Shown: positions 1 through 64,000 of the stretch, piece after piece
How the letters are laid out: every line of letters starts with the position of its first letter
Numbering within the stretch: position 1 is the stretch's first letter
Origin: Mesorhizobium sp.
GTDB lineage: Bacteria; Pseudomonadota; Alphaproteobacteria; Rhizobiales; Rhizobiaceae
Reading direction: 5' to 3'
DNA: 64,000 nucleotides
Assembly (NCBI RefSeq): GCF_016793485.1
Contig: NZ_JAEULZ010000046.1
Coordinates: 1-64,000 of the forward strand
Program-made: the position numbers and the translations under genes
The notes under the pieces: generated by a model
What the model saw: only the letters and a program-made list of their open reading frames with translations
Database searches by the model: none
Told to the model about the DNA's origin: nothing

Positions 1-46
1 ACTACGAATCTGGGGGTCAGGAGTTCGAATCTCTTCGGGCGCGCCA
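1..46 (+). tRNA. tRNA-Arg (anticodon ACG), 3' part only
   Basis: The first 46 bases are the 3' part of a tRNA. The anticodon loop CTACGAA gives anticodon ACG (Arg). The T arm has stem strands AGGAG and CTCTT around loop TTCGAAT, followed by acceptor strand CGGGCGC, discriminator G and an encoded CCA. The 5' acceptor, D arm and the start of the anticodon stem lie outside the window. No second copy of this 3' end was seen in the window, so there is no evidence of a tRNA-integrated element here. Confidence 0.9.
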
Positions 47-221
47 TTCCTCAAGCAAGTGATTGAAATCGCTTAAAGCGTTGATTTTACAACTATCTGA
101 CCCGCACGGTTGCTACTTTCGCGTGCTATATTCGGGGTGTAAAATGACGCGCATGATTGTGCAAACAATACGGGGTGCCTTGGCCGTAGTGGACTGTTCG
201 TAGTGCCGTCAATTAGCGACG
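47..221. other. Intergenic region, no gene seen
   Basis: There are 175 bases between the tRNA and the end of the SIS-domain gene. I see no convincing coding frame or strong hairpin. An ORF reading through here on the minus strand continues across the SIS gene in another frame and is a shadow. The 3' end of the sugar operon must terminate here, but no intrinsic terminator is obvious. Confidence 0.5.
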
Positions 222-1241
222 TCAGCCAGCCATTAGCCGATTTTGAATAGATAGGTAGAGCGAACCATCCTGCCTTCCGGCACGCGGTTCTTCGAGCGGA
301 AGCGACAGGGCGTTCGCGATGGCGAGGCAAGTATATTGCAGGATGAAAGTCATACTCAAAACGGAGGAAAAGGCGTCCTGCCATCTATCTTCAAGAGGCT
401 CGCTTGCAAGAACAACTTGGCAATTGTGGAGCCAACCCTCCAGGGCATCGGCGATCTGGCAGGCGCGCCGCAAGCCAGCCTGTGACCCTCCGAGCGCGAT
501 GACTGTGTCGTTGGGCTCCAGCATAAAATTCATGCCGTGCACGAAATTCTCAGTTTCCGCGGCAAAGGCAATCAAGCCGCCTGCCTCGTGAAGCTTGGCC
601 GCACCGTACTCGGCGGTGCCGAGATCGGGTCCCACTCCCAGAATGAAGACCTTGCTCCCAGGCTCGTATCCCAGAGAGATTGGTGTCGCGGCTTTTTTAG
701 CTGTCGACAATATCTGCGGTATCGCGTCGAGCACCGGCTTTACCGCGCCGACTTGTTTTCCTGAAAAGCTGCGGGCCAGTTCCACGAGCGCCAGCAGCGT
801 GACGGTGTAGTCCAGCGTGTGGGGCGTCTTTCGCGACAGCGGCTGATAGGGCAACAGCATCGTCTCGTCCGCCGCCTTTGCCAGAGCGCTCTCGCCATTG
901 CAGGTGATGGCGATGACGCGCGCACCGGCTTGCTTGCCGATTTTGGCTGCCTCGACAGTTCGCTTCGTGCCACCCGATATGGAGGAAAGGATGACGCAGT
1001 CGCTCGACTCGAACCTGGTATAGGACGCCAACTCCATGGAGGTGCGGGAAATAAAGGGCTGACCAAGCGCCTCGAACACACCAGAAAGCGCTCGCGGCGC
1101 AAAAGCCGAGTCGCCGCAGCCGCCGATGAAAACGCGCCCTGCCGGCGGCGCGATGGCGTCGGCGCGGGCACCGAGTTGAGGTTGAATTTGCATGAGAAGC
1201 TCGCTTTGAGCTTCGATTTCACGCGCCATCATGTCGTTCAT
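222..1241 (-). CDS. SIS-domain sugar isomerase / deglycase-like protein
   Basis: A 339-residue protein with two SIS (sugar isomerase) domains, like the isomerase half of GlmS and the AgaS/FrlB family. The first SIS domain (about 35-160) has the sugar-phosphate loop SSISGGTKRT near 86-95. The second (about 195-330) has AAKLHE ending at E219 and the VHG motif at H235, where GlmS-type enzymes have their catalytic Glu and His. It is probably cytoplasmic and acts on a phosphorylated sugar, perhaps an amino sugar or Amadori product, but the substrate cannot be read from sequence. Its start overlaps the stop of the eIF2B-like gene by ATGA, and it is the last gene of the sugar operon. Confidence 0.82.
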   Translation of the reverse strand: MNDMMAREIEAQSELLMQIQPQLGARADAIAPPAGRVFIGGCGDSAFAPRALSGVFEALGQPFISRTSMELASYTRFESSDCVILSSISGGTKRTVEAAKIGKQAGARVIAITCNGESALAKAADETMLLPYQPLSRKTPHTLDYTVTLLALVELARSFSGKQVGAVKPVLDAIPQILSTAKKAATPISLGYEPGSKVFILGVGPDLGTAEYGAAKLHEAGGLIAFAAETENFVHGMNFMLEPNDTVIALGGSQAGLRRACQIADALEGWLHNCQVVLASEPLEDRWQDAFSSVLSMTFILQYTCLAIANALSLPLEEPRAGRQDGSLYLSIQNRLMAG

Positions 1242-2218
1242 CGCTTCGAACCCTCGCTTGCGAAGACCTTTCGGCCGAGGTCCCAGACCGCGACCGGAGG
1301 CATGGGTCCATATTCGCTCAGGATGGCCGTGATCAGATTCGCCGGCACCACCTCCAACTCCGGTGCACTCGTGTCCGCATTGCCAAGATTTTCGATCGAC
1401 AATCCGGCGAGCAGAACACTGTCATAGCTGCGGGTGGCCGGCGCCGGCCGGTGTCCTTCGTAGCTTCGCAAATCGAGCTTGAGGAGGTCGGTGCAGCCGA
1501 AGACCTCGACGCCCGAAAGCGAAGCCAGCCGCGCGATCAGCCGGCTGCCGATCGTGTTCAGGAAGCTGCCATCTGCCCTGAGCGTCTCGACGCCGAACAA
1601 GGCTGCGTCGCAATCTTCCAGAACATGTTCGATCGCCGCGTCCGGCACGAAGCGAACCTTCAAGCCAGCCGGAAGGAACTCCTCCAGATAGCGTGCTCCT
1701 CCCGCGATGGCACGGCTTTCTGGAACGGCGACCATGAGATCGGGTTTCGCATTTCCCAATGCAATGACGATGGCGGAAACGGTGCTCGAATAATCGAACG
1801 CCAAGATCCCCTTGGCTGCACCGAGATGACGGACCGCCCTGGCGACGAGGTGCTTCTTCCTTTCGGCAGCAGTGAGGTCCCATTCTCGAACCCTGTCGCG
1901 TAACGACTGCATCTGCGCGAGCGGCGGCATGTCGTCCAGCCCGGCCAGAAGCAGCTTCAGGCTGTTGCCTATGACTGGCGTGTCGTGACCGCGCGTGCGG
2001 GCGATAAACTCCGCAGCCATGCGGGCGCGTTTCAATCCTTCTTCCGAGCCGGTATCAATCAGATGCAATATGAGCTGATTGCCGAGTGCGACATGACGTG
2101 TTGCGCCCAAAACGCCTTCGTCGACGATCTGCCAGAGGAAATGCAAGGTGGCATCGTCCGGGCGTGAAAGGCCGGCGGCTTCCAGTTCGGCGACATGATC
2201 GAACCTACGTTCCGGCAT
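1238..2218 (-). CDS. eIF2B / ribose-1,5-bisphosphate isomerase-like family protein
   Basis: A 326-residue protein with the fold of the eIF2B-alpha / MtnA / ribose-1,5-bisphosphate isomerase family; the C-terminal half contains AVPESRAIAGG near 164-174 and GVETLRADGSFLNTIG at 209-224. By eye, the isomerase catalytic Cys position reads DYSST (142-146) and the catalytic Asp of the usual GADRI motif reads GVETL, so both appear replaced (Ser, Glu). It may therefore not be a standard isomerase. The ATG at 2218 is preferred because GGAG lies six bases upstream; an in-frame ATG at 2230 is possible. It overlaps the PfkB gene by 14 bases, which suggests translational coupling. Confidence 0.75.
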   Translation of the reverse strand: MPERRFDHVAELEAAGLSRPDDATLHFLWQIVDEGVLGATRHVALGNQLILHLIDTGSEEGLKRARMAAEFIARTRGHDTPVIGNSLKLLLAGLDDMPPLAQMQSLRDRVREWDLTAAERKKHLVARAVRHLGAAKGILAFDYSSTVSAIVIALGNAKPDLMVAVPESRAIAGGARYLEEFLPAGLKVRFVPDAAIEHVLEDCDAALFGVETLRADGSFLNTIGSRLIARLASLSGVEVFGCTDLLKLDLRSYEGHRPAPATRSYDSVLLAGLSIENLGNADTSAPELEVVPANLITAILSEYGPMPPVAVWDLGRKVFASEGSKR

Positions 2219-3170
2219 GCAATACTCCATGGGGCGCGCGAGGGCCGCTCGGCATCTCGTGCCTGCGCAGTTCGAGGAAGTCCTCGACACCGGGGCGGCG
2301 TGGCATCGCGGCCTGGGCGCCGTAGTCGAGCGTTGCCAGCGCCGCGGCCGCATTCGCGAACTCCAGGCAACGGGAGGGTGATGCGCCGCTGAGCCTGGAC
2401 GCGAGATAGGAACCGGCGAAGCAGTCGCCTGCTCCCGTCGTATCGACGGAAGCTACAGCGAATCCCGGCATATCGACCGTGTCTTCCGCGGTGATGCGTC
2501 TGCAGCCTTTCGCACCCATCGTGACGATCATTTCCCCCGCCTCCCTCAGCATCCTGACACCGAAAGACTGGCCCAGCAGCCGCGTCGCCAGTTCAAGAGC
2601 CTCACTGTTCAGGAACAAGGTATCGACGTATGACAGAACCTCGCCGAGACCCAAAGGATTGCGCGCGATGTCCGGCGGCTCCAGATCCAGCGAGGTAGAA
2701 AGGCCTGCCGATGCGGCAAGCTTGAGCGCCTCCAGCGACAATTCGGATGAGCCATATGTCATGTGGACATGGCGCACGCCGGAGAACGCTGCATCCTGAA
2801 GATCGGCGACCGAGGGGAGATAGGCGTCGGTCTCCAGCCGGATCAGAGACTTCTCGCCGGAGGGCGATATCAGCACGACACACATGAAGGTGTTCACACC
2901 GTTTCGCCGGGAGAGGAAGTCAAGGTCAACGCCTTCGCGTCCGATCTCAGCTACGGCAAATACGCCCGCCGGATCGTCACCGACCGCCGAGATCAGCCGG
3001 CTCCTCAGTCCGAAGCGCGAGATCGCGACCGCCGCGTTTGCCGCCATCCCGCCTGGCTTTTGTCCGTGGTTTCGGCCTCCCACTTTCTGGTCGAATCCGG
3101 GAATGGACGGTACCGAAATGAACATATCGACATCGAGGTCGCCTATGCAAAGAACGTCAATCTCGCTCAT
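2205..3170 (-). CDS. PfkB-family carbohydrate kinase
   Basis: A 321-residue ribokinase/PfkB-family kinase. The N-terminal signature is the Gly-rich KPGGMAANAAVA stretch. The C-terminal ATP-binding/catalytic signature DTTGAGDCFAGSYL carries the general-base Asp of GAGD. It should phosphorylate an imported sugar or nucleoside-like substrate in the cytoplasm. The ATG at 3170 shares one base with the stop of the permease gene (TGATG). A GTG at 3188 would add six residues and is the alternative start. Together with the fused kinase at the head of the operon it makes two predicted PfkB kinases in one operon. Confidence 0.88.
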   Translation of the reverse strand: MSEIDVLCIGDLDVDMFISVPSIPGFDQKVGGRNHGQKPGGMAANAAVAISRFGLRSRLISAVGDDPAGVFAVAEIGREGVDLDFLSRRNGVNTFMCVVLISPSGEKSLIRLETDAYLPSVADLQDAAFSGVRHVHMTYGSSELSLEALKLAASAGLSTSLDLEPPDIARNPLGLGEVLSYVDTLFLNSEALELATRLLGQSFGVRMLREAGEMIVTMGAKGCRRITAEDTVDMPGFAVASVDTTGAGDCFAGSYLASRLSGASPSRCLEFANAAAALATLDYGAQAAMPRRPGVEDFLELRRHEMPSGPRAPHGVLHAGT

Positions 3171-4150
3171 CACGAACTGGTTCTCCACCGAAGTTTAAAC
3201 CCGCCGATGCTGGCGACGGAACCGATGAGCAGAATGCCGATCACTCCCAGTTGCCAGGCCGCCGAGATATTCGCCAGTTGCAGGCCTATTTGCAGCGTCG
3301 TGACGATCAGTATGGCGACGATGGCGCCAGGAACGCCGCCTGTTCCGCCAAAGATATGCGTGCCGCCGAGAACGGCGATCGTCACCGCAAGCAATTCCAT
3401 ACCTTTCCCGGCATCGGGCCGCGCAGCCATGAACCACGACATGGCGATGATAGCTCCTATCGCGGCGAGCACGCCTGAAAGCACGTAAAGGCCGGTGCGG
3501 ATGCGTGCGACGTCCAGCCCAGAGAGATGCGCCGCGCGGTCGTCATTTCCGCAGGCAATGATATGGCGGCCAGTCACCGTGCGGGTCAGCATTACATGCA
3601 AGATGGTGGCAATTGGCAGAAGAACAAAAAGGAAGGCGTTGGGAAGACCAAAAGTCTGCCCTTGCCCAAGCCAGGCAAACTGAGCCGGGAAATTGGAGAA
3701 TGGCTGACCGTTGGTAGTGGCCAGCGCAAGTCCGCCATATGCAAACATTGTCGCAAGCGTTGCCATCAGTGAAGGTATGCCGAGATAATTTACCAGAACG
3801 CCGTTGATCAGGCCGAATAGGGCGCCGGCGACAAGGCCCGCCCCGCAGGCCATCCATATGTTCAGGCCTGCCGCCAGCAAAGCGCCGACGACAACGGACA
3901 CCAACGACACGATCGCGCCGACGGAAAGGTCGATGCCAGGTCCGCCTGCCAACACCACCAGCGTCTGGCCGAGACCGAGCAGTCCGAGGACCGGTACATA
4001 CTGGAGCAGATAGGGAACGGTGCTCGCCCTCAGGAAATAGGGCGAAAGCAGGCTCATCGCGATGATGGCCACGATCCACAGCCCGGCCAGGAGGATAAGG
4101 CGCGCCCTAAGTGGATCCGAAGCCGCAATGCGGCTGAACGGGGCGATCAT
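3170..4150 (-). CDS. Sugar ABC transporter permease (RbsC/BPD_transp_2 type), second subunit
   Basis: A 326-residue inner-membrane permease of the ribose/xylose/AI-2 transporter class, with about 8-10 hydrophobic segments. The family loop with GGPGIDLSVGAIVSL matches the conserved GGIDLSVG signature of RbsC proteins. It starts at ATG 4150, overlapping the previous permease by ATGA; a longer reading frame upstream is only a shadow in the neighbour. It likely forms a heterodimer with the 4147-5127 permease to import the substrate delivered by the 5306-6292 binding protein. Confidence 0.9.
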   Translation of the reverse strand: MIAPFSRIAASDPLRARLILLAGLWIVAIIAMSLLSPYFLRASTVPYLLQYVPVLGLLGLGQTLVVLAGGPGIDLSVGAIVSLVSVVVGALLAAGLNIWMACGAGLVAGALFGLINGVLVNYLGIPSLMATLATMFAYGGLALATTNGQPFSNFPAQFAWLGQGQTFGLPNAFLFVLLPIATILHVMLTRTVTGRHIIACGNDDRAAHLSGLDVARIRTGLYVLSGVLAAIGAIIAMSWFMAARPDAGKGMELLAVTIAVLGGTHIFGGTGGVPGAIVAILIVTTLQIGLQLANISAAWQLGVIGILLIGSVASIGGFKLRWRTSS

Positions 4151-5127
4151 GACGGCCTCCCTTTTCTGCGATTTGCCAGCGCTTCTGCGGTGAGCACGAC
4201 GATGAGAAGCCCGCCGATAATCACCGTCTCCCATAGCGAAGAGATTCCCACCAGTACCAGCCCATTCTGCATGATCCGGATGAAGACGACGCCGAGCAGA
4301 GTTCCAAGCAGACTTCCAATGCCGCCCCGGATGCTTGTACCTCCAAGGATCGTCGCTGCGATGGCTTCGAAGGCGATACTGGTGCCCATGTTTATTTCCA
4401 CGTTGCGCATCCGCGCCACGTACAGCAATGCTGCCAAGCCGGCGAGGAAGCCCAAGATGGCGTAAGTGATGATCTTGGTGCGGTCGACATTGATGCCGAC
4501 GAGCCGTGCGGATTGCTCGTTGCAGCCGATTGCATAGATGTGACGGCCGAACGGCAAACGGCGCAAGATTATCCAACAGCTAAGATAGACGGCCAGGATG
4601 ACTATGGCGGATGCCGGCACGTAGCCGACTGCCCCGTTGACCAGCGGCGAAAGCGTCCCCGGCAGACCGGCGATCCAGGCTCCGCCTATGACGAGAAACA
4701 TGATGGCTGAAAACACATACATCGACCCCAACGTGGCAACGATCGGAGGTACTTTGAGCTTGGCCGTCAGGAAGCCATTGAAGCTGCCGAGGATGGTGCC
4801 CGTCAGAAGGCCGATGGGCGCGACAGCAAATACGGGCAGACCGGCCTGATAAGCCTTGCCTATGACGATGGCCGAAACGGCGAGTATTCCGCCGACGCTG
4901 ACGTCAATGCCGCCCATGATGATGACGAGCGTCATTCCACCTGACACGATGGCCAACTCGAGCCCTGCACGCAAAGTCTGGACGAGGTTGTTCACTGTCA
5001 GAAAATGCGGCGAGGCGAAGGAGAAAAGCGCGCCCACGACAATGATCGTCAGGGTCAACGCGATCTCGCGCGATGCCGTTGGCGATACGAAGCGGAATCC
5101 TGGACGCGGATCGGTCAAGGTTGTCAT
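4147..5127 (-). CDS. Sugar ABC transporter permease (RbsC/BPD_transp_2 type), first subunit
   Basis: A 326-residue polytopic permease of the RbsC class. The conserved motif appears as GGIDVSVGGILAVSAI, and a late GGTSIRGGIGS segment matches the family's ATPase-contact region. ATG 5127 begins MTTLTDP; the longer frame upstream lacks support. It is paired with a second permease of identical length, overlapping by four bases. It is separated from the binding-protein gene by a 178-base gap containing two hairpins. Confidence 0.9.
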   Translation of the reverse strand: MTTLTDPRPGFRFVSPTASREIALTLTIIVVGALFSFASPHFLTVNNLVQTLRAGLELAIVSGGMTLVIIMGGIDVSVGGILAVSAIVIGKAYQAGLPVFAVAPIGLLTGTILGSFNGFLTAKLKVPPIVATLGSMYVFSAIMFLVIGGAWIAGLPGTLSPLVNGAVGYVPASAIVILAVYLSCWIILRRLPFGRHIYAIGCNEQSARLVGINVDRTKIITYAILGFLAGLAALLYVARMRNVEINMGTSIAFEAIAATILGGTSIRGGIGSLLGTLLGVVFIRIMQNGLVLVGISSLWETVIIGGLLIVVLTAEALANRRKGRPS

Positions 5128-5211
5128 CTTCTGTGCACTCAATTCATGAATGACGCTTGGCGAAACCGCACAGAAATCGTGTGATGTCCCCAAGCGCGCC
5201 GACGATCGATG

Positions 5212-5239
5212 CCCCTGTCGCGCGCCCCACGGCCAGGGG
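5212..5239 (-). other. GC-rich intercistronic hairpin
   Basis: CCCCTG at 5212-5217 pairs with CAGGGG at 5234-5239 around a 16-base loop, in the gap between binding-protein and permease genes. With the neighbouring hairpin it could stabilise the upstream mRNA or reduce read-through into the permeases, as is common after binding-protein genes in such operons. There is no T run, so it is not a clear terminator. Confidence 0.4.
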
Positions 5240-5262
5240 ACACTATGACAGTCTGGCAGGCA

Positions 5263-5296
5263 TTGGACCGAAAGCCGGAATGTACCCTCGGTCCAA
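5263..5296 (-). other. Intercistronic stem-loop just after the binding-protein gene
   Basis: TTGGACCGA (5263-5271) and TCGGTCCAA (5288-5296) form a perfect nine-base stem with a 16-base loop, ending ten bases beyond the binding-protein stop codon. The position suits an mRNA-stabilising or attenuating hairpin that gives more binding protein than permease. The pairing is read directly; the role is inferred. Confidence 0.6.
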
Positions 5297-5305
5297 CGAT
5301 TTCTC

Positions 5306-6292
5306 TTAGAAATCGAACTGTTCGATGTTCTCTTTGGTGAAGATCATGGGATTTCCCAACAGCAAAATCTGCTGGTCAGGCATCCACTGGACATTCGCAT
5401 CGAGGCCCTCCACCTTGGGCGATGCCTCCAACGTCTTGCCATCGGCAAGCTGCTTTCCAGCCCATACTGTCAGGTAGCCCAGATCAGACGGATTCCACAG
5501 CACGGAGTAGGTGAGCGCGCCAGAGAGCATGTAGTCCTTGATGGTGTTGGGAGAGCAGAAGCCGGTGGACACCACTGTACCCTGCTTGCCGGCAGCCTCG
5601 ACAGCTTGGCCGATGCCCGGGCAGGTCGTGGAGGCGATGCCGATGATGCCGCCGAGATCGGGATTGCGTGTCATGGCATCCGTCGCGAACTGGAAGGCAC
5701 GCGCCGCAGTTCCGTCGGTGTGATCAACGGAAACGATCTGCAGGTTGGGGTATTCGGCGGCCGCTCGTTCTTTTATCGCGGCGATCCAGGCATTCAGACT
5801 TGCGATAGTTGGCGCGTCCGAGATAATCGCCACTTTCCCTTCCTTGCCGATGCGCTTCACCATCTCGTCGAGGATGGTGTAGCCGAGATCCTTGTCCATG
5901 GCCTGCGCCACGTAGAACTCGCGCTCGCTGCCGGCGGCATCCGCGTCCGAGGTGATGACATGGATACCCTGCGCCCTCGCCTTGGCGATAGCAGGCTTCA
6001 AAGTCTCCACATCGACCGGTGAGACGGCGACTACATTGACGCCCTGATTAACGAAGCTTTCGAATATCCTGAGCTGGTCGGCGGCATTCGTGCTCGTCGG
6101 ACCCTGCTGGATATACTCGACACCGAACTTCTCGGCGGCCTTCTTCGCGCCATTCTCCATGGCCACATAATAGGGTATGCCCTGAATTTGCGGCACGAAG
6201 GCGACACGCACCTTGTCCTGAGCGAGAGCCGCACCTGAAATCGCATTTGCGGCGAGAAGTGCAGCAGCAGCGGTCGTCAATAACTTCATCAT
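5306..6292 (-). CDS. Periplasmic sugar-binding protein of ABC transporter (RbsB / RhaS / LsrB-like)
   Basis: A 328-residue periplasmic-binding protein of the type 4 sugar group. It has a Sec signal peptide ending in GAALAQ and a mature N-terminus starting DKVRVAFVPQIQG. The FVNQGVNVVAVSPVD segment and the ITSDADAA loop resemble rhamnose- and AI-2-binding proteins. The ligand is unknown. The ATG at 6292 has GGGAGAAAG eight bases upstream, which is better than the longer frame. It supplies the transporter made of the two permeases downstream and the ATPase upstream. Confidence 0.88.
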   Translation of the reverse strand: MMKLLTTAAAALLAANAISGAALAQDKVRVAFVPQIQGIPYYVAMENGAKKAAEKFGVEYIQQGPTSTNAADQLRIFESFVNQGVNVVAVSPVDVETLKPAIAKARAQGIHVITSDADAAGSEREFYVAQAMDKDLGYTILDEMVKRIGKEGKVAIISDAPTIASLNAWIAAIKERAAAEYPNLQIVSVDHTDGTAARAFQFATDAMTRNPDLGGIIGIASTTCPGIGQAVEAAGKQGTVVSTGFCSPNTIKDYMLSGALTYSVLWNPSDLGYLTVWAGKQLADGKTLEASPKVEGLDANVQWMPDQQILLLGNPMIFTKENIEQFDF

Positions 6293-6364
6293 TTTACTTT
6301 CTCCCATACTCTACTTGCGTTGAACGGGCCCCCATTCGGCCCGGTTTGGTCTCCACGCCTCACG

Positions 6365-7114
6365 CTATGCAGCGGCGGGTACCTCATAGGCCCCGGTGAT
6401 GAGGCCGATGATCTCTTGTGGGGTCGTCTTCTTCGTCTCGCGCACTGCAATGCAGCGGCCGTGACGCATTACCGAAATGCGATCCGACACTTCGAAGACG
6501 TCCTGTATGTTGTGCGAGATGAGTACGACCGACTTGCCGCTGGAGCGTAGCCGCTTGATGAAGTCGAGCACCTTCTTGACCTCGGCCACAGCAAGTGCTG
6601 CTGTGGGCTCATCCATGATGATCAGCCGCGCATCCATATTGAGCGCGCGGGCGATGGCCACGCCTTGCCGCTGTCCGCCAGACATGGACTCTACCCAGGA
6701 ATCGATGTTCGGAATGTGCACATCCAGTTGCCGCAGCAGTTCATTTGTGCGTTTGCGCATGGCCGCAAAATCCACGAACGGAATTCCCAGCACAGGTTTC
6801 CTGATCTCACGGCCCAGGAAGATGTTGTCGACGACATTCATCTTCCCGGCGAGCGCCAGTTCCTGATAGATCGTAGCGATGCCGCTGCTCCAGGCGTCCT
6901 GTGGCGAGCGGAAATGAACTTGCTTTCCCTCCATCTCCATCATGCCTTCGTCAGGGACGTGCGCTCCTGACATCGTCTTGATCAGCGTCGACTTTCCGGC
7001 CCCGTTATCACCCACCAGCGCCATCACCTCTCCGGGCTCCACCGAGAAATCGACGTGATCCAAAGCGATCAGCCCGCCGAAGCGCTTCACGATACCCGTC
7101 ATCCGGAAAACCAT
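6365..7114 (-). CDS. Sugar ABC transporter ATP-binding protein
   Basis: A 249-residue ABC ATPase. The Walker A motif is GDNGAGKST, the signature is SGGQRQG, the Walker B is LIIMDEP, and the switch His lies in ISHNIQDV. It is a single nucleotide-binding domain, unlike the roughly 500-residue tandem-domain RbsA/XylG, so it probably works as a homodimer like FrcA-type proteins. It lies between the LacI-kinase fusion gene and the binding-protein gene. Confidence 0.9.
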   Translation of the reverse strand: MVFRMTGIVKRFGGLIALDHVDFSVEPGEVMALVGDNGAGKSTLIKTMSGAHVPDEGMMEMEGKQVHFRSPQDAWSSGIATIYQELALAGKMNVVDNIFLGREIRKPVLGIPFVDFAAMRKRTNELLRQLDVHIPNIDSWVESMSGGQRQGVAIARALNMDARLIIMDEPTAALAVAEVKKVLDFIKRLRSSGKSVVLISHNIQDVFEVSDRISVMRHGRCIAVRETKKTTPQEIIGLITGAYEVPAAA

Positions 7115-7170
7115 TGGCTAGGCCCTTCCTGTATCTGCTGCGGCCGGTGCCGCCATTGTTGGAACCGGGG

Positions 7171-8364
7171 TCACGACGCCTCCAGCCAGCCTCGGCCTGC
7201 CAGCGCGGCCGAAAGGTCCTCATGCGAGGAGATCATGCCCTGTGCGCCTTCCACGGTTGTGGTGAGGCTGCCAGACGCTGCGGCGTGGCCTGCGGCGGAT
7301 TGGAGTGAGTCGCCGTTCATCCAGTAAGCCAGGAACGCTCCGGCAAAACTGTCGCCGGCACCCGTGGTGTCGACCAGCTTGACTGGAAGAGCTGGAACCT
7401 CGATCGGAGCCGAGTTGTCGGCCGGAAAAACGACCGCACCGAGAGGGCCAAGCGTGATGACGAGATGTCCCCTACGCTCCAGATCGGACAGTTTCGTCGC
7501 AATGTCGGCGATCAAAGCCGACGTGGTAGGCAAACGGATATCGAAGATTTCGCGGATCAGGCGATCGCCCGCGAAGGCGAGGTCGAGCCGGCTTACAAGA
7601 TCGAGAAAGGCATCCGGAGTGCGCGAGGACGCCGGCAATCCGGCCGAATGCATGCTCACCTTCCAGCCTGCGTCATGAAACCGATCGATGGAGCCTCGCA
7701 TCCGATCGTAGTGATAGCCCTCGATATGGAGGCAGCAGGACCGCGCTTCAGGTTTCACGTTGAGCTGGCTGGTCAAATCCACTTCCGACAGCTCGAAAGG
7801 TTCATTGACGATCGTACGGCTTCCGTTTTCTTCGATGAATACGATGCAACGCGACAGGCGGTTGTTGAAGGGTTGCCGGATCGGCAGGGCATGGACGCCC
7901 TTTCGCGAGAGTTCGGCCAACGCCCATTCGCTGTCAGGATCGCTGCCCAGCGCTGTCGCCAGCTCGACGTCGAGGCCGTATCGTCCCGACATACCGATGC
8001 CTGCCGCTGCGACCGCAACATTGGCAGCGGGGCCGCCCAGCGCCTTCTCGATGTGCTGAGCTGTTATCCGGTCGTCGCGATGTGGAAGGACGTCGACGCG
8101 GCATAGATAGTCCACGCTTATGTAGCCGGCGACCACAAGCCTCGGGGAATGCGACCTGTCATGGATGGAATGCGCGGAGTTTGCATGGGACAGTGCGCGC
8201 GCAACCACGCTTGGCCGATAGGCTAGATCCCTAACAGCGGCATCGATGCGCTGGGCGGTTTCTTTCCGCACATTTGCCGTGCCGTTCAGATAGTTCGAGA
8301 CCGTACCGACTGATACGTCGGCCGCCGATGCAACATCGGCAATCGTCGGGCGCCTCTTGACCAT
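7171..8364 (-). CDS. LacI-type HTH fused to a PfkB carbohydrate kinase (putative kinase-regulator)
   Basis: A 397-residue fusion. Residues 5-60 are a LacI-family HTH (IADVASAADVSVGTVSNYLN, then the hinge-like YRPSVVARALS). Residues from about 75 onward are a ribokinase/PfkB kinase instead of the usual periplasmic-binding-like sensor: GGPAANVAVAAA near 110-121 and DTTGAGDSFAGAF at 332-344 with catalytic Asp338. The motifs suggest the kinase is active. It is the first gene of the sugar operon, with an 18-base LacI-type palindrome 13 bases upstream of its ATG. It may sense its own substrate through the kinase domain, as ROK repressor-kinases do by analogy. Confidence 0.88.
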   Translation of the reverse strand: MVKRRPTIADVASAADVSVGTVSNYLNGTANVRKETAQRIDAAVRDLAYRPSVVARALSHANSAHSIHDRSHSPRLVVAGYISVDYLCRVDVLPHRDDRITAQHIEKALGGPAANVAVAAAGIGMSGRYGLDVELATALGSDPDSEWALAELSRKGVHALPIRQPFNNRLSRCIVFIEENGSRTIVNEPFELSEVDLTSQLNVKPEARSCCLHIEGYHYDRMRGSIDRFHDAGWKVSMHSAGLPASSRTPDAFLDLVSRLDLAFAGDRLIREIFDIRLPTTSALIADIATKLSDLERRGHLVITLGPLGAVVFPADNSAPIEVPALPVKLVDTTGAGDSFAGAFLAYWMNGDSLQSAAGHAAASGSLTTTVEGAQGMISSHEDLSAALAGRGWLEAS

Positions 8365-8376
8365 TGAACTCCGCTC

Positions 8377-8394
8377 GATTGAAGCGGTTCAATC
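8377..8394. promoter_or_regulatory. LacI-family operator palindrome before the LacI-kinase gene
   Basis: GATTGAAGCGGTTCAATC has perfect seven-base arms (GATTGAA/TTCAATC) around GCGG and fits the LacI-family pattern TTGAAnCGnTTCAA with a central CG. It lies 13 bases upstream of the fusion gene's ATG, so binding would repress the operon. The palindrome is seen directly; that the fusion protein is the binder is inferred. Confidence 0.7.
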
Positions 8395-8648
8395 ATATTC
8401 CGCGAAAAAGTGAGATTGCAAGCCGAAAAGCAAGGTTATTACGGGAATGAGGCTATTGGATATTGAATATTATTCAAATTCCGATGATCACGACGATGCC
8501 TACGTCGCGGTTTTAAGGACAATGCAACGCATACGCCAGGCATTTGCCGCCGTAGCCGATCTTCGGCTTCCGTGGGTCTCGCTGGATATGTACCAAGGCG
8601 GCAACTGTCCGATGCGCGTTTGGGAACACACACCGGACAGCGTTTATT
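8395..8648. other. Intergenic promoter region, no gene seen
   Basis: This stretch separates the sugar operon from the membrane-anchor gene. A short plus-strand frame starting at 8447 runs into the anchor gene in antisense and has no ribosome site, so it is not called. The promoter of the minus-strand sugar operon must lie here; no convincing -35/-10 pair was picked out. Confidence 0.4.
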
Positions 8649-9449
8649 TTACTGCTTCATCGCGCTGTAGCCACCACGCGTGCGCAGGGTCATTGTGACG
8701 TCCGCATCTGTACGATTGCGCCAGAACCATCCGTGGTTGCCGGTGAAGGTAGGTTCCAGAAAGCCTTGTTGCTCGGGTACGGCGCGGCCTTTTTCATAAG
8801 AAACATTGTTTCCGCCACCGTCGCCGTGGGTTTCGTAGTTCACCACACCTCCGTTCGCGGTCCAGTAGAACTCGGCACGCTCGCCTTCTTGCATGACGAG
8901 TTTGATCTCCTTGCCTTCGCCTGGCGTGAGCGTGAAACTCAACTCGTCGCGCCATTCACTTGCGGTTGAGGGAACAGGCGCTTCTGCAGGAATCTCCGCA
9001 AAGCGCTCCTCGACCACTGGCTGAGAAAATTCTTGGACAGGTTCGGGCGGGACGATTTCCTCGATCGTTGCTTCAACGTTCTCTTGCGGCGATGTATCGG
9101 CCGGCAAAGCCAACATCTGGCTTTCCGCGAGTTGCACGAGCATTCCCTCGATCCGGCTCAGCCTTTCCGCAATCTCGAGATTTGGAACTTGCTGCGGCGG
9201 CACTCCCGCCAAGGGCGCCGTTGCTGATGCTGCGTCCTGGGCGGATTCCTCGGCGAGCTGTACCTTGATCTCGCCCATCGTGGTGAGGCCGAGCAAGCCG
9301 CCGACACCGGTTGGGTCGATGGCGTATTCTGACGGGAGGACGACGAAGACGAGAATGGCGGTGGCTGTGATGCCCGCGATGAAAGTCGATCGCTTCAACT
9401 GGGCGGAGGTCGGCAGGTCGGCGCGACGTGGAAGATCTGTATTGTAAAT
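8649..9449 (-). CDS. Transmembrane anchor protein, HupE-associated, with apparent ATT start
   Basis: A 266-residue protein: a short cytoplasmic N-terminus, one membrane segment (GITATAILVFVVLPSEYAI), a linker rich in Ala, Pro and Glu, and a C-terminal domain of about 110 residues with GEGKEIKLVMQEGERAEFYW. It resembles the transmembrane anchor proteins found beside HupE/UreJ genes in Rhizobiales; function unknown. No ATG fits. The codon after a well-spaced AGGGA, 11 bases past the hupE stop, is ATT at 9449, giving I-YNTDLP; homologues as I recall them start MYNTDLP. A TTG at 9398 would drop the conserved N-terminus. Confidence 0.65.
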   Translation of the reverse strand: MYNTDLPRRADLPTSAQLKRSTFIAGITATAILVFVVLPSEYAIDPTGVGGLLGLTTMGEIKVQLAEESAQDAASATAPLAGVPPQQVPNLEIAERLSRIEGMLVQLAESQMLALPADTSPQENVEATIEEIVPPEPVQEFSQPVVEERFAEIPAEAPVPSTASEWRDELSFTLTPGEGKEIKLVMQEGERAEFYWTANGGVVNYETHGDGGGNNVSYEKGRAVPEQQGFLEPTFTGNHGWFWRNRTDADVTMTLRTRGGYSAMKQ

Positions 9450-9459
9450 GGCTCTATCC

Positions 9460-10000
9460 CTAAGCGGAGGCGAACAGGCCGGCGAGCTGGTAGCCCATCA
9501 GGACGAAGCCGGCTGTCATGATAACAACGTTTGCTGTGTAGGCGTGGCGCCAGAAGCTCCGCCGGAGCCTCAGGTAGCTCATCGCGATGAGGATGGCGCC
9601 GAGAGCCAGGAACTGACCGATCTCAACGCCGACGTTGAAGGCAAGGAGGTTCGGCACGAGACCGTCGGGCGATATGTTGTACTCGATGATCTTAGTCGAC
9701 AGGCCGAAGCCGTGGAAGAACCCGAAGATCAGCGTCGCAACCTTCGTGTTGGGCTGGAAACCCAGCCAGCGTTGGAACGCGCCCATGTTGTCCAGCGCCT
9801 TGTAGACGACGGACAGACCAATGATTGTGTCGATGATGTAGCTGTTGACGCCGATATTGAAATAGACGCCAAGCAGCATCGTCGTTGAATGGCCGATGGC
9901 GAACAGGCTGACATAGATGCCAATGTGCTTCAGCCGGCGCCGCCGCACAAAGCACGGCGATGACGGCAAGCCGCAGTCGCGCAAAGGACAAGCATTCCAA
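9460..10000 (-). pseudogene. HupE/UreJ-family nickel permease-like gene, 5' part deleted and frameshifted
   Basis: From about residue LKHIGIYVSLFAIGHS to the stop at 9460 this is a typical HupE/UreJ-family membrane protein (HGFGLSTKIIEY motif, several helices), a family linked to nickel uptake. Upstream, the signal-peptide-like stretch RLRLAVIAVLCAAAPAEAH is present but in another frame. The first transmembrane region with the family's GxDHLLFL motif is absent in all frames before the neighbouring acyltransferase. The two frames meet at CGGCTGAAGCACA (complement of 9924-9936), which fits a deletion between short direct repeats. No ATG start is available in either frame. Probably non-functional; a TTG-started short protein is the alternative. 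Confidence 0.62.
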
Positions 10001-10053
10001 CCTAAGTCTGCGGCAACCCAGTATGATTTGCGCTGAAAGAAGTGGGCAGCGAT

Positions 10054-11130
10054 TTAACGGTCAGAACTCTGTGGCAACATGTCGGGTGGGGCACGCCTGG
10101 CCAGCTTGAGCCTCAACGCAGGTCGCTCTATTAGCCGCCACGATATCCAACCTGCAATCGGCACCGTAACTATCGAAAGCGTGGCAAGGCCAAGAACACT
10201 CAGTCCCGGCGCGAGCGCTATGAAGGCCTGCTGCGTAGGCCAACCGTAGATATATGTGCCGTAGGATATGTCGTTACGTCTCGTCCATCGCGTGAGAGCT
10301 CCAAAATCGCGCGCTGCCAGCACAAAGGAGATGTGTGCCACCAGCAGGAAATAAGCCGGAGCCTCAAAAACCGTTTGTCTTGCGAGAAAAACCAGAGCCA
10401 CCGTTGCGGGCAACAAAACCGGCGTCACCGGTATGCTCGAACGGAGATGAAATGCTACAACGCCGATCATGAAGCAAAGCCCATAACGAGCAAGCTGATG
10501 AATGCTGGTGTGCTCTTCCGGCCGATGCGGCGATAGAATTTCGAGCGCCAAAAAGAAAAGCAAGGCCGCCGCGAGAAATATCAACGCATCACGCCGCTTC
10601 CGCAACAGTCCGGTTGCGAAAATGCTAGCGAGGCCGAAATACGCAATCAGTTCATATCGAATTGTCCACAATGGTTCATTCACGAACGGCCCGTAGGGCG
10701 TCGATTGGAAGACACCGTGTGGAGGAATTGCCGCTTGGAACTGAAACAACACAGACAAAGGGTAAAGGTAGGTGTGCGAGTCAGCGAAGTAGGTTTTGAG
10801 GGACCAATCGGTCAAAATTGGTGCGAACACAAAGGAGAACACGACGCCAAAGGCCAACAGGCCGGGGAATATTCGCAAAATGCGAGCCCAGGCGAACTCC
10901 TTGATAGATGGATTACGCGCCAGGCTGCGCGCTAGCATCAGGCCTGAGATCACAAAGAACACGTTCACCGCATGTTGTCCCAACGTGTAGGGCGTAAAAG
11001 TCCCAAGCGGCTCGCTCGTTCCCGCACCAAGGACGAGCGGATATGCATGCGACAAGAGAACGCTAAGCGCGGCCCAGAGCCGGACCAGGTTGAAGGAGTT
11101 CTTGTCGGCGTCGAGATGATCTGAGAGCAT
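10054..11130 (-). CDS. Acyltransferase family 3 (OafA/YrhL-like) membrane protein
   Basis: A 358-residue polytopic membrane O-acyltransferase. The N-terminal NSFNLVRLWAALSVLLSHAYP carries the family R-x10-H motif, and NVFFVISGLMLARS and the RILRIFPGL segment are typical. Such enzymes acetylate or succinylate surface polysaccharides or lipids. It starts at ATG 11130, MLSDHL; a TTG further upstream is unsupported. It stands alone between the broken hupE gene and the divergent metal-sensor operon, so the substrate is unknown. Confidence 0.85.
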   Translation of the reverse strand: MLSDHLDADKNSFNLVRLWAALSVLLSHAYPLVLGAGTSEPLGTFTPYTLGQHAVNVFFVISGLMLARSLARNPSIKEFAWARILRIFPGLLAFGVVFSFVFAPILTDWSLKTYFADSHTYLYPLSVLFQFQAAIPPHGVFQSTPYGPFVNEPLWTIRYELIAYFGLASIFATGLLRKRRDALIFLAAALLFFLALEILSPHRPEEHTSIHQLARYGLCFMIGVVAFHLRSSIPVTPVLLPATVALVFLARQTVFEAPAYFLLVAHISFVLAARDFGALTRWTRRNDISYGTYIYGWPTQQAFIALAPGLSVLGLATLSIVTVPIAGWISWRLIERPALRLKLARRAPPDMLPQSSDR

Positions 11131-11216
11131 GCGGCTGTCTATCGGGGTATGGTCAAGCCATATAGTGCCAAAAGTCAATTAATTGAACGTTTCGCGAAGA
11201 AAGTGGCTATTGACGC

Positions 11217-11235
11217 TATCCCCTCTGGGAGGATA
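11217..11235. promoter_or_regulatory. Candidate operator of the metal-sensing repressor
   Basis: TATCC (11217-11221) and GGATA (11231-11235) flank a C/G-rich core in which CCTC and GAGG also oppose each other. G/C tracts flanked by A/T-rich inverted repeats are the known binding sites of RcnR/DmeR-type repressors. It overlaps the ribosome site of the repressor gene, so bound repressor would block its own operon. A TTGAAC at 11183 could be a -35 element. Confidence 0.45.
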
Positions 11236-11245
11236 AGGCGTGCGC

Positions 11246-11527
11246 ATGAAAAACCCGGAATTTGTCCACGAAACTCATCCGAAGATCATCAAGCGCCTGA
11301 AGCGCGCGAATGGACATCTGAACTCGATCATCGCGATGATCGAAACCAACAGGCCTTGCCTGGATATCGCGCAGCAACTCCACGCTGTCGAAAAAGCCAT
11401 TGCGCAGGCAAAGCGGGTTTTGATCCATGACCATCTCGATCACTGTCTAGAGGACACCGTGGGGCCTCTGCCGCGCGCGGCCCGCGCTTCGGTGGATGAA
11501 TTCAGGCAAATCGCAAAATACCTCTGA
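11246..11527 (+). CDS. Metal-sensitive repressor, CsoR/RcnR/FrmR family (NreA/DmeR-like)
   Basis: A 93-residue all-helical repressor of the DUF156 family. An N-terminal His-bearing stretch (FVHETHP), the Cys of NRPCLDIAQQLH, and the C-terminal IHDHLDHC supply the His/Cys metal-binding set of the nickel/cobalt-sensing branch. Metal binding should release DNA. ATG 11246 has AAGG seven bases upstream; a GTG at 11240 with GGGAGGA is an alternative. Its TGA overlaps the ATG of the MFS transporter (TGATG), so the pair is co-translated like nreA-nreB. Confidence 0.82.
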   Translation: MKNPEFVHETHPKIIKRLKRANGHLNSIIAMIETNRPCLDIAQQLHAVEKAIAQAKRVLIHDHLDHCLEDTVGPLPRAARASVDEFRQIAKYL

Positions 11528-12837
11528 TGCTCGGCGTTCTTGCCAATCGGACTTACCGCCACCTGTTCTTCGCGCAAGTCATCGCGCTGGTCGGGACTGG
11601 CTTGCTTACCGTTGCGTTGGGCCTCCTTGCATTCAACCTTGCTGGTGAAAATGCAGGGTCGGTCTTGGGCACGGCGCTCGCGATCAAGATGATTGCCTAT
11701 GTTGGCGTCGCGCCTATCGCGTCGGCTTTTGCCGAACGCGTACCGCGCAGGGCGATGCTGGTCAGCCTCGATCTTGTGCGGGCGTTTGTGGCGCTATTCC
11801 TGCCCTTCATCACCGACGTGTGGCAGATTTACGTGCTGATCTTCGTGCTGCAGTCTGCCTCCGCAGCCTTCACCCCGACCTTCCAGGCGACGATCCCCGA
11901 TGTGCTGCCCGAAGAGCGGGACTACACACGTGCGCTGTCGCTATCAAGACTTGCGTACGATCTCGAAAGTGTGATCAGCCCCATGCTCGCGGCGGCATTG
12001 TTGGCCGTGATTTCCTACAACAATCTGTTTGTCGGGACGGTGGTAGGCTTCGTAATGTCGGCAGCGTTGGTCGTTTCGGTTGCTCTGCCCAGCCCGAAAC
12101 CTACCAAGCCGCGCGGGATCTACGACAGGACCACCAGGGGGCTGAAAATTTACCTGGCAACCCCGAGATTGCGCGGATTGCTTGCCATAAATCTTGCCGT
12201 GGCGTCGGCTGGAGCACTCGTTATTGTCAATACCGTGGTCTACGTGCAAGGCTTCTTCGGGTTGGACCAGCAGGCGACGGCGCTCGCGCTTGCGATGTTC
12301 GGCGGCGGTTCTATGGTTGCCGCGCTCGCGCTGCCAAAGTTGCTCGATCACGTTTCCGACCGTCCGGTCATGCTGTCCGGCGTAGCTCTGTTAACAGTGG
12401 GCGTTCTGGCGGCGTCTGCACTCCGGTCATATGTTTGGCTGCTACCGCTGTGGTTCATACTGGGCTTGGGTTACTCCGCAGCGCAGACGCCTTCGGGACG
12501 CCTTCTTCGGAGGTCAGCAAACCCTGAGGATCGCCCCGCGCTCTTCGCAGCGCAGTTTGCGCTTTCCCATGCATGTTGGTTGATATCGTATCCGCTGGCG
12601 GGCTGGGCAGGTGCGATACTCGGCTTGCCGACTACGGCGGTTATCCTGGCAATCGTGGCGGCAATCGCAATCGCAATCGGATGTTATGTTTGGCCATCAG
12701 AAGACCCCGACGCAGTGGAGCACGAACACGGCGACCTGACGGCCGACCATCCTCATCTCGTCGCGCCAGGGCAAGGCCGTCATACTCACCCTTATGTCAT
12801 TGACGACCTTCATCGCTACTGGCCCACAAAGGGCTGA
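11527..12837 (+). CDS. MFS transporter, NreB-like metal exporter with His-rich C-terminus
   Basis: A 436-residue major facilitator with about 12 hydrophobic segments. The loop AERVPRRAMLVSLDLVRA matches the MFS motif between helices 2 and 3. The tail after about residue 395 is His/Asp rich (EHEHGD, DHPHL, GRHTHPY), as in the nickel exporter NreB. Together with the upstream RcnR-type repressor this indicates proton-driven nickel or cobalt efflux, although the metal is inferred. It overlaps the repressor gene by one base and is followed three bases later by a YqaA-like gene. Confidence 0.82.
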   Translation: MLGVLANRTYRHLFFAQVIALVGTGLLTVALGLLAFNLAGENAGSVLGTALAIKMIAYVGVAPIASAFAERVPRRAMLVSLDLVRAFVALFLPFITDVWQIYVLIFVLQSASAAFTPTFQATIPDVLPEERDYTRALSLSRLAYDLESVISPMLAAALLAVISYNNLFVGTVVGFVMSAALVVSVALPSPKPTKPRGIYDRTTRGLKIYLATPRLRGLLAINLAVASAGALVIVNTVVYVQGFFGLDQQATALALAMFGGGSMVAALALPKLLDHVSDRPVMLSGVALLTVGVLAASALRSYVWLLPLWFILGLGYSAAQTPSGRLLRRSANPEDRPALFAAQFALSHACWLISYPLAGWAGAILGLPTTAVILAIVAAIAIAIGCYVWPSEDPDAVEHEHGDLTADHPHLVAPGQGRHTHPYVIDDLHRYWPTKG

Positions 12838-12840
12838 TTT

Positions 12841-13281
12841 GTGCTTGAGACAGGTCTGGCCCTATCAGGGCTGTTTGTTGTCTCGTTTGTAGCCGCGACA
12901 ATCCTTCCGGCCCAATCGGAAAGCGCGCTCGTGGCACTCCAGCTATCCGGATATCCTGTCGCTCTGCTGGTCGTCGTTGCCAGCCTCGGCAATATTCTCG
13001 GCGCGATAGTGAACTGGATACTGGGTAGAGGCACAGAGCGCTTCAAGGAGCGCCGCTGGTTTCCTGTCAGCGCGCGGGCCCTTGCAAAAGCGTCCGCATG
13101 GTACCGGCGCTGGGGGTACTGGAGCCTGCTGTTGTCTTGGGCGCCCATCGTTGGTGATGCTCTAACGGTGGCTGCGGGCTTCCTGCGCGAACCGCTTTGG
13201 CGGTTTCTTCTGCTCGTGGCTATCGCCAAGACGGGCAGGTACGTCGTGCTTGCCGCGGCCACCGCGGGGCTGGCCGGATGA
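12841..13281 (+). CDS. YqaA-family (DedA/VTT) inner-membrane protein
   Basis: A 146-residue membrane protein of the YqaA/DedA type. It has an N-terminal helix, the loop PAQSESALVALQLSGYP, a GNILGAIVNWILGRG helix-loop resembling the family G-x3-G...Y/W-xG-R motif, and two further helices. Members of this family affect lipid or metal homeostasis; the specific role is unknown. GTG 12841 follows the MFS stop by three bases, so it is probably the third gene of the metal operon. Confidence 0.75.
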   Translation: MLETGLALSGLFVVSFVAATILPAQSESALVALQLSGYPVALLVVVASLGNILGAIVNWILGRGTERFKERRWFPVSARALAKASAWYRRWGYWSLLLSWAPIVGDALTVAAGFLREPLWRFLLLVAIAKTGRYVVLAAATAGLAG

Positions 13282-13536
13282 TTCTCGCGCGTTGGATTGG
13301 CCGCTGTTCTGTTCCGGTAGCGGTTGCAGGGCATCCTCAAGCATTAGCCCATGGGGCCGATCGGGTAACGAGAGGAACCCCAGATCGCGGCGGGACTGGT
13401 TCTCGTATTCGCTGCCGCAGCCGTCTAGGAACTTAGGCGTGAACAGACGGCGTCGATACGCACTGGCCGGTCCCCGCCTTGTCGCGTAACGGTTGGGCTG
13501 GCCGGGAGTTGACCGCCTCAATGGCGGTCGCTGTCG
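13282..13536. other. Convergent intergenic region with no convincing gene
   Basis: This region lies between the ends of the convergent YqaA-like and PBP genes. Open frames exist on both strands but lack ribosome sites or recognisable sequence. The only structure picked out is the GC-rich hairpin at 13511-13529. Confidence 0.45.
13511..13529. terminator. GC-rich hairpin between convergent genes, candidate terminator
   Basis: GACCGCC, loop TCAAT, GGCGGTC form a perfect seven-base stem eight bases beyond the PBP stop on the minus strand. There is no clear T tract on either side, so it may be a weak bidirectional terminator or an mRNA-end stabiliser. Confidence 0.4.
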
Positions 13537-15273
13537 TTACTGGCGAACCGCAGCGGTGTTCAGGGAGGCATCGACGCCCGGTCCTGGCGCAAACCTCTCC
13601 CAGCCCTCGGCACGCTGCGCCACCATCTTTGGGAAGGGAGACGCCGGTCTTTGCCTATACGGCGGCAACAGCATCGGAAGTGCGCGCTTCATGATCTCTC
13701 CGGTCACCGGCACAGCATTCCACCCGGAAGTGCGGAAGCCGTACGTCTCGGGGAGCGACTTCGGCTCGTCCAGAATGGTCAAGAACAGATATTTCGGTTT
13801 GTCCGCCGGCACCACGCCCATGAACGCCGTGAGGACACGGTCGCTCGAGTAGCGTCCGTCGACCACCTTTTCGGAAGTGCCGGTCTTGCCGCCCATGAAG
13901 TAGCCCGGCACCTCGGCCTTTTTCGCCGAGCCGACTTCTGCGTTGAGGCGCATCAGATATCGCAGAGCCTCGCCGGTGTCTTCCGTGACTGTGTTACGCC
14001 CAAGGATGCGCCCTTCAATGGGTGCGTCCTTGATGAAAGTCGGGCGGATCAGCGTGCCCCCGTTGACCAGCGACGCGATACCCATCGCCGCCTGCATTGG
14101 AGTCACTGCTATGCCGTGACCGAAAGCGGCCGTCGCAGTGGTGATTTCCGCCCAGCGGCGCGGCAGGATTGGCATCGCGCTTTCGGGAAGTTCGGTGGTG
14201 AGTCGGTCGAACTGGCCGAGCGACTTGAGGAAAGCTTGGTGCTTCTCCGTCCCGACGCCTAGAGCCATTCGGCCCATGGCGATATTGGATGAGTGGACGA
14301 AGGACTCAGCCACGTTCAGCGGGCGGTTCTGGCCGCGAAAGTCGCGGATCATCATGCGGCCGAAACGCAGCGGCTGGCTCGCATCAACAAGTGAATGGAT
14401 GTTGTAAAGGCCGCTGTCCAGGGCCATGGCGGTCGTCATGGCCTTGAAGGTTGAGCCCATTTCGTAGGTGCCGACGTGGATGCGGTTGATGCGATCTGGC
14501 TGCAAGGCATCGGATGGTGAGTTCGGGCTGAAGTCCGGTAGAGACGCCAGCGCTATGATCTCGCCATTCGTCACGTCCATGACCATGCCAGCTGCGGCGA
14601 TGGTGCTGAACTTATTCATTGCCTTGCGCAGTTCGTCGGTCAGCGCATATTGCACTCGCAAATCTGTGCTCAGGACGACCTTGTCCAGATCGCTGCGGCT
14701 GAACTGCATTCCGCTATCTTTGAGGTCGTTCAGGCCCTGACCGTCGATCCACCTCTCGATGCCGGCGATGCCGAAGTTGTCGACGTTGACCGCTCCCAGG
14801 ATATGCGCGCCGGTGCTGCCGTTCGGATAAAAGCGCCGGGTTTCTTCCCGGAAGCCAACGCCGGGAATACCCAGCGCCATGAGCCGAGCCTTCTGGTATG
14901 GCGACGCGACGCGCTTTATCCAGGTGAAGCCGGCATCGCTGTCCAGGCGTTTGCGCAACTCGAGCATGTCCAGTTCGGGGAAAACGCTCGTAATGCCCTC
15001 CACGGCCTCGTCCAGGTCCAGCATACGGCGCGGCTCAGCGAAAACCGAAAGGCTCGGCAGATCCATCGCGAGCGTTTTCCCATACCGGTCGGTGACATCC
15101 GGTCGCGCAACCGAAGGCGGCACTGCCGCATAGACGCGACCCGCCTTCTCTTGGTTGGCGAGCCAGACGAGTCTTACGCCGATGGCAGCATAGAGGCATG
15201 CGAAGATTGCGATGACCATCGCAACGCGCGGACGGTAGCTGCGCTTTTCCAGCACGATGTGAACCGTAGCCAT
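13537..15273 (-). CDS. Penicillin-binding protein 2 / FtsI-like peptidoglycan transpeptidase
   Basis: A 578-residue class B PBP: a short cytoplasmic start, a membrane anchor at about 17-37, a PBP dimer domain ([20 protein letters not shown]) and a C-terminal transpeptidase domain. The active-site motifs are intact: STFK with Ser274, SSN at 328-330 and KTGT from Lys463. It would cross-link peptidoglycan in the periplasm. It is not in a division-cell-wall cluster but ends an operon with a transglutaminase-like protein and a lytic transglycosylase, so it is likely an accessory FtsI-type enzyme. Confidence 0.9.
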
Positions 15274-15281
15274 GTCTACAA

Positions 15282-16022
15282 TTATTTCCTGGCGACGTTC
15301 TGGGCCATGCGGAACTCATCGGTCCAGGCGTTGAAGGCCCGGTTGAAGGCAATCGTGCGCTTCCTTTCGGGCTTGAGCCCGAAATAGGCGTAGATATTCG
15401 TCCCGGCCTTGAGATCGCCTTGCCGGATGATGACGTTGGCATCATCCGCTATCGGCAGGGTGGGTGTGATCCCATCCCATTCGGCGAGAACAGGAAATCC
15501 GACTTTTGCCAGAGCCGGATCCCAGGTCGGATCGATGAGGACGTATTTTCCGTCGATCATCACCTCCACGCTGTCATGGATGCCTCTCGTTTCCGCCAGA
15601 TTGGCGAGAATGTTGGCCGGTATGGGAAGGGACGCCCAGTCGAACAGCACCTGGATTGGTCTGGCTTCCATCTTCCAGGCGCGCAGCACGCGGATCATAG
15701 CGTTCGCCTTGTGCCGGCAATCACCACGACCGAGGTTGAACAGGCTGTCCGGGTCTCCGGTCCAGCTTGTGAGCTTGTAGGGAACGTTTTGCACGACCTC
15801 GAAGCCGGCGACCCGCCGCTCCTGCGCTGTCAGCGTCTCGCCGAGTTGGCCGGCGACCCATTTGCTCGATATTGCCTTTCCGGTACTGCGCAGCCGAGCG
15901 ATTTCGGCTTCGACGCCGGAAACCAGCGTGTGAAGATCGACCTTCTGGGCGAAAACAGGGAAAGGCGCCTGGAGGGAGGCAGCCGCCGCTGCGGCGCCAA
16001 AAAGGAAATTTCGTCTTTTCAT
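15282..16022 (-). CDS. Exported transglutaminase-like cysteine protein
   Basis: A 246-residue protein with a signal peptide beginning MKRRNFLFGAAAAAAS (not a full RRxFLK Tat motif) and ending near PVFAQ. A transglutaminase-like triad is visible: Cys102 in RGDCRHKA, His149 in GIHDSVEV and Asp164 in LIDPTWDP. Periplasmic members can be peptidases or amidases acting on peptides or peptidoglycan. It lies eight bases before the PBP gene and three bases after the mltB-like gene, which points to a cell-wall role, but no substrate is evident. Confidence 0.78.
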   Translation of the reverse strand: MKRRNFLFGAAAAAASLQAPFPVFAQKVDLHTLVSGVEAEIARLRSTGKAISSKWVAGQLGETLTAQERRVAGFEVVQNVPYKLTSWTGDPDSLFNLGRGDCRHKANAMIRVLRAWKMEARPIQVLFDWASLPIPANILANLAETRGIHDSVEVMIDGKYVLIDPTWDPALAKVGFPVLAEWDGITPTLPIADDANVIIRQGDLKAGTNIYAYFGLKPERKRTIAFNRAFNAWTDEFRMAQNVARK

Positions 16023-16025
16023 GAT

Positions 16026-17261
16026 CTACTCCGTCATTGTCGAGCTTTGGGAACGCACGCGCAGGATCTGCAGCAATCGTTTGGTTGGGAACGCGTCGGC
16101 TCGCATGCTTTGCTGCATCTGGAAAGCAGCGATGGCCTTCTTCGTTTGCGGCCCTATCCGCCCGTTGACGTCGCCGGAATAGAAGCCCTCGCCAACCAGC
16201 AGGTTCTGCAGTTCCCGGCGCTCGTCGGACGACAGCGGCTGCGCGTCCGGCCAGGCGGTTGCAAACGGCTTTCCGTTTGCAAGGCGGTCGGCGAGATGTC
16301 CCACTGCAAGCGCGTAGCTGTCAGAATTGTTGTAGCGCTTGATCACGTCGAAATTGCGCAACACCAGGAAGGCGGGGCCGCCGCCGCCCATCGGGAGGTA
16401 GAGGCGAGCCTGGTCGTCGATCCGCGGGTAGCGGTTGCCGTCGACCCGAACGATGCCGAGCCGCTGCCATTCGCTCAGAGGTCGACGTTCCTCAGACCAG
16501 ACCTTCGCGTAGTCGAGATCGCCCGGCAACTTCACTTCATAGCCCCACGTCTCGCCGTGACGCCAGCCATTCTCCTTGAGGTAATTGGCGGACGAAGCCA
16601 GCGCGTCGGGGATGGAGGTCCAGATGTTGGAGCGCCCGTCTCCGTCGAAATCGACAGCGAATGTCGTGAAGCTGGACGGCATGAATTGCGTCTGGCCCAT
16701 GGCGCCTGCCCATGAGCCCAACATCCGATCGGGCGTGATGTGGCCGTCGCGCAGGATCTCCAGCGCGACCATCAGTTCGCCACGGAAATACTTCTCGCGA
16801 TAGCCTTCATGTGCAAGCGTGGCCAGCGAATGCACGACGTTGCTGCCGCCAACGAAACTGCCGTAGTTCGTCTCGATGCCCCAGATGGCGGCCAGTATCT
16901 CGGCCGGCACTCCGTAGGCGCTGCGGATCTGCCCGAGCGGCCCCGACCATTCCTCGAGCTTCAACCGACCCGTTTCAATACGCTTGTCGCCGACGCGCGT
17001 ATTGACATAGTCGCCGACGGTTGAAACCCGTTCCGGCTGCTTGCCCGTTAGTTCCATGATCTGCGGACTGATCTTGAAGCCTTCGAATGCATCGTCGAAC
17101 AGGCTGCGGGGAACTCCGCGCTGGCGGGCATCCGACCACAACGAGGACAGGTACGCGCCCTGCCCGCCAGAACTCGCCGCCGCCGGGACGGACGGAAGCA
17201 GGACCGCCAGCATGGCGACAGGCAGAAGTGTCCCGCCCAGCATTGTCGACGTGGTCTTCAT
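16026..17261 (-). CDS. Lytic murein transglycosylase, MltB type, with peptidoglycan-binding domain
   Basis: A 411-residue exported lytic transglycosylase: signal peptide to about residue 29 (PSVPAAAS), an MltB-type catalytic domain with WGIETNYG in which Glu130 is the expected catalytic acid, the AMGQTQFMPSSF motif, and a C-terminal peptidoglycan-binding domain (DVNGRIGPQTKKAIAAFQ). It cleaves glycan strands to 1,6-anhydromuropeptides. ATG 17261 lies two bases after the preceding stop; the in-frame TTG two codons upstream is unlikely. Confidence 0.92.
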   Translation of the reverse strand: MKTTSTMLGGTLLPVAMLAVLLPSVPAAASSGGQGAYLSSLWSDARQRGVPRSLFDDAFEGFKISPQIMELTGKQPERVSTVGDYVNTRVGDKRIETGRLKLEEWSGPLGQIRSAYGVPAEILAAIWGIETNYGSFVGGSNVVHSLATLAHEGYREKYFRGELMVALEILRDGHITPDRMLGSWAGAMGQTQFMPSSFTTFAVDFDGDGRSNIWTSIPDALASSANYLKENGWRHGETWGYEVKLPGDLDYAKVWSEERRPLSEWQRLGIVRVDGNRYPRIDDQARLYLPMGGGGPAFLVLRNFDVIKRYNNSDSYALAVGHLADRLANGKPFATAWPDAQPLSSDERRELQNLLVGEGFYSGDVNGRIGPQTKKAIAAFQMQQSMRADAFPTKRLLQILRVRSQSSTMTE

Positions 17262-17263
17262 TA

Positions 17264-18148
17264 TCAAATCGCTCTGCGCCGTTCCGTCTCTCGCATATCA
17301 TTGGCGGCGACGATCTCCGTCACGGCCTCTGACTTGGATTCGGTCGTCTTCCCGAACGCGACCACGATGCCGTTCATGCCACCCATGACATGGCTCTTGA
17401 GGAGCGACATTCCATGCTTTTGCGCACAGCGGGCGATCTCATCGGTAAACTGCGGCTGGTGGTTGAAGATCATCAGGCCGCCGTCGCGCAACAGGGATCC
17501 CGCCGCGTTCATGAAGGATGACGGGTCGGTTTCGAAATATGCCGCCGCCTGAGAGTAGATAATATCAACCGAGTTTCTTGGAACGGACTGCCGCTCAACG
17601 ATGGAAAGCCCGGCGGCCGTGACGAATGGATGTTCCATGACGCCTGCCGGAAGGGCAGAGTGCCATTTGGTCAGGTTGGTGAAATGCAGAAAAACCCGAC
17701 GCCCGAGAACATCTTCAAATCGCCGTGCCAGCCCAGCGATATCACGCGGCTGCGATGTGGTGTCACCCTTGAGGCCAGCCCAGGCGCCGCCGATCTCGAG
17801 GTACCGGAAGCCGCCATTGGCGGCAATAAGCCTCTCGGCTTCGGTAACGATGTCGAAACCCAGTTCCTCTGCGAGACGGAAAGATCCACCGCTCGATGTC
17901 CATGCGCCGTCGTGGAATAGCGAACCGATCGCCTTGCGCAGGGACCCGGTTTCCCGCTTCATCACGCCGAGATACTTCAGCAGCTCGCGCCGCGGCGGGA
18001 CGGGAACGTTGGGGCGCAGAACCTGCGCCTGCAGATCCCGCTTGATGCCCATCTTGAGAACCTTCCAAGCGTCGGGGCTCAGCTTGTAGTCGATCGTTTC
18101 GAGATTGCGCAAGATTGCCGTGCGCGCCTGCGTAGCAGCAGTAAACAT
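17264..18148 (-). CDS. Putative sugar O-methyltransferase (SAM-dependent fold)
   Basis: A 294-residue protein whose central part looks like a class I methyltransferase: RYLEIGGAWAGLKG near 115-128 as the SAM loop, VDIIYSQAAAYFETDP as the acidic-loop region, and GLMIFNHQPQF. It resembles proteins annotated as putative sugar O-methyltransferases. An N-terminal helical region of about 90 residues precedes the domain. It is the first gene of the four-gene envelope operon and may modify a glycan precursor. The assignment rests on fold-like motifs only. Confidence 0.6.
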   Translation of the reverse strand: MFTAATQARTAILRNLETIDYKLSPDAWKVLKMGIKRDLQAQVLRPNVPVPPRRELLKYLGVMKRETGSLRKAIGSLFHDGAWTSSGGSFRLAEELGFDIVTEAERLIAANGGFRYLEIGGAWAGLKGDTTSQPRDIAGLARRFEDVLGRRVFLHFTNLTKWHSALPAGVMEHPFVTAAGLSIVERQSVPRNSVDIIYSQAAAYFETDPSSFMNAAGSLLRDGGLMIFNHQPQFTDEIARCAQKHGMSLLKSHVMGGMNGIVVAFGKTTESKSEAVTEIVAANDMRETERRRAI

Positions 18149-18254
18149 GTGATTCCACTCGTGCGAAAGGGGTCGTTCGGCCTAGGGGCCGGCGGCATGC
18201 ACTGAGCGGAAGATGATGAGGCGCGTTTCGCGCCAGCTTATGCTGCCCAGTGCC

Positions 18255-18593
18255 TCAGCACTGCGCGAGGCGGGGCGGGCGCCTTAGCGCCATGGAAATT
18301 TCCAATGCGCTAAAGGGCTGTTGAAAACTTTGATGAGCGGGATTTGATGCGGCTAGCCCAGCAAGCGTCGCTATAGGAAGCTCCGCATGGTGATCGTGAC
18401 TTACTTGCGTGTGCGAAACGTCGCCGCTCCCATCATGATCTTGAGAATGATTTTGATTGGACGACAGCTTGACCTCGACATCCGCGTCGAAATCGAACGC
18501 AACACCGTGCGGGACGATAACAAACATCAGCACGACCGCCACTAGGGCCGCGGCTAGGCGTCGAATCCCATCTCTAGCGCTTCGATGTCGCAT
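18255..18593 (-). CDS. Small His-rich exported protein
   Basis: A 112-residue frame with a signal peptide (RRLAAALVAVVLMFVIVPHGVAF) followed by a His/Asp-rich middle (NQNHSQDHDG, SHTQVSHDHHAE) and an Arg/Pro-rich end RRPPRLAQC. It resembles in layout the small periplasmic metal-binding proteins such as CzcI, but no family can be named with certainty. GGAA lies five bases before ATG 18593. It is divergent from nikA across a 310-base region, so it may be controlled with nickel uptake. Confidence 0.55.
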   Translation of the reverse strand: MRHRSARDGIRRLAAALVAVVLMFVIVPHGVAFDFDADVEVKLSSNQNHSQDHDGSGDVSHTQVSHDHHAELPIATLAGLAASNPAHQSFQQPFSALEISMALRRPPRLAQC

Positions 18594-18716
18594 TCATTCC
18601 ATTGAGCAGTTGTCGGTTAACGCCTAGTTAAGGTTATCTGTTTGCCTGGTCAATCTTCACAAGACGATTGGCAGTTGGAGGCCTCCTTGAGACGCGCGCG
18701 AACTCCAGTCTTGCGG

Positions 18717-18746
18717 GGTAAGGCCTTCTATGTCTGAATCCTTACC
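18717..18746 (+). promoter_or_regulatory. Stem-loop in the region upstream of nikA
   Basis: GGTAAGG (18717-18723) pairs perfectly with CCTTACC (18740-18746) around a 16-base loop. The loop contains TTCTATGTCT, the exact reverse complement of AGACATAGAA found again at 18841. It may be part of a leader RNA or an operator array; the promoter position is unknown, so which one cannot be decided. Confidence 0.45.
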
Positions 18747-18770
18747 GGGAGGATAGGTCACACGGTTCAT

Positions 18771-18811
18771 TACGAGACGTACACAATCGTGATCAGGTGG
18801 ACCGTCTCGTA
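18771..18811 (+). promoter_or_regulatory. Nine-base inverted repeat upstream of nikA
   Basis: TACGAGACG (18771-18779) and CGTCTCGTA (18803-18811) are perfect complements separated by 23 bases. This is long for an operator and could form a hairpin in RNA. With the stem at 18717-18746 it makes the nikA upstream region unusually structured. No known riboswitch core was recognised. Confidence 0.45.
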
Positions 18812-18840
18812 GCAGTCGAAAACAATTGCCGACCGATCAC

Positions 18841-18859
18841 AGACATAGAATATATGTCT
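18841..18859. promoter_or_regulatory. Palindromic candidate operator just upstream of nikA
   Basis: AGACATA-GAATA-TATGTCT is a perfect 7-5-7 inverted repeat, overlapped by a second one, TATGT-CTAT-ACATA (18853-18866). The region is A/T rich and lies about 40 bases before the nikA start, suiting an operator over a promoter. It does not match the GTATGA-N16-TCATAC NikR site found before nikK, so another regulator may act here. Confidence 0.5.
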
Positions 18860-18903
18860 ATACATAAACATCGGTGGTGTCGCCGCAAAAATGGGGAACT
18901 GAC

Positions 18904-20463
18904 ATGTTGGATATGAACCGTCGTATTTTTCTTGCAAGTGGTACAGCGCTCGCCGCGGTGGCCTCCCTTCCGCGCAGTGCCTTCTCGATGGGCCACGAGA
19001 CGCTTCGCATCGCGATCGCCGCGGAGACGGGCGATCTCAACCTGTTACAGAATGTTTCCACGTTGAGTTCGTATACGGTGGTTTTCGACGGCCTCATCCA
19101 CTACAGCAAGGATGGCACGCTCCAGCCCGGCCTGGCGACGAAATGGACCGTCTCCGACGACCAGCTTTCGATAGCGTTCGATTTGCGGGAAGGCGTCACT
19201 TTTAGCGACGGTACTCCATTCGACTCGGCTGCCGCGGAATGGAACCTCAAGCGCTGGATGGGCGTCCCGGATTTTTCATGGATCGGCGTTGCGGATGCGT
19301 TCGAGGGGATCACGACCGACGGACCGAACAAACTGACGGTCAAATTGAAGCGCCCCGTCCCGGCAGCGTTGATCGAGTTGACCATCGTTCGTCCAGTACG
19401 CTTCCTTTCGCCCAAGGCGGTCGATGCCGAGGGGAAGCAGACCGCGCCAATCGGCACAGGCCCGTGGATCATGGAATCCTTCGATTCCAGCGGCTCCGTC
19501 TTGGTACGCAACGAAAAATACTGGGGTGAAAAACCCCTTGTCAGCCGGCTCGAGCTGAAGGTGGTGCCGGACGAACTGGCGCGTGCCAACGGATTGCGGG
19601 CTGGTGACCTCGATATCATCGGCGGTGACTGGGTGGCTACCCTTTCTCCGCGCCGTGCCCGGGCGCTTGAAGCAGAAGGCATGAAGGTGGTTGCGGAACC
19701 AGGGACCGCAACCATGCTTGTTGGATACTCGCCGAAGTCGAAGATTATCGCGGACAAGGCGGTGCGGGACGCCATCTTCGTCTCCATCGACCGTGCGGCT
19801 ATCGCTAAGGTTCTTTTCGAGGGCTACGCTGATCCAACCGCCAATCTGTTTCCCGCCAGCATACCGCAGTCTGGATCTCGCGTAGAGGTTCCTGCGCGCG
19901 ATATCGCTGCCGCCAAGAAATTCCTTACAGACGGAGGTTGGTCGGAGAGCGGCGGCTGGATGAAGGACGGGACGCCACTCACCTTGGATTTCCTCGTCTC
20001 GGAGGAGTCGTTGCCGGGTTCACGCCGCATCGCGGAAATGATCCAGGGTCAACTGAGCGAGGTCGGTTTTCAGGTTCAGGTTTCATCGGTCGATAACGCG
20101 ACGATGCACGAGCGGCGGCCGGCTTTCGACTACGATCTCGCTTTCTTCACGACCTATGGCGCGCCTTACGACCCTCACGGCACGCTCGGCAATGCCTTTG
20201 TCTCTACCGCCGATAGCGGACCAGACGGGAAGATCTATGTTTCCGATGAACTCGACGTTGTGGTGAAGGCCGCTCTGGACGCCACCGGCGCTGAGCGCGA
20301 CAGGAAGATGCAGGAACTTTACGACTGGCTGCGCAACAACACCGCCATCTGCCCGATTGTGGTGAGTCAGCGGCTTTGGGCGCACAATCCACGCGTGGAG
20401 AACTTCTCTCTTCCTGCTACGGATTACGATCTGCCGTTCCAGGGGATTACCTTAAAGGCGTAA
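18904..20463 (+). CDS. nikA: Nickel/peptide ABC transporter substrate-binding protein, NikA-like
   Basis: A 519-residue periplasmic family 5 binding protein with an N-terminal signal sequence (NRRIFLASGTALAAVASLPR). Several stretches track E. coli NikA by eye: VRPVRFLSP, APIGTGPWIMES, RNEKYWGEKP and TYGAPYDPH. It probably binds a nickel chelate, although family 5 also includes peptide-binding proteins. ATG 18904 has GGGGA eight bases upstream; the longer frame from 18874 is not favoured. It heads a compact nikABCDE-type operon. Confidence 0.8.
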   Translation: MLDMNRRIFLASGTALAAVASLPRSAFSMGHETLRIAIAAETGDLNLLQNVSTLSSYTVVFDGLIHYSKDGTLQPGLATKWTVSDDQLSIAFDLREGVTFSDGTPFDSAAAEWNLKRWMGVPDFSWIGVADAFEGITTDGPNKLTVKLKRPVPAALIELTIVRPVRFLSPKAVDAEGKQTAPIGTGPWIMESFDSSGSVLVRNEKYWGEKPLVSRLELKVVPDELARANGLRAGDLDIIGGDWVATLSPRRARALEAEGMKVVAEPGTATMLVGYSPKSKIIADKAVRDAIFVSIDRAAIAKVLFEGYADPTANLFPASIPQSGSRVEVPARDIAAAKKFLTDGGWSESGGWMKDGTPLTLDFLVSEESLPGSRRIAEMIQGQLSEVGFQVQVSSVDNATMHERRPAFDYDLAFFTTYGAPYDPHGTLGNAFVSTADSGPDGKIYVSDELDVVVKAALDATGAERDRKMQELYDWLRNNTAICPIVVSQRLWAHNPRVENFSLPATDYDLPFQGITLKA

Positions 20464-20485
20464 GTAATCGCTCGGCGGGATCGTC

Positions 20486-21427
20486 ATGAAATCGGTTTTG
20501 ATCAAGCGATTTCTGCTTGCGTGCTTCCTGATCGTCGCGGCATCGGCGCTGACTTTTGCGCTCGTTGCCGCGGCTCCGGGAAATGTCGCGGCGTTGATTG
20601 CGGAACGCGCGGCGGGTCCAGGAGCTGACGCCGAAATGATTCGCAAGATCGGCGACGAACTGGGACTCTACGATCCTCTCCCGCTGCGCTACGCGCGCTG
20701 GCTTGCCAGCGCGGCGACTGGCGACCTCGGGGTGTCGCTGCGAACCGGCAAGCCCGTCGCCGAGGAATTCGCAGCGCGCATCCCGATGACGGCCGCTCTA
20801 CTGGGCGGTGGAGGTCTCATCGCCTTCTTGCTCTCGTTGACGCTCGGCATCGCGGGCGCCGCCAGCAACGGACGGCTGGCCGATCGGGTCATCCACGGCT
20901 TCTCCCTCGTCGGCGCATCGACCCCCAACTTCTTCGTGGCGGCGCTGCTTGTCATCGTCTTTTCCGTGACCCTCGGCTGGCTTCCGACATTCGGTACCTC
21001 CGGGTTCCAGTCCTGGCTGCTGCCCTGGGCGACCATCGCGCTGTTTCCGGCGTCGGTGCTGAGCCGAGTGGTCCGCGTCAACCTGCAGGAAGCTATGTCG
21101 CGACCTTTCGCGACGACCGGTTTCGCCAAGGGCTACACGCGCAGTAGCGTTCTGCTCAGGGAGGCGCTACCCAACATCGCAATTCCTTACCTGACGACTT
21201 TCGGCGCGCAGTTCACCCTGATGATCATCGGCTCGATCGTCGTCGAAACCGTCTTCGCGCTGCGCGGCGTTGGCGCATTCTTCATCGACGCCATACGCTT
21301 TCGCGACTTTGTCGGCATGCAGTCGACATTGCTTCTCTTCATCATCTTCTTCGTGATGACCAACCTGCTGGTCGATATCATCTGCATGCTCGTCGATCCA
21401 CGCATCCGCCGGGCAAGGAGCGCCTAG
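20486..21427 (+). CDS. nikB: Nickel/peptide ABC transporter permease, NikB-like
   Basis: A 313-residue inner-membrane permease of the DppB/NikB class. The N-terminal membrane segment is followed by a periplasmic loop containing DPLPLRYARWLASAATGDLG, and the late ALPNIAIPYLTTFG region corresponds to the EAA ATPase-contact loop. It pairs with the NikC-like protein to form the channel. GGCGGGA precedes ATG 20486 by five bases. Confidence 0.85.
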   Translation: MKSVLIKRFLLACFLIVAASALTFALVAAAPGNVAALIAERAAGPGADAEMIRKIGDELGLYDPLPLRYARWLASAATGDLGVSLRTGKPVAEEFAARIPMTAALLGGGGLIAFLLSLTLGIAGAASNGRLADRVIHGFSLVGASTPNFFVAALLVIVFSVTLGWLPTFGTSGFQSWLLPWATIALFPASVLSRVVRVNLQEAMSRPFATTGFAKGYTRSSVLLREALPNIAIPYLTTFGAQFTLMIIGSIVVETVFALRGVGAFFIDAIRFRDFVGMQSTLLLFIIFFVMTNLLVDIICMLVDPRIRRARSA

Positions 21428-21431
21428 TCCC

Positions 21432-22340
21432 GTGACCTCCAAGCTGAAGCAAATCAAAGACTGGCCGTGGCTCGTGCTGTCGCCCGTGGTGATCTTCGTG
21501 CTCATTGGTATATTCGCGCCATGGATCATGCAATATAACCCGGCCGCGCAGAACTACGATGCGACGCTGCAGGGCCCGAGTTGGCAGCACTGGTTCGGCA
21601 CCGACTATCTCGGCCGCGACATCTTCAGCAGGATCGTCGGCGGCGCGCGGATTTCGCTCGTTGCCATGGCGATCGTGCTCGTCGCCGCGCTGGCGATCGG
21701 CGTGACAATAGGCTCGTTCGCCGGCTATGTCGGCGGCCGCGTGGAACTCGTACTCATCAGCGTCATCGACATTGCGCTGGCGCTCCCGAGCCTCGTCATC
21801 GCGCTGGCGCTGATCGGCATTCTGGGCACCGGTTACTGGTCGATGATCACGGCGCTGACGCTGGCATGGTGGGCGAACTACGCGCGCATGAGCCGCGCCG
21901 TCGTCACCGCCGAACTGCAGCAGCCATACATTGAGGCAGCGCGCGTTATGGGCGCCAGCCATATCTGGATATTCGTGAGGCACATCCTGCCGCACGTGCT
22001 AGGCCTCGTCGTCGTATATGCCAGCGCCGACGCCGGCGCACTCGTACTTGCCATCGCGACGCTCAGCTTCCTTGGCCTCGGTGTTGCGCCACCCACGCCG
22101 GAGTGGGGCCAGATGCTTGTCGATGGCATGAGTTACATCGAAGAGTATCCTCGTCTCGTCATCCTGCCCGGCATGGCGCTGACGCTCGTCGTCGTCAGCT
22201 TCAACCTGCTCGGCGAAGCGTTCGCGCTGCAGAAGGTTCCGCGGCCCGTGCGCGGCGGCCTGCTGCGCAAGCGCAGGCGGGCGAGGGCGGAAGAAGAACA
22301 AGCCCGTCAGGCAGCCGAGCGAAAGGCCGCAAGCGCGTGA
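21432..22340 (+). CDS. nikC: Nickel/peptide ABC transporter permease, NikC-like
   Basis: A 302-residue DppC/NikC-type permease. HWFGTDYLGRDIFSRIVGGARISL is the hallmark N-terminal family motif, and the EAA-type loop EAARVMGASHIWIFVRHILPH contacts the ATPases. It ends in an Arg/Ala-rich cytoplasmic tail. The start is GTG 21432, four bases after the nikB stop, with AAGGAG upstream. Its stop overlaps the GTG start of the next gene (GTGA). Confidence 0.85.
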   Translation: MTSKLKQIKDWPWLVLSPVVIFVLIGIFAPWIMQYNPAAQNYDATLQGPSWQHWFGTDYLGRDIFSRIVGGARISLVAMAIVLVAALAIGVTIGSFAGYVGGRVELVLISVIDIALALPSLVIALALIGILGTGYWSMITALTLAWWANYARMSRAVVTAELQQPYIEAARVMGASHIWIFVRHILPHVLGLVVVYASADAGALVLAIATLSFLGLGVAPPTPEWGQMLVDGMSYIEEYPRLVILPGMALTLVVVSFNLLGEAFALQKVPRPVRGGLLRKRRRARAEEEQARQAAERKAASA

Positions 22341-23350
22341 CCAGCCAGGTTGAACCCCTTTACGCGATCAATGACCTCGTCATCGACCTTTACGCCGCGA
22401 CCGTGTCGGTCCGCGCCGTCGACGGCGTCTCCCTTCATGTAATGCCCGGCGAGACCGTGGCCATAGTCGGCGAGAGCGGCTCCGGCAAGACGGTAAGCAC
22501 CCTTGGCCCACTTGGTCTGCTTCCCGAAGGCGTCACCGTCGACGTCAGGGGAACGGCGAAGGCCGGCGGGAAGGATCTTGTCGGCATGGCTTCGGCAAGG
22601 CTCTCCCAGATGCGAGGCGCCTATTTCGGCGTCATCTTCCAAGATCCCATAAGCGCGCTGAACCCGATGCTCAAGGTCGGGCCGCAACTGGCGGAGCAGG
22701 CACGGCGCTTCTGCGGCCTGTCGCACGAGGCGGCCCGCAAGGAAGCTGTGTCGCTGCTGGCACGTTCTGGCATCCCCGATCCCGAGGACCGCTACAACCG
22801 CTATCCGCACGAAATGTCGGGAGGAATGCTGCAGCGCGCGATGATAGCGCTGGCGCTGGCGGCGAGACCGAAGGTTCTGATTGCTGACGAGCCCACCACG
22901 GCCTTGGACGCCACCGTTCAGGCGCAGATCCTCGAACTGATTCGCCAGATCCAACGCGACAACGACATTGGCGTCATCCTGATCACGCACGACATAGGCG
23001 CCGTCGCGTCGGTGGCGGATCGCGTAGTCGTTCTGTACGCGGGCCAGGTTGCCGAGGAGGGCTCGGTACTCGACGTGCTGACGTCCCCGGTTCACCCCTA
23101 TACGCGCGGCCTGCTTGCATCGGTGCCTGACTTCCGCGCCGAGGACCGCGTCGAAGCGCACGAGATTCCCGGCTTGCCACCGAACCAGATCAAGCTCGAG
23201 CCGGGCTGCCGCTTCGCCGAACGCTGCGAACACGTCGAGCCGCAATGCAGGGTAGAGCGCCCGCCGCTGCGCACAATCGCTGCTCCAGGTACGCCGCATC
23301 GCGTCGCCTGCCCCGTCGTCATCCGGCGCGAGGGAATTGCTGTTCAATGA
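22337..23350 (+). CDS. nikD: Nickel/peptide ABC transporter ATP-binding protein, NikD-like
   Basis: A 337-residue ATPase of the DppD/NikD type: Walker A GESGSGKT, signature MSGGMLQRAM, Walker B VLIADEPTTALD, and the C-terminal oligopeptide-transporter domain with a Cys cluster (GCRFAERCEHVEPQC) that may hold an iron-sulfur cluster. The start is GTG 22337, overlapping the nikC stop by four bases; the longer frame from 22103 runs through nikC in another frame and is rejected. Confidence 0.86.
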   Translation: MTSQVEPLYAINDLVIDLYAATVSVRAVDGVSLHVMPGETVAIVGESGSGKTVSTLGPLGLLPEGVTVDVRGTAKAGGKDLVGMASARLSQMRGAYFGVIFQDPISALNPMLKVGPQLAEQARRFCGLSHEAARKEAVSLLARSGIPDPEDRYNRYPHEMSGGMLQRAMIALALAARPKVLIADEPTTALDATVQAQILELIRQIQRDNDIGVILITHDIGAVASVADRVVVLYAGQVAEEGSVLDVLTSPVHPYTRGLLASVPDFRAEDRVEAHEIPGLPPNQIKLEPGCRFAERCEHVEPQCRVERPPLRTIAAPGTPHRVACPVVIRREGIAVQ

Positions 23351-24330
23351 GCGAGAAACCGGCAATTGAGGTCAAGGACCTCAAGGTCCACTTCGCAACG
23401 CGTGCCGGAACTTCGGTGCGCGCGGTCGATGGCATCGACCTCGTCATTCCCAATGGCTCATTCCACGGAATCGTCGGCGAATCCGGCTGCGGAAAGACCA
23501 CGCTCGCGCGGACGATCGTCGGCCTGCAGAAGGAAACCGCGGGGCAGGTGGTTATCGGTGGCCGCGACCGCGCCGAGTGGATGAAATCCGACCGCAAGTC
23601 CTTCAGCCGCAAGGTGCAGTTCGTCTTCCAGGATCCACTCGGGTCCATGAGCCGGCGGCAGAACATCTACCAGACGCTCGAAGAGCCGCTGCTGATCCAC
23701 GGGTTCGGCTCGGCCGAGAAAAGGCGCAACCGCATTCAGGAACTGCTGGATCTCGTCGCGCTGTCCTCGACGGTCCTTGATCGCCTGCCGCGCTCGCTGT
23801 CGGGGGGCCAGCGCCAGAGAGTGTCGATCGCGCGAGCCCTTGCGCTCAATCCTTCGATCCTGGTCTGCGACGAGCCGCTGAGCGCGCTCGACGTCTCCAT
23901 CCGCGCGCAGATCGTCAATCTGTTCACGTCGTTGCAGAAGCGCCTCGGCCTGACAATCGTCATCGTCGCGCACGATCTGGCGGTTGTACGCGAGGTCTGT
24001 TCCGACGTCACGGTTATGTATCTTGGCCGCGTCGCGGAGGAGGGCATCACGCGCCCGCTTTTCCGCGAGCCAGCCCATCCGTATAGTCAGGCACTTCTCT
24101 CCGCCGTCCCGTCAGCCAATCCTCTGATCGAGACTACTCGGAAACGCATCATCCTGCCTGGTGATCCTCCAAGTCCAAGCAACCCGCCGAGTGGGTGCCG
24201 TTTCCATACCCGGTGCCCAGTGGCATTCGAGAAGTGTGGCGCAGAAGTACCGTCGCTGCGAGAGGCACCTCATGGTGGCAAAGCTGCATGTCATCTAGCC
24301 ACCTCAAATAAACGGCCGATCGTTGACTAG
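23347..24330 (+). CDS. nikE: Nickel/peptide ABC transporter ATP-binding protein, NikE-like
   Basis: A 327-residue ATPase of the DppF/NikE type: Walker A GESGCGKTT, signature LSGGQRQRVS, Walker B ILVCDEPLSALD, and a C-terminal domain with GCRFHTRCPVAFEKC. It forms the ATPase heterodimer with NikD. ATG 23347 overlaps the nikD stop by ATGA. It is the last gene of the operon, and an inverted repeat follows the stop after 26 bases. Confidence 0.86.
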   Translation: MSEKPAIEVKDLKVHFATRAGTSVRAVDGIDLVIPNGSFHGIVGESGCGKTTLARTIVGLQKETAGQVVIGGRDRAEWMKSDRKSFSRKVQFVFQDPLGSMSRRQNIYQTLEEPLLIHGFGSAEKRRNRIQELLDLVALSSTVLDRLPRSLSGGQRQRVSIARALALNPSILVCDEPLSALDVSIRAQIVNLFTSLQKRLGLTIVIVAHDLAVVREVCSDVTVMYLGRVAEEGITRPLFREPAHPYSQALLSAVPSANPLIETTRKRIILPGDPPSPSNPPSGCRFHTRCPVAFEKCGAEVPSLREAPHGGKAACHLATSNKRPIVD

Positions 24331-24684
24331 CGCATCACAGCTCCAAAAAAGCCTCAGTGTAAAAGTCCGATTTTACACCATGGGTTTGTCGGCAATGGCG
24401 GTCCAAAGTTGGACGATCGCTTTACCCAGTCAAACATTCAGGCTCCAATAAAACGTTTCCCAAAAGGGGACGATCCAGCTTCAACTCGGCTCACAGCCAT
24501 CTCAGTTGGTGAGGCAGCCATCTCGCTGTCGGGTCGTCACCGGATACTCTCCAACCGGAAGCACAACGGTCTGTCGCCCATTTTGCAAGCAATATTCCAT
24601 TCTGCCGGTGACTCCAGACACTGCGTTGTCGCGTAGATGGATGTCCGCTAGAAGTGATCCAGAAATCGACTGGAGGGAAATCTT
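24331..24684. other. Intergenic region after nikE
   Basis: These 354 bases hold the inverted repeat at 24357-24378 and little else that I can support. A minus-strand frame ending at 24502 has protein-like wording (EYCLQNGRQTVVLPVGEYPV) but no good start, since its upstream part is antisense to the small membrane protein; it may be a remnant. The promoter of the 54-residue gene should lie near the right end. Confidence 0.4.
24357..24378. repeat. Perfect inverted repeat after nikE
   Basis: GTGTAAAA (24357-24364), spacer GTCCGA, TTTTACAC (24371-24378). The arms are A/T rich and no T run follows, so it is a poor intrinsic terminator and might be an operator or an mRNA-end hairpin. Confidence 0.45.
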
Positions 24685-24849
24685 TTGAATTTTTTTGCTG
24701 ACTATTTCGCGGTAATTGACGTGGTTGCCGTGCTTGCCTTGATTGGGCTCGCCATTGCTGCGGTCGTCAGGCAGGGCTCCATTTGGATGGGAGTGTTGAC
24801 GGCGGCAGTTGCGGTTTGGGCGACGGTACGCTTTTTCTCTCTCATCTAG
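24685..24849 (+). CDS. Small two-helix membrane protein (54 residues, TTG start)
   Basis: A short gene preceded by GGAGGG seven bases before the TTG start. The product begins MNFFADYFAVIDVVAVLALI and has two hydrophobic segments, about 11-27 and 34-51, separated by a short VRQGSIW turn. It resembles no family I can name. The strong ribosome site, clean hydrophobic pattern and intact frame argue that it is real. It lies alone between the nik operon and the convergent VIT-family gene. Confidence 0.5.
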   Translation: MNFFADYFAVIDVVAVLALIGLAIAAVVRQGSIWMGVLTAAVAVWATVRFFSLI

Positions 24850-25008
24850 CACCACTACCGAACTTGCGATTATTGGGCGTTGGAAACGCCTCGCTGAAAA
24901 CAACGGCCGTCGCCATCACCTTCGTGTCGGCGACGTGGCCTTGCAGAGGGCTTTCGCGAGCATTCAATACGTGCCGCTTTTCTCGTGCGCCGACTCCCAC
25001 GGCAACCC

Positions 25009-25785
25009 TTAACCAACCCCATCACCTGGTATCTCATCGATTTCGATTTCGATTTGCGGCATGAGTTGATCCAAAAGATCAAATACATTTCCAGCCAGAA
25101 AAGAGAGCGAGCCTATAAAGAGGCCGATGGCGATCGAGCGGGATACGGTGCGCATCGGATGTCCACCGCCCGCGCGAGCGGCTACCAGCCCGGTGGCCGT
25201 TAGTGAAATCAGCACAACGAGAAGCGCGACCGGTAGGCGGAACTGATCCGGCACAAAAACTACTGCCAGGGTGATAGGCAGCGCGCCTGAGATGAAACCG
25301 AAAACACCGCGAAGTGCTGCCACCCAAGGACGGGTTGCAGGGGGCGGCTCATCGAGAATACCGTGCTCGGTTTCCAATTGCGCGGCGAGAGCGTCCTTTC
25401 TCATGAGCGCAGCGGCGACACGTTCGGCAAGCTCGATATCCAAACCGTGCCTCTGATAATGTTCCCTCAACTCATCGTGCTGTTCCTGAGGGCTCAACGC
25501 CAGCTGCCGGCGTTCTTCGGCGATGATCTCAAGCTCTGCGGCACGGTCCTGAGTAGCCTCCGCAAAGACCGCTCCTCCGGAAGCCAGACCGCCCGTGACC
25601 ATGACGGCCAAGGCAGCGAACAGAACCATGTTCTCGTGAGCGCCTGCCCCGGCGAAACCCTGTATGATGCCCGTCGTCGAAATGATGCCGTCGTTGGCGT
25701 TGAGCACCCACTTGCGAACTATAGCCTCATCCACCAAAGCGGCCCCTTGTGATGCCTCAGCGGGAGGTTGTGGTCGGGCCTGCAA
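25009..25785 (-). CDS. VIT1/CCC1-family iron/manganese transporter
   Basis: A 258-residue membrane protein of the vacuolar iron transporter family. The first helix region has NANDGIISTTGIIQGFAGAG, the next LAVMVTGGLASGGAVFAEATQ, followed by a hydrophilic Glu/His-rich segment (QEQHDELREHYQRHG) that in this family binds metal, and three C-terminal helices. It probably exports or stores Fe(II) or Mn(II). The frame opens at TTG 25785; TTG or GTG codons near 25740 are possible alternatives. Confidence 0.82.
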   Translation of the reverse strand: MQARPQPPAEASQGAALVDEAIVRKWVLNANDGIISTTGIIQGFAGAGAHENMVLFAALAVMVTGGLASGGAVFAEATQDRAAELEIIAEERRQLALSPQEQHDELREHYQRHGLDIELAERVAAALMRKDALAAQLETEHGILDEPPPATRPWVAALRGVFGFISGALPITLAVVFVPDQFRLPVALLVVLISLTATGLVAARAGGGHPMRTVSRSIAIGLFIGSLSFLAGNVFDLLDQLMPQIEIEIDEIPGDGVG

Positions 25786-25888
25786 TCAGGTCAAGCTCTT
25801 TCAGCGACGACAGGATGATCCAGACTTGTCGGCTTCGATGTTGCGTGGCGTAATGTCAGCAGGCAGAGTTTTCGGGAGCATATGGTGA

Positions 25889-26275
25889 ATGTCACCATTA
25901 GACTTGGTGTGGGTCGGTCTCGGCGGCGGAAGCGGATCGCTTTTGCGCTGGAGCTTAGGACGCCTCGTAGGTGAGCGGTACACCGGCAATTTTCCGTTGG
26001 GCACGTTTGTTATAAACATCAGCGGAGCTTTTGTAATCGGCTTCTTGTCAGTGCTGCTCGAAGTGCACTGGCGTGACCGCTACAGCACAGCAGTCGCTGC
26101 CGGGCTCATCACAGGAGTTCTGGGTGGCTACACCACATTCAGCAGCATGCAACTAGAAGCGGTCCGTTTGAACCGGAACGGGAGCATACACCCAGTGTTC
26201 TATCTCACATTTTCTGTCTTCATGGGCCTAGCAGCAGCAGCTCTTGGGGCAGTGATCGCACGCGTTATCGGATAG
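25889..26275 (+). CDS. crcB: Fluoride channel subunit CrcB (first copy)
   Basis: A 128-residue Fluc/CrcB protein with four hydrophobic segments. Family motifs are visible: GGGSGSLLRW near the N-terminus, FVINISGAFVIGF, and GGYTTFSSMQLE. It lets fluoride leak out of the cytoplasm. A second, different crcB follows after 11 bases. Such pairs normally form an antiparallel heterodimer. No fluoride riboswitch was recognised upstream. Confidence 0.92.
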   Translation: MSPLDLVWVGLGGGSGSLLRWSLGRLVGERYTGNFPLGTFVINISGAFVIGFLSVLLEVHWRDRYSTAVAAGLITGVLGGYTTFSSMQLEAVRLNRNGSIHPVFYLTFSVFMGLAAAALGAVIARVIG

Positions 26276-26286
26276 GATTGTCCGCG

Positions 26287-26679
26287 ATGGTCAACACCAT
26301 GCTCCTCGTTTTTGTCGGTGGCGCTATCGGCGCCATGCTGCGAGAGTTCCTGATGCTTGGAACCCCGCATCTTGCTGACGGATTTCCACTCGACATTTTC
26401 GTGGCCAATATAGTCGCGGCCTTGCTGCTTGGCCTTTCCACGGCTCTGCACGAACGAAAAGTGCTTAGCGATGACACCAATACACTCATCGGTACCGGCA
26501 TCATGGGTGGACTGTCGACCTTCTCCAGCTTCGTCTACGGCGCGGTCGTTCTCATAGGTGCTTCGACCCAGACCGCGGTGGTGGCTCTGGCTTACATTCT
26601 TGCCAGTCTGCTGGTGGGATATGCCGCCGTCATATGCGGGTTGAAACTCGGCGGGCAACGTAGGCCAAACTCTGATTAA
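26287..26679 (+). CDS. crcB: Fluoride channel subunit CrcB (second copy)
   Basis: A 130-residue CrcB protein: VGGAIGAMLREF, FVANIVAALLLG and GGLSTFSSFVYG are the counterparts of the family motifs. It differs strongly from the upstream copy, so this is an old pair and not a recent duplication. ATG 26287 has AGGA nine bases upstream, inside the end of the first crcB; an in-frame TTG at 26278 lacks spacing. Confidence 0.9.
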   Translation: MVNTMLLVFVGGAIGAMLREFLMLGTPHLADGFPLDIFVANIVAALLLGLSTALHERKVLSDDTNTLIGTGIMGGLSTFSSFVYGAVVLIGASTQTAVVALAYILASLLVGYAAVICGLKLGGQRRPNSD

Positions 26680-26785
26680 AGGGTCGTGAGCCGGACTACC
26701 TTGACACCTGCCAAGCTTGTGGAGTCGAAAAAATCCATTGTTCGCGACTACATTTCCGCTCTTGGGACTGCGTCGAAAATTACTG

Positions 26786-28678
26786 ATGTCGGATCCTGGC
26801 CTCGTGCGGCTCAGGATGGCAAGTCGGACATTGCTCACGGTCGCGCTCGTCTGTTTGATCCTTGCGGCAGTCCATCCCTGGCTTCCGATGTCCGCCCCTG
26901 CGTATGCGGTCGCTATGATCACCGCGATACAGGGAACCGTCGCCGTCAAAGATGCCACCGCAAGAGTGAGAACCGGGACGCGAGTCTACGCCGCCATTTG
27001 CGGTTTTGCGGTCATCGCATCGATAACCTTGGCCGATCAATCGCTGCTCGCAGTCAACACCCTGCTCCTGGTCGTTATCTTCCTGGCTGTGTATGCCCGT
27101 CGCTTCGGTACACGCTGGCAAGCAATCGGAATGTTCGCCTTCATGTGCGGTGTCATAACGGCCTTTCTGAAGCCCCAGGATGCCCAACTGTCGGACATAG
27201 CGCTCGCTCTTTGCATATCCGGCTTCATCGCTCATTCAGTTCGCAATTTCGTCCTGCCGGACCGACCCGACATCGATTGTCGACATGCGATGAAGGCCGC
27301 CACTGCTCTGATTGAGAAACTCTCAGAGCAGATACGTATCAGCACAGAGTCCGGCTGGACGGTGGCGAGCAAAAAGGCAGCGATCGACCTGGAAGAGCTG
27401 GCGCGGGACAACGTCCTTTTATGCGAGAGCTATCTCCCCGTTGCGCACGCTGGCACATTTGATAACGAGCGCGCAGGCCTCTTGGCAATGCGCCTATTCG
27501 AATTGCAGCTCGCGATGGAAACGACCCTAAGTACAGCTCTCAGGCCGATCGAGAAGCGATCAAGCAATTGCCTGTCTACGGTGACTGACAACCTTCAATT
27601 CTTGGCTCGTGCAAAAGAGAAGGCAGAGGCGACCATGGCCTCCAGTCCGGCGCATTCGTTCTCGACAACGATCGATGGCAACAAGAACCAAATCCCTCTT
27701 GTTCCTGCGAATGGGCAATGGCTTGACGACAAATTCCTCAGGCAGGCAATACAGGTCACAATAGCATCTGCATTCGCGATGGTTGGCGGGCTCATTCTTT
27801 CACCTGAGCGATGGTTTTGGGCTGTCCTGACGGCGTTTCTCATATTCTCCAACACGCAGTCGCGGGGTGACCTTGCGGTCCGGGCACTCAACCGTACCTT
27901 AGGAACCGCCATAGGCATTTGTTTTGGGATCGGCCTTGCGACGTTGGTCAATGGCGAGCTGTACCCGACCATAATTTTGGTCGCGATCTGCATTTTTTCA
28001 GCCTTCTATCTCAGTTCGCTTTCCTACAGCGCGATGACGTTCTTCATCACCGTGGCTATTTCTCTGGTTTATGGACTGCTCGGGGTGTTCACTCCCGGGC
28101 TCCTGGTGCTTCGGCTCGAGGAGACCGCAGTCGGCGTAGCTGCTGGAATATTCGTGTCGCGCTTTGTATTGCCGGTCAGCACTGTTACCCAGGCGCGACT
28201 GGCGATGGACGGCTTCATGCAAGCACTCGACCACCTGCTGGAAGCCATCGTCAATGCGGACGGAAGTGAAAATCGGGCGAGCCTTTTGACCGACGCACGG
28301 CGTCTCGACACTGAGCAGGCGAATGTGCGGACAGCCGCCGCCCCGATGCAAAGCCAGTGGGCTTTTGGGTTGGCGCAGGAGGGGCCGAGACGCGCTATGA
28401 TGCGCGTTTCAATGTTGGTACATTGCGGGCACATTCTGGCACGTGAGTATGCCGGCAAATCACCAAGCGCGAACGAGATTGAGCAGTTGCGGTCGATACG
28501 CATGGAACTTGCCAGCCAGAAGATCCACGGTCGCGACATGTCAGGGCGAAGCCGTGTTGCAGACATGGCCGACTTGCCCGAACTCGAGGTCGAGCCGTCA
28601 TCTGACGGCAAGGTCGATTATGCGCTCCGCAATATAATGCATGTTTTGCGCCAAGCGGACATACGAAACCAGGGGTAG
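26786..28678 (+). CDS. FUSC-family membrane protein (aromatic-acid exporter-like)
   Basis: About 630 residues with two blocks of membrane helices, one N-terminal (about 15-160) and one central (about 330-480), each followed by a cytoplasmic region. This is the duplicated layout of FUSC/YccS/AaeB proteins, which export aromatic acids or other toxic anions. TRTLGTAIGICFGIGLATLV-like wording near 390-410 fits the second block. The start is uncertain: ATG 26786 (MSDPGLVRL) is used, while TTG 26717 would add 23 residues. It is convergent with marC. Confidence 0.75.
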   Translation: MSDPGLVRLRMASRTLLTVALVCLILAAVHPWLPMSAPAYAVAMITAIQGTVAVKDATARVRTGTRVYAAICGFAVIASITLADQSLLAVNTLLLVVIFLAVYARRFGTRWQAIGMFAFMCGVITAFLKPQDAQLSDIALALCISGFIAHSVRNFVLPDRPDIDCRHAMKAATALIEKLSEQIRISTESGWTVASKKAAIDLEELARDNVLLCESYLPVAHAGTFDNERAGLLAMRLFELQLAMETTLSTALRPIEKRSSNCLSTVTDNLQFLARAKEKAEATMASSPAHSFSTTIDGNKNQIPLVPANGQWLDDKFLRQAIQVTIASAFAMVGGLILSPERWFWAVLTAFLIFSNTQSRGDLAVRALNRTLGTAIGICFGIGLATLVNGELYPTIILVAICIFSAFYLSSLSYSAMTFFITVAISLVYGLLGVFTPGLLVLRLEETAVGVAAGIFVSRFVLPVSTVTQARLAMDGFMQALDHLLEAIVNADGSENRASLLTDARRLDTEQANVRTAAAPMQSQWAFGLAQEGPRRAMMRVSMLVHCGHILAREYAGKSPSANEIEQLRSIRMELASQKIHGRDMSGRSRVADMADLPELEVEPSSDGKVDYALRNIMHVLRQADIRNQG

Positions 28679-28689
28679 CCGCAGGAGCC

Positions 28690-29322
28690 CTAGCCGAGGC
28701 CGGGCAGAAGTGCCTTGAGTCCATCCGCCATCATCCCAACTGCGATGGCGGCCAGGATCATGCCCATTAACCGAGTCGTGATTACCCGCAGCGTCTGGCT
28801 CATGTAGTGGCCGATCAGGGGAGCCAAAAACAACACCACTCCCACCGAGGCGAGAACGCAGGCGATCGCCGCGCCGACCGCAATCCTCTGCTCTGCCGTA
28901 TTCGCCTGGCTTGTAAAGATGAGAATGGTCGCGATGGTGCCCGGGCCGACGATCATCGGGAACGCCATTGGATAAAAGGCGATTGAGCTGTCCTGTCCAC
29001 TGCCCGCGGCCTGATCCGGCGCGCGGTGATGTGTCTCGCTGTCTGTCCCGTTCAACATCCCAAGACCGATCAAAAGCAGGACAAGCCCGCCGGCGAGCCT
29101 GAAGTCGTTGATGGTTATCCCGAAGAAGTCGAGGATAGCGCCACCCGCGATCGCGACCACCGCGCACATTACGGTTGCAGCCACCGTTGCGGCGATCGCG
29201 AGCTTCCGCACAGTGCCGACATCGCTGGCTGTTGTAAGCGCCAGAAAAATCGGCAGCGCCACAAACGGGTTCATGATGGCAAAGAGCGCGCCAAGCGCGC
29301 GGGCGAAAAGCTGGATATCCAT
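28690..29322 (-). CDS. MarC-family integral membrane protein
   Basis: A 210-residue protein with six hydrophobic segments. The N-terminus ALGALFAIMNPFVALPIFL, the segment FGITINDFRLAGGLVLLLIGL and the FPMIVGPGTIATIL motif are characteristic of MarC/YhgN proteins. The function of this family remains unclear; antibiotic-resistance claims for E. coli MarC were not sustained. It appears monocistronic and converges with the FUSC gene 11 bases away. Confidence 0.9.
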   Translation of the reverse strand: MDIQLFARALGALFAIMNPFVALPIFLALTTASDVGTVRKLAIAATVAATVMCAVVAIAGGAILDFFGITINDFRLAGGLVLLLIGLGMLNGTDSETHHRAPDQAAGSGQDSSIAFYPMAFPMIVGPGTIATILIFTSQANTAEQRIAVGAAIACVLASVGVVLFLAPLIGHYMSQTLRVITTRLMGMILAAIAVGMMADGLKALLPGLG

Positions 29323-29519
29323 GACGTCCCCGACGATAAATATAAGCCACCATGCAGGGCGAAGTGCCTGCGATCAAGATGTGGCCCCGCACTTCGTTGG
29401 CCTGGCCGAAAGGCGTGTGAAGCTGAACTGCGACGACCGAACATTGGCACAAATCGATCGCGCCACGCCATCCGTTCCCTTGGGCGAGCGGCTCAAAGTT
29501 CAGCGCCTATCTGGACTTG

Positions 29520-30638
29520 TCAACGCGGTGGAGCTTGTCCGCTCAGGAGGCTCGTTACATCGGCGGAAGCGACGGTTACTTTCTGCAGGGGAACAGCGGC
29601 CGGCAGCTTAAGATTCGCAAGCGCCGTCAGATCGAAGCTTACGAAATTGAGGCTCGTGTAGTCCCGGATGAAGAACAGCTTCCGTTCAAGGTCAGACATG
29701 CTGGTCCAGCATGTAAATTCCGTCGCATAGCTCTCGGAGCTTTCCTGGGCCAGCCCCTGCACCTCCAGGTGGCCGCCACCAGCCTCAGGATAGTCGATCG
29801 TAACGCCTTTCGGCCTGTCGAAATTGTTCATCACGTGCGCGAGCGTGCGAATGGCCAGATCGGGCGTGGCAGCTTTCTCTGCGAACTGGGCATAATAGGC
29901 AGCCCGCACGAACCGACCGACCGACGTGTTGGATGCTGGAAGACCAGCGGTCGCGATGCCGGAATCCGGTTGGACAGCCTTATAGGCGCCGAAGACCGAG
30001 CTTGATTTGTCGACGTTGGAAAGGAACGTATAGTTGTTCAGGTTTATTAGATGCCAGTCAAAGCGCGGTCCGTTGGTCATCACGCCGACCGGGTTGTCAT
30101 AGGTGAACATCTCTCCCTTGTCGAACTCGATCACAAATGATGCGCCAGACGCGTCGTGCACGACATAGTGAAACGGAGAGACCACACCGCCCAGCAGGGC
30201 AAGCGACTGCAGCATGACAGGCTGTTTCGCCAGTGCCGCCTTCAACTCCGCCACTGTGGCGAACTGTCCAAGGGCCCAGAGACCGAGATCGGACGCCGAG
30301 AGGATAGACCGGGTAACGTCCACCGACTTTTGCTCTCCGGCAGCCGTAGGATAAGAGAGAAGGCTGAAGGTGAGCCCCTGGTCGTTCAAACCCTCAAGGA
30401 CCTTCAAATCGGAAATTCCAAGCGGCGCCCCAGGGCTGGGAAGGCGACCGGGCATCGTGATCGCAAGCGCGCCATAGCGGGACGAGAGCTTCAGTGCCGG
30501 GTGATCCGGCACTTCGGAAACAAGCTCGAAGCCGATCGGAAAGTAGGCAAGTTGATAAGGCAAATCCGTCGTGAGTTCGAGCGTGCGACCGAAATATGAA
30601 TTACCGGCAGCATCCTGGTAGCCGAGCGATGTACACAT
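29520..30638 (-). CDS. Choloylglycine hydrolase / penicillin V acylase family amidohydrolase
   Basis: A 372-residue Ntn hydrolase. Cys2 directly after the initiator Met (MCTSLGY) is the expected nucleophile, and GRTLEL provides the conserved Arg. VMTNGPRFDWHLINLNNY matches the Asn-containing substrate loop. Members cleave conjugated bile salts, penicillin V or N-acyl-homoserine lactones. There is no signal peptide. It stands alone with a palindrome about 60 bases upstream. In a free-living or plant-associated bacterium, acyl-homoserine lactone or an unknown amide is a plausible substrate. Confidence 0.86.
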   Translation of the reverse strand: MCTSLGYQDAAGNSYFGRTLELTTDLPYQLAYFPIGFELVSEVPDHPALKLSSRYGALAITMPGRLPSPGAPLGISDLKVLEGLNDQGLTFSLLSYPTAAGEQKSVDVTRSILSASDLGLWALGQFATVAELKAALAKQPVMLQSLALLGGVVSPFHYVVHDASGASFVIEFDKGEMFTYDNPVGVMTNGPRFDWHLINLNNYTFLSNVDKSSSVFGAYKAVQPDSGIATAGLPASNTSVGRFVRAAYYAQFAEKAATPDLAIRTLAHVMNNFDRPKGVTIDYPEAGGGHLEVQGLAQESSESYATEFTCWTSMSDLERKLFFIRDYTSLNFVSFDLTALANLKLPAAVPLQKVTVASADVTSLLSGQAPPR

Positions 30639-30931
30639 CGGAACCGTCCTTTCCTGTCAGATTGAATAATTGAAATTGCAAGCCCACAGCGACATGACAT
30701 GTGGGTGAACCCACTCGCTTCTTCCGACTTCAGCGATGTGCGCGGCTGGAGAACCGGGGCGTATGCCTAGGATCGCTGGATCATGCATGATTTGAGGTCG
30801 CGTTGCGCATAGATAGAGCAATATCCGTTACTTGTCTGGCGGTGGCCAGTAGAGTCAAGCACGATTTGACGAAGTATATTTGACAAATTCCACTGTCTTC
30901 TAAAGCCGACGAAATTTCATTCGCGCGTTGA
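30639..30931. other. Promoter region of the acylase gene, no gene seen
   Basis: This interval contains the palindrome at 30701-30714 and a small hairpin CTGGC-GGTG-GCCAG at 30836-30849 near the end of the efflux operon. I see no coding frame worth calling. Confidence 0.45.
30701..30714. promoter_or_regulatory. Palindromic candidate operator upstream of the acylase gene
   Basis: GTGGGT-GA-ACCCAC is a perfect six-base inverted repeat with a two-base centre, too tight for an RNA hairpin and so more like a dimeric repressor site. It lies 63 bases upstream of the start codon. The regulator is unknown. Confidence 0.4.
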
Positions 30932-32458
30932 TCACGGAGCCACGTTGGCAGACGTCAGGCCGCCGACGACAAAGGCCAGATTGGCGGCGGCGATCAGCGC
31001 AGCTGCGTGCGAGTCAGCCTTTGCCTGCTTGGCGTCCAGCAAACCGCTTCCCGCTGCGGTGGCCGCGGTCACCGTTCCGACGCCGTTGGCGTAAGCGTCC
31101 ACCGCGGCGTCATAGGTGGTGGTTGCCGCCTGATGAAGCGCCTCGGCTGCACGATATGATTCCAGCGCAGTCCTCAAGGCGTTGCTTGCAGCCACGATTT
31201 CGGTGACGGCAATCGACTGCGTTCGGTGAAACGTGCTTTCGGCGGCTTCCACTCGCGACTTTGCCTGTGCGAGTTGCGCGGATTTTAGACCGCCATCGAA
31301 TATCGGCATGGCCGCGCCGACCAGGACGCCTGCGCCGGACGCCTGCTGGCTGATGACAGGCAGGTTGTTCGCATTGAAGTCACCGTGGCCCGAGCCCACT
31401 GCGCCAGCCACGAAGACCTTTGGCATGAACTCCGCTTGCGCAACCTTGACCCCAGCCTTGCTCGCCGAAACCGCGGCATAGCTGGCAACGACGTCCGGTC
31501 GCCGCGCCAGTGCCAACTTTATGATTGATTCCAAGGGAACTTTTGACGCGGAGGGAAGAGGTCGCCGGTTCGCATTTTGAACATTGATGCGGAGGGTCGC
31601 GTTGACGCCCATGGCGGCGATGAGATTCTGGTATCCGTCGCGCTTCTGCCCTTCGGCCTGCACCCTGCGCAACTCGGACTGAGCGACGAACTGTCGAGTT
31701 TGCGCAACCTCGATCGTAGTGGCGAGGCCGATGGCGTTCCTTGCCGCTGCGGCTGCTGCCATGTCCCGACTGTTTCGCAGCGCCTCCTCGGCAATGCGCA
31801 GGTTCTCGATCGATGCGCCATACGCATAGTAGGCCTGGGTTACATCAAAGATGAGCTTCTGATGCGCGCCATTGAACAAGACGTTGGCTGCAAAGGCTGT
31901 CTGCTTGGCCACGTCCGCAGCGGCGGTGCGCTGCCCGAAGTCGAATACCAACCATTGTAAGGCAAGGGCGGAATTGACCCCGCCGAGTTTCGTGTCGAAA
32001 TAGCGCTCCGTGCCGATGGGGACGGGCAGGGGGGTACGCACCGTCTGTTGGCCGCCAATCACGCTGGCGGTGATGACCGGCAGGTAGGTGGCTTCCACCA
32101 TCCCGACGGCAAGTGCTGCTTGCCTTGCCTGGTGCCAGGCGGAGCGCGTTGCGGGATTGTTGCGCTGGGCAATGTCAATCAGTTCTGGCAGCCCATATCG
32201 CCGGTTCGGATCGATGCCGGGTGTTTCCGGCATTATCGCCAGCGCAGAATTCTCGGGCACGCCAAAATCTGAACCGCCGACGGTCTTGGAGGCGCCGGCA
32301 TCGCTCGATGCCCGCTTCATGCTCCACATCCCGCCTTCCCTGCCATTAGGCTTCCAAGGCGTATCGGGCCCGGCGGAGGTCATGTTGACCGCGTTGGAAG
32401 CGCATCCGGCGAGAGCCAGCGACAAGGCTATTGCTATATGGATAAGGACGCGCTGCAT
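30932..32458 (-). CDS. mdtP: TolC-family outer-membrane efflux lipoprotein, MdtP-like
   Basis: A 508-residue outer-membrane factor with a lipobox (SLALAGC, lipidated Cys at 19), an N-terminal disordered stretch, and two long coiled-coil halves rich in Ala/Gln with PEFM-like and LQWLVFDFGQR elements typical of TolC proteins. It completes the tripartite pump with the FUSC transporter and membrane-fusion protein encoded directly upstream. Its ATG shares one base with the FUSC stop (TGATG). Gene order matches E. coli ytcA-mdtN-mdtO-mdtP. Confidence 0.86.
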   Translation of the reverse strand: MQRVLIHIAIALSLALAGCASNAVNMTSAGPDTPWKPNGREGGMWSMKRASSDAGASKTVGGSDFGVPENSALAIMPETPGIDPNRRYGLPELIDIAQRNNPATRSAWHQARQAALAVGMVEATYLPVITASVIGGQQTVRTPLPVPIGTERYFDTKLGGVNSALALQWLVFDFGQRTAAADVAKQTAFAANVLFNGAHQKLIFDVTQAYYAYGASIENLRIAEEALRNSRDMAAAAAARNAIGLATTIEVAQTRQFVAQSELRRVQAEGQKRDGYQNLIAAMGVNATLRINVQNANRRPLPSASKVPLESIIKLALARRPDVVASYAAVSASKAGVKVAQAEFMPKVFVAGAVGSGHGDFNANNLPVISQQASGAGVLVGAAMPIFDGGLKSAQLAQAKSRVEAAESTFHRTQSIAVTEIVAASNALRTALESYRAAEALHQAATTTYDAAVDAYANGVGTVTAATAAGSGLLDAKQAKADSHAAALIAAANLAFVVGGLTSANVAP

Positions 32459-34332
32459 CAGACAATTGCCGCCCGCTGTATCCGATCAAGCCGGTTGCGG
32501 ACATCGTCGTCGCCGCCGTGCGTTTCAGCAACAGGGCTAGAAGCTGTGCCGGCTATCGTTGTCGAGACATGCTTGAGTTGCCTGGCAACGTCGCTCATAT
32601 CCGTCCGACTGAGATAGATGGTGCGGGTCAGCGCCGCGATGTCTTCACGCGATTGCCGCAGAGCCGCCTCGACATTGGGCTTTGCGCGCATACTGGCGGG
32701 TTCAAACGGAATGAGATCCAGTGCCTCGGCGGCCATGCCGGCCTCTCTTTCTACCAACGCGGCATCGGCAACGGCGCCAGTGCGCTTCTGAGGTTCCAGT
32801 GCAGCCAATCGCGAGAGCCCGGTCAAGGCCTTGGCGAGATGATTGCGCACGGTCCATTCCACGGGAACTGGCCAGAGGCGGGTGAAAATCAGATACACAA
32901 CCAGATTGCCAAGCAGGATGCCCAGTATCCGATCCCAGGCGGTATCAAGGCTGGTGCTCGGTCCGAAACCCTGAAGAACGGTCAAGAGGAAGGCGAGCGC
33001 AATTTGTACACCGCCGTATGAAATGCGCTCCGGACCGGTCGATACCCAGGCCCCTACCAGGACGCCTGCAAAAACCAGCACCATCAACGCGCCGATTCCG
33101 TCTATGTGGGGAATTACGAAAAGGATCGCGCCGACGCCAAGAGCGGCTCCGATCAGGCATCCCGTAATTCGCAAAGCAAGCTTGTGGACCGTCTCGCCGG
33201 TACTGCTCAGAGCAGCGACGTAGCAGGTAATCATTGCAGTATGAATACCCTGCCAGTTTATGCCCGCGTAGACCAGATAGCAGATCATCGCGGCCGCCGT
33301 TGTCTTCAGGGCAAAGCGCTGATACGCCGGGTTTGTAAGGGCATCATCAAAGAAGAAACCCGGTTTTGGCGCCGGTATGACCGGACCCTCCGGGCAACCT
33401 GCGATTATGTCGAGTGCCATAAGGATTTCGCGCTCGGCACCGTCGCTGTCCGAGCCAGCCGGCTCGGATTTGGCTGGCGCCTCGCCCGCTTCAAGCGCAG
33501 ACGCTGCAACTCTAATTGACGACACAAGTGCGGTGCGCCTTTCCTCGGCGATTGTATCGGGTAACGCCGACGCAGCTAACATCAAGCGGTACGAAGCCCG
33601 CACATCAGCCGAAATCTGACGCGCGGCAGGGCGCGATACAAAAGCGAGAATCTTGACAAACCCCGCCTGCTGCTCAAGCGCGCCGTTGTCCGCTCGCAGC
33701 AATTCGAGCAAGGGGCGGTATTTCGCAGGCGCACCTGAAGCGATTGCGTCTGCGGTTGTGTTCAGCCTTATCAAGAGCGTCTGGCGCAGCAGCCTGACAG
33801 GAGAAAGCCCCAGCACAAAATTGAAGACGACCATCCATGCCATCGGCATGGCCGCCATGTACCACGCATAGCGTAGGCCGAAGCTGACGGCATCGCCCAC
33901 CGGTACGAGATTGATAAGGGTGAGCACGAAGGCGATGATCAGCGCGATGATTCCGCCGATTTCACCCAGTTGGCTCGCGGCGCCGATGTAGAGAAACAGG
34001 AATGAGGCGAACGCGATGGTCGCCATGCGCAACAATGGCGAGTCGACCGTATATTGAATGATCACGACCATCACCGCCACGATGACCGTGGCGAGCACGA
34101 TCAACCCAAGCGCCGTGCCGACGTTGATGACCGCGTCGGATTTCATCAAAAAGATGATGAGGTAGCAACTGATCGCGGCCTCGGGCGTCTCGAAAAGCAT
34201 GGCGGTAGCCGATACCAGCGAACAGAGAAGCGCTATGCGCCACGTTAAGGCTGCGCGCCCGGGAAATGGAGCAAGATCCGCCCGAATCTGGGAGATGATC
34301 GATTCCCGGTCGGCAGGCGGGGCGTCCGACAT
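32458..34332 (-). CDS. mdtO: FUSC-family efflux transporter, MdtO-like
   Basis: A 624-residue inner-membrane protein with two six-helix blocks (about 30-180 and 355-490) separated and followed by cytoplasmic regions, the layout of MdtO/AaeB-type FUSC proteins. It is the likely substrate-translocating subunit of a tripartite pump. E. coli MdtNOP has been linked to resistance to some dyes and drugs; the substrate here is unknown. It overlaps the genes on both sides by one base. Confidence 0.86.
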   Translation of the reverse strand: MSDAPPADRESIISQIRADLAPFPGRAALTWRIALLCSLVSATAMLFETPEAAISCYLIIFLMKSDAVINVGTALGLIVLATVIVAVMVVIIQYTVDSPLLRMATIAFASFLFLYIGAASQLGEIGGIIALIIAFVLTLINLVPVGDAVSFGLRYAWYMAAMPMAWMVVFNFVLGLSPVRLLRQTLLIRLNTTADAIASGAPAKYRPLLELLRADNGALEQQAGFVKILAFVSRPAARQISADVRASYRLMLAASALPDTIAEERRTALVSSIRVAASALEAGEAPAKSEPAGSDSDGAEREILMALDIIAGCPEGPVIPAPKPGFFFDDALTNPAYQRFALKTTAAAMICYLVYAGINWQGIHTAMITCYVAALSSTGETVHKLALRITGCLIGAALGVGAILFVIPHIDGIGALMVLVFAGVLVGAWVSTGPERISYGGVQIALAFLLTVLQGFGPSTSLDTAWDRILGILLGNLVVYLIFTRLWPVPVEWTVRNHLAKALTGLSRLAALEPQKRTGAVADAALVEREAGMAAEALDLIPFEPASMRAKPNVEAALRQSREDIAALTRTIYLSRTDMSDVARQLKHVSTTIAGTASSPVAETHGGDDDVRNRLDRIQRAAIV

Positions 34333-35381
34333 CAGCAGTCCTTGCCGCGATGGACGATGGCCACAGCCGAGGCGCCCATGCGCATCAATTCCTCAGGTGG
34401 GTTGTCGAGGTGGATCCGAACCGGAAAGCGTTGCGCTATTCGAACCCAATTGAGCGATTTCGGCACGTAGGGAAGGCCGCGCGGGAGGTTGACCAGATCT
34501 TCGGAAATGACGCCCCAGCCGATGCCCTGCACCTCTCCGCGCAGCTTAATGGACCGGTCGGCAAGCGCATAGACGCTGGCGCAGTCTCCCACCTTTATGG
34601 ATGGGATTTCCGTCTCCGAGAACGAGGCGCTCGCATACCATGTCCGGGTGTCTATCAAGGTAAAGAGCGACTGGCCTGATACGACGAACTCACCAGTGGC
34701 ATTGGTCAATCCAACGACTCGTCCGTCATGCGGGGCTCTGACTTCGGTGTTGGCAAGGCTGCGCTCCGCAAGGGCAAGTGCAGCGCGGCGGGCTTCCACG
34801 ACGGCTTCTGTCGCCTCTATGTTACCTACAAGCGTGTCTGCGGCCTGCGACTGTTTGATGGCCTGTTCGAGGCTGGTCTGTGCGTCATCGCGGGCGGTTC
34901 GCGCATCATCCACCTGTTGCGCTGTCACGTATCCCTTGGGAAGCATCGGAGTCAGGCGGGCGAGCGTCTGCTCCGCCAATGCCAGGTTGGTGCGCGCTCG
35001 CGTAATCTGTGCGGCGGCGACCGCCGCATTGGATTGTTCCGCCGCCACGCTGCGGCTTTGCGATTCCCGCGTCGCCTCAGCCAGTTTGAGATCAGCCCGC
35101 GCCTGCAGCACGGCAAGCTCGTACGGCTCCGGGTCAATGACGAAGAGCAGATCGCCCTTTGTCACTTTCTGGTTTTCGACGACATCGATCGTTGCGATCC
35201 GGCCTGGCACTGCGGACGCGATGTTGACCACACTGGCGGTGAGGACCGCGTCTTCAGACAGCGGATTATCGGCTGCGCGCTTCAGATACTCCCGTGCGAG
35301 CACGATGGTCGCGATCACCACGAGGACAGCAATGATGGCGCCGACCCAACTCATTTTGCGAGTGTAAGCAGAGCTCGCCAT
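34332..35381 (-). CDS. mdtN: HlyD/EmrA-type membrane-fusion protein, MdtN-like
   Basis: A 349-residue periplasmic adaptor: an N-terminal membrane anchor (SWVGAIIAVLVVIATIVLA), a lipoyl-like half motif (VPGRIATIDVVENQKVTKGDLLFVIDP), an alpha-helical hairpin rich in Ala/Gln from about 85 to 190, and the second lipoyl half near RAPHDGRVVGLTNATGEFV. ATG 35381 overlaps the ytcA stop; the longer frame upstream is not supported. Confidence 0.88.
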   Translation of the reverse strand: MASSAYTRKMSWVGAIIAVLVVIATIVLAREYLKRAADNPLSEDAVLTASVVNIASAVPGRIATIDVVENQKVTKGDLLFVIDPEPYELAVLQARADLKLAEATRESQSRSVAAEQSNAAVAAAQITRARTNLALAEQTLARLTPMLPKGYVTAQQVDDARTARDDAQTSLEQAIKQSQAADTLVGNIEATEAVVEARRAALALAERSLANTEVRAPHDGRVVGLTNATGEFVVSGQSLFTLIDTRTWYASASFSETEIPSIKVGDCASVYALADRSIKLRGEVQGIGWGVISEDLVNLPRGLPYVPKSLNWVRIAQRFPVRIHLDNPPEELMRMGASAVAIVHRGKDC

Positions 35382-35668
35382 TATCGCCCGAAAAATGCCA
35401 GCGCCAGAATGAAGCCGATTGCGGCGGCCATGCACGAATAAACAAGGAGACGAAATGGCAGGCCATCATCCAGGCCAATGCGTACGAAGACGACGCGTAC
35501 GACGACAGCGCCGACGACGCCGCCAATCAGGCAGATCAACCAGGACGGGAAATAGGCGCCGAAAAACGGGATCGACGGACTATTCTGTGAAGGGGTGCAG
35601 CCGCTTAAACCTGCGACCGCAGCGAAAAGCATCCAAAAACCAGCACTCCACCCTTGCTGCGGTTTCAT
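35381..35668 (-). CDS. ytcA: YtcA-family small membrane lipoprotein
   Basis: A 95-residue protein with a lipobox-like LSGC near residue 23, followed by PSIPFFGAYFPSWLICLIGG, the characteristic core of YtcA, and two membrane helices with RIGLDDGLPFRLLVY between them. E. coli ytcA precedes mdtNOP, as here, which supports both assignments. The function is unknown; it is presumably an auxiliary pump component. ATG 35668 gives the usual length; its stop overlaps the mdtN ATG (TAATG). Confidence 0.82.
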   Translation of the reverse strand: MKPQQGWSAGFWMLFAAVAGLSGCTPSQNSPSIPFFGAYFPSWLICLIGGVVGAVVVRVVFVRIGLDDGLPFRLLVYSCMAAAIGFILALAFFGR

Positions 35669-36043
35669 TCCCCGTCGGCCCTCCACAGCCGAACCTTTCA
35701 AGACAACTGATGATCACGTAGCCTACTTTGCGTCATCTGTGGAGCATGTTCTTGTGGAGGATGCTCCGCTTTCACCACGATGCTCCTCCTGTCCGGTTGG
35801 CCTTTCAGGTCGACATCCTCTACGGGGTTGCCGTCCATGACGATTGTCCAGCGAGTGCTTTCGAGATACCGGTGCCCGGTTCGGGATGGGTGGCAGTTCG
35901 ATCGCCATTATTGATTACATCGAACAGGTCGATGCATTATGGATTTGTAGCGGTCGCAAGCATTGTGAAGACCGCTATCGGTACCTAAGCTAGGCCTCAA
36001 ATATCAGCGGCGTGCTGTCGCTGAACGAACATGGAGCGATGAC
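35669..36043. other. Intergenic region between ytcA and the exported hypothetical gene
   Basis: These 375 bases contain no gene I can support. A minus-strand frame 35698-35838 encodes a 46-residue peptide (starting MDGNPVEDVDLK) close upstream of ytcA, but it lacks a good ribosome site and any recognisable feature; it might be a leader peptide. Promoters for both divergent units must lie here. Confidence 0.4.
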
Positions 36044-36529
36044 ATGGAATACAGGCGTTTTGTTCGGTTCGCGGCAGGCACGATCGTGCTGTCGATGGCC
36101 TGGACTACGGTGTCGAACGCAGCGTTCCAGTGCCCCGCCCAACCTCTCGAAGGCACCCGCGCCTCAAGCATTGCGGCGTCGCTTCCGACCGGCGATGCGT
36201 TCGATGATCCGACCGCTCTAGTGACGACCGTAAATGCCTTGAAAGCGGAAGGCGTAGGCCTGCCCCTCATCGTCGACAATCTGATTGCCGCTTACTGTCC
36301 GACGGTTGATAGCCAGTCCAGCCTGACGGATGCCCAGAAGGCGGAGATGGTCAACCAATTTGCGGCGCGCATCACCCGTACAGTCTACAATCTGGACAGC
36401 GCAGACGAAATCCTCCTCGAGGTGGCATTCCCGCCTTTGGTAATGGATTCCGTCAATGCAAAGGCCAAGACCGCAGGGGTTTCGGCTGCCGAGTGGGTGC
36501 AAGGTATCGTCGAAGAAGCCCTCGACTGA
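36044..36529 (+). CDS. Exported hypothetical protein
   Basis: A 161-residue protein with a signal peptide ending near TTVSNA, then a mature part with two Cys (FQCPAQ and AAYCPTV) that could form a disulfide. The C-terminal half is helical and acidic (DAQKAEMVNQFAARITRTVYNLDSADE). No family is recognised. It is preceded by GGAGCG and stands alone, convergent with the next gene. Confidence 0.65.
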   Translation: MEYRRFVRFAAGTIVLSMAWTTVSNAAFQCPAQPLEGTRASSIAASLPTGDAFDDPTALVTTVNALKAEGVGLPLIVDNLIAAYCPTVDSQSSLTDAQKAEMVNQFAARITRTVYNLDSADEILLEVAFPPLVMDSVNAKAKTAGVSAAEWVQGIVEEALD

Positions 36530-36572
36530 AGCGAGAACGAGAGCGGTCTCGACCGCTCTCTCCGCGGAGATA

Positions 36573-37196
36573 TCAGCGCAAAAGCGGATCTGGCTGCGCG
36601 TTATGGAAGGGGACATCGTCAACACCCCAACTCCGCGTCGCCACGTGCATGTGCACGTTGCGCCCACCATTGTCGCGAAGGGCCGCGAGAAGCTTGTCGT
36701 CCGTCGCGGCTTCACGCGCCTTTACCCACAAGAGCAAGCCGCCATTCAAAATTTGATCCTGGACATGGTCGGCATGCTTGCGGCCAAAGGCGCGGGCAAA
36801 CAGCAAGCCGATGCCTCCAGCGATCGATGCACTGCCGGCGGTCACGGCGATGGTCGGCAACAGCGCAAGGCCACCGCTGGTGACTATCGCGGTCGCTCCG
36901 AGGCCGGCCAACAATGCCGGGCCTGCAACCGCGGAGATGGCGCCTTCGGCAGAAGAATCGGGAGACACGTAGGCCGTACGCGCAACGTTAGCCTTGTCCG
37001 CCAGTTCGGCGGCTCTCGCCTGCAATTTCCTGACCTTGTCGGAATGCCCGAGCAGGCTCATGTCTTCGGCTTCCCAGCCTGCCTGGATCAGAGCATCCAC
37101 GGCGGCATTAAGGGATGCTTCATCGCCGAAAATGGCGACTGCTTCCCTCTCGTCATAAGCCGTTTCTCCCTTGTGATTTTCGGTCTGCCTAGCCAC
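36573..37196 (-). CDS. Conserved hypothetical, stress-protein-like with Gly/Ala-rich membrane region
   Basis: A 207-residue protein. The N-terminal part (EAVAIFGDEASLNAAVDALIQAGW) resembles the general-stress 17M / DUF1269-type alpha-beta fold, where a small domain precedes a hydrophobic Gly/Ala-rich hairpin. Here that hairpin is at about 90-145 (AGPALLAGLGATAIVTSGG). The C-terminal part returns to a soluble domain. Likely membrane associated and possibly stress induced; the function is unknown. Confidence 0.65.
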   Translation of the reverse strand: MARQTENHKGETAYDEREAVAIFGDEASLNAAVDALIQAGWEAEDMSLLGHSDKVRKLQARAAELADKANVARTAYVSPDSSAEGAISAVAGPALLAGLGATAIVTSGGLALLPTIAVTAGSASIAGGIGLLFARAFGRKHADHVQDQILNGGLLLWVKAREAATDDKLLAALRDNGGRNVHMHVATRSWGVDDVPFHNAQPDPLLR

Positions 37197-37334
37197 GTCG
37201 GTAACTCCTTGTCGTCAACTGATGAAAACCTGATCCCAAAGACCAGTAGAGGAATGGTGCCCGGACAAGCATTCCAAGCCGGGGTGCGGGATGTCGATAA
37301 CTACACTATCCTTGAACGCTATAGCCGAAATGGT

Positions 37335-38573
37335 TCATAGCAGAAGAATCCAGACAGTCGCGAATGCCATGGTCGCGAGCGTCACAAGTGCTCCGGCGCG
37401 GGTAAATTCGCCGAACGATATTTTCAGCCCGTTGGCGGCAGCACGTTCCACCACGATGATGCCGGCAAGGCTGCCGAACACGACCAGATTGCTGGAAAAA
37501 TGCGTGCCGAGGGATAGCGCTGCGCCAAGCGCATTCACGTCGCCGTCCAATTGCAAGTAGGGTACCAGCAGCATGACGGCAGGATTGTTGCCGACAATAT
37601 TGCTTAGCGCCGCGCTTACGAAGAACAGGGAAAGCGGCTGGTTCAGGTCAATGCCGATCGCTGTGAGGTGGCCAAGAAGTTTTTGCGGCAGCCCGGTCGT
37701 TGCGAAGGCGGCGTTCACGACGAACAGGCCAACGATCAAGAGGATAAGATTACCGTCAACATGCTTGAGCATATCCTTCGACGAGACCTGTCGGCTCAGA
37801 AGCAAGAGACCGGCTCCGCTAAGCGCGACCAGTTCACGCGGCCAGTCGCTGAATATGAAGGCCGCGATGACCGCGGCCGCGACAAGCGCCGCCTTGACCG
37901 TTTCCGCGACAGAAAATTCCACAGCCTCTCCGGCGGCACTGGGCTGTATGGTCTCAGGCGGCTTGTAAGACCATTTCCAACGCCCCCGATAGATAAGGCA
38001 AATGGCCGCCCAGATGATGGGGAGTGAAACCAATGCCGGTAGAGCAGCTATTTCCGATACTCCGGCAAAAGACAGGTGAAGCTTTTGCGCCGCAATCATG
38101 TTCTGCGGGCTGCCGATGATGGTGGCGGCGGCCCCTGCATTGGCGGCAAAGCAGAACCCGAGCAGGAACGGTATCGGGTTAAGGCCGCGCGACAGGGTGA
38201 CGGAAATGAGCAGCGGTGTCATGGCGACGGCGACGACGTCGTTGGTCAAGAACGCGGCCATTGCGCCGCTGACCGCAATCAGGATGGCCAGCAGAACCGG
38301 CTCGGCGACGTGTGTTTCCGCCACGCGCCGCGCCGTCCAGGCATAGAAGCCCGAGACGGAAAAAGCAGCCGAAACCACCATGAGGCCGAAGAGCATTCCA
38401 AGACTGCTGTAGTCGATCGCAGTCCAGGCCGCCTGAGCGCTGATGCTGCCCGCCGCCAGCATCGCCACCCCGCCCACGACAGACGCGCCTGTACGATCGA
38501 CCTTGAATCCCGGCAGGGTCCCCAGGCCCATGGCCAAATAGACCAGCAGGAAAATCAGAAGAGTGAGATCCAT
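37335..38573 (-). CDS. SLC13/ArsB-NhaD-type anion permease
   Basis: A 412-residue polytopic permease of the ion-transporter superfamily: 10-12 helices, the hairpin motif AFLTNDVVAVAMTPLLI in the first half and NIVGNNPAVMLLVPYL in the second, the inverted-repeat pair typical of SLC13 and ArsB/NhaD proteins. The substrate could be a dicarboxylate, sulfate or Na+/H+ exchange. ATG 38573 has GGAACG upstream. It lies 82 bases downstream of amt at the end of the urease-ammonium run, so it may belong to that transcript. Confidence 0.78.
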   Translation of the reverse strand: MDLTLLIFLLVYLAMGLGTLPGFKVDRTGASVVGGVAMLAAGSISAQAAWTAIDYSSLGMLFGLMVVSAAFSVSGFYAWTARRVAETHVAEPVLLAILIAVSGAMAAFLTNDVVAVAMTPLLISVTLSRGLNPIPFLLGFCFAANAGAAATIIGSPQNMIAAQKLHLSFAGVSEIAALPALVSLPIIWAAICLIYRGRWKWSYKPPETIQPSAAGEAVEFSVAETVKAALVAAAVIAAFIFSDWPRELVALSGAGLLLLSRQVSSKDMLKHVDGNLILLIVGLFVVNAAFATTGLPQKLLGHLTAIGIDLNQPLSLFFVSAALSNIVGNNPAVMLLVPYLQLDGDVNALGAALSLGTHFSSNLVVFGSLAGIIVVERAAANGLKISFGEFTRAGALVTLATMAFATVWILLL

Positions 38574-38655
38574 ACTTTCGTTCCGACCGGGATCCGGCCC
38601 GCGCCCTTGCAGAACCGTAGAGCGGGCGCGCCGCTCTCCCCAGTTCAACTGCCGA

Positions 38656-39897
38656 TCAACTGTCCGCCTTGGCCTTCATGTTCCATAGGCTGAAGGCCTG
38701 TTCGCCATAGAGATCGTTGTCCAAGCCTTCTTTCTGCACTTCGGCCGGAACACGCAAGCTGCCCAGCACATCGAGAACCTTGAGTATGACGTAGGTGACT
38801 ATCCAAGCGTAGACGACCACGATCACGATCGCCAAGGCCTGGACGAGGAATTGGTGTAGGCTGGCCGAGACTGCATTGATGTTGGAACTTGCGAGGACTC
38901 CGATCAGCAGGGCGCCGGTGATGCCCCCCACGCCATGGGCACGAAAGACCTCGAGTGTGTCATCGACCTTCAACCACTTCTGTATGTATTTTGCATAGTA
39001 GCATGCCGTCGCCCCGATCGCCCCGATGAGCAATGCCGACATCGGCTCGACATAACCAGAGGCAGGCGTGATTGTCGCCAGACCCGTGACCGCGCCCACC
39101 AGCACACCTGAGAACGAAGGCCTGCCCGTCTCTCGCCATTCCCAGAACATCCAGACCAACATGGCAATGGATCCCGCCAGCATCGTGTTGGTGAAAGCAT
39201 ATGCCGCCAGCGCATTGGCGGCGTAGGCTCCGCCGGCATTGAAGCCAAACCATCCGAACCAGAGTAGCCCGGCGCCCACTGCAACGATTGGCAGGCTGGC
39301 CGGGCCCGACCCGCTGTCTCCCGATGCAATAAGGCGCTTGCCGAGAAAACGGGCGGTAGCCAGTGCGGAAACGCCTGCTGCAGCGTGGATGACGATACCA
39401 CCCGCGAAGTCGACAACTCCAAGGCGCGATAGGAAGCCACCTCCCCAGATCCAGTGCGCCACCGGCAGGTAGATCAGGATGGTCCAGAGCGCGATGAAGA
39501 CGAGGTAGGCGCCGAATTTGATGCGCCCAACGAAGGCGCCAGTCATCAGCGCCGGCGTGATGATCGCGAACATCATCTGATAGCCGAAGATGAGAATGAA
39601 CGGGACACCGTTTGCGTAGGTCGGATTCGGATCCACGCCGACACCATACATGCCGAAATAGGTGCCGATATTGCCGATGATGCCGCCGACCGACGGACCG
39701 AAGGCGAGGCTGAAGCCGCCAAACACCCAGATCAGGCTAATCACGCCCATGCAGACGAAATTCTGGATCATGATCGACAGCACGTCGCGCTGCCTTACCA
39801 GACCACCGTAAAACAAGGCCAAAGCGGGCGTCATCATGCAGACGAGCGCCGTACACACCAGCAGGAAGGCGGTGTCACCCGGATTGATAGCGTTCAT
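38656..39897 (-). CDS. amt: Ammonium transporter Amt
   Basis: A 413-residue Amt/Rh protein with 11 hydrophobic segments: MMTPALALFYGGLVRQRDVLS at the N-terminus, PVAHWIWGGGFL, and the pore His residues in FAGGIVIHAAAGVSA and FRAHGVGGITGALL. It conducts ammonium or ammonia across the inner membrane. Its place 25 bases downstream of ureT suggests recapture or export of ammonia produced by urease, not the usual glnK-amt nitrogen-starvation module; no glnK is present. Confidence 0.93.
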   Translation of the reverse strand: MNAINPGDTAFLLVCTALVCMMTPALALFYGGLVRQRDVLSIMIQNFVCMGVISLIWVFGGFSLAFGPSVGGIIGNIGTYFGMYGVGVDPNPTYANGVPFILIFGYQMMFAIITPALMTGAFVGRIKFGAYLVFIALWTILIYLPVAHWIWGGGFLSRLGVVDFAGGIVIHAAAGVSALATARFLGKRLIASGDSGSGPASLPIVAVGAGLLWFGWFGFNAGGAYAANALAAYAFTNTMLAGSIAMLVWMFWEWRETGRPSFSGVLVGAVTGLATITPASGYVEPMSALLIGAIGATACYYAKYIQKWLKVDDTLEVFRAHGVGGITGALLIGVLASSNINAVSASLHQFLVQALAIVIVVVYAWIVTYVILKVLDVLGSLRVPAEVQKEGLDNDLYGEQAFSLWNMKAKADS

Positions 39898-39922
39898 TGT
39901 CTACTCCCAATCTTCAGGAAGA

Positions 39923-40903
39923 CTATTTGTCGGACGTGAGATGACTCGCCACAGCCTTGTGGGGGTGAGGCGCAAGCAGCTTCTTCGGGGCAATGAAAAG
40001 ATACATCGTGAGCACGTAAGGGGCGGTATAGGAGGGAAGCCCGGTCGGCGCCATTATGACGTCGAACGCGCCCTGCACAAAGACGGTGGCGACGGTAGCA
40101 AGCCCAGCATAAAGGACCACGTTGCGCGACGTCTTGAGGAATATCACGCTTACCGCGATGGCCGTCAGGACAGGGCTGAAGCCATACAGGCCCTGTGCCA
40201 CCACCGCCGGATCGGCTTTCATGATGATCGCGATGACAAGGGCGATCAGCGATCCGGCCGCAGCCGCGATGCCTGCGGGACGAGAAGCGATAAAGATGCC
40301 CGCGAGCACGATCACTCCGCTGACGACATCCCCCAGAAGGTAGACCTGGCCGATGTTGCGGAAGAATATCTCGACAAATTCCAACGGCGCCGGTGCCCAG
40401 GTCTGCCCGAGCACATAGTCGGATGCCAGCTTCGGCGCCTCGCCTATCACCTGCAGGGATCCAAACGAATAGGCCCCGGCCAGCAAAAGCCATGCCGTCA
40501 GCACGAAAGGTCCAGTCGATCCAGGGATCCCCCAGCTCTTGGTCAGTGTCGCTGCGAAAGCGGCGGTGAAGACGGTGCTGATCGCGGCTCCAACGATCAC
40601 GTACAGCCACAGTTGTGGAGAGACGGCGATGAAGGTCGGCAACGCAACACCGACGAGAATTCCGTTGAAGCCAAAAAGCCCGGACGAGACTGACGCCTCG
40701 TCACAATCGAGTATCTTGGCCGTATAAGTGGCAACCACGACACCGAGGACCGCACCGATCGCCGTTGCCCATACGCCGGTCGCGAAAGACGCATAACCGA
40801 TCGCCAGGAAAAACAGCGCACCGGTCAAGGCGTTCTCCATGAAGAACACTTGCCCCGCGCCTTTCAGGCATGAGGAAAGAAAGCTGCTTTTTCCAAGTAT
40901 CAT
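39923..40903 (-). CDS. ureT: Urea transporter, UT family (UreT)
   Basis: A 326-residue membrane protein of the urea-transporter family, with duplicated halves: ASVSSGLFGFNGILVGVALP in the first and DPAVVAQGLYGFSPVLTAIAV in the second, the two family LxGFN-type signatures. It imports urea down its gradient. ATG 40903 has AGGGG five bases upstream; the longer frame is rejected. It follows ureD by 19 bases, as ureT does in the Brucella ure2 operon as I recall it. Confidence 0.9.
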   Translation of the reverse strand: MILGKSSFLSSCLKGAGQVFFMENALTGALFFLAIGYASFATGVWATAIGAVLGVVVATYTAKILDCDEASVSSGLFGFNGILVGVALPTFIAVSPQLWLYVIVGAAISTVFTAAFAATLTKSWGIPGSTGPFVLTAWLLLAGAYSFGSLQVIGEAPKLASDYVLGQTWAPAPLEFVEIFFRNIGQVYLLGDVVSGVIVLAGIFIASRPAGIAAAAGSLIALVIAIIMKADPAVVAQGLYGFSPVLTAIAVSVIFLKTSRNVVLYAGLATVATVFVQGAFDVIMAPTGLPSYTAPYVLTMYLFIAPKKLLAPHPHKAVASHLTSDK

Positions 40904-40922
40904 AGCGACCCCTCGCCTTCCC

Positions 40923-41864
40923 TCAGCGCCAAAGAAACTCCTCAGGCAGCGTGCGTCTCCGTGTTTCCTCGCGCACAGCCTGCCAGAAACGTCGTACCTC
41001 TGCCCGAACATCGTAGGTCTCCACTCCCACGGCACGGAACATGAGCCCAGCCTTGTTGGGGAGCATGGAGACGCCGGATATGCTTCGCCTTTCGGACGAC
41101 GGAAAATTCACATCTATCCGCGCGCTGATACGTGCTGCGTTTTCGGGTGGCGTCAGGCACACGACGTTTGCAAATGCATCGAAGCCGCGCATGACGGCCG
41201 TGAAGTCGACCGTGCCGTTGCCCTTCTCGATAAGCACCTTGTCTGTGAAAAGCCGACGGCCATCGGGACGGCGCGCCGAGACCTTCATGGACAGCAAATC
41301 AAAACCGAAGCGTTCGCTCGAATGATGATGCTTGCGCCCGGTCATCATCATCTCCGAGTAAAGCATCGTCGCATCCTCGGCGATGACGATTTCGGTTTCG
41401 TTGATGTAACGCGAATCCCGGTACGGAATAGTGAAGTCTGGCACGTACTCCAGGTATGCGCCGGCTCCGAGATTCACTTCGAGATGCTGCGACGCATAGT
41501 TGGCATCCATCTGATGGATTCGGTTGGCACCCTGCGATGTCACTTGGGCGCAGGCGCCTTCCTCGACGTTTATCTCAAGTCGGTAGCGATCACCCTGCAG
41601 GATGCCCCCGCCCACCGAGATGATTGAACAGATCGGCAGTTCCGGCATCGCTTCATCCCAGTACAGCGCTTGCTGCACCAGAAGCGGAGCCACGCGATAG
41701 AGATCGTGCAGGACGGACCGACCGTCACGAAGGGAGAAACCGAGACGCAACTCACCTATCTTGCCGGGGCCTGCTGCACGCATTTGCGCAGGTTGCTGCG
41801 CTCGAAACTCGCTCAGTTCCCGAGCGTCGTCGATCTGCGTAAGGCGTTCATGCAGCCCCGTCAT
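40923..41864 (-). CDS. ureD: Urease accessory protein UreD
   Basis: A 313-residue UreD/UreH protein. Core motifs are GGILQGDRYRLEINVEEGACAQVTSQGANRIH and LEYVPDFTIPYRDSRY. UreD, with UreF and UreG, docks on apo-urease and delivers nickel through an internal channel. ATG 41864 lies one base after the ureG stop. Placing ureD last among the accessory genes, not first, is typical of the ure2-type order. Confidence 0.92.
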   Translation of the reverse strand: MTGLHERLTQIDDARELSEFRAQQPAQMRAAGPGKIGELRLGFSLRDGRSVLHDLYRVAPLLVQQALYWDEAMPELPICSIISVGGGILQGDRYRLEINVEEGACAQVTSQGANRIHQMDANYASQHLEVNLGAGAYLEYVPDFTIPYRDSRYINETEIVIAEDATMLYSEMMMTGRKHHHSSERFGFDLLSMKVSARRPDGRRLFTDKVLIEKGNGTVDFTAVMRGFDAFANVVCLTPPENAARISARIDVNFPSSERRSISGVSMLPNKAGLMFRAVGVETYDVRAEVRRFWQAVREETRRRTLPEEFLWR

Positions 41865-41865
41865 G

Positions 41866-42513
41866 TCACTCGGCCGCGGTTTGCGCCGGTGTATGTGCAA
41901 CGTCGAACAATGCCATATGCATGATCAGGTCGATCAGGGTATCGACGCCCTCGCCGGTCTTGCAGTTGGTGAAGACGAACGGCTTTTTGCCACGCATCAG
42001 TTTCGAGTCACGGTCCATGACCTCAAGGCTCGCGCCGACGTAAGGGGCCAGATCGGTCTTGTTGATTACCAATATGTCCGACTGGCATACACCCGCCCCG
42101 TTCTTGCGGGGTATCTTATCCCCGGCGGCCACGTCGATCACGTAGATATAGAAGTCTGCCAGCGCCGGGCTGAAGGTTAGCGTCAGATTATCGCCACCGG
42201 ATTCGATCAGGATAACATCGCTGTCTGGATACTTCTCCTCCAACTCCTCCACGGCTGCAATGTTCATCGACGGGTCTTCACGTACCGCGGTATGCGGGCA
42301 CGCACCTGTTTCCACGCCGACGATTTTCTCCTCTATGAGTATGCCATTCAACGTGCGCCGCACCTGCTTGGCATCTTCAGTCGTGACAACGTCATTCGTG
42401 ATGATGAGCGGCTTGATACCCATGTTGATCAGCCTGGGTGTGATGTTTTCGACAACCGCCGTCTTGCCTGAACCAACGGGTCCGCCGATGCCTATGCGCG
42501 TGATCTTCTTCAT
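41866..42513 (-). CDS. ureG: Urease accessory GTPase UreG
   Basis: A 215-residue SIMIBI GTPase. The P-loop is [13 protein letters not shown], the nickel-binding CPH motif appears as [23 protein letters not shown] is the switch-like region, and [11 protein letters not shown] gives guanine specificity. GTP-dependent dimerisation brings nickel to urease. It ends with a short Ala/Thr tail and has no His-rich N-terminus, consistent with metal storage being in UreE. Confidence 0.95.
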
Positions 42514-42537
42514 GGCCTATTCCTGAGTTGGGCCGCA

Positions 42538-43260
42538 TCAATTCATGAACAGCCGAAGATGCGTTTTGGTATGATGCGCGACGAGCACATCGAAGACAGG
42601 TGCGAAGCTGGACATCTCGTCAAGTGCCAGGTCTCGCACGTCGAGATAGTGATCTTTCACCCGCTCCTGCGTTGCAAACAAGATGCGTTGCGTGTCCAGG
42701 TGGTCGATCCTCATCAAGCGCAGCGCAGCACTGAGCACCATTGACGACACGCCATAATGTTGGACCGCGAAGGCTTCGGCTTCACGCGCGCCCATATGCG
42801 CCAAAGCCATTGCCTGGCCGACGGGAAAACATCCGGGGGTAGCGCCGCTCTTGATGTCGTCGAGCCACTGCTCAAGCATTGGAAAATTGCCTATCTTCAA
42901 GGAGAGTTCGGCAAACTTCTTACCCATCCGGGCCAGCATGAGTTGCTGCTCCTCCCCGATGCGACGGTCCCACAACGCGGAGTCCGCTACCCGGACAGCA
43001 CTATAGTCTTCTACCGCCGCCGCGCGATGTGCGTGCAGCAGCGCAATGCCATCCATGTGCGCGGATTGTCGAAGAAGCAGTTCTACGTACTGTCGCAAAC
43101 TGTCGGAGTCATGGACGATTTCCGTCTGCACCGCAGACTCCAGCCCCTGCGAAAACGCGAACGAGCCAATCGGCAGGGTGGAGTCCGAAAACTGCGTGAG
43201 CCGGGCCAGCAGCAGCATGTCCATGCCACTTTCCCGCGCCATGGCAACTGGCCCCGGCAT
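42538..43260 (-). CDS. ureF: Urease accessory protein UreF
   Basis: A 240-residue all-helical UreF protein: LTQFSDSTLPIGSFAFSQGLE near the N-terminus is the family hallmark, and the C-terminal SSFAPVFDVLVAHHTKTHLRLF is typical. It couples UreD to UreG in the activation complex. ATG 43260 overlaps the ureE stop by one base (TGATG); a second in-frame ATG 12 codons on is possible. Confidence 0.92.
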   Translation of the reverse strand: MPGPVAMARESGMDMLLLARLTQFSDSTLPIGSFAFSQGLESAVQTEIVHDSDSLRQYVELLLRQSAHMDGIALLHAHRAAAVEDYSAVRVADSALWDRRIGEEQQLMLARMGKKFAELSLKIGNFPMLEQWLDDIKSGATPGCFPVGQAMALAHMGAREAEAFAVQHYGVSSMVLSAALRLMRIDHLDTQRILFATQERVKDHYLDVRDLALDEMSSFAPVFDVLVAHHTKTHLRLFMN

Positions 43261-43907
43261 CAATGTCCTGCGTCGTGGGAGTGCCCACCACCGTGCTCAT
43301 GGTGGTGATGCTCGTGGTCGTGATCATGGTCATGATCATGATCATGATGGTGAGAACCATGATGATGATGCGGCGTCGCGTCGGCGCCGGCGAAAAGCAG
43401 GCGCACCTCCTTGGCGTCGAGTTTGGCTGCGACCTGTTCGCCGGGCTCAAAATGCATCGTCGCCCGCTTGAAAGCATGAGTCCGCATCACCGAAGACATT
43501 ACCTTCTGATCGACCGACAGCGGGACATATATCGTGGTTCCCTTGATCACCGCCGGCCAGTGCTGGTTCCCAAGTCCGTGGCCCAGTTCGAAAGAAATCC
43601 TCAGTATCTCTGCAGGAGACAAACCTTCGAGATCCTGCATCTCGATGACCATGACTTCCTTCAGGGCGATACGAGCGACGACGATGCGCCCGGCTTCGGC
43701 ATCGTGATACAGGACGTCCCCATCGTGCAGGTGCTCGGAGCGCGACAGAGATATGGCAAGCTCAAGGCCACTGTCAGAAGTCTTCCGGAGCCGGTTCTTC
43801 GGCGCTTCCCATTGCTCAAGCACAAGATACTCGACATCTGCCTTATGGGCGCGCTCGTGCCACGCGGCATCCTTTATATTGCCGAGCGTTTTCTCAACAA
43901 GGATCAT
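43260..43907 (-). CDS. ureE: Urease nickel metallochaperone UreE with long His/Asp tail
   Basis: A 215-residue UreE: an N-terminal peptide-binding domain (about 1-75), a metal-binding domain with ELGHGLGNQHWPAVI carrying the conserved His, and a tail from about residue 180 made almost only of His, Asp, Glu and Gly (HHHHGSHHHDHDHD and following). The tail can store several nickel ions. The tail is coded by a tandem CATGAT-like tract near 43318-43345, in frame, so slippage by whole hexamers would change only tail length. Confidence 0.93.
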   Translation of the reverse strand: MILVEKTLGNIKDAAWHERAHKADVEYLVLEQWEAPKNRLRKTSDSGLELAISLSRSEHLHDGDVLYHDAEAGRIVVARIALKEVMVIEMQDLEGLSPAEILRISFELGHGLGNQHWPAVIKGTTIYVPLSVDQKVMSSVMRTHAFKRATMHFEPGEQVAAKLDAKEVRLLFAGADATPHHHHGSHHHDHDHDHDHDHEHHHHEHGGGHSHDAGH

Positions 43908-43956
43908 AATGCCTCTCTTGCGACCGCAACTGCCGTACCGGTGACGTGACTACCTG

Positions 43957-45675
43957 TCAGCTGAAGAAGTGAAGCTGCGTCAGCGGAAGGCTCGTCGCCG
44001 GCTCGATCGTGGCATGCTTGCCGTCCACGGTCACCGCAAAGGTCTCCGGATTCACCTCGATCGTCGGCAGCGCGTTGTTGCGCACCATGGCGGACTTGCC
44101 CACGGTTCTTGTTCCGTAGACAGGCAGCACTTTCGATTTCAACTCGTAGCGATCGACTATGCCATCCTCGACGGCGGCCAGCGACGTGAAGGTGACTCGG
44201 GTCTTCTGCAAGGCAGATCCCATTGTTCCGAACATCGGACGATAGCGTACCGGCTGCGGTGTCGGCAGGGAGGCATTCGGGTCACCCATCAGCGACCAGG
44301 AGACGAAACCGCCCTTGATGACCATCTTGGGCTTGGCGCCGAAGAACGCCGGTTCCCAAAGAACCAGGTCGGCCATCTTGCCCAGTTCGATCGAGCCGAT
44401 CACATGGCCGACGCCCTGTGCGATCGCTGGATTGATCGTAACTTTCGCAACGAAGCGCAGGACGCGCTGGTTGTCGTTGCCGGAATCGTCACCACCGTAT
44501 GCGCCACGACGCAGCTTCATGAGGTGCGCGGTCTGCACGGTGCGCAACCAGTTCTCGCCGACACGACCCATGGCCTGGCTGTCGCTCGACAGGATCGAAA
44601 TCGCGCCAAGATCGTGAAGCACGTTCTCCGCGGCAATCGTTTCGGCGCGTACCCGGCTTTCGGCAAATGCCACGTCGGTCGGAATCTTGGGGCTGAGATT
44701 GTGACAGATCATGGTCATGTCAAACAATTCGGCCTGCGAGTTGATGCCGTAGGGCAACGTCGGATTGGTCGAACTCGGCAACACGTTGGGCTGGCCTGCC
44801 ACGCGGATGATGTCCGGCGCATGGCCACCACCGGCACCTTCCGTATGATAGGTATGGATGGTGCGCCCCTCGAACGCGGCGATCGTATTTTCGACGAAGC
44901 CGGCCTCGTTCAGAGTGTCGGTATGAATGCAGACCTGCACGTCGTACCGGTCCGCGACCGTAAGCGCCGTACGAATCGCTTCCGGCGTGCTGCCCCAGTC
45001 CTCGTGGATCTTCAATCCGAATGCGCCGGCATGAATCTGCTCTTCCAGCGGCGCGATGCCGGAGCAGTTGCCCTTGCCCAGGACACCTGCGTTGACGGGC
45101 CAGGTATCGAACGAGCGGAGCATCATTTCGATGTTCCACGTTCCAGGTGTGATCGTGGTGCCGTTGGTGCCGTCGGTCGGCCCGATGCCGCCACCAAACA
45201 GAGTTGTGACGCCATTGCTCAGCGCCGCCTCCGCCTGCTGCGGCGAAATGAAGTGGACGTGGGCGTCGATGCCGCCAGCCGTCAGGATCAGGTGCTCACC
45301 CGAGATAGCATCCGTGCCAGGGCCAAGAGCCAGCCCGCTGGTCACGCCCGACATCGTCGAGGGATTGCCGGCCTTGCCTATTCCGCAGATGACACCGTTC
45401 TTGATGCCGACATCTGCCTTGATGATGCCCTGTATCGCATCGACTATCGTAACGTTCGTGATGACCAGGTCAGGGGCGCCGGCGGCGCTGGTCAGTTCGT
45501 TGTCGAAGCCCATGCCGTCGCGCAGCGTCTTGCCGCCGCCGTAAACGGCCTCCTCGCCATAGACGCGAAGATCCTTCTCGATCTCGATGTAAAGCTCTGT
45601 GTCGCCCAGGCGTATCTTGTCGCCGGTCGTTGGTCCGTAGAGGTCGGAATACTGCTGCCGTGAGATTTTCGCCAT
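43957..45675 (-). CDS. ureC: Urease subunit alpha UreC
   Basis: A 572-residue catalytic urease subunit. Nickel ligands are visible: DAHVHF for the first His pair, GLKIHEDWG with the Lys to be carbamylated, VCIHTDT, and [12 protein letters not shown]. The mobile flap reads MICHNLSP, keeping the Cys and catalytic His but with Asn where many ureases have a second His (CHHLD). [12 protein letters not shown] supplies the Asp ligand. The long antisense frame opposite this gene is a coding-bias shadow. Length and all key residues indicate an active enzyme. Confidence 0.96.
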
Positions 45676-45713
45676 GATCAGGCCCGCCAGATACTTGAGG
45701 TTGGAAAGGAGGC

Positions 45714-46121
45714 TTAACGCTTGTTCTTGAACCCGTATCGCTCGACACGGTCCATGGCATCGACCAGCCGCGGACGGGAGTCGTCATAACTCTCGTCGCC
45801 AACCCAACCGTTTACCAGTCCATTGAAACCAATGACGCGCTGTTTGCCCTGAAATGGAACGAGCACGACCTGCTTCTCGTCGCCCGGCTCGAAACGAAGT
45901 GCTGTCGTTGCCGGAATGTTAAGCCGCTTTCCGAAAGCCTGTTGTCTATCGAATTCCAAAGAGGAATTGACCTCAAAGAAATGGAAATGGGATCCGACCT
46001 GGATCGGCCGATCACCGGTATTCCGGACTTTCAGCTTTGTCGTCGGGTAGCCTGCATTTATCTCGATGTCGCCGGAAGCAAGAACTAGCCCACCGACAGG
46101 CGTCTTCGCCTTCTTTGCCAT
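45714..46121 (-). CDS. ureB: Urease subunit beta UreB
   Basis: A 135-residue beta subunit: [43 protein letters not shown] is the conserved core (FHFFEVN), followed by [20 protein letters not shown]. It has a short Lys-rich N-terminus longer than in the minimal subunit. It assembles with UreA and UreC into the trimer. Separate ureA and ureB genes are typical of bacterial ureases outside Helicobacter. Confidence 0.95.
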
Positions 46122-46138
46122 GTTCCTCTCCTTCGATT

Positions 46139-46441
46139 TTATTGAATTGGATCGTGGACGGTTACGAGTCGGCTGCCATCCGTGAAGACGGCCTCGACCT
46201 GAACGTAGGGGATCATCTCCACAACCCCCTCCATCACGTCCTTGACGGTCAGGGTTTTGCGGGCGAGTTCCATCACCTCTTCGACCGTCTTGCCGGCGCG
46301 AGCGCCATCGAGAGCGGCTGATGCTATGAGCGATACCGCCTCCGGATGATTCAGCTTGAGCCCCTCGTCCTTTCGCCGCTGCGCAACCATCGCCATCATG
46401 TAAATCATGAGCTTGTCTGTTTCGCGGGGGGTGAGATGCAC
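46139..46441 (-). CDS. ureA: Urease subunit gamma UreA
   Basis: A 100-residue gamma subunit: [22 protein letters not shown] at the N-terminus, [24 protein letters not shown] and [10 protein letters not shown]-like end. The start is GTG 46441, with a perfect AGGAGG six bases upstream, giving the standard family length; the longer frame from 46498 is rejected. It is the first structural gene of the urease block, 283 bases after nikO. Confidence 0.94.
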
Positions 46442-46724
46442 GCCGAGCCTCCTAGATGTCCCGAATTTGACAACTTGCAGTCGTAAAGCCAACACCATTA
46501 AGACACGAATTTCCCAATGTAAGCAACCTTCTGTGGGCTCTTTTAGGTAATTCCCCGACGGCTAAAATCCGCCGTGGCCAAAGTTCACGATTTAACGATG
46601 AAAAAGTAAGTTTCGGCGAGCGCGCAACACGCTTGGCGTCCGGAAATCGGAACCTGAGCCCAGGGCTATCGTCGCAGAATCTTCCACCTCGTCTGCGCCG
46701 AAGGGTATCACTGTTTCACGACAA
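46442..46724. other. Gap between nikO and ureA
   Basis: The 283 bases contain the ureA ribosome site AGGAGG and a small hairpin ACGGC-TAAAATCC-GCCGT at 46559-46576, which is too weak to call a terminator. No coding frame or NikR-type site was found here. Either an internal urease promoter lies here or the nik transcript continues into ure. Confidence 0.45.
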
Positions 46725-47432
46725 TTATTTGTGTGCGGGGTGTATGTGGCGATGCACATGCGTATGTGGGTGATCGTGAATTTCTGCGTCCCGCAGGTGG
46801 CCGTCGTCAAGCAACAGGGCTCGGGTGGCAAGGTCGGCAACGACATTCGGATCATGGGACACCAGGATCATCGCCCCACCAAATCCAAGCAACAGATCTT
46901 TCAGTCGAATCCCGTTGGCGACGTCGACGCCATTTGTCGGCTCGTCCAGCAGCAGAACATCCGGCGCCATGGCAAGGAGACCTGCCAGGCATACCAAGCG
47001 CTTTTCCCCGCCCGAGAGTTTATGGACAGCACGTCCGGCCAGATGCATCAGTCCCAGCTGATCGAGGGTCGCTTCCGCCGTGGCGCGCGCTTGCTCGTTG
47101 GACTGGCCAAGATTGAGCGGACCAAAAGCAACATCTTCCATCACCGAAGGGCAGAAAAGCTGGTCGTCGCTATCCTGGAACAGGAAGCCTATCCGCCGGC
47201 GGGCAACGCGAAAGTCGGCCTCGTGCACGCAAACCTCGCCGAACAATGACACGTTGCCGGCAACGCCCGCTTCAAGACCGACGAGGGTGCGTAGCAGCGT
47301 CGTTTTTCCAGCACCATTCGGCCCGACGATGGCGAGGCGATCCCCCGGGAACAGTGCGAGATCGACCTGACGCAGCACCTTGCGGCCCTCCCGCACCACG
47401 TCGATCCCGTCAATCGCTATGAGCGGCGTCAT
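46725..47432 (-). CDS. nikO: ECF-type nickel transporter ATPase, NikO (CbiO-like)
   Basis: A 235-residue energy-coupling ATPase: Walker A GPNGAGKTT, Q-loop LFQDSDDQLFCPSVMEDVAFGP typical of CbiO, signature LSGGEKRLVC, Walker B VLLLDEPTNGVD and switch VSHDP. The C-terminus is a short His-rich tail (HDHPHTHVHRHIHPAH), unusual for a CbiO protein and probably able to bind metal. It overlaps nikQ by four bases. Confidence 0.92.
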   Translation of the reverse strand: MTPLIAIDGIDVVREGRKVLRQVDLALFPGDRLAIVGPNGAGKTTLLRTLVGLEAGVAGNVSLFGEVCVHEADFRVARRRIGFLFQDSDDQLFCPSVMEDVAFGPLNLGQSNEQARATAEATLDQLGLMHLAGRAVHKLSGGEKRLVCLAGLLAMAPDVLLLDEPTNGVDVANGIRLKDLLLGFGGAMILVSHDPNVVADLATRALLLDDGHLRDAEIHDHPHTHVHRHIHPAHK

Positions 47433-48160
47433 AGTGTGTCCCAGATCAGAACCAGGAGAGTGAAGGAAACGAAAGCGGTGCCGACGATCCAGTCGCGCAG
47501 TGTTGGTGCCGCCTGAGCAGTTGAGGGAAAACGACCCGCGTAGCCACGCAGGCGCATAGCTTCCTCAACGCGGTCGGCCCGCTCCATGGCGCGCAGCAGC
47601 AGCATTCCGACGAGATAGCCATAGCTCCGCCATGTATGGCGGTTAGATTTTGGACGGAAGGACCGCAGGCGCATGGCATCTTGAAGCCTGGCAAATTCCT
47701 GCCGGATCAATCCCAGATAGCGAACGACGCCAAGAAATATACGCACCAGCGTCTCTGGAATTCCGAGCCAGCGTAGCGCAACGCTGATCTGCACCGGTTC
47801 AGCGTCTGCGAAGAAAAGCATCAGAAGCAGCACCGATCCGGCGACTTTTGTCGCGAGAACGAGCGCGCGCTCAAGACCTTCATTTGTAGCGACCAGCGGA
47901 CCCAGTTCAAACAGCGTTGTGCCCGGGACAGTGAACGGCAGGGTCACAAAAAGCAGGAGCAGGAAGCCCTCGACGTGCATGAGCCTTCGCCATGGCATCT
48001 TGGTACGCGAAAAAGCTACGGCCGACAGGACAAATGCCAGATAGGCGCACGCGGGTCCGAGGGCCGAAACCGGGGTGGCAATCAGTATCACTGTCAAGGC
48101 AGTGACAATCCTGACAGAAAAGTCTTGCGGACCAATCACGAGCGGCGACCGCGAGCCCAT
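47429..48160 (-). CDS. nikQ: ECF-type nickel transporter transmembrane protein, NikQ (CbiQ-like)
   Basis: A 243-residue CbiQ-family T component. It has four to five helices in the first half, then LQDAMRLRSFRPKSN and RVEEAMRLRGYAGRFPS, the two Ala-Arg coupling helices that contact the ATPases. ATG 48160 (GGCGGGA upstream) overlaps nikL by 25 bases; GTG 48139 would give a four-base overlap and is the alternative start. Confidence 0.88.
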   Translation of the reverse strand: MGSRSPLVIGPQDFSVRIVTALTVILIATPVSALGPACAYLAFVLSAVAFSRTKMPWRRLMHVEGFLLLLFVTLPFTVPGTTLFELGPLVATNEGLERALVLATKVAGSVLLLMLFFADAEPVQISVALRWLGIPETLVRIFLGVVRYLGLIRQEFARLQDAMRLRSFRPKSNRHTWRSYGYLVGMLLLRAMERADRVEEAMRLRGYAGRFPSTAQAAPTLRDWIVGTAFVSFTLLVLIWDTL

Positions 48161-48705
48161 AACACAATCCCGCCTATCCCCAGAATGAGGCAAACCGATG
48201 CGATGACGTCGGTCAACCGCATTCGTGCATCCATCTGTTCAACACGCTCCAGAAGCGGGGCGAGTTGACGCTCGACAGCCGCTTCAATCGCGGCTTCGAC
48301 AAGAGCAGGCTTTTGCACATTCTTATCGTCAAGAGGTCGCGAGACATCAGATTGAATGGCAATGTCACCGGCAGCGTCGTCCACCGATGCTGAGAACCGC
48401 CGCGCGGGCAGGGTTCTGCTCGCCACATGGCCTTCCCCTGTATTGATTGCCACGGTTATTTCAGCGCTCACAGGCTCAGGCGTCCGGAAACGAAATCCTC
48501 CGTTGCCGTCCGTGGTGCCGCTGGCGATTTCGATTTCGCCCATTCTGGCGTTCCAACTTACTCCTTTGGGCCGCCCGCCGCCGACGAAGAAGCCATAGCC
48601 AGAAACCTCCTCGCCACTGACCGTAGCGAAAACACGCAGACTGTGTGCACTCGCGGGGGAGGAAAGCAGGATAAGGACGGCGAGCCATCTCAGCACAGAG
48701 ATCAT
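48136..48705 (-). CDS. nikL: Nickel transporter accessory protein NikL (CbiL-like)
   Basis: A 189-residue protein: signal peptide ending SSPASAHS, a beta-rich extracytoplasmic domain (EVSGYGFFVGGGRPKG, GTTDGNGGFRFRTP), a helical stretch with RQLAPLLERVEQMDARM, and one C-terminal membrane helix ending ARGRRS. This is the NikL/CbiL layout. It overlaps nikM by ATGA. The mature N-terminal His after cleavage (AHSLRVF) could contribute to metal capture. Confidence 0.85.
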   Translation of the reverse strand: MISVLRWLAVLILLSSPASAHSLRVFATVSGEEVSGYGFFVGGGRPKGVSWNARMGEIEIASGTTDGNGGFRFRTPEPVSAEITVAINTGEGHVASRTLPARRFSASVDDAAGDIAIQSDVSRPLDDKNVQKPALVEAAIEAAVERQLAPLLERVEQMDARMRLTDVIASVCLILGIGGIVLWARGRRS

Positions 48706-49334
48706 GTTGTGGCCCCTGCTGACGAGAGACGAGGGAGCAGCAGGTCAGGGTTCGCGCGCTTGAGGAAGGTAACGATCGCCGCGCAAACGAGTGCTTCGCC
48801 GATCGCTAGTGGCGTATAGGTGATGAGGACTATTCGCGCGACCGGTATGTAATCTGGTGAAGACAGCCAAAGATCCATCGCGACCAGAATGCCGGTCAGA
48901 AAGACACACAAGCCGGCAGATAGTGCAGCCGCAAAAGCTGCGCCCGCAACATTGTGCGTTCTGCGAATGTACGGACCCACAAGAACTCCGACAAGAAATC
49001 CGGGCATCGCGATATTGAACGTGTTGACGCCGAGCGTTGTCAGGCCGCCGAAGCCGAACATGACAGCCTGCAATGCCAGCGCAACTACCGTGGCCAGAAA
49101 TATCCCAGGGCCTAGTATGATGCCCAACAGCGCCGATAGCAGCAGGTGCACGCTGGCCGGCCCAACGGGAACCGACACCAGGGACACTGCGAAGAAGGTT
49201 GCCGACAGGATAGAGATACGCGCAATTGCGCGATCGTCGATCTGCCTTAGTCCGTAGGCAACACCTGCGGCAGCGAGAATGGACGCCCCGGAGAGAACGG
49301 GAAGCGACAAGATGCCATCGGCGATGTGCGCCAT
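48702..49334 (-). CDS. nikM: ECF-type nickel substrate-binding membrane protein NikM (CbiM-like)
   Basis: A 210-residue S component of CbiM type. It begins MAHIADGIL: the N-terminal Met-Ala-His inserts into the membrane and provides the amino-terminal and His2 nickel ligands known from NikM structures. VPVGPASVHLLLSALLG contains the further conserved His. Six to seven helices. It follows nikK by four bases. Confidence 0.92.
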   Translation of the reverse strand: MAHIADGILSLPVLSGASILAAAGVAYGLRQIDDRAIARISILSATFFAVSLVSVPVGPASVHLLLSALLGIILGPGIFLATVVALALQAVMFGFGGLTTLGVNTFNIAMPGFLVGVLVGPYIRRTHNVAGAAFAAALSAGLCVFLTGILVAMDLWLSSPDYIPVARIVLITYTPLAIGEALVCAAIVTFLKRANPDLLLPRLSSAGATT

Positions 49335-49338
49335 CGGA

Positions 49339-50106
49339 TCACTCGGCCGGCTTGGTCTTTACCCAGATCAACGCGCCTTCCTCTACCGGAGCCTCCTTTC
49401 CGTCGGGCGACATCAACGATTTATCGCCTTCGATCAGCGCGGCAAATCCCCACCAGCCCGATACCGGCATCGCATAAGAGAAGGTGCCGTTGGCATCGGC
49501 CTTTATCACTTGGGTGATATAGAGATCGTTGGGCGGTTTTATGCCGCGCTCGTTGATGAACTCCACCTCAACCTCGGCGAAAGGAACGGCCTCGCCGCTC
49601 TTGGTTACGACCCCGGTAAAGATATTACCCGTCCACAGGCTGGTTGGCCGGCTCAAAGGTCGTATTTCAACCGGAAATCCTACCATTTCATCCCAGCCTT
49701 CGCCTGAGGCGTAGCTGTCCACCACGACTTTGGAGTAGTGGACGATGAATTTTCCCTCGGCAGGCTCCCAATATGGCGCGGGCTCGACGAAGAAGATCGC
49801 GCCGCCGGGCTCTATCAACTCGTGCTTCAGCGTGTAACCCTTCACACCGTCCACCGGCTTCGCGGTGAGGGCTGAGGAAAGATCCGTCTTCACACCGTTC
49901 GCCAACACGCCAATCTGCTTTGGCCGCTCCATATTCATTCTTGGACCAGCCTCGAATGGATGGGTGAAAACCAGCTCCAGCGTGACCTCGCCACCCTCAG
50001 GCAATACGTCGGCCGAAGGGATGATCTCCTGAAAATGCGCCCAAACCGGCGTAGCAACGCTCACCGCAAAGCTGAACGTCAGCACCAGACCATGCAACAT
50101 CTTCAT
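49339..50106 (-). CDS. nikK: Periplasmic nickel-transport protein NikK (DUF4198)
   Basis: A 255-residue exported protein of the DUF4198/NikK type: signal peptide MKMLHGLVLTFSFAVSVATPVWA, mature start HFQEIIPSADVLPEGG with an N-terminal His, the FTHPFEAGPRMNMERPKQIGV core, and a late VEVEFINERGIKPP. It is thought to collect nickel in the periplasm for NikMLQO. ATG 50106 is chosen because the longer frame would place the NikR-type operator inside the gene. Confidence 0.85.
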   Translation of the reverse strand: MKMLHGLVLTFSFAVSVATPVWAHFQEIIPSADVLPEGGEVTLELVFTHPFEAGPRMNMERPKQIGVLANGVKTDLSSALTAKPVDGVKGYTLKHELIEPGGAIFFVEPAPYWEPAEGKFIVHYSKVVVDSYASGEGWDEMVGFPVEIRPLSRPTSLWTGNIFTGVVTKSGEAVPFAEVEVEFINERGIKPPNDLYITQVIKADANGTFSYAMPVSGWWGFAALIEGDKSLMSPDGKEAPVEEGALIWVKTKPAE

Positions 50107-50137
50107 CCAGAGATACCTATTAGCCGCACGCTTCATC

Positions 50138-50165
50138 GTATGAATAATAGAACAATAAATCATAC
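50138..50165. promoter_or_regulatory. NikR-type operator between nikK and nikR
   Basis: GTATGA (50138-50143), 16 bases, TCATAC (50160-50165): an exact match to the half-sites and spacing of the E. coli NikR operator consensus GTATGA-N16-TCATAC. It lies 31 bases upstream of the nikK ATG and about 100 bases before divergent nikR, so it can repress the nikKMLQO-ure transcript and perhaps nikR itself. Confidence 0.9.
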
Positions 50166-50265
50166 TAGATCGCAACGCCAACTGAAAAAGTCCCATTACA
50201 TGAAATCCTCCTGCTTTCGCCGGAGGCCAGGCGCCTGTAAGGTTTGTCAGTTGGAGGATTGCGGT

Positions 50266-50742
50266 ATGCAGAGAACAACGATCACGCTGGACGAAGAACT
50301 TGCGACCGAACTAGATGCTTTCATCGGGACAGGCGGCGCATCGAGCCGATCCGAGGCGATACGAGATCTGATCAGGGCAGGTCTGGCGAACAGGAGGCAA
50401 GGTTCCGATTCAGCACTTTGCTTTGGGGTCGTCAGCTATGCCGTAGATCAATCGGTGCGCAAACTCGCGAGTCGAATTCCGCAGAGCCGGATGAACCGGC
50501 ATGACCAGACGGTTGCTTCCTTATCGGTCCCGCTTGATCATTCGACCACCATCGATGTCGTTGTCATGCGCGGTAGGCTGGGTGATATTTCCAGCTACGC
50601 GGAGGCGCTGTTTTTCGAACGCGGCGTCATGCACGGAACATTGGGACTGATCCCCGTATATGAGGATGACGAACGTCACGTTCACGATGAGAGCAGTGCC
50701 CGGCACCGACACACTCATTTGAAGGTCCGCGCCGCTTTCTAA
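50266..50742 (+). CDS. nikR: NikR-family ribbon-helix-helix regulator lacking the canonical nickel ligands
   Basis: A 158-residue NikR-like protein. The RHH DNA-binding part (MQRTTITLDEELATELDAF, RSEAIRDLIRAGL) is intact. Aligned without gaps to E. coli NikR over the ACT-like domain, the four nickel ligands His76, His87, His89 and Cys95 are Met76, Ser87, Pro89 and Thr95. The flanking fold motifs (RGRLGDISSYAEALFFERGVMHG) remain. A 25-residue extension rich in His (DDERHVHDESSARHRHTH) follows. GGAGG precedes ATG 50266 by nine bases. Divergent from nikK, with the operator between them. Confidence 0.88.
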   Translation: MQRTTITLDEELATELDAFIGTGGASSRSEAIRDLIRAGLANRRQGSDSALCFGVVSYAVDQSVRKLASRIPQSRMNRHDQTVASLSVPLDHSTTIDVVVMRGRLGDISSYAEALFFERGVMHGTLGLIPVYEDDERHVHDESSARHRHTHLKVRAAF

Positions 50743-50773
50743 CCAACAGCGACGCCTGGAAAATACGCAGTCG

Positions 50774-51259
50774 CTAAGCTCCATCCCAGACATCGACAGG
50801 CAGGCGATTTGATCGTTTGACCTGCGCCAGCGCGAAGCTCGACTCGATCGAGGCGACGCCGTCGAGGCGCGTGAGTTTCTCGTTGAGGAAACGCTCGTAG
50901 GCGCGCAGGTCCGGAACCACGACACGCAGCAGATAGTCCCGCTGGCCTGTCATGAGATAGCAGTCAAGCACTTCAGGCCAACGCGCAATTGCCGCGTTGA
51001 AACGCTGGAGTTCGTTTTCTCGCTGCCGCTCCAGTTTGACGGATGCAAAAACCGAGATGGGCAGGTCGACGAGGTCCTGGTCGATGACTGCCGCGTAGCC
51101 GGTGATGACGCCCATATCTTCCAGTAGTCGAACGCGCCGGGCGCAAGGAGATGGCGAAAGACCGACTTGGTCCGCGAGCTGAAGCGCGGTCATTCGACCA
51201 TCCTTCTGCAAGGCAGCGATGATCTTTCGGTCAATATCATCTAGGCGGCGTTTTGGCAT
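50774..51259 (-). CDS. Lrp/AsnC-family transcriptional regulator
   Basis: A 161-residue Lrp/AsnC protein: N-terminal HTH (LDDIDRKIIAALQKDGRMTALQLADQVGLSPSPCARRV, about 6-45) and a C-terminal RAM ligand-binding domain (VLDCYLMTGQRDYLLRVVVPDL). ATG 51259 begins MPKRRLDD; the longer frame is not used. Divergent from the E1-type dehydrogenase gene, as mdeR is associated with mdeB in Pseudomonas putida, so an amino acid such as methionine may be the effector. Confidence 0.9.
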   Translation of the reverse strand: MPKRRLDDIDRKIIAALQKDGRMTALQLADQVGLSPSPCARRVRLLEDMGVITGYAAVIDQDLVDLPISVFASVKLERQRENELQRFNAAIARWPEVLDCYLMTGQRDYLLRVVVPDLRAYERFLNEKLTRLDGVASIESSFALAQVKRSNRLPVDVWDGA

Positions 51260-51291
51260 GGAATGATACTTTGACCTCGCAATGTGGCGGA

Positions 51292-51340
51292 TGGAACTAA
51301 TTCCAGTGCACATGAAAGGCAAGTTTAGCTACTTTTAGCT
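51292..51340. promoter_or_regulatory. Divergent promoter region with palindrome and helically phased repeats
   Basis: TGGAA-CTAA-TTCCA (51292-51305) is a five-base inverted repeat. TTTAGCT occurs at 51324-51330 and again at 51334-51340, ten bases apart, that is one helical turn. Repeated phased sites between an Lrp gene and its likely target fit Lrp-type binding. Confidence 0.45.
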
Positions 51341-51380
51341 CCATGAGAACCGTAAGCTGACCTTGTCATTCAGGGAGGAA

Positions 51381-53777
51381 ATGCCGTTGCAAGGATCGGA
51401 ACTCACAGCCCTTTCGGCGCTGGAAAAAAAGATACTCTGGCTGTCGGCATGGACCATTCACAACGCAAACCATCTGCGCGAGAACGTCGATGGCCTGAAG
51501 GTCGGTGGGCATCAGGCATCTTCAGCTTCGCTTGCTACGATCATGACGGCGCTTTACCTCCACGTTTTAAGGCCCGAGGACCGCGTCGCCGTAAAGCCGC
51601 ATGCCTCGCCGATTTTTCACGCGATTCAGTATCTTCTCGGCAATCAGACACGCGACAAGCTTGAGCGGTTCCGGTCCTTTGGCGGAGCACAGAGCTATCC
51701 ATCGCGAACCAAGGACGTCGACGACGTCGACTTCTCGACAGGTTCGGTTGGCCTCGGGGTTGCGCAGACGTTGTTTTCTGCGTTGGTGCAGGACTACATC
51801 GCGGCGCGCGACGACAGTTTGGGTCAAGGCCGCATGGTGGCGCTGATCGGCGACGCCGAGATGGACGAAGGGAATATCTTCGAAGCACTCCTGGAGGGCT
51901 GGAAGCACGGATTGCGGAATTGCTGGTGGGTAGTGGACTACAACCGTCAGAGTCTGGACGCCGTCGTGCGCGAGGGCCTGTGGGAGCGGTTTGAAAACAT
52001 CTTCCGCAACTTCGGCTGGGATGTCGTCATTCTCAAATACGGCTCGCTGCAGAAGGCGGCTTTCGATGAGGCAGGCGGCGAGGCTCTGAAGGCGTGGATC
52101 GACGCTTGCCCCAACCAGCTGTATTCAGCCCTGACATTCCAGGGCGGCCTTGCATGGCGAAAGCGATTGACGGCCGATATCGGCGACCGGCCTGAAGTCA
52201 GGGAATTGCTGGAAAGCCGGTCGGACGAAGAGCTGGCCAGGTTGATGACCAACCTTGGCGGGCACGATCTGTCTGGTCTCGTCGAGGCGTTTGAGGCCGC
52301 CCGTGCAACGGATCGCCCGACTTGTTTCATCGCCTATACGATCAAGGGTTTCGGCCTGCCGCTGGCGGGTCACAAGGATAATCACGCCGGGCTGATGACG
52401 AAGGACCAGATGGCGTCCTTCCAGAAGTCGATGAACGTCGCGACGGGCCGCGAATGGGACATGTTCGAGGGTCTGGACGTTTCGAAGTCCGATTTGGAAC
52501 GGTTCCTCGAAAGCGTGCCGTTTGCGGACAAGGGCCGGCGTCGACATCACGCACAGCGTGTTCCCGTTCCCGAGCGCCTGGTTGCCGAAGCAAAAGGAGT
52601 GGTTTCGACCCAGATCGGCTTTGGAAGAATTCTGGACGAGATAGCGCGCGAAGGCGGTGCGCTTGCCGACGCCATCGTTACGACGTCTCCAGATGTCACC
52701 GTGTCGACCAACCTTGGCCCATGGGTCAATCGCCGGGGACTGTTCGCGCGCGAAACGCTGGTCGACACTTTTCGCAGTGAGCGCATAGCGTCCACCCAGA
52801 AATGGGAGTTCGGCACGTCCGGCCAACATATCGAACTGGGGATCGCCGAGAACAATCTTTTCATCATGCTCTCTGCGCTTGGCCTTTCGCATTCGATTTT
52901 TGGCCGCAGGCTCCTGCCCATAGGCACTCTGTATGATCCCTTCATCCAGCGTGGGCTCGATGCCCTTAACTACGCCTGCTACCAGGATGCCCGCTTTCTG
53001 CTGGTTGCGACGCCTTCGGGTGTGACTCTTGCACCGGAGGGCGGAGCGCACCAGTCGATCTCCACGCCATTGATCGGCCTGGCTCAGGACGGGCTCGCCG
53101 CCTACGAGCCCGCCTACGTCGACGAACTCGCGGTGATCATGCGTTTTGCGTTCGACTACATGCAGCGTGACGGAGAGGCTACGCAATCCGAACGCACCTG
53201 GCTTCGAGAAGAGACCGGAGGCTCGGTTTATCTCAGACTGTCGACGCGGCCCGTCGAGCAGATTTCCCGCGAGATCACGGAGGAACTAGCGACCGATATC
53301 ATCGATGGCGGGTACTGGTTGAGAAGACCTGGGCCGAATGCGGAGATTGTCGTGGCCTATACGGGCGCGGTCGCTCCCGAGGCGATCGAGGCCGTCGGGA
53401 TGATGGCAGAGGATCGCCGCGATATCGGGCTTCTCGCAGTCACATCGGCAGATCGGCTGAACGCCGGTTGGACGGCCGCAAGCCGGGCACGTGACCGCGG
53501 ACTGGTCCATGCAAGGAGCCATATCGAGCGCCTGTTTGCCGGATTGCCGCCGCATTGTTCAATAGTGACCGTGACCGACGGCCATCCTGCCGTCCTGGCC
53601 TGGCTGGGCTCGGTTTTCGGTCACCGTACCAGAAGCCTTGGAGTCGAACATTTTGGCCAGTCAGGTACGATAGACGATCTCTACCGGTATTTCGGTATTG
53701 ACGCGAACTCGATCGCCACTGCGGGCGAGCGGATTGCCGGGGGGCGACCCGTACGATATTTGCGCGCGCTTGATTGA
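51381..53777 (+). CDS. Homodimeric 2-oxoacid dehydrogenase E1 (AceE/MdeB-like transketolase-fold enzyme)
   Basis: A 798-residue thiamine-diphosphate enzyme of the AceE family. The N-terminal third has GGHQASSASLATIMTALY, and the ThDP motif is GDAEMDEGNIFEALLEGWKHGLRNCWWVVDYN. The middle pyrimidine domain contains GIAENNLF and the C-terminal domain ends HFGQSGTIDDLYRYFGID. It should decarboxylate pyruvate or 2-oxobutyrate and acylate a lipoyl E2. The Lrp partner favours an MdeB-like 2-oxobutyrate role, but no methionine gamma-lyase gene is nearby. A start at ATG 51381 or TTG 51387 is supported by GGGAGGAA. Confidence 0.85.
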   Translation: MPLQGSELTALSALEKKILWLSAWTIHNANHLRENVDGLKVGGHQASSASLATIMTALYLHVLRPEDRVAVKPHASPIFHAIQYLLGNQTRDKLERFRSFGGAQSYPSRTKDVDDVDFSTGSVGLGVAQTLFSALVQDYIAARDDSLGQGRMVALIGDAEMDEGNIFEALLEGWKHGLRNCWWVVDYNRQSLDAVVREGLWERFENIFRNFGWDVVILKYGSLQKAAFDEAGGEALKAWIDACPNQLYSALTFQGGLAWRKRLTADIGDRPEVRELLESRSDEELARLMTNLGGHDLSGLVEAFEAARATDRPTCFIAYTIKGFGLPLAGHKDNHAGLMTKDQMASFQKSMNVATGREWDMFEGLDVSKSDLERFLESVPFADKGRRRHHAQRVPVPERLVAEAKGVVSTQIGFGRILDEIAREGGALADAIVTTSPDVTVSTNLGPWVNRRGLFARETLVDTFRSERIASTQKWEFGTSGQHIELGIAENNLFIMLSALGLSHSIFGRRLLPIGTLYDPFIQRGLDALNYACYQDARFLLVATPSGVTLAPEGGAHQSISTPLIGLAQDGLAAYEPAYVDELAVIMRFAFDYMQRDGEATQSERTWLREETGGSVYLRLSTRPVEQISREITEELATDIIDGGYWLRRPGPNAEIVVAYTGAVAPEAIEAVGMMAEDRRDIGLLAVTSADRLNAGWTAASRARDRGLVHARSHIERLFAGLPPHCSIVTVTDGHPAVLAWLGSVFGHRTRSLGVEHFGQSGTIDDLYRYFGIDANSIATAGERIAGGRPVRYLRALD

Positions 53778-53789
53778 AGGCGGATCAGT

Positions 53790-54623
53790 TCAAGGATCGT
53801 TCTTGATCCAGGACGGCGTGCGAAAATTGTCCCAGGTTGCTCCGATGCCTGCATCGACAGGAATTGCAGCACCCGTAATTCCGTTGGCGATCGGCGATGC
53901 CACAAAGGCGATCGCGGATGCGATATCACGCGGCGTCAACACACGTCCAAGCGGATGTCTGTCCGCATAGGATGCAAGAACCTCATCGCCGTTTGGAAGC
54001 GTCGCAAGGCGACCCGCGAGAAGCGGCGTGTAGGTAACGCTGGGACAAACGCAGTTCACGGTCACGCGGTCGCGCGCCAGATCAAGTGCGGCTGCTCGCG
54101 CAAGGTTCAGAAGGGCACCTTTCGAGACGCAATATGAGAACATTCCATGCTCGGCCTGCAGGCCATCGAGGCTTGAGAGCAGCACGATGGCGCCTTGCTT
54201 GCGCTTGCGCATGGTCTTTGCCGCCTCGCGTACGACAAGGAATGAGCCGCGCACGTTGACGCCCATCACTTGCTCGAAATCCGCCACGCTCGTCTCGAAC
54301 ACTGGGCCGCCCGTGCCGAGCACGCCAGCGCAAGCGACGGCAACGTCGATCTCGCCGAGTTGCGCGCGCGTTGCTGCAAAGGCCTCGACGACTGTTTTCT
54401 CGTCACCCGCATCGCCATCCAAAGCGATGGCTTTTCGCCCAAGCCGCTTCACCTGCTTTGCAGTCTCGGCTGCCGCACCCGAGGTCCAGTCCAGGATGGC
54501 AACGTCTGCGCCCAAATCGGCCAGGGTGAGGGCGGTTTCCTGCCCGATGCCCGAGCCTCCTCCCGTTATGAACGCAACCTTGCCTGCATAGGACAGGCCC
54601 GGGAATTTTTCGCGAGGGCTCAT
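53790..54623 (-). CDS. SDR-family oxidoreductase
   Basis: A 277-residue short-chain dehydrogenase: TGGGSGIG cofactor loop near 21-28, LDWTSG after beta-2 favouring NAD(H), CAGVLG, LLSSLDG with the catalytic Ser, and YCVSK with Tyr/Lys. It probably oxidises a sugar or polyol to a lactone. It is the last gene of the transporter operon and overlaps the SMP-30 gene by ATGA; together they can oxidise a sugar and open the resulting lactone. Confidence 0.86.
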   Translation of the reverse strand: MSPREKFPGLSYAGKVAFITGGGSGIGQETALTLADLGADVAILDWTSGAAAETAKQVKRLGRKAIALDGDAGDEKTVVEAFAATRAQLGEIDVAVACAGVLGTGGPVFETSVADFEQVMGVNVRGSFLVVREAAKTMRKRKQGAIVLLSSLDGLQAEHGMFSYCVSKGALLNLARAAALDLARDRVTVNCVCPSVTYTPLLAGRLATLPNGDEVLASYADRHPLGRVLTPRDIASAIAFVASPIANGITGAAIPVDAGIGATWDNFRTPSWIKNDP

Positions 54624-55528
54624 GACTTCGTTCCGGCCTTGCCCGCGATTGCTCCCTTATAGGTTGGTGCGCCGCCACCGGGGAAAGTCATCCGCCACAG
54701 GCGTCCCGCGTAATTGGGATCAGCGCTGCTGGCCAGCACGCTGGCATCCGTTATCCAGAGCGTCTCTCCGTCGAAAGCCAGGTTGGTCGGGCAACCACCG
54801 GTCCGGACGAAACCTTTCGGGGTCCCGTCACGCGTCAGAACATGGAAACCCTCGCCAACGAGATCAGTGACCAGCAGGGAACCATCCTTGGCGATCGCCA
54901 TGCCATCGAGGATCGGGTTCTTTCCCGGCATCTTGCCAAGGTCCTCTATCGCCCCGTCGGTCTTTAGGCGTCGCACATGTCCAGTGTAGGATTCATCCCA
55001 TACGATCGAGCCATCGGCCTCGACCACGACGCCATTCGGGAAAACGGGCTCGGGGAACGCCACCTTGATAGAAGTCTTGCCGTCCGGTGACAGGGCAAAG
55101 ATGTAGCTCGGATCGGGATTGGCCGGATTGTATGTGCCGGGATCGGTCCAGACCAGCGTGCCGTCGGGTGCAAAGACCAGATCGTTGGGACCGTTAAGCT
55201 TAATGCCTTCGACCTCGGTTACGAGAATTTCCGCTTTGCCACCCGGCCGTACGCGCTGGATCGATGGCACGCTCATTTCGGCGGCGCGCCATGGACCGAC
55301 CGTGCCTCCATTCTGGCAAACGTAGAGCGCGCCGTCGGAGCCCAGCACGCATGAGTTCGGAGCTCCGGTCACGTAGGCCAGTTGGCTGGCTTTCCCATCC
55401 TTGCCCACGATCGTGAGTTGGCTGCGATAGCTTTCCACGAACACCACGCTGCCGTCAGGCATTACGGTCGGTCCCTCTGGCCAACCGAGATTAGAGGCCA
55501 CCAGTTCCGGTGTCAGGTCGAACTTCAT
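54620..55528 (-). CDS. SMP-30 / gluconolactonase family lactonase
   Basis: A 302-residue beta-propeller of the SMP-30/LRE family. NLGWPEGPTVMPDG near the N-terminus holds the conserved metal-binding Glu, LNGPNDLVFAPDG the Asn/Asp pair, and ILDGMAIAKDGSLLVTDL the late Asp. It should hydrolyse a sugar lactone using a divalent cation. It overlaps the permease gene by four bases and the SDR gene by four, giving a dehydrogenase-lactonase pair. Confidence 0.87.
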   Translation of the reverse strand: MKFDLTPELVASNLGWPEGPTVMPDGSVVFVESYRSQLTIVGKDGKASQLAYVTGAPNSCVLGSDGALYVCQNGGTVGPWRAAEMSVPSIQRVRPGGKAEILVTEVEGIKLNGPNDLVFAPDGTLVWTDPGTYNPANPDPSYIFALSPDGKTSIKVAFPEPVFPNGVVVEADGSIVWDESYTGHVRRLKTDGAIEDLGKMPGKNPILDGMAIAKDGSLLVTDLVGEGFHVLTRDGTPKGFVRTGGCPTNLAFDGETLWITDASVLASSADPNYAGRLWRMTFPGGGAPTYKGAIAGKAGTKS

Positions 55529-56358
55529 TTTACGGCTCCGGCGGTTAGTCCGCGCACGATGTAGCGCTGGACGAAAAGCGAAAAGAGCAAGATCGGAATG
55601 ACGGTGACGACGCCGACAGCAGCGGCGATGTTCCAGTCGATTGGCCGCTGTGCGCTGACCAAGGTCGCCGCACCCAGCGAAATGGTCTGGAATGCGCGGC
55701 TGTCGATGACGTAAAGCGCGACAAGAAATTCGTTCCAGATGAAGAGCGCACCAAAAAGGGCGGCGGTCACAAGACCGGGCCTCACGATAGGCAGCATGAC
55801 GTGCCAGAGAACGCCGATCCGGGTGCAGCCATCGATCAATGCGGCTTCGTCGATCTCGGCTGGAATCTCATCGAAGAAGCCGATCATGATCCAGACGACA
55901 AGCGGAAGTGAGAAAGCGATGTAAGGCAGGATGAGACCGAGGTAGCTGTCCTGCAACCCGACCGCCTTCACCATCAGGAAAAGCGGGATCGCAACCGCGA
56001 TCGGAGGCATGAAGCGCATGGATAAGATGGTACTCGCAAGTTGTTCGCTGTACCTGAAGCGCAAACGCGAAAAGGCGTAGGCGGCGGGTGTGCCGATAAG
56101 CACGGCTATCGCAGTTGCCGCGCCCACCACGATGATCGAGTTCAACGTAAAGCCCAGCATGCCTTGGCTGAACAGCACCTCATTGTAGTTCTTCAAGACC
56201 TGGGCCCAGTTGAAATTCAGCGTCGGAGGCACCTGCGCAAGAATCTCGATCCGCTTCTTTGTCGAGAGAATTGCCAGATAGATGAACGGTGCCGCTCCCA
56301 CGATGCCGAGGAAGATCAAAAAGATGTAGGCGACAACTCTTCCGGGGCGGATTTTCAT
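55525..56358 (-). CDS. Carbohydrate ABC transporter permease, MalG type
   Basis: A 277-residue CUT1 permease with six membrane helices. The C-terminal EAA loop EIDEAALIDGCTRIGVLWHVMLPIVRPGL contacts the ATPase. ATG 56358 (MKIRPGR) overlaps the MalF-type gene by ATGA; a much longer frame through the neighbour is rejected. It works with the MalF-type partner and the Tat-exported binding protein. Confidence 0.9.
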   Translation of the reverse strand: MKIRPGRVVAYIFLIFLGIVGAAPFIYLAILSTKKRIEILAQVPPTLNFNWAQVLKNYNEVLFSQGMLGFTLNSIIVVGAATAIAVLIGTPAAYAFSRLRFRYSEQLASTILSMRFMPPIAVAIPLFLMVKAVGLQDSYLGLILPYIAFSLPLVVWIMIGFFDEIPAEIDEAALIDGCTRIGVLWHVMLPIVRPGLVTAALFGALFIWNEFLVALYVIDSRAFQTISLGAATLVSAQRPIDWNIAAAVGVVTVIPILLFSLFVQRYIVRGLTAGAVK

Positions 56359-57302
56359 CGCGAGGCTCCCGGACGGATCTGCACGAATTTCAGCATCAGG
56401 GTCGTGCCAAGCGCGAGGATCAGCAGCATCATGTACGCCACGGCTGCGGCATAACCGTAGTTCTGAAACTGGAAGCCGTTCTGGAACGAGAAGAACGAAA
56501 GCGTTGTCGTGCTGCGCGCTGGACCGCCGTAGCTCAGTCCGTAAATGAGGTCGAAGGAACGGAATGCGTCCACCGCGCGAAACACACCTGCGAAGACGAT
56601 TGCCGGCATGAGCATGGGCAGCGTTATGCGCCGGAAGGTTACGAGTGGCCCGGCCCCATCGACCTGTGCCGCTTCGAAGACATCCTGGGAAAGGGCCTGC
56701 AATCGCGCAAAAACAATGATGAACACGAATGGCGTCCATTGCCAGCAGTCGACAAGGATCAGGGTGACCATGGACATACCGACGGACCCCAGCCAGTCGG
56801 GAGGTGTCAGGCCGACCGATTTGATCGCCCAGTTGACCAGGCCCCAGTCCGGGTTGAGCAGCGCGCGCCACATGACGCCGACGATGATGGGCGTCATCAG
56901 CATCGGCAGGAGCAGTATACCGCGCACGATCCACGAGCCGCGCAGGTGGAGGTTGAAAAACAGAGCCAGCGCCACACCAAGCACAAGCTGAATGGCGACA
57001 GAGAAGAACACCATGATCGCGCTGTTCTTGGCGGCATTCCAAAACAGGGGGTCGACGAGCAGCGCTCGGTAGTTATCAAGGCCGACAAAGTTTCCGGTGC
57101 CGGTCGCCGCGGTCAGGTCGGTCAGCGACAGCCTAAGGCTGTGAAAAAGCGGATATATGCTGAAGACGACCAGATAAAGCAGGCACGGGCCGAGGAGAAA
57201 CCAAATGGCTCTCCCCGGCTCGTCGCGCTTGCCGAAGACGAACGTCGGCTGAGCGGGATTGCTTGCATGGCTCATGGTCACGCGCTCGCGACCTTGCTCC
57301 AT
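56355..57302 (-). CDS. Carbohydrate ABC transporter permease, MalF type
   Basis: A 315-residue CUT1 permease with six helices. FSIYPLFHSLRLSLTDLT follows the first helix, and the EAA loop is EAAQVDGAGPLVTFRRITLPMLMPA. ATG 57302 is used; ATG 57275 (MSHASNP) nine codons on is also plausible. It lies 12 bases after the binding-protein gene. No ATPase gene is found in this operon. Confidence 0.89.
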   Translation of the reverse strand: MEQGRERVTMSHASNPAQPTFVFGKRDEPGRAIWFLLGPCLLYLVVFSIYPLFHSLRLSLTDLTAATGTGNFVGLDNYRALLVDPLFWNAAKNSAIMVFFSVAIQLVLGVALALFFNLHLRGSWIVRGILLLPMLMTPIIVGVMWRALLNPDWGLVNWAIKSVGLTPPDWLGSVGMSMVTLILVDCWQWTPFVFIIVFARLQALSQDVFEAAQVDGAGPLVTFRRITLPMLMPAIVFAGVFRAVDAFRSFDLIYGLSYGGPARSTTTLSFFSFQNGFQFQNYGYAAAVAYMMLLILALGTTLMLKFVQIRPGASR

Positions 57303-57314
57303 CTCGGCTGCTTA

Positions 57315-58757
57315 TCAGGCAAGGTGGCCAGCCTTGCGCAGGAGATCTTCCCACTGCGTCTGGACCTTGTCGCAGGCCGTTTTTGCGTCCTGCTGTCCGA
57401 TCAGCGCAGCGTTGAACTCGACGTTCATGATGTCGTTCAACTGGAAGAATTCAGGAATGCGCGACGTAGGAATGATGTCGGCCGTCTCGATCGCTTTCAG
57501 CGAATCCTTCAGATAGGGGAACTTGGCGACAAGCTCCGGATCCGTGAATGCGGATGTGCGGTTGGCATCGATGTTGTACTTCTCGATGGAATACCGGTTC
57601 ACTGCCTTGCTGGTAATCCAAGTCAACGCCAGCCAGGCGGCATCCTTCTTGGCAGGATCGCTGTTCTTCGGAATGCCTATACCCCAGCCACCCTGAATGG
57701 CACGCGGAGACTTGCCGTCACCCGATGGTACAGGGGTCGTTCCGGTGGTCTCGGCAACCATCGAGTTTTCCGGGTTTAGCACCGGCCCGGCGATAGTGGC
57801 CCAGAAGATCATCTGCGCGATCTTGCCCGTCGAGAAGCCGTCGACGTTTTCCGCGAAGCCGTATTTTGTGACGTTGGCGGGCGCATAGGGAAGAACGTCG
57901 ATCAGCATCTGCAAAGCATTGATGCCTTCCGGCGAATTCACCTGCGGCTTGAAGTTCTTCTCCTTTGGCGAACCGGTCATCAGAACGCCGCCGGTGGTGA
58001 TGAACCGCGTATACCAGTCGACGGTCGCCAGCGAGAAGTCGTTGGCGCCGATGAACGAGCAGCCCGCCACGTCGCCGGTGTGTAGTTTCTCCGCGGCGGC
58101 CTTGAATTCGTCCCAGGTCTTCGCGGGCTGGAGACCGGCAGCCTCAAAGAGGTCCTTGCGATAGAAATAGATTACGGACCCCGAATGCACACCGGGAATG
58201 CCGAAGATATCGCTGCCTTCGCCGACAGCACCATTCGCCATGTCGAAGATGCCGACGTTCTTCAAGGCTGCCGGAATGATATCGGGGAAGTCCCAGTCCG
58301 CGGGAGTTTTTGCCGGATCTTCGATGTAGGAGTTGAGCTGATCATAATAGCCGCCGCCTACCTGCTGCGTGGTCAGGAAGCCAAGGTAATTGATAAGGTC
58401 GAAGGATGACCGCTCGGCCTTGAGGTTCTGTAGGGTCTTTTCGATCAACGGCCCAAGAGCGGGCGACGTCACTTCCAACTCCATGCCCGTCTCCTCGACG
58501 AACTGCGGCATAAGCTCTGCCAGGACGCGGTGATCGTTCTCGTCGCCGGTCATCAGCAGGCTGATTTTGGTGCCGGCATACTTCTTCATGTCGAAGTCGG
58601 CAGCGAAAGCCGGCATGCCTGCGCCGAAGCCGCCGAACGCAGCAGCCAGACCGAACAGGCTCGCGCGCTGCATGAGGTCTCGGCGCGTCAGGCCAGCAAT
58701 CTCGATAGTCTCATTTTCAGCGTTCTGCGGATGATCCGCCTGATCCTTTACGGTCAT
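57315..58757 (-). CDS. Extracellular solute-binding protein family 1, Tat-exported
   Basis: A 480-residue CUT1 binding protein with a twin-arginine signal (TRRDLMQRASLFGLAAAFGG, cleavage near PAFAA). The mature protein contains FDLINYLGFLTTQQ and GGWGIGIPKNSDPAKKDAAWLAL, typical of family 1 sugar-binding proteins. It is the first gene of the operon that also encodes two permeases, a lactonase and an SDR. The ligand is probably a monosaccharide or sugar acid. Confidence 0.88.
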   Translation of the reverse strand: MTVKDQADHPQNAENETIEIAGLTRRDLMQRASLFGLAAAFGGFGAGMPAFAADFDMKKYAGTKISLLMTGDENDHRVLAELMPQFVEETGMELEVTSPALGPLIEKTLQNLKAERSSFDLINYLGFLTTQQVGGGYYDQLNSYIEDPAKTPADWDFPDIIPAALKNVGIFDMANGAVGEGSDIFGIPGVHSGSVIYFYRKDLFEAAGLQPAKTWDEFKAAAEKLHTGDVAGCSFIGANDFSLATVDWYTRFITTGGVLMTGSPKEKNFKPQVNSPEGINALQMLIDVLPYAPANVTKYGFAENVDGFSTGKIAQMIFWATIAGPVLNPENSMVAETTGTTPVPSGDGKSPRAIQGGWGIGIPKNSDPAKKDAAWLALTWITSKAVNRYSIEKYNIDANRTSAFTDPELVAKFPYLKDSLKAIETADIIPTSRIPEFFQLNDIMNVEFNAALIGQQDAKTACDKVQTQWEDLLRKAGHLA

Positions 58758-59055
58758 GTTTCAACTCCCCGAATTTTTTGTGTTGCCGACAGAAGGATGT
58801 CGGGACGAAATCAAGACTGCATTCCAAAAATCAAATAGTCAATCGATTGCTCAAACAAATTCGGCATGCTATTCGTGAAAAAAGGGAGTTTGGAGAATTG
58901 GCGGTCGCGATGCCTTATGAGGCTTTGCGAGACGATTTTGCCATGCCGAAAAGTGTCGTGACATCTTGGGCGAATGCACGTCGATTTCTCCGCCAAGTGT
59001 GCCGGCGCTTCTTTGTGTCGCCGAGCAACCTGCTGATTAATGCGGAGGACGTCCG
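58758..59055. promoter_or_regulatory. Divergent promoter region with a LacI-type palindrome
   Basis: The 298 bases between the binding-protein and SDR genes contain CAATCGATTG at 58840-58849, a perfect palindrome with the central CG expected for LacI-family sites, 83 bases upstream of the binding-protein ATG. The LacI regulator of this locus is the likely binder. The SDR gene has GGAGG eight bases before its ATG. Confidence 0.5.
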
Positions 59056-59859
59056 ATGAGCCTTGGGAGTGTCGTTGTTACCGGAGCGGGTGATGGTATC
59101 GGGCGCGCAATCGCGGTTCGCCTGGCAGCCGACGGATGGAACGTCGTCGGCGTAGAGTTGGATCGGCGCGCAACAGATGCATTGGCCGCGACCCTGGGCG
59201 AGAGGCATCGGGCAATTTGTGGCGACGCATCCGATCGCGGGGTGCTCAGGGCGGCTCGTGAGGCGGCCGAGGAACTCGCTCCGCTTCGTGGCTGGGTTAA
59301 TAACGTCGGCGTTGCCCTGATGGGCAACCTGCACGAGCCGAACGAGCCTGAAGTCGAACGGCTTTTCGCAGTAAACCTGATGTCCCATTTCTGGGGGTCT
59401 TCGGAAGCCATACAGACGTGGGTGAGAGATCGCGTCACCGGGTCGATCGTCAATGTCTCTTCGGTGCACGGCCGCTCCGCATTCAATATGTGGGCTGCCT
59501 ACGACGTGGCCAAGGCCGGTATCGACGCGCTGACACGCTATATCGCCGTGGAGTATGGACCAATCGGAATTCGTGCTAACGCGGTCGCGCCCGGCGCCGT
59601 CAGGACCGCCCTCGTGCAGCGTGTTATCCGCGACAGCCCGGACAGTGCGGTCGCCGAGCGCGAAATGTCTATCCAGCATCCGTTGGAACGGATAGGTGAG
59701 CCGGAAGAGATAGCCGCGGCGGTGTCATGGCTCATCTCGTCTGAGGCCTCTTTTGTAACGGGTCAATCGCTCGCAGTTGACGGCGGACTGACTTCAAGGT
59801 GCTATCGCTACGAACCCGACGCAAGACTTCTGGCCATGTATGGGAAAGGCAAGACTTGA
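59056..59859 (+). CDS. SDR-family oxidoreductase
   Basis: A 267-residue short-chain dehydrogenase: TGAGDGIG near 9-16, VELDRR after beta-2, NNVGVALMG, NVSSVHG and the catalytic YDVAK. VDGGLTS near the C-terminus is the standard end motif. It differs clearly from the 53790 SDR, so the locus has two dehydrogenase steps. Its TGA overlaps the TTG start of the LacI gene. Confidence 0.86.
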   Translation: MSLGSVVVTGAGDGIGRAIAVRLAADGWNVVGVELDRRATDALAATLGERHRAICGDASDRGVLRAAREAAEELAPLRGWVNNVGVALMGNLHEPNEPEVERLFAVNLMSHFWGSSEAIQTWVRDRVTGSIVNVSSVHGRSAFNMWAAYDVAKAGIDALTRYIAVEYGPIGIRANAVAPGAVRTALVQRVIRDSPDSAVAEREMSIQHPLERIGEPEEIAAAVSWLISSEASFVTGQSLAVDGGLTSRCYRYEPDARLLAMYGKGKT

Positions 59860-60881
59860 CGCAAAAGCTCCGATCGACCCCTCCGGGGCGCGCGACCCTA
59901 AAGGATATTGCGCGAGCAGTCGGCGTCGACGTCTCGACCGTCTCAAAAGTATTGAACGATGGCGGCATCAGCGTTCGCGAGCAGACCCGGAAGGCGATCG
60001 TTGATGAAGCGAACCGGGTCAACTACCGTCCTCACGCGCTTGCGCGCAACCTGAGAATTCAGCGAACCGGTGCTCTCGGCATCCTCCTTCCCGACCTGAC
60101 AAATCCCATCTATGCGGCCACGGTTCGCGGCGCCATGCGGCAGGCGGAGGAGGCGGGGTACGTCATGCTGGTGGCAGAGGTCGCCGATGAACGTACATCC
60201 GCAGCCGCCTATCTCAGGCTGGTCAGCGAACGGCGAATCGACGGGCTGATCATCGCGGTAACGGCTCAAAGCAAGGAGATGATCGACGCAATCAAGTCGA
60301 GCCCAGTACCGCATGTCTTCGTCAACAGGCGGTCCAAGATCGGAAGAAGCGTCACCGTCGACGATCAGGCATCAGGACGCCTGGCGGCAAAAACCCTGAT
60401 CGAGGCGGGGCATACGCGGCTGGCGTTCATTGGTTCGGAACCGGAACTCGATACATCGCAGCGCCGTCGAGCCGGCTTTGTAGAAACATGCAAGGCGGCC
60501 GGCCTGCCTCCGATCAAGACGGTCGTTGGCCCTGTTTCCCGCCGCGGCGGTTTCGATGCACTGCATCGCCTCCTCAGCGAACCCGTTCGGCCGACAGGAG
60601 TCTTCGCCTTCAACATGCTTGTCGGCATAGGCGCCGTGGCTGCAGCGCGTGTGCGCGGCGTACGCATCCCGGAAGATCTTTCGATCGTTACGCTCGACGG
60701 CGAGGATGCCATCTTCACCGCGCCTCCGTTGACTGCCATCGCGACCCCGCTCAGCGAGATGGGAGCGAGGGCCGTGGTCGAGCTCGATGCGATGATACAT
60801 GGACGAGAGCCGCAGGACGTCGTGATCGACATTCCTCCGCAACTGATCGTCCGGGAATCGGTTGGACCGCCTCCCGCCTAG
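59856..60881 (+). CDS. LacI-family transcriptional regulator
   Basis: A 341-residue LacI/GalR regulator: HTH ATLKDIARAVGVDVSTVSKVLNDG, hinge YRPHALARNLRIQRT, and a periplasmic-binding-like effector domain (LGILLPDLTNPIYAATVRGA, LDGEDAIFTAPPLTAIATPL). TTG 59856 overlaps the SDR stop (TTGA) with AAAGG seven bases upstream; the longer frame lies in the SDR gene. It probably controls the divergent sugar operon. Its end overlaps the convergent CoA-transferase gene by four bases. Confidence 0.9.
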   Translation: MTQKLRSTPPGRATLKDIARAVGVDVSTVSKVLNDGGISVREQTRKAIVDEANRVNYRPHALARNLRIQRTGALGILLPDLTNPIYAATVRGAMRQAEEAGYVMLVAEVADERTSAAAYLRLVSERRIDGLIIAVTAQSKEMIDAIKSSPVPHVFVNRRSKIGRSVTVDDQASGRLAAKTLIEAGHTRLAFIGSEPELDTSQRRRAGFVETCKAAGLPPIKTVVGPVSRRGGFDALHRLLSEPVRPTGVFAFNMLVGIGAVAAARVRGVRIPEDLSIVTLDGEDAIFTAPPLTAIATPLSEMGARAVVELDAMIHGREPQDVVIDIPPQLIVRESVGPPPA

Positions 60882-62101
60882 GAGGTTCCAGTGGTTTCGA
60901 CCCCTGCGACGATCCCCCGGTCGTGCAATCTGGCTATTTCACCGGAACTCAGCCCAAGACCCGCCAGTATTTCGTCGGTATGCTCCCCAAGAAGGGGCGC
61001 CCGCGCGGCAGGCAAATTTGGAGCGGATGAAAAGGACAGCGGGGAGCCCGGAGTCAGCAATTGTCCGATTCCTGGATTCTCGACGTTTTCGAAGAGTCTG
61101 TTCTCCGGTGAACATCGTGAATCTTCGTCGAGCAACTGGCTGAAGGACTGATAGGGTCCCCAGCAGACATCGCTGGCTGCAAGGATGCTTTTGACCTGTG
61201 CAAAACTACGAGCTGCGAACCATGGCGAAAGCGCAGCGCTGATGGCGTCTCTCGCGGCGTAGCGGCCGCCCTCCGTTTCGAGATTCGCTCCAGTTTGCGC
61301 AACGATCTCTTCCGTCGAAATCGAGCAGGCCTGTTTCAATGATTTCCATTGGCGGTCCGTCAGCGCTACGACCATAACGCGTCGCCCGTCGCTGGTGACG
61401 AAATCTCGCCCGAAGGCCCCATAGAGATAGTTGCCGTCCTTGGCTGAGTTCGCTCCCAATTCAGCTTGTCCGAGCCGCCCCAAATTGGCGACCATGGCAA
61501 TCGCGACATCCGAAAGCGCGAGATTCACCAGACTGCCTTCGCCCGTGCGCGTTCGATGACGATCCGCGGCAAGGATACCCACCGCTGCCATCTCTCCCAT
61601 GGCGATATCCCAGGCCGGCAACACGCTGTTCACTGGATCCGCCGATCCTGCAGGTCCCGTGATCATCGGGAATCCGGTCGCGGGATGCACGGTATAGTCG
61701 ACCTCGCTTGTCCCGTCCGGATTGCCGGTCAGCGCGACCATAATGACGTCCTCGCGCCGCTTCTTCAGGGCTTCGTAAGATAGAGCGCCACGAGCGGGGA
61801 AATTGGTCAGGAATATTCCGTGATCACGCCCCGGTCGGGTTATCAGCGCCGCGACCAACTCCTGGCCTTCCGCTGAGCGCAGATCGATCTGGATGGAACG
61901 CTTGCCCTTGTTCATGCCCGCCCAGAACAGGCTCCGTCCGCTGTCGGTCACGGGCCATCGTCGATAGTCCAGACCGCCGCCGATCTGGTCGTAACGGATC
62001 ACGTCGGCGCCGAGTTGCGCGAGGGTCATGCCTCCAAGCGGAGCCGCCACAAAAGCCGAGCCTTCGACGACGCTAAGCCCCGAAAGGATGCCGCCTTTCA
62101 C
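60878..62101 (-). CDS. CaiB/BaiF family III CoA transferase or 2-methylfumaryl-CoA isomerase-like
   Basis: A 407-residue class III CoA transferase: N-terminal GLSVVEGSAFVAAPLGGMTLAQLGADVIR, the segment EVDYTVHPATGFPMITGP, and VLPAWDIAMGEMAAVGILAA. As I recall, that segment resembles 2-methylfumaryl-CoA isomerase (mesaconyl-C1-C4 CoA transferase) more than formyl-CoA transferase. The MaoC-type gene upstream, which resembles 2-methylfumaryl-CoA hydratase, supports this. The exact substrate is inferred. Confidence 0.75.
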   Translation of the reverse strand: MKGGILSGLSVVEGSAFVAAPLGGMTLAQLGADVIRYDQIGGGLDYRRWPVTDSGRSLFWAGMNKGKRSIQIDLRSAEGQELVAALITRPGRDHGIFLTNFPARGALSYEALKKRREDVIMVALTGNPDGTSEVDYTVHPATGFPMITGPAGSADPVNSVLPAWDIAMGEMAAVGILAADRHRTRTGEGSLVNLALSDVAIAMVANLGRLGQAELGANSAKDGNYLYGAFGRDFVTSDGRRVMVVALTDRQWKSLKQACSISTEEIVAQTGANLETEGGRYAARDAISAALSPWFAARSFAQVKSILAASDVCWGPYQSFSQLLDEDSRCSPENRLFENVENPGIGQLLTPGSPLSFSSAPNLPAARAPLLGEHTDEILAGLGLSSGEIARLHDRGIVAGVETTGTS

Positions 62102-63108
62102 GCGAACAATCCACTCAATCGCCAGTCCAGGACATCGGAGACCTTGCCGTCCATGTCCGTGGCGCGCACCTGAGAGCGTAAATGCACGAGACCGCCTCCG
62201 CTGCGAAGCGGATCCCGACCTTCGATCGTCACAGTGGAATGCAAGGTATCACCTTCATGAACCGGCCCAAGGTGGTCGCAATCGCTCCAGGCGAGGATGG
62301 TGACGAGGGAAGGCAGAGCCTTGGTGATCTGCGCGGCTGCGATCCCAATGGTATGGCCACCATAGACGAGACGTTTGCCGGTCACTGTGCGATCGTGATG
62401 GATGATCGCCAGATTCATCGTGAGCCGCGCCAGTTCCGGCGCACTGCTGACCACGTCTCCGCTCGCTATCCGGTATATGGTTCCCTCGCGCAGTTCGTCG
62501 AAATGGGAGCCTGAGACCGATTCGCGGTAGGCGCCAAGATTCCAGTTCAAGGTGCCTTCCGACAACGTGGAAACGTCAAAATTGGCACGCGGCGGATCGG
62601 TTTCCCCTTTTGGGCTTCTTGCTGCGATATCTGTTCGAGAGGGAAGCATGGCGCATCGGTCGAAATCCAGAACGGTGCGCCCCGACTGATCTTTCGTGGT
62701 GATGCGCATCGTGACAAGGCCGCGCGGCGGCCGGCCCGGTTTGTTGCTCGCGGGCCGAAGCCCAATGATCGTCGTGACTGTTTTGAGGCTATCGCCGATG
62801 ACGGGTATCGTCCGAAAACGGAGGCCGCGATAAAACAGATTGGCGATCGCACGCTGCGTCACCAGCGTCGATTGCCCGATCGCCATGTCCCAGGCGAAAG
62901 CGGGAGAGGCGAACGGCTCTGCTCTTCCTGTCACACTTTGCGAGAGCACCCTGTCGAAAGCCAGCCTCAGCCTTCCACCGACAATCGCGTGATGTGCGGC
63001 AGCGAGCCCATCTGTCAGCCCGATCACCGGAGCGCTGTCGAAACGATCCCCGATTTCGAGATCATCGAAGTAGGGACCGTCGACATCTATCTCGGCAGGA
63101 ACATTCAT
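62098..63108 (-). CDS. MaoC-like double-hotdog dehydratase/hydratase, 2-methylfumaryl-CoA hydratase-like
   Basis: A 336-residue protein with two hotdog domains. YFDDLEIGDRF starts the first, ANLFYRGLRFRTIPVIGDSL lies in its middle, and RLVYGGHTIGIAAAQITKAL in the second is the hydratase-2 region. Size and these stretches resemble mesaconyl-CoA (2-methylfumaryl-CoA) hydratase. ATG 63108 (MNVPAEID) is chosen; the frame upstream overlaps the next gene. It overlaps the CoA-transferase gene by four bases. Confidence 0.75.
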   Translation of the reverse strand: MNVPAEIDVDGPYFDDLEIGDRFDSAPVIGLTDGLAAAHHAIVGGRLRLAFDRVLSQSVTGRAEPFASPAFAWDMAIGQSTLVTQRAIANLFYRGLRFRTIPVIGDSLKTVTTIIGLRPASNKPGRPPRGLVTMRITTKDQSGRTVLDFDRCAMLPSRTDIAARSPKGETDPPRANFDVSTLSEGTLNWNLGAYRESVSGSHFDELREGTIYRIASGDVVSSAPELARLTMNLAIIHHDRTVTGKRLVYGGHTIGIAAAQITKALPSLVTILAWSDCDHLGPVHEGDTLHSTVTIEGRDPLRSGGGLVHLRSQVRATDMDGKVSDVLDWRLSGLFA

Positions 63109-63140
63109 GTCGCTGCGTCCAGAAATATCCGGCGCGAAGC

Positions 63141-63425
63141 CTAGCTTCCGCCCGGGTCTGAAGGATGACGAGCAAGCGGGTTCACCTTCACCTTCAGCCA
63201 AGGGAAGAGCGGCAACGACGCCAACGCCTCGTGCAAGGCGGTGGCATCTGGGGCGTACCAGATGCCGAAATTCGCCCAACGTCCCGGCTGGCGCCAAAGC
63301 CTGCGGATCGTTCCCGCCGCAGCGAGCTCCTTCGCGCGCCGACCTTCAGCAGCAATCAGCTCCGCTTTCTGCTTCGGGTCGCCGTCAGGCGGAAACGTGA
63401 CCTCTATTTCGACCAGAAATTCCAT
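63141..63425 (-). CDS. Muconolactone delta-isomerase family protein
   Basis: A 94-residue ferredoxin-like fold protein: MEFLVEIEVTFPPD, then RAKELAAAGTIRRLWRQPGRWANFGIWYAPDA and PLFPWLKVKVNPLARHP, the standard muconolactone isomerase pattern. CatC converts muconolactone to 3-oxoadipate enol-lactone, but no other catechol genes are visible here. GGAGGAG lies eight bases before ATG 63425. It overlaps the end of the E1-alpha gene by 22 bases. Confidence 0.83.
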   Translation of the reverse strand: MEFLVEIEVTFPPDGDPKQKAELIAAEGRRAKELAAAGTIRRLWRQPGRWANFGIWYAPDATALHEALASLPLFPWLKVKVNPLARHPSDPGGS

Positions 63426-64000
63426 CGCTGGTCTCCTCCGGCCGAGTACGCGCCGACATGTGACATGATTTCATCCAGTGCCGGTCCGGGCGACTCGAGG
63501 ACTTCGGCGGTGGCTGCTTCGACGGCGTCGCGAACATCCGCCTTCAGTTTGTCCAGCCCGCCTTCGGCCAGCACGTTTTCTCCGACGAGCCGGTTGGCCA
63601 GAATGTCGATCGGATCACGCTTCAGCCAGGCATCGAGTTCACCTGCCGGGCGGTATGTGGCGGGGTCGGAACGTGAGTGGCCTGAATAGCGGTAGGTCTT
63701 CATTTCAACCAACGTAGGGCCTTCGCCCCGACGGGCGCGGGCGACCGCCTTTGCCATCGCCTCGGCGACTTTGTCGGAGTCCTGACCGTCGACGATGTCG
63801 CTGGGCATGTTGTAGCTGCCGGCTCTGACCGCGATGTCTTCGACTGGGGTGGACAGTTGGATGCGCGTGTATTCGCCGTAGAGATTGTTCTCGCAGACGA
63901 AGACGACCGGCAGTTTCCTGATGGCGGCGAAGTTCAGCGACTCGTGGAAGGCGCCGATGTTTGCCGAACCGTCTCCAAAGATGGAGACCGCGATGCGGTC
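63404..64000 (-). CDS. Thiamine-diphosphate dehydrogenase E1 component alpha subunit (5' part outside the window)
   Basis: The C-terminal part of a PdhA/AcoA-type E1 alpha. Reading continues to the window edge: DRIAVSIFGDGSANIGAFHE is the ThDP-binding GDG motif, ending in CENN about 25 residues later. YRYSGHSRSDPATYRP is the phosphorylation-loop-like segment found in E1 alpha, and SHVGAYSAGG lies near the C-terminus. The product of the complex (pyruvate, acetoin or a branched 2-oxoacid) cannot be told. It is the most upstream visible gene of the minus-strand cluster. Confidence 0.88.
   Translation of the reverse strand, partial: DRIAVSIFGDGSANIGAFHESLNFAAIRKLPVVFVCENNLYGEYTRIQLSTPVEDIAVRAGSYNMPSDIVDGQDSDKVAEAMAKAVARARRGEGPTLVEMKTYRYSGHSRSDPATYRPAGELDAWLKRDPIDILANRLVGENVLAEGGLDKLKADVRDAVEAATAEVLESPGPALDEIMSHVGAYSAGGDQRWNFWSK

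Follow-up and report, generated by a model that had tools for sequence, protein, structure and literature searches.

A NikR clade lacking the classical nickel ligands, with a conserved histidine-rich tail and NikR operators beside nickel importer genes

The window analyzed here, a 64,000-nucleotide stretch of Mesorhizobium sp. DNA (contig NZ_JAEULZ010000046.1, positions 1 to 64,000), encodes a protein that, judging from its sequence, is a NikR variant of a new sort, without the classical nickel site. It belongs to a clade, here called SxP, in which the loss of nickel ligands goes together with an invariant set of histidines in a C-terminal tail. We put at roughly even chances the reading that these proteins are working repressors of nickel import that have abandoned the His3Cys site and bind nickel, or a similar divalent metal, elsewhere, the proposed site being the tail. 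For comparison, PMC7055735 describes E. coli NikR as binding nickel through His87, His89 and Cys95 plus His76 of a neighboring subunit, and gives its operator as GTATGA-N16-TCATAC; PMC9860126 states that the His3Cys site is conserved among NikR homologs.

The window gene and its neighborhood

Residues 1-130 of the window NikR give a gapless alignment with E. coli NikR (1q5v; phmmer, E 6e-26), which makes the ligand positions unambiguous: positions 76, 87, 89 and 95 read M, S, P and T, so that the protein lacks a His3Cys site (H76, H87, H89, C95). This confirms the replacements reported in the first-pass annotation, which was made from this DNA alone, and its statement that the DNA-binding domain and fold are retained also holds, since both the RHH_1 and the NikR_C matches exceed their Pfam cut-offs (Table 1). 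Of the more specific family models, NF002815 scored the protein above its cut-off (124.2 bits against 83), and TIGR02793 (121.1 bits, cut-off 175.45) and NF003381 (80.1 bits, cut-off 105) scored it below theirs. Because the NikR domains are present and the classical ligands absent, nickel-responsiveness of this protein is something we infer, in our case from the genes linked to it. Past Pro130 its C-terminus reads HVHDESSARHRHTHLKVRAAF, with 5 His among the 25 residues of the tail (134-158). An AlphaFold model, built from 3 sequences and of low confidence (mean pLDDT 59.2), resembled 1q5y in a Foldseek comparison (TM 0.80 by target length), which bears out the NikR fold and nothing more; the tail scored below 50 and the model is uninformative about a tail site.

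The exact operator beside nikR and the nickel importer genes, also noted at first pass, was borne out as well, and it is unique in the genome. It was the only match with at most one mismatch in the window, where 0 of 100 shuffles matched, and the only exact site in the 5.2 Mb genome, which had no site with 1 mismatch. Another 26 sites have 2 mismatches, as many as chance would give: the forward pattern had 27 matches in total and a reversed control 31. On the nikK strand, a -10-like TATGAT overlaps the operator (1 promoter-like site found where 0.2 were expected), and nikK is likely to be the first gene of an operator-controlled operon.

The surroundings of the urease cluster offer some further observations. 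The stretch downstream of ureD (37335-41035) contains genes resembling those for a urea transporter and an ammonium transporter, and one for a permease (the latter two identified by eye); their order matches a Roseomonas marmotae plasmid; on that plasmid, two CrcB-family genes fall within the urease cluster (locus L077, 15353-16129). The C-terminal stretch of the window's UreE (43260-43907) is rich in His and Asp, as in several nickel proteins.

Table 1. Features of the window discussed in the text.
Feature	Coordinates	Strand	Details and evidence
nikR-like gene, 158 aa	50266..50742	+	Ligand positions M76, S87, P89, T95
Ribbon-helix-helix DNA-binding domain, residues 3-40	50272..50385	+	PF01402 RHH_1, 35.7 bits, cut-off 20.5
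NikR_C domain, residues 54-128, ligands gone, fold retained	50425..50649	+	PF08753, 58 bits, cut-off 22
Met76 codon, where ligand His76 is expected	50491..50493	+	phmmer alignment with E. coli NikR
Ser87-Val88-Pro89 codons, where ligands His87 and His89 are expected	50524..50532	+	Alignment; Ser and Pro fixed in 41/41 SxP
Thr95 codon, where ligand Cys95 is expected	50548..50550	+	Alignment
C-terminal tail, residues 134-158, proposed new metal site	50665..50739	+	His138, 140, 147, 149, 151 and Phe158
Exact NikR operator GTATGA-N16-TCATAC (predicted)	50138..50165	.	Pattern match, shuffles, genome scan
Promoter-like site for nikK, -10-like hexamer inside operator	50159..50188	-	Consensus match alone, 9/12
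nikK (DUF4198), start codon 50136 or 50106	49339..50136	-	PF10670, 174.9 bits
nikM (CbiM-like)	48702..49334	-	Profile match
nikL	48136..48705	-	NF058648, above cut-off
nikQ (ECF T component)	47429..48193	-	TIGR02454, above cut-off
nikO (ATPase), CbiO-like	46725..47432	-	TIGR01166, 162.3 bits, under its cut-off
Urease genes ureA, B, C, E, F, G, D, in this order past nikO	40923..46498	-	ORFs; names via Roseomonas marmotae annotation and tblastn

The SxP clade and its operators

Relatives were drawn from named genome contigs, from plasmids (the sequences of 5 of 54 records being included) and from further genomes; two viral-contig loci, matching residues 2-53 alone, were excluded. SxP proteins occurred in 3 of the 25 genomes with a NikR match in the family sample (297 genomes); three other genomes of the genus Mesorhizobium had none. 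The order sample, in which 107 of 397 genomes had a match, gave 26 SxP proteins among 110 NikR matches, the remainder having HHHC (72), RQPV/LQPF/QAPR (7) or HQHC/HQYC/QRPC (5) at the ligand positions. A sample of the class contained a single SxP protein among 14 matches, the window's own, and one of the phylum contained two, both already in our set, among 29 matches (24 with sequences examined). The family of Cereibacter johrii was the richest source: 11 of its 13 NikR matches, from 295 genomes, were SxP. After removal of one repeat (L134), the set comprised 41 distinct proteins.

Position 87 is Ser and position 89 Pro in every one of these proteins, and position 95 is never Cys (Ser in 19, Ala in 16, Thr in 5, Met in 1). 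At position 76 we found Leu (23), Gln (6), Met (2) and, in 10 proteins that have lost its three partner ligands, the original His. Every one of the 41 proteins combines the substitutions with the tail, which answers a question put by the first-pass annotation, namely whether the two are kept in related proteins. In a tree of 97 sequences, from whose alignment the ligand columns and the tail were excluded, the 37 distinct SxP sequences formed one group (SH-aLRT/bootstrap 99.9/100, branch length 0.51) with a mean internal identity of 55% and a minimum of 37%. A second tree (163 sequences) recovered the same group with support 1.0 and required the classical site to switch six times between the intact and the damaged state. 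By these phylogenetic measures the SxP clade has a single origin.

The operator is similarly widespread. It is present in exact form at 28 of the 41 SxP loci and with at most one mismatch at 32, and 60 permuted half-sites gave no match. Among 40 whole genomes, 32 contain the exact box and 8 do not, and the reversed pattern is found in none. In total, 40 exact sites occur in these 32 genomes. Of these, 28 adjoin nikR/importer loci, 4 precede an unlinked nikK, 3 precede other operons of the NikABC type, 3 adjoin a gene resembling a GntR-type regulator, and the remaining 2 fall where an ORF of a different type begins. In four genomes where nikR is unlinked (G514, G423, G1058 and G1345), the sole exact box lies just upstream of nikK. 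As far as sequence can show, binding to the old operator is strongly implied.

Two of these site classes deserve a separate mention. The boxes next to the GntR/HutC-type-like regulator gene (L287 8686, L292 8760 and L293 8529, all from genus g177) are second exact boxes, not next to nickel genes. The other two (L290 7919 and L291 9033), where an ORF of roughly 550 aa resembling a sensor-domain protein begins, are perhaps due to chance.

Importer genes, called when at least 2 of NikK/M/L/Q or at least 2 of NikA/B/C matched (tblastn, E up to 1e-5), lie near nikR at 35 of the 41 loci, 25 being of the NikK/M/L/Q type and 10 of the NikA/B/C type. The NikA/B/C matches come from a large transporter family and, where an identity was given, were 26-37% identical; SBP_bac_5 proteins adjoin all 5 of the NikA/B/C-type loci tested, and these neighbors, together with the box, support nickel transport by the NikA/B/C-type genes, although they stop short of proof. 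Urease genes, in contrast, fall within the locus stretch at only 4 of the 41, and we therefore rejected the urea- or ammonia-linked signal that the first-pass annotation had entertained. Among the options it listed, sensing of nickel through the tail or another site appears to be the best supported.

The tail, the old pocket and what the protein may sense

All 41 SxP proteins share the tail motif HxH...HxH...F: His138, His140, His149, His151 and Phe158 are invariant, Phe158 is the C-terminal residue in 31, and His147 is found in 25. At each invariant tail His, both CAC and CAT occur across the set, so silent changes have happened while the amino acid was kept. Outside its fixed residues the tail evolves faster than the core: in 15 of the 17 pairs compared, dN was higher for the tail. 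Four core residues are invariant as well, namely Cys52, His79, His92 and His123, which among 116 distinct four-ligand NikRs are present in 85%, 89%, 53% and 58%, respectively.

In the mechanism we propose, the four invariant tail histidines would form a metal site, to which core His79, His92 and His123 (and Cys52) may also contribute. Metal bound there would fasten the tail to the tetrameric domain, thereby favoring the DNA-bound form, the same one that classical nickel binding favors; the dimeric DNA-binding domains would then sit on GTATGA-N16-TCATAC, covering the promoter of nikK (or nikA) and turning import off.

The strict form of the motif (tail His plus Phe) was found in 37 of 37 SxP sequences versus 1 of the 126 other tree sequences. 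That one, L139, from the family of Cereibacter johrii, keeps H76, H87, H89 and C95 and has the complete motif with its terminal Phe, which means that the tail and the classical site are able to coexist. The His-rich, 25-residue C-terminal addition noted at first pass is therefore real but not strictly new. Three other four-ligand NikRs (L014, L021 and L061) have a looser HxH...HxH tail. A history in which the tail arose beside the classical site, took over sensing and was followed by dismantling of the His3Cys site, with operator, regulon and fold unchanged, strikes us as a little short of an even bet; L139 might then be a relic of the intermediate, although its branch in the first tree is long and lies apart from SxP.

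The alternative with the most in its favor, although we think it unlikely, is a repressor that binds its operator without any metal, so that repression is constant or is set by expression of the protein, with the tail put to some other use such as steadying the tetramer. Most SxP proteins, all except those with a residual His76, have indeed lost the four ligands entirely, and a second group suggests that metal-free NikRs can persist. This group (L183, L211, L213, L215, L219, L222 and L228, family f27), with RQPV, LQPF or QAPR at the ligand positions, is tail-less and forms a separate tree group (support 0.991); 5 of its 7 members lie in nikKMLQO loci, and operator-like sites with 1-3 mismatches were found in the three loci examined. 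Since ligands were lost there with no tail gained, metal sensing may vanish unreplaced beside nickel genes. However, constant repression would not call for four tail histidines that are invariant in 41 of 41 proteins, and the tail-less group has also lost the core residues His79 and His92 that SxP keeps, as if SxP still required these histidines.

The tail-less group also contradicts the idea that a tail universally compensates for ligand loss, which we had considered. The remaining groups with lost ligands do have tails. Five proteins (L209, L226, L237, L238 and L240), each 261-267 aa long, end in a His-rich tail of some 130 residues and have lost their ligands in part (HQYC, QRPC or HQHC); in the three nikK loci of this group that were examined, a box GTATGA...TCATAT with a spacer of 15 lies upstream of nikK. 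The tails of this group and of the singles L022, L079 and L080 fit the loose form HxH-x(3-9)-HxH. With SxP included, that form is present in 5 of 6 ligand-loss groups versus 38 of 111 four-ligand NikRs. By hand arithmetic, the chance of 5 in 6 at the latter rate is about 0.02, for sequences that are not independent and were partly found via tail-bearing profiles.

A second alternative, which we regard as rather improbable, is that the old pocket, now lined by Arg75, Ser87, Pro89 and Ser, Thr or Ala at position 95, takes a different effector, such as an anion or a small metabolite, leaving the tail as a secondary nickel buffer or a lid. The pocket does look rebuilt: Ser87 and Pro89 are fixed rather than drifting, Arg75 is present in 41 of 41 SxP proteins and in 0 of 116 four-ligand NikRs, and the corresponding frequencies are 95% versus 0% for Phe116 and 100% versus 34% for Ser57. 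Such fixed rebuilding would fit a pocket that receives the tail and one that receives a new effector alike, but the genes linked to nikR across the clade are nickel importers, calling for a signal linked to nickel, and the clade is not known to have a candidate metabolite gene in common.

His-rich ends of other nickel proteins have been proposed as nickel stores. The SxP tail might accordingly be a store or chaperone-like ballast while sensing goes through weak core sites, for instance Glu30 and Asp34 at the domain interface, an explanation to which we give little weight. These two residues are kept in 100% and 98% of the 41 proteins, yet they are equally fixed in four-ligand NikRs and hence do not distinguish SxP; in addition, a store needs only to be rich in His at no fixed positions, yet four His and the Phe of the tail are fixed. 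PMC7055735 does describe the Glu30/Asp34 site of E. coli NikR as able to accept Ni(II).

Finally, a decaying copy whose operator is served by another NikR, a prospect raised in the first-pass annotation as what might undo its reading, is very improbable, given that each of the 40 SxP genomes searched contains exactly one NikR_C domain, that the core is under purifying selection and that the same changes recur in 41 proteins. The same search found a match in 5 of 14 control genomes, E. coli among them, and it found no second NikR in the window's own genome, one of the 40. Of the 15 pairs for which core dN/dS could be measured, 14 gave values no higher than 0.173 and one gave 0.439; in 2 more pairs dS was saturated. 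By these sequence measures the window NikR is not decaying. The nearest case to a backup is Roseomonas marmotae, seen from its plasmids and outside the 40 whole-genome searches: p1318-3 has an SxP NikR beside nikKMLQO and a box with 2 mismatches, and p1318-4 has a four-ligand NikR beside nikABC and an exact box.

Taken together, the exact boxes, the linkage to importer genes, the box before unlinked nikK genes and the single NikR per genome point to an apparently working nickel-import repressor, neither decayed nor specific to urea.

Comparison with known systems

In the literature searched, which included few subscription papers, we found no account of NikRs that form a clade lacking the His3Cys site. 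Models of NikR allostery start from that site, and SxP offers a natural experiment: either an allosteric switch that is driven from another site, or a NikR that regulates without nickel. On a practical level, the database name "nickel-responsive regulator NikR", given for instance to the protein of locus L077, is no guarantee of a nickel site.

E. coli NikR (1q5v, 2hza, 2hzv) resembles the window NikR in domain order, in its alignability over 130 residues, in its operator and in the placement of that operator in the control region of a nickel importer, whereas it has the His3Cys site and does not have the 25-residue conserved tail. The four-ligand protein L139, and more loosely L014, L021 and L061, share the HxH...HxH tail with SxP but keep all four ligands, and the RQPV/LQPF/QAPR proteins share the ligand loss and the nikKMLQO setting but not the tail, His79 or His92. 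Outside the family, SlyD, UreE and Hpn have His-rich ends with short HxH-type clusters like those of the SxP tail, and the HGHxH of Thermus SlyD binds Ni or Zn, according to PMC7055735. Those proteins are chaperones or stores, whereas the SxP tail has its histidines at fixed positions and is part of a DNA-binding regulator.
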